In this document: piece after piece, positions 1 to 33,986 of the stretch
How positions within the stretch are numbered: position 1 is the first letter of the stretch
Layout of the letters: each line of letters opens with the position of its first letter
From: Pseudanabaena sp. CAN_BIN31
GTDB taxonomy: Bacteria > Cyanobacteriota > Cyanobacteriia > Pseudanabaenales > Pseudanabaenaceae
Direction: 5' to 3'
Assembly (NCBI GenBank): GCA_026785865.1
Contig: JAJAZG010000324.1
Coordinates: 1-33,986, forward strand
Length of the DNA stretch: 33,986 nucleotides
The notes under the pieces: generated by a model
What the model was told of the DNA's origin: nothing
The model's input: the letters and a program-made list of their open reading frames with translations, nothing else
Databases searched by the model: none
Program-made: the position numbers and the translations under genes

Positions 1-1
1 T

Positions 2-808
2 GACTCCGATGAAACTCCTGTGGATAATGAACTCCAGAATGACATCCCGAATATGTTATTGGACTTGTTGCGCGAGATTTGGGGCAGTTCCTCCGAAGAT
101 GCGTCCCGCCGCTCTGATTGGTTTTGGGGTGTGGATATGGGGATATATTATGAAGCAAACCGAGAGGAACCAGCAAAATCAAAATGCATAGTTCCCGATG
201 GCTTTCTTGCCCTAGGTGTGCCTAAGAATGTAGGTGAAGGCGGACGGTTAAGCTATGTACTGTGGGAAGAAAAGGAGAAACCGATTCTCGTATTTGAAGT
301 TGTTTCTAAAAAATATAATGGCGAATATGACAGTAAATTAGCCAAGTATGAAGAGTTGGGGATTCTTTACTGTGTGATTTATAACTCCACTACTGGTCGT
401 AAGCTGTATAAGAATCATCAATCTTTAGAAGTATATAAATTGATTGATAGGAAGTATCACCTGATGCCATCGGTTAGCCTGTTACGCGAAGGTGGAAAGA
501 TGGTATGGATACCAGAAATCGCATTGGGAATTGGATGCGAACAAGGCGATCACGGTGATTGGCAGCGTGAGTGGGTCTATTGGTACGATCGCTTTGGCAA
601 GAGATATCCTACTGCTCATGAACGTGCGGCTATGGCTGAGGCGATCGCTATTCAATCAGATCTTGCTAAACAACGTACCGAGGCGATCGCTGCTCAATCA
701 GATCTTGCTAAACAACGTGCCGAGGCGATCGCTATTCAAGAAAAACAAAAAAATGAAAAATTAATATCTTATCTAAAATCTATTGGAGTTAATCCAGAGG
801 ATCTTTAG
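2..808 (+). CDS. Uma2-like family endonuclease (PD-(D/E)XK fold), probably 5'-truncated by the window edge, with a C-terminal repeat tail
   Basis: Protein resembles cyanobacterial Uma2 family (VPDGFLALGVPKN...PILVFEVVSKKYNGEYDSKLAKYEELGILYCVIYN). Reading frame is open to the window edge upstream of the GTG at 20. C-terminus carries 14-aa repeats (AIAIQSDLAKQRTE / AIAAQSDLAKQRAE). Confidence 0.8.
   Translation, partial: DSDETPVDNELQNDIPNMLLDLLREIWGSSSEDASRRSDWFWGVDMGIYYEANREEPAKSKCIVPDGFLALGVPKNVGEGGRLSYVLWEEKEKPILVFEVVSKKYNGEYDSKLAKYEELGILYCVIYNSTTGRKLYKNHQSLEVYKLIDRKYHLMPSVSLLREGGKMVWIPEIALGIGCEQGDHGDWQREWVYWYDRFGKRYPTAHERAAMAEAIAIQSDLAKQRTEAIAAQSDLAKQRAEAIAIQEKQKNEKLISYLKSIGVNPEDL
641..740 (+). 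repeat. Tandem 42-bp in-frame repeat (two full units plus a partial third), each starting with HIP1 GCGATCGC
   Basis: gcgatcgctattcaatcagatcttgctaaacaacgtaccgag (641-682), gcgatcgctgctcaatcagatcttgctaaacaacgtgccgag (683-724), then gcgatcgctattcaag. Confidence 0.9.
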
Positions 809-820
809 ACTTGGTTGAAG

Positions 821-899
821 CGATCTCATTTCACATCAACAAATATTGCGATCGCGAATCGCCTACAAAAAAACTTGAAAAGATAATCATTGAGGCGAT
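821..899. repeat. Direct repeat copy 1 (~79 bp), flanks the 969-1729 gene pair
   Basis: cgatctcatttcacatcaacaaatattgcgatcgcgaatcgcctac...aaacttgaaaagataatcattgaggcgat; second copy at 1803-1879. Confidence 0.9.
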
Positions 900-968
900 C
901 GCCATGTACAAATAAATTAGATTGCTTAGAGTTATAATTTATATCAATAAGCTCTCAAAGTTAGAAAC

Positions 969-1331
969 ATGACTACAGTAGCAATCCTACCGATCTCTAA
1001 TGTCAGTGGCGAAAAATCCTATCGAGCGATCGCAGGGAACAAACAGAGTATTGGTAAAACTGCTGGACAAGCCTTAGACGGTTTAACTATTCAATTGGGT
1101 GAACCTGACTTCTGTGGAATGCTTATCGTTCAAAGCTTTTATCCAGACTCATTCTTTGGTGCTGAGCAACAAAAGAGATTGTCAGGATTGATGAATTTAT
1201 GGAGAATGGCTCGCGATCTCGGCGAAGCATTGCCATCTGAGCAACAGATAGAATTGGATACTTTGGTTGATGCTGAACTAAAAGCTGCGACTAACCGTAC
1301 AAGTTCTCTAATGCAGCAATTGAGTCAATGA
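969..1331 (+). CDS. Hypothetical protein, HNH-gene partner
   Basis: 120-aa ORF overlapping the downstream HNH ORF (ATGA junction). Confidence 0.8.
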   Translation: MTTVAILPISNVSGEKSYRAIAGNKQSIGKTAGQALDGLTIQLGEPDFCGMLIVQSFYPDSFFGAEQQKRLSGLMNLWRMARDLGEALPSEQQIELDTLVDAELKAATNRTSSLMQQLSQ

Positions 1332-1729
1332 ATCCATATTATGCGGCGATCGCGGAACGGGCAAACCATCGGTGTGAATATTGCCATGCTCCTGAGTTGG
1401 TTTTTAATTTTCCATTTGAGGTTGAGCATATTATCCCTATTGCTCGACAAGGTAAAAATGATGAAGCCAATTTAGCGCTTGCCTGTCGTTCTTGTAATTT
1501 GCGTAAAGGCACTCGTATTTGTGGCAGTGCAATTGATCCAAGCATCGAAATTAGTTTTTTTCGCCCAAGAGAAAATAAGTGGGTTGAGCATTTTCAAGTT
1601 GATGCTGAGTTAGGGGTAGTTGTCGGAATTACTGATATTGGGAAAGTTACTGTAGAAAATTTAGTGATGAATAGTACTGCTCAAGTCGCTGCTCGGCAGT
1701 TGTGGATTCGGTTAGGTTTGTTTCCTTAG
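1328..1729 (+). CDS. HNH endonuclease
   Basis: CEYCHAPE...EVEHIIPIARQGKNDEANLALACRSCNLRKGTR: CxxC-HxH-CxxC HNH motif. Confidence 0.9.
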   Translation: MNPYYAAIAERANHRCEYCHAPELVFNFPFEVEHIIPIARQGKNDEANLALACRSCNLRKGTRICGSAIDPSIEISFFRPRENKWVEHFQVDAELGVVVGITDIGKVTVENLVMNSTAQVAARQLWIRLGLFP

Positions 1730-1802
1730 AATACTCAAAAGCTCTTAGTTTCGTTGGTGGATCAGAATTGTTAAGCGATCGCCTTTCCCCACAACCATAG
1801 CT

Positions 1803-1879
1803 CGATCGCATTTCACATCAACAAAATTGCGATCGCGAATCGACTACAGCAAACTTGAGAAGATAATTGTTGAGGCGAT
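1803..1879. repeat. Direct repeat copy 2 (~77 bp)
   Basis: cgatcgcatttcacatcaacaaaattgcgatcgcgaatcgactacagcaaacttgagaagataattgttgaggcgat; about 10 differences from copy 1 by eye. Confidence 0.9.
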
Positions 1880-1956
1880 TTCGTTTGACTAAGCGTTATA
1901 ATTTACGAGAATTTATATTTAACGCCGAAATAACAACGCAATCGATTGGAAACTGT

Positions 1957-3534
1957 ATGATGGCACTAACTTTTCACAAGTTATCAAGGTTCGGCAACGT
2001 TACAGAGCAGCCTCACAACAAGGGGTATCTACAACCCAACAATTGGGATGATTACGGTAATAAGACTTTATTTAGCCTCACTATCTTTGATGAGCAAGGT
2101 AATGAGCAGACTATCGGCAACATAAAAATAGGCTTTGTTGGTCAAGATAATGAATGGACTAATGAGCATATTCCAGATTCATTTGAGGTATTATCTGAAA
2201 TTTTTTATTCTCTTGGTCAGGATGCTGATTATTACCGAAATATAGTTGAAATCCTTTCTCACGAAATGGCTATTAATTTGCTAACCTCTCTCCGCGATGT
2301 AGTACATGATCCTAGTTGCCTGAAAATTGCTGAAAATGAAGATGCTTATAACGATTCTTTACTTAGGTCTGTAAACCGCACGTCTATTGAAAATCAGTTT
2401 AGAAGGATTTTACGCCATGAAGCCCCACTCACTAAATACAATTTCTTTTATGAGAAGGTTGCTGGTGGACGCTATTCTGGCATAAAAGTCAATTTTGCTG
2501 TTGAGCCAAATACCAAACCTTCTTCTAATATTCATGTATTAATTGGTCGTAATGGTGTGGGCAAAACAACCCTACTGAATAATATGGTAAATGCACTTCT
2601 TTCTAATCGGGGGGGAGTGCGAGAAACTGGCAATTTTGCTACCGTATCACCACTGGGTAGGACTGAGTCTCTCAATAATAATTATTTTGCTGGTGTTGTT
2701 TCTATCTCATTCAGTGCTTTTGATCCCTTTACTCCTCCAAATGATCAGCCTGAGGCTGATGTCGGAATGCGCTATTACTATGTAGGGCTACAAAAACGTC
2801 TTTCTGAACCAGACGGTCAGGCTGTTTTGGGACTGAAAGATAGAGATGATTTGTGCGGAGATTTCATCGCCAGCCTAAATATTTGCTTTGCATTAACAGC
2901 GAAGAAAACACGATGGATAAATGCGGTTAACACTTTAGGGTCAGATTTTAATTTTGCTGAAATGGATTTGTGCGAACTTACGAATATAAACAATCAAAAT
3001 GAACGTGATGAAAGAGCAACAGTACTTTTCAAAAAACGAATGAGTTCAGGTCATGCCATTGTCCTTTTAACCATTACAAAACTGGTTGAAACTATCGAAG
3101 AAAAAACTTTAGTCCTACTTGACGAGCCTGAAAGCCATCTTCATCCTCCATTATTATCGGCATTTACGCGAGCATTATCGGATTTGCTGGTTAATCGTAA
3201 CGCTGTAGCAATAATCGCTACGCACTCGCCAGTAGTGTTACAGGAAGTTCCTAAATCTTGCGTTTCGATACTCCGAAGAACTAGGCTTATTGCAAATGTT
3301 GATAGACCAGAAAGTGAGACATTTGCTGAGAATGTGGGTGTTTTAACGCGAGAAGTTTTTGGATTGGAAGTTTCCAAATCTGGATTTCATAGCTTACTGG
3401 AGAAATCTGTGGCTGAAGGCAAGAGCTACGAAGAAATAGAAGAAGAAGATTATCAGAATCAACTTGGGTTTGAAGGAAAAACTATTTTGCGATCGATGAT
3501 AATGATAAGAGATTCGCAATCGGGGGCTATCTAA
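1957..3534 (+). CDS. AAA (ABC-type/PtuA-like) ATPase; start at 1957 preferred over 1867
   Basis: Walker A IGRNGVGKTTLLNN, Walker B TLVLLDEPESHLHPPL, H-motif IIATHSPVVLQE. The residues encoded upstream of 1957 begin inside the tail of the direct repeat. Confidence 0.88.
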   Translation: MMALTFHKLSRFGNVTEQPHNKGYLQPNNWDDYGNKTLFSLTIFDEQGNEQTIGNIKIGFVGQDNEWTNEHIPDSFEVLSEIFYSLGQDADYYRNIVEILSHEMAINLLTSLRDVVHDPSCLKIAENEDAYNDSLLRSVNRTSIENQFRRILRHEAPLTKYNFFYEKVAGGRYSGIKVNFAVEPNTKPSSNIHVLIGRNGVGKTTLLNNMVNALLSNRGGVRETGNFATVSPLGRTESLNNNYFAGVVSISFSAFDPFTPPNDQPEADVGMRYYYVGLQKRLSEPDGQAVLGLKDRDDLCGDFIASLNICFALTAKKTRWINAVNTLGSDFNFAEMDLCELTNINNQNERDERATVLFKKRMSSGHAIVLLTITKLVETIEEKTLVLLDEPESHLHPPLLSAFTRALSDLLVNRNAVAIIATHSPVVLQEVPKSCVSILRRTRLIANVDRPESETFAENVGVLTREVFGLEVSKSGFHSLLEKSVAEGKSYEEIEEEDYQNQLGFEGKTILRSMIMIRDSQSGAI

Positions 3535-4400
3535 TGAGGGCTTTAGCTACACCAAATGATAGTCCAAAGACAGTATATGAAACATGTATAAATAGTATTG
3601 CAAATACAGATTTACGAGATCGCCTCAATCTGGTAACTCCTAATATTCTTGTTGCAGCAGGGGATTATGAGCAAAAAGCAAAGGCAAAACAGCTTTATTC
3701 CATTCCATCAAATAACTGCAAGAATCATGAAATCGCTTTAGGAGGCGTGACTAAAAAGGAACTCAAGGATGTTTATAGTTCACATATGGTAGATAGAGCA
3801 AAACCAGCAAGAGCGATCTATGACTTGTTGTTGTCTCAGGCTCCATTGGGACGATGTCCATTTTGTGGTTTTGGTCAGGTTTCCACATTGGATCATTATT
3901 TACCGAAAGCCAAATACCCACAGCTATCGGTTTTACCATTAAATCTCATACCTTCATGTAGGGATTGCAATACAGGTAAAAGTGATGCAATTGCGACTAC
4001 AGCAGAAGAGCAAAGTTTGCACCCCTATTTTGATCATCAGAATTTTATTGATGATCAATGGCTCTATGCAGAAGTAAGAAAAACAAAGCCAGCGACTATT
4101 TACTTTTTTGTTAAAGCTCCAGAGCAATGGGACAATATATCCAAAACACGAGTTCAGTCACACTTTAACGCCTTTAACTTGGCTTTACGATATTCATTAG
4201 AAGCTGGCAATGAGATGGTTTCCCTAAGAGATATATTAGTCAACTATAGTAAATCAATGGGTTCACATTCGGTAAAAAAACTATTAGAGATAGAAGCTAA
4301 ATCTTTTACTGGTCGGCATAGTAACTCTTGGGAAACAGCCATGTATCAGGCACTTGCATCGAGTGATTGGTATTGTGATGGTGATGGTGGCTTTCTGTAA
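3534..4400 (+). CDS. HNH endonuclease (PtuB-like), translationally coupled to the ATPase
   Basis: TAATG stop/start overlap; CPFCGFGQVSTLDHYLPKAKYPQLSVLPLNLIPSCRDCNTGKS. Confidence 0.88.
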   Translation: MRALATPNDSPKTVYETCINSIANTDLRDRLNLVTPNILVAAGDYEQKAKAKQLYSIPSNNCKNHEIALGGVTKKELKDVYSSHMVDRAKPARAIYDLLLSQAPLGRCPFCGFGQVSTLDHYLPKAKYPQLSVLPLNLIPSCRDCNTGKSDAIATTAEEQSLHPYFDHQNFIDDQWLYAEVRKTKPATIYFFVKAPEQWDNISKTRVQSHFNAFNLALRYSLEAGNEMVSLRDILVNYSKSMGSHSVKKLLEIEAKSFTGRHSNSWETAMYQALASSDWYCDGDGGFL

Positions 4401-4484
4401 GCCGAACTATTGAGGGTCATTGCGATCGCAAATTAAGAACTTGTTAAATTGTATTGAAACATCGGAGAGTATATTAGAAAGACA

Positions 4485-4814
4485 ATGCTCAAAAAAGGTC
4501 GCAAAGTGAATCTCAATGAGTTGCCAGCAGGCGAGATAATCTTGATGGGATTAAGGGATCTTCATAATGGTGAGTCCAATACAATTGGAGCGTTGCTAGT
4601 AGCGATCGCATCCACGCGCTTAACTGAAGCAGGTTTAGACATTCCTAAAAACCATCTAGCACTAGAGCCAGAGCTAACCTTGTATGCCCGTCTCCAAGAT
4701 GAACGAGAAGATGCTTATGCTTACTATAATGCTTTGCTGAATAGCCTCAATAGTTTTTGCAATGCGATCGAACTCAGTTATAAATATGAACCGTCTAAGA
4801 AAATACGCTCATGA
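4485..4814 (+). CDS. Hypothetical protein upstream of the DUF1016 nuclease
   Basis: 109-aa ORF overlapping the next ORF by ATGA. Confidence 0.75.
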   Translation: MLKKGRKVNLNELPAGEIILMGLRDLHNGESNTIGALLVAIASTRLTEAGLDIPKNHLALEPELTLYARLQDEREDAYAYYNALLNSLNSFCNAIELSYKYEPSKKIRS

Positions 4815-5806
4815 CAGACTCTTTACAGCCACAATTTACTGAAGTTCTCATACTCATCAAAACCGCTCAACAAAAAGTTATTGCTACTGCAAATCAAGAA
4901 CTGATTAAGCTGTATTGGAGCATCGGTAAATATATTAGCGATCGCCTAGCTGCCAGCGAATGGGGGCAAAAGACAATTGAACAACTTGCATCCTTTATCC
5001 AAACCCAAGAACCTGCTATCAAAGGATTTGAAAAGCGCAACCTCGAAAGAATGCGACAATTTTACGAAACCTATCCCGATTCACAAATTACGACCGCACT
5101 GCGGACGCAATTGAGTTGGACGCACCATCGCATCATCATGTCACGCTGCAAGACCGAAGCCGAGCGTCTTTTCTACCTTGAACTTGCCGCCACCGAACGC
5201 TACAGCACCCGCGAACTCGATCGCCAAATAAATAGTGGCATTTTCGAGCGCACCCGTCTCGCCGATGCCAAGCTGTCACAAACTCTCCACCCTAAAACAC
5301 TTACAGGTATTTTTCGCGATACCTACGTCCTCGACTTTCTTAACTTACCTGCCAGCCATTCCGAGAATGACCTAAAAACAGCCCTTGTCTCCTATCTCAA
5401 GGAATTTATTCTGGAAATCGGTCGAGACTTCACTTTCCTTGGCGAAGAATATCGCCTTCAGGTTGGTAATAGTGACTTCTTTATCGATCTCCTGTTTTAC
5501 CATCGTGAACTCCAGAGTCTCGTTGCCTTTGAGCTAAAAATCGATAAATTTCGACCTGAATACCTCGGACAACTTGAATTCTATTTAGAAGCCCTCGATC
5601 GCGACCTCAAAAAAGCTCACGAAAACCCTAGTATTGGCGTTCTGCTTTGCCGTGACATAGACGATGAAGTTGTGGAATATGCTCTCAGTCGTTCTATCAG
5701 TCCTACAGTTGTTGCCGAATATGAAATCAAGCTTATTCCTAAGGAACTCCTGCGAAGAAAGCTGAATGAATTTTACGAATTAATCGCAATTAAAAATGAA
5801 ATATAA
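4811..5806 (+). CDS. PDDEXK nuclease domain-containing protein, DUF1016/YhcG family
   Basis: N-terminal YWSIGKYISDRLAASEWGQKTIEQLA plus C-terminal FFIDLLFYHRELQSLVAFELKIDKFRPEYLGQLEFYLEALDR, typical of YhcG/DUF1016. Confidence 0.92.
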   Translation: MTDSLQPQFTEVLILIKTAQQKVIATANQELIKLYWSIGKYISDRLAASEWGQKTIEQLASFIQTQEPAIKGFEKRNLERMRQFYETYPDSQITTALRTQLSWTHHRIIMSRCKTEAERLFYLELAATERYSTRELDRQINSGIFERTRLADAKLSQTLHPKTLTGIFRDTYVLDFLNLPASHSENDLKTALVSYLKEFILEIGRDFTFLGEEYRLQVGNSDFFIDLLFYHRELQSLVAFELKIDKFRPEYLGQLEFYLEALDRDLKKAHENPSIGVLLCRDIDDEVVEYALSRSISPTVVAEYEIKLIPKELLRRKLNEFYELIAIKNEI

Positions 5807-5945
5807 CGTATTTTCTCTTTTTTAATTCAAGCAAGAATGAAGAGATCGCTTATTAGAGTGTTGATTGGGATATCTTTGTTGTGCAAAATTTGGAAGATGA
5901 GAGTTGAAGCGATCGCTTTTTATAGTGATTGGGGAAGAACGTGAA

Positions 5946-6008
5946 AATAAAGTACCAATTATTTGACGGTAGCAAAGTCGTTTAGCCTTAGCTAATTGGT
6001 ACTTTATT
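5946..6008. repeat. Perfect 16-bp inverted repeat (AATAAAGTACCAATTA), 31-nt spacer
   Basis: Arms 5946-5961 and 5993-6008; ACGTG also present just outside both arms. Confidence 0.9.
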
Positions 6009-6071
6009 AAGTTGCACGTCCCTTAAAGGGCTTTAGGCTCTAAAATAGGTAAGCTCCCCCTTGACCAGACC

Positions 6072-6701
6072 ATGCTTGACTATATCCGTGATGGCAATGA
6101 AATTTATCGAAAATCCTTTGCCACAATTCGCGCCGAAGCAAATTTATCAATCTTGCCAGAAGATCTTCAAGTGGTGGCGGTGCGCTTAATTCATGCCTGT
6201 GGGATGACGGATATTGTCAGCGATCTTGGTTATTCTGAAGATGTGGTGAAAATTGGGCGGGCGGCGCTACAAAATGGTGCGAAAATCTTTTGTGATGCAC
6301 AGATGGTTGCGAATGGAGTCACCCGTAAGCGTTTGCCAGCTAATAATCTTGTAATTTGCACCCTGAATGAGCCTGAAGTATCAGCATTGGCTCAGCAAAT
6401 TGGTAATACGCGCTCCGCCGCCGCAATGGAATTATGGCGATCGCAGATTGCGGGATCGATTGTGGCGATCGGTAATGCACCAACGGCGTTATTTCGTCTA
6501 TTAGAGATGCTCGATCAAGGTTTGCCCAAACCAGCAGTTATACTAGGATTCCCTGTTGGCTTTGTCGGTGCGATCGAATCAAAAGCAGCACTTGCCGAAA
6601 ATAGTCGTGGCGTACCTTTTTTGACCATTCACGGTCGCAGAGGCGGTAGCGCGATGTGCGCCGCAGCCTTGAATGCATTAGCGATGGAGAACGAGCTATG
6701 A
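6072..6701 (+). CDS. cobH: Precorrin-8X methylmutase
   Basis: CobH/CbiC-like: IRDGNEIYRKSFATIRAEANLS...RLIHACGMTDIV...PVGFVGAIESK. Confidence 0.93.
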   Translation: MLDYIRDGNEIYRKSFATIRAEANLSILPEDLQVVAVRLIHACGMTDIVSDLGYSEDVVKIGRAALQNGAKIFCDAQMVANGVTRKRLPANNLVICTLNEPEVSALAQQIGNTRSAAAMELWRSQIAGSIVAIGNAPTALFRLLEMLDQGLPKPAVILGFPVGFVGAIESKAALAENSRGVPFLTIHGRRGGSAMCAAALNALAMENEL

Positions 6702-7426
6702 ACCCAGTTGAAGATAAAAGTGAGATAAAGGCGGGAAACTTATACGGTTTAGGAATTGGACCTGGCGATCCAGAGCTATTGACCCTCAAGGCGCACCGCA
6801 TCTTAACCTCAGTTCCTGTAATCGCTTATCCGACGATGGAAAGTGGCAAAGTTTTAGCAAGGGCGATCGTCGCTGATTTCATCCGTCCCGAACAGATAGA
6901 AATTCCGATGCCGCTTCCCTTTAGTGTTGATCGCTCTTCTCAACCCTATTACGATATTGCCGCCGAAAAAATTGCCGAACATTTATCCGCAGGGCGCGAT
7001 GTGGCGGTATTGTGTGAGGGCGATCCGATGCTCTACGGCACGTTTATGTATATATTCAATCGCCTTGGGAATCGGTTCCATACAGAAGTAATTCCAGGCA
7101 TATCTTCCACTTTTGCTAGTGCGGCGATGTTGGGCGCTCCCCTCACCTATCGCAATGATGTGTTGAGCATTATGCCTGCGACTTTAGATGCGGATATCTT
7201 ACGCGATCGCCTAGCGGTTGCGGATGCGGCGATCATTATCAAACTTGGTAGGCATTTCGCAAAAGTTAAATTAGTTTTAGAAGAATTAGGACTATTTTCT
7301 CGCGCTCTATATATCGAACGCGCCACGATGCCCAATCAAACGATTAAGGCGATCGCCTCAGTTAATGCTGATGAGGTTCCTTATTGGGCGATCGTGATGA
7401 TTCCTAGTAAAACTAATCCGCAGTAG
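6698..7426 (+). CDS. cobI: Precorrin-2 C(20)-methyltransferase (start at 6698, overlapping the cobH stop)
   Basis: GNLYGLGIGPGDPELLTLKAHRIL, CEGDPMLYGTFMYIFNRL, EVIPGISSTFASAA: tetrapyrrole methyltransferase motifs. Confidence 0.92.
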   Translation: MNPVEDKSEIKAGNLYGLGIGPGDPELLTLKAHRILTSVPVIAYPTMESGKVLARAIVADFIRPEQIEIPMPLPFSVDRSSQPYYDIAAEKIAEHLSAGRDVAVLCEGDPMLYGTFMYIFNRLGNRFHTEVIPGISSTFASAAMLGAPLTYRNDVLSIMPATLDADILRDRLAVADAAIIIKLGRHFAKVKLVLEELGLFSRALYIERATMPNQTIKAIASVNADEVPYWAIVMIPSKTNPQ

Positions 7427-7430
7427 TGTC

Positions 7431-7472
7431 AAATAAGTGATGATGGACTGCGCGATGCATCATCACTTATTT
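7431..7472. terminator. Bidirectional terminator-like hairpin between convergent cobI and HNH gene
   Basis: Perfect 15-bp stem AAATAAGTGATGATG / CATCATCACTTATTT (7431-7445, 7458-7472); overlaps the HNH gene stop codon. Confidence 0.75.
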
Positions 7473-7920
7473 ATAGAGCTTTGCGCTGAAGTAATTGGAT
7501 TGGTCTAAATGCTCTCAGCGCATTGTAGGATTGTGGGTAACGCTTGAAAATATAGCGTTCGTATTCGTACCAATCCATTTCTGCTTTTTCTGTATTGCAA
7601 TCCCAACAAATTACCCATAGATTTTTAAATTCCATTGATAGCCAAGGATATTTAGCGCGTGGTAGTTTGTGGTCAATTGTTCTGCCGTTATCTTGGTGAT
7701 AGCGCGTATCACAAATTGGGCAATGTGAATCTGAATGGTCTTTCACCCAGTCTTTACTCTCTTGTGTAGTTCCAAAGGCAGAATTTCCATCAACATAACG
7801 CCAATTTTCGTATTGTTGGTAGTTGTCAAAATTCTTTTCAGTGAGTTTGTGATAGCGATTTTTACCAATCTTATCAACAAGATCAAATAGTTCTTTTAGT
7901 GTTTTGTTTTCAAGATCCAT
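7471..7920 (-). CDS. HNH endonuclease
   Basis: HCPICDTRYHQDNGRTIDHKLPRAKYPWLSMEFKNLWVICWDCNTEKA. Confidence 0.88.
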   Translation of the reverse strand: MDLENKTLKELFDLVDKIGKNRYHKLTEKNFDNYQQYENWRYVDGNSAFGTTQESKDWVKDHSDSHCPICDTRYHQDNGRTIDHKLPRAKYPWLSMEFKNLWVICWDCNTEKAEMDWYEYERYIFKRYPQSYNALRAFRPIQLLQRKAL

Positions 7921-7931
7921 ATTTCTATTTA

Positions 7932-8360
7932 CTAAAACTTTTTATTTCTAGGTTTGGTTTGATATTTGTGAACAGCTTTATTTCCAAAATCAATCACCTC
8001 ATCTTCTGTGTCAGGAAAAGCTTGATCAATCTGCTCGTTAATTCTATTATTTACCTCTGCTAACTTTTGATTGTTGTCCGCGATCTCTTCTGGCGTGAGG
8101 TATTTATTGCCAATGCGATCAGCTTCTAGAAATAGCTCTCCAAGGCTTAAATCATTCAAGTAATCTTGCTCTTGGATTAATTCTTCTATTTTTTGATAGA
8201 GAAGAATAACTTTATCCCAGCCAACATTTTTATAGCCTGATTTTTTTAGCCATTGTTGATCAGGCTTGGTGAGTAAGACTCGATTTTTTGAGTTAGCAAG
8301 TTGTACCTCACGATAACTCATGGATCTAAACGTTCTTTTTTTGTTTTTCTGTTCAGACAT
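7932..8360 (-). CDS. Hypothetical protein
   Basis: 142-aa ORF tightly spaced in the minus-strand cluster. Confidence 0.7.
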   Translation of the reverse strand: MSEQKNKKRTFRSMSYREVQLANSKNRVLLTKPDQQWLKKSGYKNVGWDKVILLYQKIEELIQEQDYLNDLSLGELFLEADRIGNKYLTPEEIADNNQKLAEVNNRINEQIDQAFPDTEDEVIDFGNKAVHKYQTKPRNKKF

Positions 8361-8372
8361 AAATTTATTTTG

Positions 8373-8840
8373 TTAACCTTGTATAGTTTTAAAAAGTTTA
8401 GATACTGCTTTACGAATTTCGCTGTCTTCATATCGCAAAAGCTTGTCACCTTCAATTGTAATTTTCAGTCTAATTGCATCAACCAAGTTTTTTAAATTTC
8501 TATTTTCCTTTTCAAGTTGATCTTTGACCTCAATTAACTGTTCATTGTCTTGTGAAAGTTTCGTGTTTTGCGAGTTTAAAATCTTAGTTTCATTATGCAA
8601 ATTCTTATTTTCTTCGACCTTGAGTGTGATCTCTTTGGTCTTCCTTGTCACCATCCCTTTTTGAGCAGCTTGAAGATTTTGACGATTAATTAGTTCCTTC
8701 CCAGCAAACAAAGAGCTATATTTATAAACAGTAAGCTCATCAGGATTTTGACTAAAATCAAGCCCTTTTAATGCTCTTTCTGCATCCGCTTTTGTCCACC
8801 CCTCGCGGACAAATAAATTTATTGCCTCTGTCTTTTTCAC
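8373..8840 (-). CDS. Coiled-coil hypothetical protein (GTG start)
   Basis: 155-aa ORF; central Lys/Glu/Asn-rich predicted coiled coil (EENKNLHNETKILNSQNTKLSQDNEQLIEVKDQLEKENRNLKNL). Confidence 0.7.
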   Translation of the reverse strand: MKKTEAINLFVREGWTKADAERALKGLDFSQNPDELTVYKYSSLFAGKELINRQNLQAAQKGMVTRKTKEITLKVEENKNLHNETKILNSQNTKLSQDNEQLIEVKDQLEKENRNLKNLVDAIRLKITIEGDKLLRYEDSEIRKAVSKLFKTIQG

Positions 8841-8874
8841 AAAAATTAATCTACCTTTCTTAAATATAGTAATC

Positions 8875-8916
8875 TTATTTGGCTTGTAATTTGACTTGTG
8901 AGTAGAGGCAATTCAT
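8875..8916 (-). CDS. Possible 13-aa leader ORF (MNCLYSQVKLQAK) with a consensus Shine-Dalgarno
   Basis: AGGAGGTGAT at 8928-8919 (minus strand) two nt upstream of ATG; stop TAA at 8877-8875. Confidence 0.35.
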   Translation of the reverse strand: MNCLYSQVKLQAK

Positions 8917-8936
8917 AAATCACCTCCTACTATTAA

Positions 8937-9824
8937 TTACCATTCGTTAATGATTTTTTGCATGGTCTTTTCGGCAAGTCCCTGAACATTGGCAATTATA
9001 TCTTTAGTTGATTCAAATTTTTGTCCTGATCGCTTTAATCTTTGTTCATGAATTGGTCGGGCAAATTTGCCGCTTTTTGATTGCAATAGCTTGCGCTCTA
9101 AATCAGCAAAGTTCATCGTATTCAAATCATTGAGAACTTGCAATGTCTTAGGATTATCCTCATCAACACCCTGTTTTTTAGAGGTAGTAGATCTCCCTAT
9201 TTTAGATTTATCTATTTTCTCCACTTTACTGGGTTTCTGAGGTTCTGGCTCTGGCGCGATAGGTGATACTGTCGGTTCAACAGATTTGTGAATAGTTGCA
9301 GGGGATAGTAATTGTTTGAAATCTAGTAGATGTGCGTCTAACTGCTGCGTCATTTGATCAATAATTGCTTGAAAACCAGAGCTTATTCGTTTCTCAATCG
9401 TACGTTCAATGGTGGCGGTAAGTTTCTGTTCTAAGCGAATAGAGATCGCCTGTTCTATGTGAGCTAAATCAAATTGTGGGATAGGCGGTGGTGTAATGCT
9501 TTCAACGATCGCAGGGACAGATAGCGATCGCAAAAATTGGTATTGTGCGAGAATAGTTGACTCTAAATTAGGTGGAACCACATAAGCCCGAATCGCCGTA
9601 AATTGATCGTCTATTTCTTGCGCTTTCATCGCTGCATAATATTCAAAATTCCCTTCCAAAATCTGAAATGAAATTGGTGAGATTTTGCGTAATAGAATTG
9701 GGCGAACTGTGTCGCCAGCTTGCAGAAATAAATTAGCAAGTTGCTCAATTTGACTTGGTTGGAATTGAGATAATTCTGGTGGTGTGATCGTATCAAGATC
9801 AATCGAAGATGTTAATAAACTCAT
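8937..9824 (-). CDS. ParB-like N-terminal domain protein (degenerate)
   Basis: VRPILLRKISPISFQILEGNFEYYAAMKAQEIDDQFTAIRAYVV resembles a ParB/Spo0J N-terminal domain; ATGA overlap with the ParA-like gene upstream. Confidence 0.65.
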   Translation of the reverse strand: MSLLTSSIDLDTITPPELSQFQPSQIEQLANLFLQAGDTVRPILLRKISPISFQILEGNFEYYAAMKAQEIDDQFTAIRAYVVPPNLESTILAQYQFLRSLSVPAIVESITPPPIPQFDLAHIEQAISIRLEQKLTATIERTIEKRISSGFQAIIDQMTQQLDAHLLDFKQLLSPATIHKSVEPTVSPIAPEPEPQKPSKVEKIDKSKIGRSTTSKKQGVDEDNPKTLQVLNDLNTMNFADLERKLLQSKSGKFARPIHEQRLKRSGQKFESTKDIIANVQGLAEKTMQKIINEW

Positions 9825-11218
9825 GAACGTAATCCTATTTTTTCAAGAATTTCATTAGCTAATTCTTCAAACTCGGCGGCTGACATCGAATCAGGCTTGA
9901 AGTCAAAGATTGACTTAGGATCGGGAATTTGCCGATCGCCTTCCATCACAAAATTATCGATCGCCCGTGACAAATCTTCGCGCTGAAAAATTCGAGTTTC
10001 TAATACTGGAAACCCATAACGATCTTGTACTACCTTCTCTTGTTTAGGTAGAGTTGCCTTAATGTAATTTGCATTAGTCAAGATTTTGGAAGGCAAAACT
10101 CCAAGAATATTGATCGGCGATCGGCTAATGAAACCACGAAATTCATCAATTTCTTCAATGAAATTTTTGACGTTGCGTAAACCCTCATTGGCAAAAGGCT
10201 TAAGGTCAGAGGGAATGATTAAATAATCACAGGCAATCAGCGCGATTTTGGCATATAGATTGAGGGATGGTGGCGTATCAATTAAAACCAGATCATAATT
10301 ATCTTTTACGAGTTCTAACTTCTTGACTAGCTGAAGTTTAGAACTTTCTTTGTCAATCAAGTTTGCTTCTTGCCAAATCAGATTGATATGAGCAGGAATA
10401 ACATCTACTTCAGGATAAGTAAAACTTCCTTTTAAAGCAATCTCAGGAATATAATTAGATTTGGGATAGAAGACGACATTATAGATATTGCTATCTTTGA
10501 GCGTGTCGTCTTCTTCGGTATCAAACTTCATTAGCCCTGCCGCATAGGTGGTATTTGCTTGACTATCGAGATCGATAATCAAAACCTTTAAACCCTTACG
10601 ACTCATTGCGGCAGCAAGATTAATTGTCGTTGTCGTTTTACCGACACCGCCTTTGTTGTGATAGATGGCGATCGTTTTCATGATTTTAGATGCTGGAGTT
10701 AGGAGCGATATACTTTTAGAAGCTGGATCGATGACATCAACCTGAATAGGAAGATTAATCAAAGGGATAGATTTATTTGTTTCAAGCCCCGCTAATTTAG
10801 CTCTGCCAATAATATCGCTAATTTTCTCGATTTTGTCAGTAATTTCTGAACCTTGACATTGAAAGGTCAGATCTAGGCGATCGCCCATCAGTTCATAAAT
10901 CCGAAAATCCTTGCCATTGGTCAAAACTCCATACATAACTTGCAGCTTGGTTAAATAACGAGTCAGCCGCCGCACATGAAAATTGAGATTTTGGTTAGGA
11001 TGTTTCGCCTCGATCACCACACAAGTTTTCGGTGCCGAATCTCTATTGCTCGAAAAAATTGGGCTAGTCAGGGCTAAGAAATCTAAACGAATGCTACCAA
11101 AGGCAACTTCTTGATGCCATTTGCTCGCGTCGTAACCAAGCGTAGGCAGGAGATACTGCACAATTAATTTACTTTCAACTTCGCTCTCATTACGGCAAAG
11201 CTTAGGATCGAATTTCAT
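9821..11218 (-). CDS. ParA-family ATPase with N-terminal HSDR_N-type PD-(D/E)XK nuclease domain
   Basis: N-term ESEVESKLIVQYLLPTLGY...IRLDFLAL...CVVIEAKHPNQ...YGVLTNGKDFRIYEL (HSDR_N); C-term IYHNKGGVGKTTTTINLAAAMSRKGLKVLIIDLDSQANTT and DLVLIDTPPSLN (ParA). Confidence 0.88.
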   Translation of the reverse strand: MKFDPKLCRNESEVESKLIVQYLLPTLGYDASKWHQEVAFGSIRLDFLALTSPIFSSNRDSAPKTCVVIEAKHPNQNLNFHVRRLTRYLTKLQVMYGVLTNGKDFRIYELMGDRLDLTFQCQGSEITDKIEKISDIIGRAKLAGLETNKSIPLINLPIQVDVIDPASKSISLLTPASKIMKTIAIYHNKGGVGKTTTTINLAAAMSRKGLKVLIIDLDSQANTTYAAGLMKFDTEEDDTLKDSNIYNVVFYPKSNYIPEIALKGSFTYPEVDVIPAHINLIWQEANLIDKESSKLQLVKKLELVKDNYDLVLIDTPPSLNLYAKIALIACDYLIIPSDLKPFANEGLRNVKNFIEEIDEFRGFISRSPINILGVLPSKILTNANYIKATLPKQEKVVQDRYGFPVLETRIFQREDLSRAIDNFVMEGDRQIPDPKSIFDFKPDSMSAAEFEELANEILEKIGLRS

Positions 11219-11274
11219 TACTACTGCATCTAATCTTCATTACATTCTAAGACTAAATGAAGCCAATTTCTAGA

Positions 11275-11330
11275 AAAAACAAAACATAAAAGGCTGTGGC
11301 GATCGCCGCAGCCTTTTATGTTTTGTTTTT
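11275..11330. terminator. Terminator hairpin at the coaX 3' end, with 22-bp arms
   Basis: AAAAACAAAACATAAAAGGCTG (11275-11296) ... CAGCCTTTTATGTTTTGTTTTT (11309-11330), inner HIP1-like palindrome GGCGATCGCC; contains the coaX stop codon. Confidence 0.8.
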
Positions 11331-12044
11331 AAAGCAACAAGCCCATATCCCCAAAAAAATTAAATATTGATCGAGTTGATGGATCGCATTAATCCCCAAT
11401 CCCCACGCTCTTAGCCGATCGCCATCACCGCCCGTCAAAATCACCTGACTATCAGGAAACTGCGATCGCCAATCATTTATATAAGATTGCAAACCCGCTA
11501 AAAGTAGATGCGCGACTCCGCCCTGAATGGCGCTAACCGTATCATTCGCCCATCGCGTTGGCAAAGTTTCAGGAATTGGCAGATCTGGTAAAGCCGCCGT
11601 ATTTTGATGTAAACAAGCAAACTGCGATCGCAAACCTGCCACGATCGCGCCACCAACTAAACTTTTATTCGCGTCAATGCCTGTCAAAGTTAGCGCCGTC
11701 CCCGCATCAATCACTAATACTGGATAGCCATAGATTTCTCCTGCACCAAATGCTGCCAAAGCGCGATCGACTCCCAGCGTGGCATACAAGCCTTGTAATG
11801 GCACATCGGGCGTTGTGATGATTTGAGTTTGCGTGAGACTATGCCAATAGGTGACGATATGGGGAACGACTGAGGCGATCGCAATCCGCTCAAAATGTCT
11901 CGAGGCAAGTTTTGTTTCTAAAATTTGCAGTTGCTCGTGCGTATATGCATATTCCTCAAGTATTTGGCGATCGCGCCCAAAAATAACTGCTTTAATTCTG
12001 GTATTGCCGATCGCGATCGCTAGTTGTGCTTGAGACTCGCTCAT
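11316..12044 (-). CDS. coaX: Type III pantothenate kinase
   Basis: IGNTRIKAVIFG, GVDRALAAFGA, VLVIDAGTALTLTGID, GGAIVAGLRSQ: CoaX signature motifs. Confidence 0.9.
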   Translation of the reverse strand: MSESQAQLAIAIGNTRIKAVIFGRDRQILEEYAYTHEQLQILETKLASRHFERIAIASVVPHIVTYWHSLTQTQIITTPDVPLQGLYATLGVDRALAAFGAGEIYGYPVLVIDAGTALTLTGIDANKSLVGGAIVAGLRSQFACLHQNTAALPDLPIPETLPTRWANDTVSAIQGGVAHLLLAGLQSYINDWRSQFPDSQVILTGGDGDRLRAWGLGINAIHQLDQYLIFLGIWACCFKNKT

Positions 12045-12151
12045 AGTAAGCTCTTTTTTGAAAAATGCTATATCAGATTAGAATAGGACGAGCGATCGAG
12101 AAATAATCTTAGATTATCGCTATCTCCGCCTATTTTTAAAACTTCTTAACA

Positions 12152-13036
12152 ATGGACTTCGAGCCAGCTTACAGCCGCTATCCCCTTGCCACGGTCAACC
12201 AACGACTCGGAGCGCTGATCATTGATTTATTGAGTTGTTGGTTTATATCAGAGTTGATCGAATCTCTGCTATCCCTTGACCGATCTAATCCTCTGCGCTT
12301 CGTCATATTTATGGTGACGTGGTTTATATTTCGGATATTTACCGCCGCACGCGGACAGGGACAGAGCTTCGGCAGGTGGCTAATGAGTATTCGCGTCATT
12401 GATGCTGAATATGGTAAAACTGCTGGATTTGCAGCTTTCTTTAAACGCGAGATTTTTGTATTCGTTTGCTCTTTGTTTTTGATTGAAACGATTACATCGA
12501 CGCTGATTGTGTTTGCATGGATTCCTTTTGCTGCTGATGCTGCTTTTGCGATCGTGGATAACGAAAAACGTCAAGCCTTTCACGATCGCATTAGTGGCAC
12601 AATCTCCATCCAAAGCCGTAAAGGATTTGCGATCGATCAAAAATTAGGCAAGCTTTTTAATCAAGCAGGGCAGCAAGCCACCAAGCTCTATCAAAGTCGG
12701 CAAGAGCAAGCTCCCGATGAATATGGCGCTCCACGTTCCAAACCCAAGCGCCGACCTCGTACAAAATCTCGACCACCTCAAGATTTCGACCGTGATGACG
12801 ATCGCAATTACGCCAGCCCCTATGCAGATCCTTACGCCGAACCCTTAGAAGATCTCTACAATTCAAATACTTCTAAGAGCGCTTACAAAGGTGATGTTAA
12901 CAACTTTGATAATTGGAACAAAGATGATGACCGTGATGATTATGGCGATCGCCCAAATCAAGATTTAGATCAAGAGCCATATCAAGATGAACCACCCGTT
13001 GGGCGATCGTCGGGTCGTCGTCCAAGGCGCAGATAA
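12152..13036 (+). CDS. RDD family membrane protein with charged C-terminal tail
   Basis: YPLATVNQRLGALIIDLLSCWF...GQSFGRWLMSIRVIDAEYG...FHDRISGT (RDD), then a Pro/Arg/Asp-rich tail. Confidence 0.85.
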   Translation: MDFEPAYSRYPLATVNQRLGALIIDLLSCWFISELIESLLSLDRSNPLRFVIFMVTWFIFRIFTAARGQGQSFGRWLMSIRVIDAEYGKTAGFAAFFKREIFVFVCSLFLIETITSTLIVFAWIPFAADAAFAIVDNEKRQAFHDRISGTISIQSRKGFAIDQKLGKLFNQAGQQATKLYQSRQEQAPDEYGAPRSKPKRRPRTKSRPPQDFDRDDDRNYASPYADPYAEPLEDLYNSNTSKSAYKGDVNNFDNWNKDDDRDDYGDRPNQDLDQEPYQDEPPVGRSSGRRPRRR

Positions 13037-13069
13037 AAAAAGCTTGTAGCGTGTGCTACAAGCTTTTTT
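13035..13069. terminator. Bidirectional terminator hairpin (convergent genes)
   Basis: AAAAAAGCTTGTAGC GTGT GCTACAAGCTTTTTT. Confidence 0.88.
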
Positions 13070-13076
13070 GTATAGC

Positions 13077-14972
13077 TTAAGATTCTCCTTGTCGATAACG
13101 ATTAATCAAATTTGGCAAATGGTCAAATCCATCTACACCAATTAGAGCGATTAAACGCGATCGCTGTTGTTGCAATAGATTCGTGAATCCCTCCGCGCCT
13201 AATTTACCTTGCAAAATTACCACCAAAGCCGCCGACTGTTGCCATAATTTACTATGACGCTGTTCTAGTAGATACATTCCCAAACAGGCGTGATAGGTTG
13301 CCATTTCTAATTGATTAAGTTGATAGAATGCTTCACCGAGATAGGCATGACTGAGCGCTTGTAAATCGCGATCGCCGATTTGTTGCGTTATTGCTAAGCC
13401 TCTCTCTAAAGCGATTTGCGCTTGACTTGGTTGCTCGATCGCCACATAAGCCGTCCCCAGACCGACCCAACAGAGCGCTTGATTTTGGAAATCATTCAGC
13501 TTCTCAGATAGCTTCTGTCCGCGTTCCAAATGAGCGATCGGAATTTCTAATTCTTCAGGTGTAATCGATTCCTGTTGTCGGGCGATCATCACCTCGCTGT
13601 AGCCCAAATTTGCCAGCGCATTCGCTTCCCCTTGTCGATCGCCACCTTGTCGCGCCAGAATCAATGCTCTCTGGGCTTGCGATTCACTGGTGCTAAAATC
13701 TTTTTGAATGAGACTAATCCGACTGAGATGATTGAGATTGGCAATTTCGCAGCGTTGATCGCCGACTTCACGGGCAAGATTTAGAGCTTCTTGATGCAGG
13801 GCGATCGCCTCTTGGTGATATCCCATCCAAGCTTTAGAATAGCCTAAAACTGTGAGGATTCGCGCCTTTTCGCCTGTGTTCTCAGCTTCCTTGAGCGGTT
13901 GATCGAGGTAGCTAATTGTTTCTCGAAAACTCTCACCTGAAAAGGAGGCAAATACACCACCATAAAGCGGAAAGTTTTCGCGCTGGGCAAAGGTTCGCAA
14001 GGTTTGTAAACTAATCCGAAAACAAATTTTTGCTAGAGATTGGCGATCGCGTTCTGATAATTGCGGCGCATTTTGGAAGCCACTACTAAGTTCACCCCAG
14101 ATCATCGCAAAGGCGACAAAGGTAGTCCCCGTCATATGTAGCCCTGCTTTTGCGTCATAGAGCTGTTGATCGAACCAGCGCACTAATCCATTTTGTAAAT
14201 ATCTCAATAGAATCGACAGTTCCACCCAAGCACTAATATCGATGCGACCTTGTGATTGCGCGATCGCTGCTGCTGATTGGTTGCTCGCCTGTGCTGCAAA
14301 TAGATCGCGAGGTAAGGGACTGGTCATCTGTTGCGCCCAACTATGCCATGGGCCAGTCACCTTAGAGCGTTCAAATCCCACTTGTCGCTGTGATGCGTAT
14401 AGCCAACTAACGAGGGAACCTTCCAAAATGTCGAAATCTGCTAAGCCGCGAGTGAGTCCGATCGCAAACTGACGCAGTATAAAAGCTTCCGAATCATCGG
14501 CTAAAGTCTCGGCTGATTTCTGCAATAATTCAGCTAGTAATTGAAGATGTTGGCGCTCAAAAACGGGCGAATGATTGGGGTCGAGAACTTGGGTTAAAGT
14601 CGCAAAACGCTCTTGAGGTTCGGCATTAAGAATAGTCTGCAATCCTCTATTACATGTATCTTGAAGTTGATAGTTTTTTTGCCACTGTTCCCATGCATCA
14701 TTGAGAATCTTCATGGCGCGGAGTTTCTGACTCGCTTTCGCCTGTTTCATTTCATCAGTTTGCGCCGCAAAATTTGCTTGCAGTAGTTGAGAATGTTCTT
14801 CCAAAGCCCGTTCAAATATCTCCCCTGTCCCCGTCTCTAAACTCTCACTGAGAATGCGATAGACATGTTCTTTTGATAGCAATTTGCCATTTTCGATATT
14901 GATAATGAGGCGATCAACAAAAATATTGTAGCGATCGCGAGTTGAGAGTGGTTTGCTGGCAGGATCTGACAT
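13077..14972 (-). CDS. Tetratricopeptide (TPR) repeat protein
   Basis: Repeated TPR-like units: ARILTVLGYSKAWMGYHQEAIALHQEALNLAREVGD, ANALANLGYSEVMIARQQESI, LCWVGLGTAYVAIEQPSQAQIALERGLAITQQIGD. Confidence 0.85.
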   Translation of the reverse strand: MSDPASKPLSTRDRYNIFVDRLIINIENGKLLSKEHVYRILSESLETGTGEIFERALEEHSQLLQANFAAQTDEMKQAKASQKLRAMKILNDAWEQWQKNYQLQDTCNRGLQTILNAEPQERFATLTQVLDPNHSPVFERQHLQLLAELLQKSAETLADDSEAFILRQFAIGLTRGLADFDILEGSLVSWLYASQRQVGFERSKVTGPWHSWAQQMTSPLPRDLFAAQASNQSAAAIAQSQGRIDISAWVELSILLRYLQNGLVRWFDQQLYDAKAGLHMTGTTFVAFAMIWGELSSGFQNAPQLSERDRQSLAKICFRISLQTLRTFAQRENFPLYGGVFASFSGESFRETISYLDQPLKEAENTGEKARILTVLGYSKAWMGYHQEAIALHQEALNLAREVGDQRCEIANLNHLSRISLIQKDFSTSESQAQRALILARQGGDRQGEANALANLGYSEVMIARQQESITPEELEIPIAHLERGQKLSEKLNDFQNQALCWVGLGTAYVAIEQPSQAQIALERGLAITQQIGDRDLQALSHAYLGEAFYQLNQLEMATYHACLGMYLLEQRHSKLWQQSAALVVILQGKLGAEGFTNLLQQQRSRLIALIGVDGFDHLPNLINRYRQGES

Positions 14973-15091
14973 ATCGGTTTATGGGGTGGACATCTAAATG
15001 TATTGTATGGTTTTGCCAAGTCAGAATTAAATATGATAATTAGAATATTCTTATAAGCTACACTCATTTTACGATATCAGAAATATCTCAG

Positions 15092-15607
15092 CTATAAGCT
15101 ATTTTGGTAAACTACTCGCGCATCTAGACCAAGCCCCGATCGCATAATCACTTTTAAAACTTCGGCGCGATCGCGATCGGGATAGCCTTGAACCATGATG
15201 ATATTGCCGAAACGCGAAGGAATGATTTTTGCTGATAGAACGGCACTTCGCACTTGATTAAGAACTTGCTGATCTGAAGATGGAATTACGACCAAATAGG
15301 GAACCGTATCGATCGCTGCTGGTGGAACTAAAGCGGCTAGTTGGAGATTGGAAGGAATTGGGATCGCTTGGGCTGTAGGTATGATTGTGGGCGCGGTGGG
15401 AGTTGCAGGAATTATTTGTGGTGGTGGACCGCTAGGGATAAATTGCGATCGCGGTGGTGTAAAAGGCTGTGGTGGAATGACGAAAATCGGATCGCGATCA
15501 ATTAAAACTTCGTTTGGGTTTAATGGCTCGGCAAACATTGATGGCGCGATCGCCAAAACGATCATGCTTGTGGCGATCGCGCTGAAAAAACTAGGCTTAC
15601 ATCGCAT
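15092..15607 (-). CDS. Secreted proline-rich hypothetical protein (SPOR-like C-terminus)
   Basis: Signal-peptide-like start MRCKPSFFSAIATSMIVLAIAPSMFA; C-term PYLVVIPSSDQQVLNQVRSAVLSAKIIPSRFGNIIMVQGYPDRDRAEVLKVIM. Confidence 0.7.
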   Translation of the reverse strand: MRCKPSFFSAIATSMIVLAIAPSMFAEPLNPNEVLIDRDPIFVIPPQPFTPPRSQFIPSGPPPQIIPATPTAPTIIPTAQAIPIPSNLQLAALVPPAAIDTVPYLVVIPSSDQQVLNQVRSAVLSAKIIPSRFGNIIMVQGYPDRDRAEVLKVIMRSGLGLDARVVYQNSL

Positions 15608-15681
15608 ACTGGAATTCCTCTTAACCAACAGAAAAACAAATAAAGAGTAAATAAAAAAGGCGCAAACCGCCCTTTTTATCC

Positions 15682-16713
15682 CTACACGAAGATCAGCGAT
15701 CGCGTACCTGCGATCACTTCACCAATGCGATCGCTCACAAAACCTTGCGATTGAAAATAGGCGATCGCCTGATCTGCTTTTGCGGAATCGACAACTACTG
15801 CCATGCCAATCCCCATATTAAAAGTATTGAACATATCGAGTTCAGGAACTTCACCTTCAGCCGCTAGCCACTGAAACATGGCAGGAATCTGCCAACTATT
15901 GCGAACAATCTGCACCGCTTGACCATCACCGAGGCAACGGGGCAAATTTTCAGGTAAGCCGCCGCCTGTAATATGGGCGAGTCCATGAATGCCTAGATTT
16001 GCCTTGAGCGCTGCCAAAACTGGCTTTACATAAATCTGGGTCGGTGTGAGAAATACTTCGGCTAAGGTCAAATCTTTAGTTTCTGGCGAAATTTTTAACT
16101 TTTCACCCCAGCCATAACTTTTGGTTTCAATAATTTTGCGAACAAGGCTGTAGCCATTGCTATGAATACCTGAACTGGCTAAACCAATCACGACATCGCC
16201 AACGTTTACTTGTGTACCATTGAGCATTTCTGACTTTTCGGCGATCGCCACACAAAAGCCCGCCGCGTCATATTCGCCGACACCGTAAAACCCTGGCATT
16301 TCCGCCGTTTCACCACCAAGCAATGCACAACCTGCCATCTGACAACCATCAGCGATACCCTTGACGACTTCCGCAAGTTGATCGGGTTCGAGCTTACCTG
16401 TCGCTAAATAATCCAAGAAAAATAATGGCTCTGCGCCAGAGGTCAGCACATCATTTACACACATCGCCACGAGATCGATGCCGATCGTGTCATGTTTATT
16501 TGCTGCTTGAGCAATTTTTAGCTTCGTGCCAACGCCGTCTGTGCCTGAAACGAGAACGGGTTGCCGATAACCTGTAGGTAATTCAAAACAGCCACCAAAG
16601 CCACCGAGATCACCCAGTACGCCTAGACGATGGGTTCTCGCCACCGAATCGCGAATTTTTTCAACGAAGGTACGACCTGCTTCGATGTCTACACCCGCTT
16701 GACGATAATCCAA
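15682..16713 (-). CDS. purM: Phosphoribosylformylglycinamidine cyclo-ligase; start moved to a likely TTG at 16713
   Basis: [28 protein letters not shown]..., [60 protein letters not shown] lies just upstream of the TTG; the longer ORF start is inside a hairpin. Confidence 0.92.
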
Positions 16714-16739
16714 AACCTCTAACTCCCAATTTGATCGCT

Positions 16740-16772
16740 TTCTGAGAGGATTGCTTCGCAATCCTCTCAGAA
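16740..16772. terminator. Intergenic proC-purM hairpin
   Basis: Perfect 15-bp stem TTCTGAGAGGATTGC TTC GCAATCCTCTCAGAA. Confidence 0.75.
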
Positions 16773-16778
16773 TATTTA

Positions 16779-17573
16779 TTACTTGCCCAACTCGTCAGCA
16801 CGACGAGTTGCCGCAAGCACGGCTTCTATCATAGCGGAACGGAAGCCCGCTTTTTCTAACTGGGCGATCGCCGCAATAGTTGTTCCCGCAGGACTGGTGA
16901 CTTGATCCTTTAACTGAGCAGGATGTAGCTTAGTTTCGCTCAATAATTGCGCTGTTCCTAAGACGGTTTGCGTGGCTAATTGCATGGCGATCGCCCTTGG
17001 CAACCCTGCCGCCACACCACCATCTGCCATCGCCTCCACCATGAGCGCAACGTAAGCGGGCCCAGAACCCGATAGTCCAGTCACGGCATTCATTAGCGAT
17101 TCAGCAACTTCGACAACCGTACCGATCGCCTCAAAAATTTTTCGCACAGACTCAAGCTGAGTTGTGGTTACTGATGCATTAGGGGCGATCGCGGTCACCC
17201 CTGCACCCACTTGCGCTGGTGTATTTGGCATGGCTCGGACAATTGATTTAGAGGGAAACATCACCTCTAATTGCGCCAAAGTCACACCAGCCAAAATCGA
17301 CACAATACAGTCCGCAGGTGCATTTGCTAGCCCGATCGCGGCTGCATTTAGTGATTGCGGCTTAACTGCCAATAGCATAATCTCGGCATCAGCAGCTACC
17401 AAATTATTTGGCGTAACTTGTACGCCATACTGTTTCGCCAAGATGTCGCGACGTTCTTGGCTGGGATCGCTCACGCAGACATCGGATGGCAGATACATAT
17501 GACTAGCGATTAGGCGAGACAGAATTGCCTCACCCATTACACCGCCACCGATAATACTGAGATGAGCTTTCAA
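16779..17573 (-). CDS. proC: Pyrroline-5-carboxylate reductase
   Basis: [75 protein letters not shown]. Confidence 0.95.
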
Positions 17574-17601
17574 GGATTTATTAAACTACTAAAGTTGCGC
17601 A

Positions 17602-18192
17602 TTATTGTGCGAAACGGTTAACGGGTGCTTCGGCTGCCCATGCTGGCGCAGGTGAAGCAGTTTGACGTGCTACGCGAGGTTGAGGCATAGGAGCATCGTT
17701 TAATACAGAAGACTGTGAGCTAACTTGAACACAGGAAGGTGCAAACAAGAAGATGCTGTCGCCAATGCGTTCTTGATGTCCATCGAGGGCATAAGTACCA
17801 CCAGCCACGAAGTCAACGGCACGCTGAGCTTGGTCGGGATCCATCATCGTCAGGTTCAGCACAATTGATTTGCGCTCACGCAATGCTTGGATTGCTTGGG
17901 GCATTTCTTCAAAGCTGCGAGGTTCCATCACCATGACTTGGGACAAACCATTTGCGGCGTTGGGCATACCGATTACATTACTCATGTTGTCAGAGGTTGC
18001 TCTCAATGCTGTAGGGCGTTCACGAGTGCGGCGAGCTGGTGGCTCTTCTGGTTCTGGAGCGATCGCGCCATTATCTTCTTGATAAATGTCTTGATATTCA
18101 CGACTAGCAGCCGTCGCTTCATCATACTCATATTCGTATTCTTGAGTTTCAGACAAACCAACAAAATCCTTGAGCTTTGTAAAAATTCCCAT
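17602..18192 (-). CDS. sepF: Cell division protein SepF
   Basis: [15 protein letters not shown]..., [65 protein letters not shown]. Confidence 0.95.
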
Positions 18193-18411
18193 CGTAATTA
18201 ACTCCTAGTGTTTGCTCCTCAGTTTTTGCTTTGATGCCACAACATCATACTTCTAGACTAGATGAGGAGTTCAATCTAATAAAGCAGTCTTTTAGGGCAA
18301 AGACTTACTTTGTCTAGTCGCGTTTAATTGCCTTTACTGCCTAAAACAGTATTGACAAATATTTATCCGCAGACTGTAACCGATAACAGGTAAAAAAGCT
18401 AGATAGGGTTG

Positions 18412-18585
18412 TTAAGTTTTTTTAATACGACAAAAAACGACCTTTATTTGCTCAAGCTTCACAAGCCATATGGCTTGTAAGCTCTTTGATTTGTTCACAG
18501 CATCAATTCTGTAATTCAATTCTGCTAATAACTGAGAGAGTACAGATACAGATAGCAAATCATCTTCGACCAGTAAGATTTTCAA
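18412..18585 (-). pseudogene. Truncated response-regulator receiver (REC) remnant
   Basis: Manual translation from TTG at 18585: LKILLVEDDLLSVSVLSQLLAELNYRIDAVNKSKSLQAIWLVKLEQIKVVFCRIKKT*; REC N-terminus (KILLVEDD) then loss of homology and a stop. Absent from the ORF track (under 60 aa, no ATG). Confidence 0.75.
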
Positions 18586-18629
18586 GACTCTTTCCCGCCT
18601 TTGCGTAAGTAAGCTGTCTAAAACTAAAT

Positions 18630-19316
18630 CTAACTATAACCTGAAAAAATCTGGCTGCCAACCCGAATTATGGTCGCGCCTGCTTTGACCGCGATCGCAT
18701 AATCGGCTGACATCCCCATTGAAAGTTCTTGAATATTATGCCAACCACGCGATCGCAGTTGTACGGCTAGCTCACCGAGACGGCTAAAAACATCATAGGC
18801 TTGCGATTCATCTAAGCCAAGGGGCAGAATTGTCATTAGTCCGACAATATTAAGGTTCGCTAACTTTGCTAAATTCGGTAAATCCGCGATTAGCTCTGAT
18901 TCTGACCAGCCCGATTTGTTGGGATCATCAGCTAGTTTGACTTGCAATAAAAGTTGGGGGGATTTGCCAAGCTCAGATATGTGGCGATCGCATTGTTCGG
19001 CAAGACTAAGGCGATCGATCGAATGGATCCAGTCAAATTGGGCGATCGCTTGTTTGGCTTTATTACTCTGCAAACTGCCGATCATGTGCCAAGTGATATC
19101 GGTTAAAGCGGCTAATTCCGACTGTTTAAGTTTGGCATCTTGTACCCGCGATTCTGCAAAATCTCGCACACCCGCATTGTAAGCCGCACGAATTGCGGCG
19201 ATCGTCGTATATTTGCTGACAGCAACGAGTTTTACCTCTGGCGGGATTTGGTTACGGATTTTTTGGAGGCGATCGGCGATGATTGTAGCGATCGCATCAG
19301 GGTTAATTTCAGACAT
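18630..19316 (-). CDS. yggS: YggS/PipY family pyridoxal phosphate-binding protein
   Basis: VKLVAVSKYTTIAAIRAAYNAGVRDFAESRVQDAKLK, WHMIGSLQSNKAKQAI, IHSIDRLSLAEQ, LSMGMSADYAIAVKAGATIIRVGSQIFS. Confidence 0.93.
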   Translation of the reverse strand: MSEINPDAIATIIADRLQKIRNQIPPEVKLVAVSKYTTIAAIRAAYNAGVRDFAESRVQDAKLKQSELAALTDITWHMIGSLQSNKAKQAIAQFDWIHSIDRLSLAEQCDRHISELGKSPQLLLQVKLADDPNKSGWSESELIADLPNLAKLANLNIVGLMTILPLGLDESQAYDVFSRLGELAVQLRSRGWHNIQELSMGMSADYAIAVKAGATIIRVGSQIFSGYS

Positions 19317-19359
19317 GAAATATAATTGGCAAGTTTAATGTATAAATTTTACTGACTAA

Positions 19360-19375
19360 TATAACCTGAATATTT
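19360..19375. repeat. 16-bp direct repeat copy 1 (TATAACCTGAATATTT)
   Basis: Identical copy at 22753-22768. Confidence 0.85.
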
Positions 19376-19555
19376 TTGATTAGACTTCGTAGTAATAATC
19401 TTCTGCGATCATAGTCCTAGCGTTGAAATTTAAGGGATAGATTATATTTAATTGAGATACTTTATTTCGTTTTTTTGTTTTAAAAATCGATGTACTATGA
19501 TAAATTTATGTAAAGAAAAAGTAGACTTATTGATTTATTGGTAATCGGGAGCTTT

Positions 19556-21823
19556 ATGCAAACTTTCCAAATTGAGAAATCGGGAACGATACAAGTCAGT
19601 AGGGGTGAAAATCCACGAGATTTATACGAGCATCAAAACCAAGCTATTCAAGCGCTTGACAGGAAAAATTTAGCGCCATTTAAGGGGTTGTTAGTTTTGC
19701 CTACGGGTGGCGGTAAGACTTTAACCGCAGTTCATTGGATGCTTAAAAATTTTATCGACAAGGGGCAAAAAGTTCTATGGATTGCTCATCGTCACGAATT
19801 ACTCAATCAAGCTCTTGACACTGTAAAAAACAGTGCTTACCATTCAACAGTTCAGAATGTCAAAAAATTTAGGTATCGTATTATCTCTGGACATTCTAAA
19901 CACGATATTCCAGTCAATATCAAATCTACTGATGACATCATTATTGCGAGTAAAGATAGTCTGAACAGTGGCTTAATTTATCTGTTAGAAAATTGGGTTA
20001 ATCACGCGGAATCAATCCTATTGGTGATCGATGAAGCTCACCACGCATCTGCAAAGACATATCGCAAGTTAATCGAGAGCATTGAAAAAAACTTTACAGA
20101 TCGGAAAAAAAGTAAGAATTTTAAGATGCTGGGTTTAACCGCTACTCCTTTCCGAACTGAAGAAGGCGAGGCGGGACTTTTGAAAAAAGTGTTTCCAGAT
20201 GACATCATCTTTGCTGAACATTTAAGAACGCTGATCAATAGAGGTATTCTTGCTGAGCCAATCTTTGAGAGTTTAGAAACACAGCTAAATTTTTATCATG
20301 AACTGACCGACAGAGATATCAAATCAATTGAAGGATTCGATAAAATCCCAAAAGATGTAGCCGAAAAAATTGCGATGTCAAATGTTCGCAACAAACAGAT
20401 TGTCGATCATTACATCAACAATAGAGATAGATACAAACCTCTGCTAGTTTTTGCAATTGATGTAATTCACGCAATTACGCTAAACGAAGTTTTTAGGAGT
20501 AGAGGGGTTAAATCTGATTTTGTAGTCTCTAGTATTCAAAATGCTGGAACTGGTGCTACTGTTTCCCCTCAAGAGAATAGTAGAAAAATACAACAATTTA
20601 GGAATGGTGAACTTGAGGTATTGATTAATGTTGAAATGTTGACAGAGGGGACAGATTTACCAAATGTCCAAACAGTCTTCTTGACTCGCCCTACTACTTC
20701 AACGATTTTAATGACTCAAATGATCGGCAGGGCTTTGCGTGGGACTAGAGCGGGAGGCACGGACAAAGCTTATGTTGTAACTTTTATAGATGATTGGGAA
20801 AATAAGATAAATTGGGTAAACCCTGAAAAACTTCATATTGAAGAAGATGCCGAATTTATTGATCGAGACAAAGAGACAGCAAAGAAAATAGCTCGATTGA
20901 TCTCGATTGACAAAATCGAAGAATTCGCTCGAATTATGGATAGTTCGATAGATACAACTGAGCTAGAGAAATTAGATTTTCTCAAGCGTATTCCTATTGG
21001 CATTTATAGGTTTTCGATTCTTGAGCCTTATGAATCAGGGGAATCTGTCCCTCGAAATTATGACGTGCTTCTGTATGATGACACTGAAGAAGCTTATGAC
21101 AACTTTATCAACGATTTAGAGACTATATTCAAGCTGATTGATGCAGATGATCGAGAAGAATTATCAGAGGGTGAACTTGAATATTTATTGAATATTGTTA
21201 AGGACGTTTATTTCCCCAACAATCAATTTTTAATTGGTTATAGAGATGGTGATTTAACCAACATTCTTAGATTCTATGCTCAAAAGCAGATTAGACCAGA
21301 ATTTCTTGCATTTAGCGAAAAGAGAAAATGTAATTTAGCGATCGTTGCTAGACATATTTACGATAATTCGCTAGGTGGCAGAGCTAAAACCGATTATGTC
21401 GATTCACTTTGGGATAACGAAAGATCTTTCTGGCGTGTCCTTTTTGGCTCTAAATTATATTTCAAAAAGCAGCTACATATTGAAACCTGCAAGCTTGAGG
21501 GTGATTATGGCGACACAGTGTCAACTCCACCAGTATTAATTCCTGATGATGTGCCACTTACAGACCTCACCCTAAATGAAATTAAAGAAAGAGATCCTTT
21601 CGAGTATAGAAAAATCAAAGATGCTGTCTTTGCTAAATACTCGGCAGATGGTTTTATTTGGTGTGCTGTAAGTAAATTTAAAAGCCAAAGTCGTAATGAT
21701 TTTCAGATTGACCATATTCAACCCATGTCTCAGGGAGGTAAAACAGTGCTAAACAACCTTCAAGTTTTATCGCGCAAGGCTCATATAGAGAAAACAACAT
21801 TAGAGAATATGAATAATCACTAA
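19556..21823 (+). CDS. SF2 DEAD/DEAH helicase (type I/III restriction R-like) with C-terminal HNH nuclease domain
   Basis: LLVLPTGGGKTLTAVHWM (motif I), LVIDEAHHAS (II), GLTATPFRTEEGE (III), QMIGRALRG (VI); C-term DFQIDHIQPMSQGGKTVLNNLQVLSRKAHIEKT. ATG at 19556 preferred over TTG at 19538. Confidence 0.88.
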   Translation: MQTFQIEKSGTIQVSRGENPRDLYEHQNQAIQALDRKNLAPFKGLLVLPTGGGKTLTAVHWMLKNFIDKGQKVLWIAHRHELLNQALDTVKNSAYHSTVQNVKKFRYRIISGHSKHDIPVNIKSTDDIIIASKDSLNSGLIYLLENWVNHAESILLVIDEAHHASAKTYRKLIESIEKNFTDRKKSKNFKMLGLTATPFRTEEGEAGLLKKVFPDDIIFAEHLRTLINRGILAEPIFESLETQLNFYHELTDRDIKSIEGFDKIPKDVAEKIAMSNVRNKQIVDHYINNRDRYKPLLVFAIDVIHAITLNEVFRSRGVKSDFVVSSIQNAGTGATVSPQENSRKIQQFRNGELEVLINVEMLTEGTDLPNVQTVFLTRPTTSTILMTQMIGRALRGTRAGGTDKAYVVTFIDDWENKINWVNPEKLHIEEDAEFIDRDKETAKKIARLISIDKIEEFARIMDSSIDTTELEKLDFLKRIPIGIYRFSILEPYESGESVPRNYDVLLYDDTEEAYDNFINDLETIFKLIDADDREELSEGELEYLLNIVKDVYFPNNQFLIGYRDGDLTNILRFYAQKQIRPEFLAFSEKRKCNLAIVARHIYDNSLGGRAKTDYVDSLWDNERSFWRVLFGSKLYFKKQLHIETCKLEGDYGDTVSTPPVLIPDDVPLTDLTLNEIKERDPFEYRKIKDAVFAKYSADGFIWCAVSKFKSQSRNDFQIDHIQPMSQGGKTVLNNLQVLSRKAHIEKTTLENMNNH

Positions 21824-21845
21824 AGTGTAATTGAGGAAAATCAGC

Positions 21846-21950
21846 ATGACTCTTAAAGAATTGATCTATGCAGAAATTAGCAAGATTGAGGAAGACAACC
21901 TCGATGAGCTATACGAATTTGTCAAGCGATTTGCAAATTGGGAATATTAA
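21846..21950 (+). CDS. Small ORF, 34 aa, DUF2281/antitoxin-like or remnant
   Basis: Manual translation MTLKELIYAEISKIEEDNLDELYEFVKRFANWEY*. Confidence 0.4.
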   Translation: MTLKELIYAEISKIEEDNLDELYEFVKRFANWEY

Positions 21951-22084
21951 TTTATATATAGAAGTCCTGAGTCGGGAAAAGCTACTGAAAAATTCAGATG
22001 TATGTAACAGAATACTTAACTCAAGGTGAAGAGATAACGATCAATTGGGGCGATGAATAGTTTAAAACGTTAAGAGTAAATTTT

Positions 22085-22303
22085 ATGATAGGAAACACAA
22101 CAACTATGGAAACCCAAATGCTCAGAGATATTATTAAAGAAAGTATTCGCGAAGTTTTGAGAGAAGAGCGGCTATCTCTTTTTCTTGCATTAATCCCAGT
22201 TGTTAGCGATAAAGAAATTCGAGAAATCGAAGCAAAATTTGCTTCGCCGTTACAATATGCTCCTGAAGAATTTACCGATATGACCGACTGGATAAAAGCA
22301 TGA
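22085..22303 (+). CDS. Putative antitoxin partner of the downstream RelE/ParE-like toxin
   Basis: Small ORF overlapping the toxin start (ATGA); MLRDIIKESIREVLREERLSLFLALIPVVSDKEIREIEAKF. Confidence 0.7.
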   Translation: MIGNTTTMETQMLRDIIKESIREVLREERLSLFLALIPVVSDKEIREIEAKFASPLQYAPEEFTDMTDWIKA

Positions 22304-22578
22304 GGGTTAAACTTAGTAAAAATGCAATCAAATTCTTAAATTCTTTGTCATCAATAGACCAACAGCGAATAAGGGAAAAGCTGAAAATACTTTTAATCTC
22401 CATTGAAGAAAGTGGCTCAATCCCATTTCAAGAACTAGATATCAAAAATCTCAAGGGAGAATGGAAAGGCTATCAAAGAATGCGTGTAGGTAAAATGCGA
22501 GTTATCTTTTGTACAAGTGTTGAAGAGCTATTAATTTATGAGATTGACTTTAGAGGAGATATTTATAAGAAAAAATAA
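22300..22578 (+). CDS. RelE/ParE-superfamily toxin
   Basis: VKLSKNAIKFLNSLSSIDQQRIREKLK...LKGEWKGYQRMRVGKMRVIFCTSVEELLIYEIDFRGDIYKK. Confidence 0.87.
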   Translation: MRVKLSKNAIKFLNSLSSIDQQRIREKLKILLISIEESGSIPFQELDIKNLKGEWKGYQRMRVGKMRVIFCTSVEELLIYEIDFRGDIYKKK

Positions 22579-22752
22579 AATTATATAAATTGCCAAATTA
22601 AGTATGTCTAAAAGATTCAAACTCCAATTGATTTTGCGGCTAATATTGGGTTGTGTAGGAATGGATAAAAGAATATTGGCATGGTTTGAGATACTTTCGC
22701 GATCGCCATAAATGCGATCGCCATTTTTAGACTACAGATTTTGCTAAAATAC

Positions 22753-22768
22753 TATAACCTGAATATTT
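22753..22768. repeat. 16-bp direct repeat copy 2 (TATAACCTGAATATTT)
   Basis: Identical to 19360-19375. Confidence 0.85.
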
Positions 22769-22798
22769 CTTAATACCACTTTCTCCCTAAATTTCCCA

Positions 22799-25204
22799 AT
22801 GCGTATCTCTTTGACTTGGCTCCGTGAACTTGTAGACTGCGATCTCTCGCCCGAAGAGCTAGAAGAAAAACTGACGATGGCAGGCTTTGAGGTCGAGTCG
22901 ATTGAAGACCGCAGGACTTGGGCTGAGGGAGTTGTGGTTGGTCAGATCGTCACGGCTGAGCGTCATCCCAATGCTGATAAGTTACAGGTTTGTAAAGTCG
23001 ATATTGGCAAACCAGAACCATTACAAATTGTCTGTGGCGCAGCAAATGCTAGACAGGGCTTGTTTGTGCCTGTCGCCACGATTGGCACTTATTTACCGAC
23101 AATTGATTTGAAATTGCGTCCGACCAAGTTACGCGGCGAACATTCTGAGGGGATGATTTGTTCACTATCTGAGATTGGTTTGGCTAAAGAATCAAGCGGT
23201 ATTCATGAATTTCCTGAAGGCGTGACTGTTGGTAGTGATGTGCGTCCACTTTTGGGGCTAGATGACGCGATCCTTGATGTAACTTCGACGGCTAACCGTG
23301 CTGATGCTTTGAGCATGGTGGGGATCGCCCGTGAGGTGGCGGCTTTGCTAGGTAAAGAAGTGCGCTTGCCTCTAGCAACTACAGATTTTCAACCCCAAGC
23401 CGCTAATTGGGTGACGGTGGAAGATGCGAAATCTTGCCCTGCTTATATCGGCACATTAATTAAAGGCGTAAAGGTTGCGCCGTCTCCCGACTGGTTGAAG
23501 CGCCGCGTGGAAGCCGCAGGAATGCGATCAATCAATAATATTGTTGATATTACCAATTACATTTTGTTGGAATGGGGACAGCCGCTTCATGCTTTTGATG
23601 CGGACACTTTGGGCGTTGGGATTAATGTTCGGTTTGCTAATGCGGGTGAAAAAATTAAAACCCTTGATGGAGCCGATCGCACTCTTACCACTCAAAATTT
23701 ATTAATTACCGCCGCCGATAAACCGATCGCGATCGCTGGCGTAATGGGTGGAGCCGAAACCGAGGTTTCTGAAAACACTACAAATATTATTTTAGAAGCA
23801 GCGCTATTTACGCAGGTCACCACAAGGCGATCGGCACGCGCTCAAGGGCTTCGCACTGAAGCATCGGCACGTTATGAACGCGGTGTTAATCAAGCGGCGA
23901 TCGAATCAGCGACCGCGAAAGCTATCCAGATGATCGTAGAACTTGCTGGCGGTGAAGTCGTAGAGCAGAGCATCATTGATGCGCGGTCTAAGGAAGTTCG
24001 CGTGATTGATTTGCGCTTGGTTAAAGTTTGGCAAATCTTGGGTGAAGTTGATCGCGAAGAAGAAGACGCATTAGCTTTGCTTTCTGAAGCTGAAGTCGAA
24101 CAAACTCTCAAAGTCTTATCTTTTGAACTAGAGAAACAAGTGATCGAAGAAGGTAGTTATGCCACTTGGAAAGTAACCGTGCCGCCCTATCGATATGCCG
24201 ACATTGAGCGTGAAATCGACTTGGTAGAAGAAATTGCGCGGATCTATGGCTATGACAAATTTGTGGAAACCTTACCCGCTCGAACTGAGTTTGGTTTCCT
24301 TTCGGCAGATCAAGAAGGTGGTCGGATGATCCGCGCTGCTTTCCGCGCGGTGGGCTTAACTGAAGTCATGCATATGTCTCTATGCAGCCCCACTGATTCT
24401 AATCAGGTGAAAATCAATAATCCTGTAGCGATCGAATATGGAGCTTTGAGGATTGATTTGCTCACGAATTTGATTGAAGCTTGCGCTTTTAATATCAATC
24501 AAGGCAATGGGATTTTGAATGGGTTTGAGATTGGGCGAGTGTTCTGGCTCGATGAAGCTGGCAGTGATGAAACCGATCGCATTGCAGGAATTTTTGGCGG
24601 CGATCCGACAGTTGGCACATGGCAACATAATTCTAAACCAATGAATTTCTATGAAGCCAAAGGTTTGCTAGATTCCGTATTCCATAATCTTTGCGTCACC
24701 GTCGAATACCAACCTGATCAAAAAGATGCACGATTGCACTCTGGTCGCACTGCGTCATTATGGATTTCAGGTGAGCGCCTCGGCACATTTGGACAGCTAC
24801 ATCCACAACTACGCGCCGAAAAAGAACTTCCCGATGAGATTTATGCTTTTGAGCTAGATTTCTACACTTTGTTGGATGCGATGATGAAAAAGTCGATTCC
24901 CATTTTCAAACCTTTTTCAACATATCCAACTAGCGATCGCGATATTGCGTTTTTCGCGCCACTCAGATTCACGGTTGCCGAGATTCAGCGATCGCTTACC
25001 CATGTCGGCGGCGAGTTGCTAGATTCCGTCACCCTCTTCGATCAATACATTGGTCAAGGAGTGCCTGAAGGTTCGCGTAGTCTTGCTTTTAGGTTGGTAT
25101 ATCGAGCTAGCGATCGCACCTTGACTGATGCTGATATTAATCCCGTCCATCAAAAAGTGCGCGATGTACTCGAAGAGAAGTTCCAAGCAACATTGAGAAG
25201 CTAA
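22799..25204 (+). CDS. pheT: Phenylalanine--tRNA ligase beta subunit
   Basis: [84 protein letters not shown]. Confidence 0.97.
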
Positions 25205-25210
25205 AAATCT

Positions 25211-25255
25211 CCAAAAAGCTGTGACATACGCGCAGCGTATGTCACAGCTTTTTGG
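25211..25255. terminator. Palindromic terminator hairpin, 21-bp perfect arms, 3-nt loop
   Basis: CCAAAAAGCTGTGACATACGC GCA GCGTATGTCACAGCTTTTTGG. Confidence 0.92.
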
Positions 25256-25260
25256 TTTAA

Positions 25261-25293
25261 AAAAATAGAGGCTGCAAAGCAGCCTCTATTTTT
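25261..25293. terminator. Terminator hairpin of the minus-strand ABC permease gene
   Basis: AAAAATAGAGGCTGC AAA GCAGCCTCTATTTTT. Confidence 0.88.
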
Positions 25294-25296
25294 GAT

Positions 25297-27027
25297 TCAG
25301 ACGATCAATTGATACTTGACTTGAGCCAATCGATAAAGTGGTCGCCACACTAAGCGATTAGTTGTCACAACTAACAATGACATCACAATCGTGGAAGCTA
25401 ATAAAAGCGAGAAATCACCAACATCTGAGGCTTGGGTAATTGTCGAACCTAGCCCTGTTGTGGTCAGCACCTTCCCTTGAAATTTAATATATTCTCCCGC
25501 AATACTGGCATTCCAAGCGCCACCAACCGCCGTAATAATTCCTGTCACTAAATAAGGGAAGATTCCGGGCAGTATGAGTGTCCGCCAACGCTCTAAGGGT
25601 GACAGCTTATAAACCCTTGCTGCTTCAAAAAGCTCAGAAGGAATCGCTTGCGCCCCTGCAATCACATTAAAAAGGATGTACCACATACTTCCCAATGTCA
25701 TCAAAATCACAGCGCCAATATCCAATCCTCCACCAATATTTGCTAAGCCTAATAATAGGATTGGAAATAAGGCTGTTGCAGGAACTGAAGCGGCGATCTG
25801 CACAATCGGTTGCAGAAATTGCGCTAATTTTGGATTGCGCCCAATCGTTACGCCAATTGGAACTGTAATTAGTAGAGAAATAATCAGGACAATAAATACC
25901 CGAATCGAAGTAAATAGCGCTCCTGTCATCACTTGTTGCCAAGAACTCAATGGCAGCTTGCTGAGCAGAAGTACAGCTTCTAAGGTTCCACCTAAAACCA
26001 GAAATCCCGCCCCTCCAAGCAGTATCCAGTTAACCCAATTCATCCATTTAGAAGCTCTATATTCACTAATTGGAGAACTTTGGGATTTGCTACTAAAGCC
26101 GCGATTAAAAGTTTCAGATATTGGCACAAATAAGCGATCGCCAATAATTCGCATCGTCGGCGATCGCCTAAAAAAGTCCAGCACCCGCGATTCTGGTACT
26201 TCAGTCGCTTCGACAGTCTCATGTTTAAACTTCTCCGCCCATGCAATCAGAGGTCGCCAAACAAAATAATCGATGATCGTAATAATCCCAATCAGAACGA
26301 TAATCCCCCACAAAATCGCGAAATTATCGCCTTTGTCCGCCGCCGCTTTCAGAAATGAACCTAGCCCTGGCAGTGTAAAGTTGCGATTAGAAAGCGTAAA
26401 GGATTCTGTTTGCATCAAAAAAAACCAGCCCCCAGCCACCGACATCACACTGTTCCAAACCAAGCCCACTACTCCCGATGGTAATTCTAGAGTCCAAAAG
26501 CGTTGCCATGCACTAAGCCGATAAACTTGACTTGCTTCAATCAGTTCTTGAGGAATACTGGTCAGGGACTGATAAAAACTGAAGGTCATATTCCAAGTCA
26601 TACCTGTGAAAATCAGCAAAATTGAAGCGATTTCAATCCCCAATCTTTGCCCTGGAAATAGTCCGACAAGTGCTAGCACAACCGCAGGCAAAAACGAAAG
26701 CACAGGAATTGATTGAAGTATGTCTAATAATGGAATAAGAACCTTTGACCATGTACTAGAACGATAAGCAACATAGGCATAGGAAAGGCTAAACACTAGT
26801 GACAGCGCATAGGCTGCTAGCATTCTCACAATTGTTTGCAATGCATAGGTCGGCAAAAAACTTAGTGAGAGATCAATTATATATTCGCTATTGTAAGTAC
26901 CTGTAAATTTACTAGCGGTCTGAACAATGATGAAAATCAAAGAAACGATCGCTAAAGGCAGTAAAACATCGCTAATGCTCCAGCGCGAGCGAAATTCTGA
27001 TTTGGGATCGATAGTTGGCTGATACAT
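25297..27027 (-). CDS. ABC transporter permease, two fused BPD_transp_1 domains (NitT/TauT type)
   Basis: 578-aa polytopic ORF with two EAA-loop regions (ELIEASQVYRLSAWQRFWTLELPS; ELFEAARVYKLSPLERWRTLILPG). ATG at 27027 is an alternative internal start. Confidence 0.88.
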   Translation of the reverse strand: MYQPTIDPKSEFRSRWSISDVLLPLAIVSLIFIIVQTASKFTGTYNSEYIIDLSLSFLPTYALQTIVRMLAAYALSLVFSLSYAYVAYRSSTWSKVLIPLLDILQSIPVLSFLPAVVLALVGLFPGQRLGIEIASILLIFTGMTWNMTFSFYQSLTSIPQELIEASQVYRLSAWQRFWTLELPSGVVGLVWNSVMSVAGGWFFLMQTESFTLSNRNFTLPGLGSFLKAAADKGDNFAILWGIIVLIGIITIIDYFVWRPLIAWAEKFKHETVEATEVPESRVLDFFRRSPTMRIIGDRLFVPISETFNRGFSSKSQSSPISEYRASKWMNWVNWILLGGAGFLVLGGTLEAVLLLSKLPLSSWQQVMTGALFTSIRVFIVLIISLLITVPIGVTIGRNPKLAQFLQPIVQIAASVPATALFPILLLGLANIGGGLDIGAVILMTLGSMWYILFNVIAGAQAIPSELFEAARVYKLSPLERWRTLILPGIFPYLVTGIITAVGGAWNASIAGEYIKFQGKVLTTTGLGSTITQASDVGDFSLLLASTIVMSLLVVTTNRLVWRPLYRLAQVKYQLIV

Positions 27028-27107
27028 AAGCAATTGGGACTAAAGAATGAATTAGGTGATTTACGGATATGGCAATTTTTAAATAGGTAAGAATCAACTT
27101 GAACAGG

Positions 27108-27127
27108 CAAGGGGCTTAAGCCCCTTG
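27108..27127. repeat. Perfect 20-bp palindrome between the ABC ATPase and permease genes
   Basis: CAAGGGGCTTAAGCCCCTTG. Confidence 0.85.
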
Positions 27128-27186
27128 TTAAGGCTATTGAAAAAAGTTTTTAAAAAGTTGTTTGATTTCAATGAGACAGCAAAGTG

Positions 27187-28539
27187 TTATTCAGACTCTT
27201 CAATTTCGGTGGAATCTTCGATATCTTCGATAAAGATTTCGCCTGAAGGTTCATCATAGCTATATAGTTCGGCATAACGCCCCCAGTCCATGGCGGTTCT
27301 GAGTTGACGTTGTGCTTCTTTGCTAGTGAAGTAGTTCTCTAAAATATCAAGAACTAGTTCTTCAGAAATGCGATGGTTGCGCTTGGCTTGCAAAAGCTGG
27401 CAAATCTGCTGGACTAGACGAATATGCGTTTGTAATAGATCACGAATAATCGCCTTGCGCTCATCAATATTCCGATTAATGAACTTCTCCCCGATCGCTG
27501 ATAGTTGGATATCACCTTCTGTGACTGCGACTAGCTCTAGCAGTTTACTAGCTTCCACAATTGGCAAGATGTCATCAACTTCTAATAAAAGTTCTTGAGC
27601 AATCCGATATAAATCCTTGTCTTGACGACCTTCGAGGAGTTCTAATAAACCTGCTACTGAACCAATTCGCACATGGGGTAAGGATTGATATTTTGGCTGA
27701 GATGGTGGCTTTGGGATTGATGTTGAAGTGGTGGTTGTCGGTTGAGGCATATCAGGCAAATCGGGATTAGTTAAAATCTTATAAACCTGATCGACTAGGG
27801 CTTGAAATTCAGGGCTTTTGCGATCGCGATAATGGGGTAGCTTGATCGCTAAATCTGCGCGAATTCGTCCAGGATTACGACCCAACACAATTACGCGATC
27901 GGCTAATGTCACCGCTTCTTCGATGCCATGAGTCACGATCAAAATCGATTTGGTGGGAATGCGTTTTTCTAACCAAAGGTCAAGCAATTCAAAACGTAAG
28001 TTTTCGGCTGTTAATACATCTAGCGCTGAAAATGGCTCATCCATGCACAAAAGTTCTGGCTCAACCGCCAAAGCCCTCGCAAAACCGACACGTTGGCGCA
28101 TTCCTCCCGATAGTTCTTTAGGATAAGCATTCTCAAATCCATCTAAGCCAATGACATCGATCATGCGTAGGGCTTTTTGGATACGGGTATCTTTTGCCTC
28201 ACCTTTCGCTTTTAATCCCAGTTCTACATTTTCTAAAACTGTGAGCCAAGGATAAAGCGCAAAGTTTTGAAAAACGATCGCTACCCCCGGATTTAACCCC
28301 ATCAATTGACGATTGTAATACAACACCTTGCCGCTAGAAGGTGGAATCAAACCTGCAATCATTCGCATTAGCGTTGATTTGCCAGAACCTGAAGGACCTA
28401 ACAAAGCAATAATTTCACCTACATGCAACTGGCAATTAATATTTTCAATAATCGAAATAGTCTGCCCATTTGGTTGTAAGTAAGACTTACCAAGACCTTC
28501 TAAAGCAATAAAGCTGGTTTTTGCGGCGTTTTGAACCAT
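27187..28539 (-). CDS. ABC transporter ATP-binding protein (nitrate/sulfonate type) with C-terminal AAA-associated domain; alternative start 28596
   Basis: LGPSGSGKSTLMRMIAGL, ELSGGMRQRVGFARALAVEPELLCMDEPFSALDVLT; C-term domain GRQDKDLYRIAQELLLEVDDILPIVEASKLLEL. Confidence 0.88.
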   Translation of the reverse strand: MVQNAAKTSFIALEGLGKSYLQPNGQTISIIENINCQLHVGEIIALLGPSGSGKSTLMRMIAGLIPPSSGKVLYYNRQLMGLNPGVAIVFQNFALYPWLTVLENVELGLKAKGEAKDTRIQKALRMIDVIGLDGFENAYPKELSGGMRQRVGFARALAVEPELLCMDEPFSALDVLTAENLRFELLDLWLEKRIPTKSILIVTHGIEEAVTLADRVIVLGRNPGRIRADLAIKLPHYRDRKSPEFQALVDQVYKILTNPDLPDMPQPTTTTSTSIPKPPSQPKYQSLPHVRIGSVAGLLELLEGRQDKDLYRIAQELLLEVDDILPIVEASKLLELVAVTEGDIQLSAIGEKFINRNIDERKAIIRDLLQTHIRLVQQICQLLQAKRNHRISEELVLDILENYFTSKEAQRQLRTAMDWGRYAELYSYDEPSGEIFIEDIEDSTEIEESE

Positions 28540-28725
28540 AATATTATCTGTGCAGATGTTTTGAGCTACATAGACAGGGATGTTTTCGTTACCCAATCCA
28601 ATACATTATCAGCTATGAGCGCTCAGAAATTGCGCGATCGCCCGACAACTACGTTGACATCAGATCGCGTAGGGGCAATTCGAGAATGGAGAAAATTAAA
28701 TCACAATTGATTAAGTAATAAAACC

Positions 28726-28766
28726 AAAAAGCTGTAGCGCAGGCTGCGCGTGCGCTACAGCTTTTT
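28726..28766. terminator. Palindromic terminator hairpin downstream of mutM
   Basis: AAAAAGCTGTAGCGCA GGCTGCGCG TGCGCTACAGCTTTTT. Confidence 0.88.
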
Positions 28767-28774
28767 TTACTTGA

Positions 28775-29644
28775 TTATAGACGCTGACATTGAGTACAGA
28801 AATGCGTTGATCGCCCGCCGAGCTTAATGCGTGAAATGGCTGTGCCACAAATATTACAGGGCTGACCAGTCCGCCGAAACACCCAAGCTGTATCGATGTA
28901 GTTTCCCTTAATTCCTGCAATATTTTGAAAAGAGCTAAAAGTTGTGCCACCTTTAGCAATGCCATCACTAAGAGAGCGAATAATCCCTTGATGTAGGACT
29001 TTGATTTGTTCAGAATTAAGAGAATTTGCAGTTTTTTGAGGATGGATTTTGGCGAGAAATAATGATTCATCCGCATAGATATTCCCAATTCCTGCCACAA
29101 TTTCTTGATCGAGTAAGACCGTCTTAATCGGGCGACCAGTACGGCTCAGTTTGACGGCTAAATGTTCTGGCGTAAACTCAGGATCAAAAGGTTCTAAGCC
29201 TAGTTTTTGCAATCCTGTAATGATCGATTCTGTTGGTTGATCAGATGGAACTAACCACATTTTACCAAAAGTTCTCTGATCATCAAATCTTAGTTCTTTC
29301 AGCTTTACTTTTTTTGCTTTTGCATTATTTACAAATAGGCGCACGCGAGTATGTTTGCCCACAGGCTGATCGCGATCGCACCAGAGCAAACTGCCCGTCA
29401 TCCGCAAATGCACGCCTAATTGACTCCCCTGTGTTTGATTATTTGAAAGCTGAGCAATTAAATATTTTCCCCGTCTCTGCCACTCTGTAAACTCTGCCCC
29501 AATCACGGCCGCCAAAAAAGCTTCTGGAAGATCAGGATAGGCGATCGCACGGGGCAGTAATACTTCACCGCCTTCAATTTGCCAACCTAGCGTATTTTGA
29601 TTTAAACCGATACGAACTGTCTCGACTTCTGGTAATTCGGGCAT
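28775..29644 (-). CDS. mutM: Formamidopyrimidine-DNA glycosylase
   Basis: MPELPEVETVRIGL, QEIVAGIGNIYADESLFLAKIHP, zinc finger CNICGTAISRIKLGGRSTHFCTQCQ. Confidence 0.96.
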   Translation of the reverse strand: MPELPEVETVRIGLNQNTLGWQIEGGEVLLPRAIAYPDLPEAFLAAVIGAEFTEWQRRGKYLIAQLSNNQTQGSQLGVHLRMTGSLLWCDRDQPVGKHTRVRLFVNNAKAKKVKLKELRFDDQRTFGKMWLVPSDQPTESIITGLQKLGLEPFDPEFTPEHLAVKLSRTGRPIKTVLLDQEIVAGIGNIYADESLFLAKIHPQKTANSLNSEQIKVLHQGIIRSLSDGIAKGGTTFSSFQNIAGIKGNYIDTAWVFRRTGQPCNICGTAISRIKLGGRSTHFCTQCQRL

Positions 29645-29703
29645 TGTCTGTAACGCTTTACGCTAATTCTTACACTATATTACAGCGCTTTGCGCTCAAG
29701 GCA

Positions 29704-29764
29704 GAACCAGTAAAACTTTTAAAAGGGTTGCAGAGCAACCCTTTTAAAAGTTTTACTATGGTTC
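29704..29764. repeat. Long near-perfect inverted repeat (~28-bp arms)
   Basis: GAACCAGTAAAACTTTTAAAAGGGTTGC AGA GCAACCCTTTTAAAAGTTTTACTATGGTTC; one 2-nt bulge. Confidence 0.88.
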
Positions 29765-29790
29765 TTTTGATCGAAAACTGCTGTAAAATC

Positions 29791-29831
29791 AAAAAGAGAG
29801 TTACAGCGCCTAGCGCTGTAGCTCTCTTTTT
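29791..29831. terminator. Hairpin with 19-bp arms (one G-T wobble)
   Basis: AAAAAGAGAGTTACAGCGC CTA GCGCTGTAGCTCTCTTTTT. Confidence 0.8.
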
Positions 29832-29837
29832 GGTTTG

Positions 29838-29868
29838 ATGAGAAAGAGCGCTTTGCGCCCTTTCTCAT
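29838..29868. terminator. Hairpin with 14-bp arms, downstream of psaE
   Basis: ATGAGAAAGAGCGC TTT GCGCCCTTTCTCAT; one mismatch. Confidence 0.7.
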
Positions 29869-29886
29869 TTCTGAAATTTGAAAAAT

Positions 29887-30078
29887 CTAGGCGACTTCTT
29901 CAACTTCATCGATCGCAAAGTTATTAGTTGCGATGTTAGAGTAATTTACGCTGTCGAAACGGACGATCACTGGGTAGATGATGCCGCTTTTGTCAACAGA
30001 AGCTACAGTACCGACTTCGCGATACCAATAAGACTCTTTACGCAAAACACGAACCTTAGAACCACGTGCAACTGCCAT
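29887..30078 (-). CDS. psaE: Photosystem I reaction center subunit IV (PsaE)
   Basis: [62 protein letters not shown]. Confidence 0.97.
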
Positions 30079-30203
30079 AGTTTTATCCTTATTCCTAAAG
30101 ACTGTAATGTGAAAAATAAAATGATTACAGGTAACGTCTCTAGGTTACTGTGAGGCGATCGCCTCTGTCTATTTCTAGCCCGTTAAGTTTTATTTAGCAA
30201 ATG

Positions 30204-30737
30204 CTAACGCACAACTACAGGCGTACCTACAGCAGCCCATCGATATAGCCAAGCAGCATGATCTGGCGCAACATTAGTACAGCCATGACTGATCGGAATC
30301 CCAAAGCTGCGATGCCAATATGCTCCATGAATGGCGTAATTGCCACTGTAGTACATCACATGAGGAACATCAGGTATGTTGTAGTCTTCACCTTGCATTC
30401 TTGCCGTAGAATACTTAGTCTGAATGTTAAAAAGCCCTGTAGGAGTTGGGGTAGCACTTTTGCCTGTAGAGACGATTACCGAATAAGCCTGTCTACTGCC
30501 CTGCCACGCTGTGAGTGTCTGGCTCCGTCGATCAATCTCAATCCAACGTTGTCGCGATCGCTTTAAACGCTGAATATCTTGATTGCGAACAGTACGAGAT
30601 GAATTTTGGGCGATCGCCCCTTCTAGATTAATTAAGTTAATCTCACCGCCCAATCCTGTTAAAAATAAAGCGGTAACTAAAGCAATAGATATAGTTTGCC
30701 AATACTTAGTCATATTGATCGCAAGATTGCATATCAA
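30204..30737 (-). CDS. L,D-transpeptidase (YkuD domain), exported
   Basis: Signal-like N-terminus; YSGNYAIHGAYWHRSFGIPISHGCTNVAPDHAAWLYRW (HxxxHGCxN-like catalytic motif). Confidence 0.9.
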   Translation of the reverse strand: MICNLAINMTKYWQTISIALVTALFLTGLGGEINLINLEGAIAQNSSRTVRNQDIQRLKRSRQRWIEIDRRSQTLTAWQGSRQAYSVIVSTGKSATPTPTGLFNIQTKYSTARMQGEDYNIPDVPHVMYYSGNYAIHGAYWHRSFGIPISHGCTNVAPDHAAWLYRWAAVGTPVVVR

Positions 30738-30784
30738 TAAGTATGCCCGAAACTAATTGAAATACGCCAAAAGGCTGTAGATCT

Positions 30785-30815
30785 TAGCAAGGGTTCACTA
30801 AATGCACCCTTGCTA
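30785..30815. repeat. Inverted repeat, 10-bp arms
   Basis: TAGCAAGGGT tcactaaatgc ACCCTTGCTA. Confidence 0.8.
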
Positions 30816-30891
30816 TACCGCCGTCTAGGATGAAACCCGTAGTTCTTATAGAAGGTCGCAGGGCGAAGCCCCGCTTCGGTTTTTTCTTTTT

Positions 30892-30925
30892 GTCCATGTC
30901 GAAAACTTCGGTTTTCAACATGGAC
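30892..30925. repeat. Hairpin with 15-bp arms and C(TTCG)G tetraloop
   Basis: GTCCATGTCGAAAAC TTCG GTTTTCAACATGGAC, one mismatch. Confidence 0.82.
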
Positions 30926-30938
30926 GGAGTATAAAAAA

Positions 30939-31226
30939 TTATTTGTTATAAAAATAGGCAATATCTTTATCCTTCAGTGGGGCAAACCCTGCGTCCAGCA
31001 ATTTTTGGTTAAGTTCGTCTTTAGGGATGTGTTTTGCGCCAATACGCACAATGCGCGATCGCATCGTGTTAGTTACGCCACTGCGCTGACGATTACCTTC
31101 AAGAGCCATAACGCTGCTATAGAGATCGAGTTTTTTCGGATCGATTGGTGTGCCATCGAAGTCGATACTTGCGGCGATCGCTACATCAATCGCGTCAGCA
31201 CCTGTTGTTTGAGAATTTTCAGACAT
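30939..31226 (-). CDS. Conserved-looking hypothetical protein
   Basis: 95-aa ORF MSENSQTTGADAIDVAIAASIDFDGTPIDPKKLDLYSSVMALEGNRQRSGVTNTMRSRIVRIGAKHIPKDELNQKLLDAGFAPLKDKDIAYFYNK. Confidence 0.75.
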   Translation of the reverse strand: MSENSQTTGADAIDVAIAASIDFDGTPIDPKKLDLYSSVMALEGNRQRSGVTNTMRSRIVRIGAKHIPKDELNQKLLDAGFAPLKDKDIAYFYNK

Positions 31227-31279
31227 AAATAAACACCAAATATTTGTCGAGAGCGTGGCTTTGCGCCACTCTCAACAAG

Positions 31280-31975
31280 CTACCACTGAACGCGATACAT
31301 ACAAAATAGCAAGCCGTCTTTTTTGGCGGTAATTTTGCCGCCCATCGACTGCACTAATTCCGTAATTTCGCTAAGGGGCGTGAGAAATACCTCTGAGCCT
31401 AAATAGGTTTCTAAAATCGCCCAATTTTCTGCAAATTCTGAATCAGGGGCGATCGCATCAAAAATTAATACCCCATTTGGTTTTAAGACACGCTTAGCCT
31501 CACGCAAAACCAGTTTCCAATATGCCAAAGGGTAATAACAACTAAAACCAGTCGCAATTACGCGATCAAAAAATTCATTTTCATAACTTAATTGGTGCGC
31601 TGCGCCAAGCTGCACGCTTTTAAATAATTTGGAATTAAGCTGTGAACCACGCGAATTCAGCGCTTCCTTAGCGACAAAACTAATTTCCTGACCATAAAAA
31701 AATACATCCCAGTCGCGCCAAGGATAAATTAGAAAGCTGACCCCACAGCCAATATCTAAACATCGCTGGTTTTTTTGAAATTGCGCCAATTCCCAAAAAG
31801 GCGAAGCAATTTTGCTAGATAAAGTATGGCTTACCCATTCTCGAAACATTGGCATTGATTCCACCTCTGCGGGTAAATCAAATGCTTCATTTCGATATTC
31901 GCGATCGTAGCGTTTTTGGACTATGGCGATCGCCTCCGTCCATTCATCAGCCTGAAAAGTAAAAGTTTTATTCAT
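31280..31975 (-). CDS. Class I SAM-dependent methyltransferase
   Basis: CLDIGCGVSFLIYPW..., FDRVIATGFSCYYPL, LREAKRVLKPNGVLIFDAIAP. Confidence 0.88.
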   Translation of the reverse strand: MNKTFTFQADEWTEAIAIVQKRYDREYRNEAFDLPAEVESMPMFREWVSHTLSSKIASPFWELAQFQKNQRCLDIGCGVSFLIYPWRDWDVFFYGQEISFVAKEALNSRGSQLNSKLFKSVQLGAAHQLSYENEFFDRVIATGFSCYYPLAYWKLVLREAKRVLKPNGVLIFDAIAPDSEFAENWAILETYLGSEVFLTPLSEITELVQSMGGKITAKKDGLLFCMYRVQW

Positions 31976-31983
31976 TAATTCTT

Positions 31984-32154
31984 CTAAAATAGATGATCTG
32001 GAAGTGGCTCTAACATCAATAAAATGGCATCCTTGAGATTAGATATTGCCTCTTCGCGACTGTCGCCACAAGAAGACACAAAATTTAGCTCTGGACAAGT
32101 CGCAGAATAAGCCTGTACTTCCTCGTCCCATTCTAAAATTGCACGAATCATCAT
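31984..32154 (-). CDS. HicB-like small antitoxin-family protein (56 aa), no adjacent HicA seen
   Basis: Manual translation MMIRAILEWDEEVQAYSATCPELNFVSSCGDSREEAISNLKDAILLMLEPLPDHLF*; below the ORF-track length cutoff. Confidence 0.75.
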   Translation of the reverse strand: MMIRAILEWDEEVQAYSATCPELNFVSSCGDSREEAISNLKDAILLMLEPLPDHLF

Positions 32155-32165
32155 AAGTTTGCTGG

Positions 32166-32822
32166 CTAGACTTGATTTGGTTTTAGTTGTTTTTCTGTTT
32201 TGAGATAATCAAACACTGATTTGTCGCCAATATCAGGCGAGATTGCTTGGGTTACTTTACGAATTGCGAAGATCATAAACAAAACTGCCCAAGCGCCCAA
32301 TAATCCGCGCTCGATCGCGATCGGTAAAATATTTACTAAATGACCAAGAATTAACACAGGCAACAATGGTACTAAAAATTTAGTTTCAAAGCGATTAAAA
32401 CAAAAAGTTTCCTTAAAGAAAATCCCTGTGAGTGCGGCAAAACTAAAACCAATCCCAATTAAGGCGATCGGCTGATTGTAAATAGCGATCGCCAAAGGTT
32501 CGGGAAAATACAAAGCTATCCCCACTGTAGAATTTGCCCCGATAGCCCAAAAAACTTGCAAAACTCGATGCAATAACTCCAGATAAATATGAATTGTCCA
32601 AAGCGATACACCTAACGCGACCGAAAATCCGATATACAACCAAGTTAACCAATTTAAAACTTCAGGATTACTAGGCTGCGATAAGACTAACAGCGCTCCC
32701 ACGCTAAAACATAGAGCCGCGATCGCCAAAGCACTACGGTAGACAATCACACTAAGGCGATCGCTTGCAGTAATTGTAAATTCACCAAACTGACCTTGAT
32801 AAACTTCAGATGTAATTTCCAT
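32166..32822 (-). CDS. DUF2301-type membrane protein
   Basis: Polytopic 218-aa protein; FAALTGIFFKETFCFNRFETKFLVPLLPVLILGHL as in cyanobacterial DUF2301 proteins. Confidence 0.8.
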   Translation of the reverse strand: MEITSEVYQGQFGEFTITASDRLSVIVYRSALAIAALCFSVGALLVLSQPSNPEVLNWLTWLYIGFSVALGVSLWTIHIYLELLHRVLQVFWAIGANSTVGIALYFPEPLAIAIYNQPIALIGIGFSFAALTGIFFKETFCFNRFETKFLVPLLPVLILGHLVNILPIAIERGLLGAWAVLFMIFAIRKVTQAISPDIGDKSVFDYLKTEKQLKPNQV

Positions 32823-32863
32823 AAATTTCTCCGTAGGGTATCAATCTTTACTATAGCGAGAAT

Positions 32864-32920
32864 AAAAAACCAAGAAAGAAAGAGCAGAAATTTTCACTGC
32901 ATTTTCTTTCTTGGTTTTTT
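32864..32920. repeat. Perfect 18-bp inverted repeat in a divergent intergenic region
   Basis: AAAAAACCAAGAAAGAAA (32864-32881) ... TTTCTTTCTTGGTTTTTT (32903-32920). Confidence 0.9.
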
Positions 32921-33034
32921 ATGAAAAACTATATTGCCAAAATTCCCATAATGCTTTACTATCTTGCAGTCAAAATCGACAAGAAATCGGATGACGCTGT
33001 ACCGAAAACCAAGTAAGCAGCAGAGGAACTTTTT

Positions 33035-33859
33035 ATGCGTATCTACTACCTAGCTGGCGTGATTCTTAGCGTTACTACAATCCTTGGTGCTTGCGGTGAG
33101 GGTACACCAACCGAATGTACGATCAGTACGACAAGAGAATCTAGACAAGGCATTGTCAAAACAGCTAAATTTGCACCTGGGACGGATTGCGAACAAATGA
33201 GAACACTCGCAGAATCAGGTCAGCCGTTGCCAACTGTGGCTGGTTCAGCACCCACTGCTACTCAGCCAAAGGCGGTAGCAACTACCACCGCACCAACCTT
33301 CAATGCACCATTCGTTGCGGGACAGAAACCAGATGGACTTATTTCTGTCACTGATAAACAAGCAAGAGTTCAGGAGCTAGAGAAAAAAATCGGTGTTGGC
33401 TCCAATCAATCTCGCGATCCTTTTACCAGTTCGATCATTAATCCAGTTCCAAATTTAGAAACTCTATTGGCAAAGCCTAAGGAGCTACCTAACCTCAGAC
33501 CTGCGGTAATCGTCAGAACATCTACCATTGCAAAAATTTTACTACCTCCTCCTCCTCCTCCTCTTCCTCCTGACATTAAAGCTGCCGAAGGCACAAAAGT
33601 TACAGGTACTGTTGAAATTGCGGGTATGATGTTTGCGATTATCCAAGCCTTTGAAGAGCCAACTTCTCGCTATGTTAGGGTTGGTCAGATGATTTCTAAC
33701 GGTAAAGTGTTAGTTAAACGAATTGATACTAATGCGGAGCCGCCGATTGTGGTATTGCAGCAAAATGGAGTTGAAGTTTTACGTCCTGTAGGTGCGCCTG
33801 CCGTTGGTGTTGTAGATACGACTAAGCCTCAGCCGCAAACTGCCGCTCCTGCTCAGTAG
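33035..33859 (+). CDS. Putative lipoprotein, proline-rich, possibly pilus-assembly (PilP-like)
   Basis: Lipobox-like ILGAC; poly-Pro LLPPPPPPLPPD; C-term VTGTVEIAGMMFAIIQAFEEPTSRYVRVGQMISNGKVLVKRID. Confidence 0.7.
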   Translation: MRIYYLAGVILSVTTILGACGEGTPTECTISTTRESRQGIVKTAKFAPGTDCEQMRTLAESGQPLPTVAGSAPTATQPKAVATTTAPTFNAPFVAGQKPDGLISVTDKQARVQELEKKIGVGSNQSRDPFTSSIINPVPNLETLLAKPKELPNLRPAVIVRTSTIAKILLPPPPPPLPPDIKAAEGTKVTGTVEIAGMMFAIIQAFEEPTSRYVRVGQMISNGKVLVKRIDTNAEPPIVVLQQNGVEVLRPVGAPAVGVVDTTKPQPQTAAPAQ

Positions 33860-33908
33860 ACTATCGCTCCATTTGTTTTGGCTCCTGCTCAGTAATTAAT
33901 AATAAGAA

Positions 33909-33953
33909 CCAAAAAGCTATGGCACACGCCCCGCGTGTGCCATAGCTTTTTGG
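33909..33953. terminator. Palindromic terminator hairpin, 21-bp perfect arms
   Basis: CCAAAAAGCTATGGCACACGC CCC GCGTGTGCCATAGCTTTTTGG. Confidence 0.92.
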
Positions 33954-33986
33954 ATTTTAAGTTTTTTTATGCTCACTTACTTTGCA

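Follow-up and report, generated by a model that had tools for sequence, protein, structure and literature searches.

A predicted nuclease-ParA fusion and its degenerate ParB-like partner on the chromosome of Pseudanabaena

Genes and features at the locus

The window (the whole 33,986-nucleotide stretch analysed, from Pseudanabaena sp. CAN_BIN31) contains two overlapping genes followed by three others on the same strand. The features assigned, and the evidence for each, are as follows.

11275..11330, no strand: 56-bp near-perfect palindrome between coaX and gene 1
9821..11218, (-): gene 1, predicted 465-aa nuclease-ParA fusion (ORF; Pfam; AlphaFold, pLDDT 88; Foldseek; 40 homologues)
10802..11203, (-): predicted HsdR_N-type PD-(D/E)XK nuclease domain, residues 6-139 of gene 1 (HSDR_N_2, motif residues, secondary structure, dN/dS)
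10682..10801, (-): disordered, fast-evolving linker, residues 140-179 of gene 1 (pLDDT, dN/dS)
9824..10681, (-): ParA ATPase domain, residues 180-465 of gene 1 (Pfam, Foldseek, residue conservation)
8937..9824, (-): gene 2, degenerate ParB-like partner, 295 aa (ORF, Pfam of relatives, fold and profile searches, adjacency)
7471..8840, (-): three-gene module outside the gene 1-2 system (same genes in the same order elsewhere)
8373-8840, (-): gene 3, coiled-coil, GTG start
7932-8360, (-): gene 4, unknown
7471-7920, (-): gene 5, HNH (PF01844 above cut-off)

An earlier note on this DNA had described a 465-aa open reading frame joining an HSDR_N-like nuclease to ParA, overlapping by ATGA a degenerate ParB-N-like partner and followed on the same strand by coiled-coil, unknown and HNH genes. 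This description was borne out, the fusion by the open reading frame and Pfam at 9821..11218 and the partner by PF02195 matches in its relatives and by fold and profile matches; the ATGA comprises the stop of gene 1 and the start of gene 2. The title of that note went further and took all five genes to act together; in the window, as in two other Pseudanabaena, they do lie close to one another on one strand. These three genomes, however, are the only ones in which genes 3-5 adjoin genes 1-2. When co-occurrence was checked, every other genome with genes 1-2 proved to have them without genes 3-5, and the latter were found in the same order, away from genes 1-2, in at least nine other cyanobacterial genomes, which refutes the cluster and leaves joint action of the five genes barely credible. 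Genes 1-2 are one system and genes 3-5 a separate three-gene HNH module.

The 56-bp palindrome is probably a bidirectional terminator. It is not a conserved centromere, since several relatives have coaX directly adjoining or overlapping gene 1.

Domain anatomy of genes 1 and 2

Pfam analysis of gene 1 placed HSDR_N_2 at residues 17-110 with 27.9 bits (cut-off 25), and the same match was present in 39 of 40 gene 1 homologues. These 40 sequences, with identity down to 26%, fall into two clades (A and B) that share only 26% identity with each other, and were used to assess residue invariance. Glu-11, Asp-46, Glu-70 and Lys-72 (E11, D46, E70, K72) of the nuclease were kept in all 40, a result that favours the earlier note's reading of a nuclease positioned or gated by ParA, and Y88 was likewise invariant. 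Secondary structure prediction revealed an alpha-beta-beta-beta-alpha-beta core with its elements in the right order, the E lying in helix 1, the D in strand 2 and the ExK in strand 3, consistent with a PD-(D/E)XK enzyme. A search of the nuclease profile against PDB sequences matched nothing meaningful, and a fold search with the whole gene 1 model returned ParA matches only and none for the nuclease; the assignment of the PD-(D/E)XK fold therefore rests on Pfam, the motif and predicted secondary structure. The nearest plasmid and phage matches of the domain were restriction-type N-6 DNA methylases and HsdR-N proteins, which counts for a role in restriction.

The QxxxY motif of helix 2 differs between the clades. 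Both Q and Y are invariant in clade B, whereas clade A keeps Y88 and has R, K or H in place of the Q of HsdR enzymes and clade B. This substitution counts against a surveillance or restriction function.

The C-terminal part of gene 1 matched AAA_31/ParA (PF13614) at residues 180-359 with an E value of 2e-53. Its deviant Walker A motif is intact (KGGVGKTTTT), and both Walker A lysines, Lys-189 and Lys-194 (K189, K194), are invariant in 40 of 40 homologues, as is expected of the KGGxGKT signature of the ParA family. The ParA fold was recovered when the gene 1 model was submitted to Foldseek, which gave ParA/Soj matches with a TM score of 0.9 on the target and included McdA among the structural neighbours. 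The domain starts at a conserved Met that corresponds to the start codon of nuclease-less relatives, and it is complete and active-looking.

The two domains are separated by a linker for which the AlphaFold model has pLDDT values below 50 at residues 152-175. Within Pseudanabaena, dN/dS was 0.085 in the nuclease and 0.052 in ParA, as against 0.53 in the linker, showing that the nuclease and ParA domains are under purifying selection. With its catalytic residues invariant across 40 homologues, the fusion lies far beyond what chance could produce.

Gene 2 alone scored 15.1 bits against Pfam ParB_N, below the cut-off, but PF02195 matched 36 of 38 of its relatives (best E value, 1e-10), and profile and fold searches with gene 2 returned Noc, ParB and PadC. 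The protein comprises a ParB-CTPase fold (residues 1-100), a long coiled coil (∼120-173) and a helical C-terminal domain (225-295). The box II CTP-binding motif GERRxR is absent from gene 2; clade A has G-x-x-E-Y-Y-A-A instead (G-x-x-E-Y-x-A-A in the window's copy), and Gly-58, Ala-68 and Gln-94 (G58, A68, Q94) were the sole invariant residues. Neither the central HTH nor the C-terminal dimerisation domain of canonical ParB is recognisable in gene 2, where the coiled coil and an HhH- or Rho_N/SAP-like domain are found. These C-termini are interchangeable among relatives, being either HHH_6/HHH_3 or Rho_N/SAP/HeH, all nucleic acid-binding types; that in the window is HhH-like, and the HhH type also occurs in relatives. 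Genes 1 and 2 were paired in each of the 71 named loci that extended far enough to show the neighbour, and either overlap or lie a few base pairs apart.

Distribution, inheritance and loss

Among the 292 genomes sampled from the phylum Cyanobacteriota, ∼17% carried intact fusions, which belong to the two clades. In Pseudanabaena, the gene 1-2 pair is chromosomal, single-copy and largely vertically inherited, and in most members it occupies a fixed locus beside the housekeeping gene coaX. Such placement and vertical inheritance are unusual for a defence gene and count against a surveillance function. Some Pseudanabaena have a divergent copy at other loci, and in genome G011 the pair has been lost from the coaX locus, leaving only a gene-2 scar. 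Divergent alleles, of clade A and of clade B, also occupy a single locus, flanked by two glycosyltransferase genes and a standalone parA. The standalone 294-aa ParA adjoining the pair in Nostocales belongs to a separate Soj-like clade.

Loss of the nuclease alone, with ParA and gene 2 kept, occurred about six times on the tree; the deletion in G026 is not explicable as a single-base error, whereas the broken frames of G050 and G321 and the frameshift at the EAK motif in G017 could be sequencing errors, and the apparent loss in G117 lies near a contig end. G030 seemed to lack the nuclease, but a contig end truncates its gene, and it was left out of this count. Recurrent nuclease loss and allele interchange can be read as restriction-like behaviour, in favour of surveillance. 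A variant in G158 has a DUF559-like nuclease and an SF1 helicase ahead of the same ParA, an arrangement that resembles an exchange of DNA-processing modules.

Proximity to the origin is the norm for chromosomal parABS loci. When dnaN was used as a marker for oriC, for which it is only a proxy in cyanobacteria, the distance of the pair over 20 positions fitted a uniform spread (KS p = 0.29), although in the five near-complete Pseudanabaena genomes its position is almost opposite dnaN. A search for parS or centromere sequences at three loci revealed no repeated palindrome cluster, only two-copy chance repeats, HIP1 (GCGATCGC) and terminator-like palindromes. Canonical ParB was absent from the single-contig Pseudanabaena genomes G014 and G029, and in G012 and G022 it was confined to small contigs; genes 1-2 are single-copy on the chromosomes of the finished genomes that lack it.

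The fusion was absent from the plasmids, phages and viral contigs searched. An Azospirillum plasmid match covering 89% of gene 1 proved to be an ordinary HTH-ParA followed by canonical ParB, and two viral-contig matches to clade B were ParA proteins of 366 and 382 aa that lack the nuclease. The pair matched no known plasmid partition module. Against the PADLOC-DB defence models, gene 1 matched only around Walker A and gene 2 not at all, which also counts against a surveillance function. Pfam revealed no HsdR helicase motor, HsdM or HsdS in genes 1-5, and no such recurring neighbour cluster was seen in the representative clusters scanned. Neither a linked methylase nor another recognisable self/non-self mark was found, which counts against surveillance. 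The literature searched, with partial coverage, contained no report of a nuclease-ParA fusion, and the sequence evidence indicates a ParA/ParB relative whose ParA gained a restriction enzyme-type nuclease.

Proposed function and comparison with known systems

Bacteria generally position cargo with ParA ATPases, and where a nuclease cuts has to be controlled. Our leading, still tentative reading is that genes 1-2 encode a ParA/ParB-like DNA-binding ATPase pair that may position and gate an HsdR-type nuclease for DNA surveillance or restriction. The earlier note had proposed positioning or gating of a nuclease by ParA; its core stands as the best reading because both the HsdR-type nuclease and the ParA to which it is fused look active and the partner is a degenerate ParB, whereas the five-gene setting does not. 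On binding ATP, ParA would dimerise on non-specific DNA, and the dimer could bring two nuclease domains together on their long flexible tethers and so license double-strand cutting. Gene 2 would attach to DNA by way of its HhH or Rho_N/SAP-like C-terminal domain, form multimers via its coiled coil, bind ParA and perhaps stimulate ATP hydrolysis, placing or releasing the nuclease, such that the ParA gradient would set where on the DNA it may act. The most likely use would be surveillance or restriction, by the host chromosome, of inappropriate DNA (incoming, replicating or unprotected). This is favoured over segregation of the chromosome itself because the pair is not close to dnaN, is patchily distributed and has alleles that replace one another at a single locus. 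Of the roles suggested in the earlier note, plasmid exclusion or phage defence may still apply. In an improbable extension, the ParA gradient would itself be a self/non-self sensor: gene 2 would mark the host nucleoid and keep ParA-nuclease cycling off it, so that the nuclease would linger, dimerise and cut on DNA without gene 2 or outside the nucleoid, amounting to restriction by position and not by sequence or methylation.

A doubtful but serious alternative is that the pair serves as the chromosome's own system of partition or nucleoid maintenance, ParA and gene 2 positioning chromosome copies in these polyploid cells while the nuclease deals with trapped or entangled DNA at division, trimming or resolving it. 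The missing canonical ParB in finished Pseudanabaena chromosomes with single-copy genes 1-2, the persistence of ParA and gene 2 after nuclease loss and the position almost opposite dnaN in five genomes would fit such a role, but the uniform dnaN distances, the absence of the pair from most cyanobacteria sampled, its loss from the coaX locus in G011 and the lack of a parS-like repeat cluster at the three loci argue against it. It is unlikely that the pair is a DNA repair or uptake accessory, in which the tethered nuclease would process damaged or incoming single strands and ParA would spread it over the nucleoid: no repair or competence neighbours recur and the nuclease is readily lost, even if the HhH-type C-terminus of gene 2 and the helicase-containing G158 variant are compatible with it.

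The earlier note had also raised a selfish element. In this view the pair would be a partition module of selfish or plasmid origin, left behind in the chromosome, whose N-terminal domain is unrelated. Plasmids typically carry ParA/ParB pairs, and the patchy distribution in the phylum and the divergent copies at other loci would agree. Chromosomal, single-copy residence with coaX synteny in most Pseudanabaena, absence from the mobile elements searched and strong purifying selection on the nuclease do not support this origin, which we disfavour as very unlikely. A fusion kept across cyanobacteria with both active sites intact, and with a degenerate ParB as its constant partner, would connect the positioning of DNA with its cleavage, and the absence of a canonical chromosomal parB from finished Pseudanabaena makes the role of ParA-type systems on polyploid cyanobacterial chromosomes directly testable.

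Genes 1-2 share with type I ParA/ParB systems (Soj/Spo0J) a complete ParA with a deviant Walker A and an adjacent, translationally coupled partner of ParB fold. Gene 1 differs in its N-terminal nuclease, where type Ib ParA has nothing and type Ia an HTH; gene 2 differs from the ParB of these systems in lacking the GERRxR CTP box, a recognisable HTH and the dimerisation domain; and, unlike chromosomal ParABS, the pair has no detected parS and is not origin-linked. With the HsdR N-terminal nuclease (PF13588/PF04313) and HsdR-N N-6 DNA methylases, gene 1 shares the Pfam family, the E/D/ExK residues and the Y of QxxxY, a motif that is complete and HsdR-like in clade B fusions. In contrast to type I restriction enzymes, its nuclease has no helicase motor, methylase or specificity subunit and is fused to a ParA ATPase. 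The ParB-CTPase-fold fusion families surveyed in PNAS in 2025 (PMC12704722) resemble gene 2 in their degenerate ParB folds and swapped C-terminal domains; the gene 2 family was not found in the text of that survey, in which only ParB-DUF3850 fusions were consistently beside parA. With McdA/McdB and other ParA/MinD cargo-positioning pairs, genes 1-2 share a ParA ATPase adjacent to a coiled-coil, non-canonical partner. Gene 2 differs from McdB in its ParB fold and nucleic acid-binding C-terminus, and the apparent cargo of gene 1, unlike that of McdA/McdB, is a nuclease that is covalently attached.

Two modules in the five-gene cluster

The window, 33,986 bp long, is one entire contig of a draft host genome of 3.5 Mb, and the genes in question lie on it as follows.

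9821-11218, minus strand: gene 1, nuclease-ParA fusion, encodes 465 aa
8937-9824, minus strand: gene 2, degenerate ParB-like partner, 295 aa
7471-8840, minus strand: three-gene module of coiled-coil (gene 3), unknown (gene 4) and HNH (gene 5) genes, with conserved counterparts in at least nine further cyanobacteria

An earlier note had treated all five genes as one unit, which the gene neighbourhoods do not bear out. Most fetched Pseudanabaena loci have genes 1 and 2 beside coaX; among these loci, as searched with gene 4, genes 3-5 join them there only in the window and in genomes G014 and G013. The HNH gene occurs in 10 other sampled genomes, preceded by genes 3 and 4 in the same order in nine of them, and genomes with both modules keep them apart (the distance is 0.76 Mb in G211, for example, and 1.3 Mb in G079). 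The five genes are therefore a juxtaposition of two modules. The HNH gene of the three-gene module was also found on an Acaryochloris plasmid, and the module is possibly a defence or mobile one.

Elsewhere in the window, an AAA_21 ATPase (555 aa) and an adjoining HNH nuclease (288 aa) at 1867-4400 (plus strand) correspond to the PDC-M01A/B pair (E values of 2e-201 and 1e-113), which is close to PtuA/PtuB of Septu. Right after this pair is a DUF1016/YhcG PD-(D/E)XK nuclease (4811-5806, plus strand), the candidate defence gene PDC-S02, and the three genes make up a small defence region, with cbiC/cobI downstream of it. Between coaX and gene 1 (11275-11330) there is a near-perfect palindrome of 56 bp that has HIP1 (GCGATCGC) at its centre and is probably a bidirectional terminator.

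Domain structure and conservation of genes 1 and 2

The proposed fusion of an HSDR_N-like nuclease to ParA was confirmed by Pfam, which assigned residues 17-110 of gene 1 to HSDR_N_2 (exceeding the cut-off) and residues 180-359 to AAA_31/ParA (E = 2e-53). The AlphaFold model obtained with 40 homologues (mean pLDDT of 88) has a linker disordered at residues 152-175 and a predicted N-terminal order of helix (11-26), three strands (34-40, 43-50 and 66-71), helix (78-92) and strand (96-100), which is that of the PD-(D/E)XK nuclease core. In this model, E11 lies within helix 1 and D46 within strand 2, and E70-x-K72 ends strand 3. The C-terminal part matched ParA and Soj in a fold search (TM of 0.9 on target).

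The nuclease residues also stood up to inspection: E11, D46, E70, K72 and Y88, together with Walker A lysines K189 and K194, were invariant in 40 of 40 homologues. These include clade B, a second group of fusions with only ~26% identity to clade A, to which gene 1 belongs; alignment of the two clades gave probabilities of 99.7% for the nuclease and 95.6% for the gene 2 partner. In gene 1, median dN/dS within Pseudanabaena was 0.085 over the nuclease, 0.052 over ParA and 0.53 over the linker; in gene 2 it was 0.12, 0.35 and 0.22 over the ParB fold, coiled coil and C terminus, respectively.

The stop of gene 1 and the start of gene 2 overlap as ATGA, as previously described. By itself, gene 2 gave a weak Pfam match to ParB_N; 36 of 38 homologues match ParB_N, and a profile built from all 38 matches Noc and ParB structures. 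Its AlphaFold model comprises a ParB-CTPase fold followed by ~54 residues of coiled coil and, at the C terminus, a helical domain, with Noc, ParB, PadC and then sulfiredoxin as Foldseek neighbours, consistent with the degenerate ParB-like partner that had been claimed. The homologues end in HHH_6/HHH_3 or Rho_N/SAP/HeH domains, clade-B partners alike. Given that box II (GERRxR of ParB) is replaced by G-x-x-E-Y-x-A-A, canonical-type CTP binding by gene 2 appears doubtful. The top PDB match to this family was residues 1335-1405 of 9k3a_B, a 1717-aa 'tail protein' chain (E = 5e-10), where the box II variant is similar.

The components of the pair belong to known families; their combination does not. 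A literature search retrieved no report of a nuclease-ParA fusion, and in a 2025 survey of ParB folds only ParB-DUF3850 consistently adjoins parA (PMC12704722).

Distribution and history

Of 38 genomes of the order, 27 have the nuclease region, with a single copy in almost every case, and intact fusions across the phylum (35 in clade A and 14 in clade B) amount to 17% of 292 sampled genomes, with gene 2 immediately downstream in essentially all cases. The best 80 of 235 loci in a genome-wide scan were all cyanobacterial; gene 1 was intact in 75, and gene 2 lay at -69 to +34 bp from it in 71 of these, the remaining four ending too early to tell. The viral contigs searched yielded no relative of the nuclease, and its only matches in the phages and plasmids searched were restriction-type proteins.

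In a ParA-domain tree, rooted only at its midpoint and with a narrow outgroup, clades A and B grouped together, apart from standalone ParA (100/99), and nuclease-less clade-A proteins nested among fused ones at several separate points. Approximately six nuclease losses were counted (G017, G026, G160/G148, G048, G283 and a tandem copy in G056), leaving out G030, whose gene is severed by a contig end. The loss is a frameshift at the EAK motif in G017, where the open frame begins further upstream, and an internal deletion sparing the first codons in G026. Except in G017, ParA of the nuclease-less proteins starts at or near the equivalent of Met180, a position occupied by Met in 30 of 32 clade-A fusions and by Val in the other two. 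The nuclease-less paralogue of G056 sits in tandem directly upstream of the fused gene (L078:6330-8943, minus strand). In G011 the whole pair is gone, a gene 2 scar being left after coaX.

A divergent version that clusters with other families is found at other loci in four Pseudanabaena; therefore, some transfer or old paralogy exists in the history of the pair in this genus. Clades A and B are found at the same locus in several families, surrounded by a pair of glycosyltransferase genes, a standalone parA and the gene for a class I tRNA synthetase. In G158 (L085:5774-8974, minus strand), the same ParA is preceded by a DUF559-like nuclease and an SF1 helicase, broken into two ORFs with 10 bp between them, and a degraded clade-B nuclease-ParA locus adjoins. 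The sequence of this one genome, in which the frame is broken, suggests that the DNA-processing module carried by ParA and gene 2 can vary.

Possible function of the pair

ParA proteins dimerise as ATP sandwiches and in that form bind DNA non-specifically, and ParB-type partners boost their ATP hydrolysis; a PD-(D/E)XK monomer cuts one strand, a double-strand cut needing a dimer. The ATP dimer of gene 1 would bring two flexibly tethered nuclease domains together, cutting would be nucleotide-gated wherever ParA dwells, and gene 2 would determine where that is.

We tentatively propose, at slightly below even probability, that the pair serves DNA surveillance. A chromosome maintenance or partition system seems less likely. 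In its favour, canonical ParB is absent from finished Pseudanabaena chromosomes (none in single-contig G014 and G029, and only on non-chromosomal contigs in G012 and G022), and genes 1 and 2 are chromosomal. Against partition, distances from the pair to dnaN, an imperfect proxy for oriC, are evenly spread (20 positions; KS p = 0.29), no parS-like cluster was found, and most sampled cyanobacteria do not have the pair. A role in repair or uptake is less probable still. Strong conservation of the nuclease combined with repeated loss of that domain alone argues for favouring DNA surveillance over either alternative. Restriction enzymes are costly and often lost with their partners retained, and the gene 1 nuclease is like them in being repeatedly lost while its partners stay.
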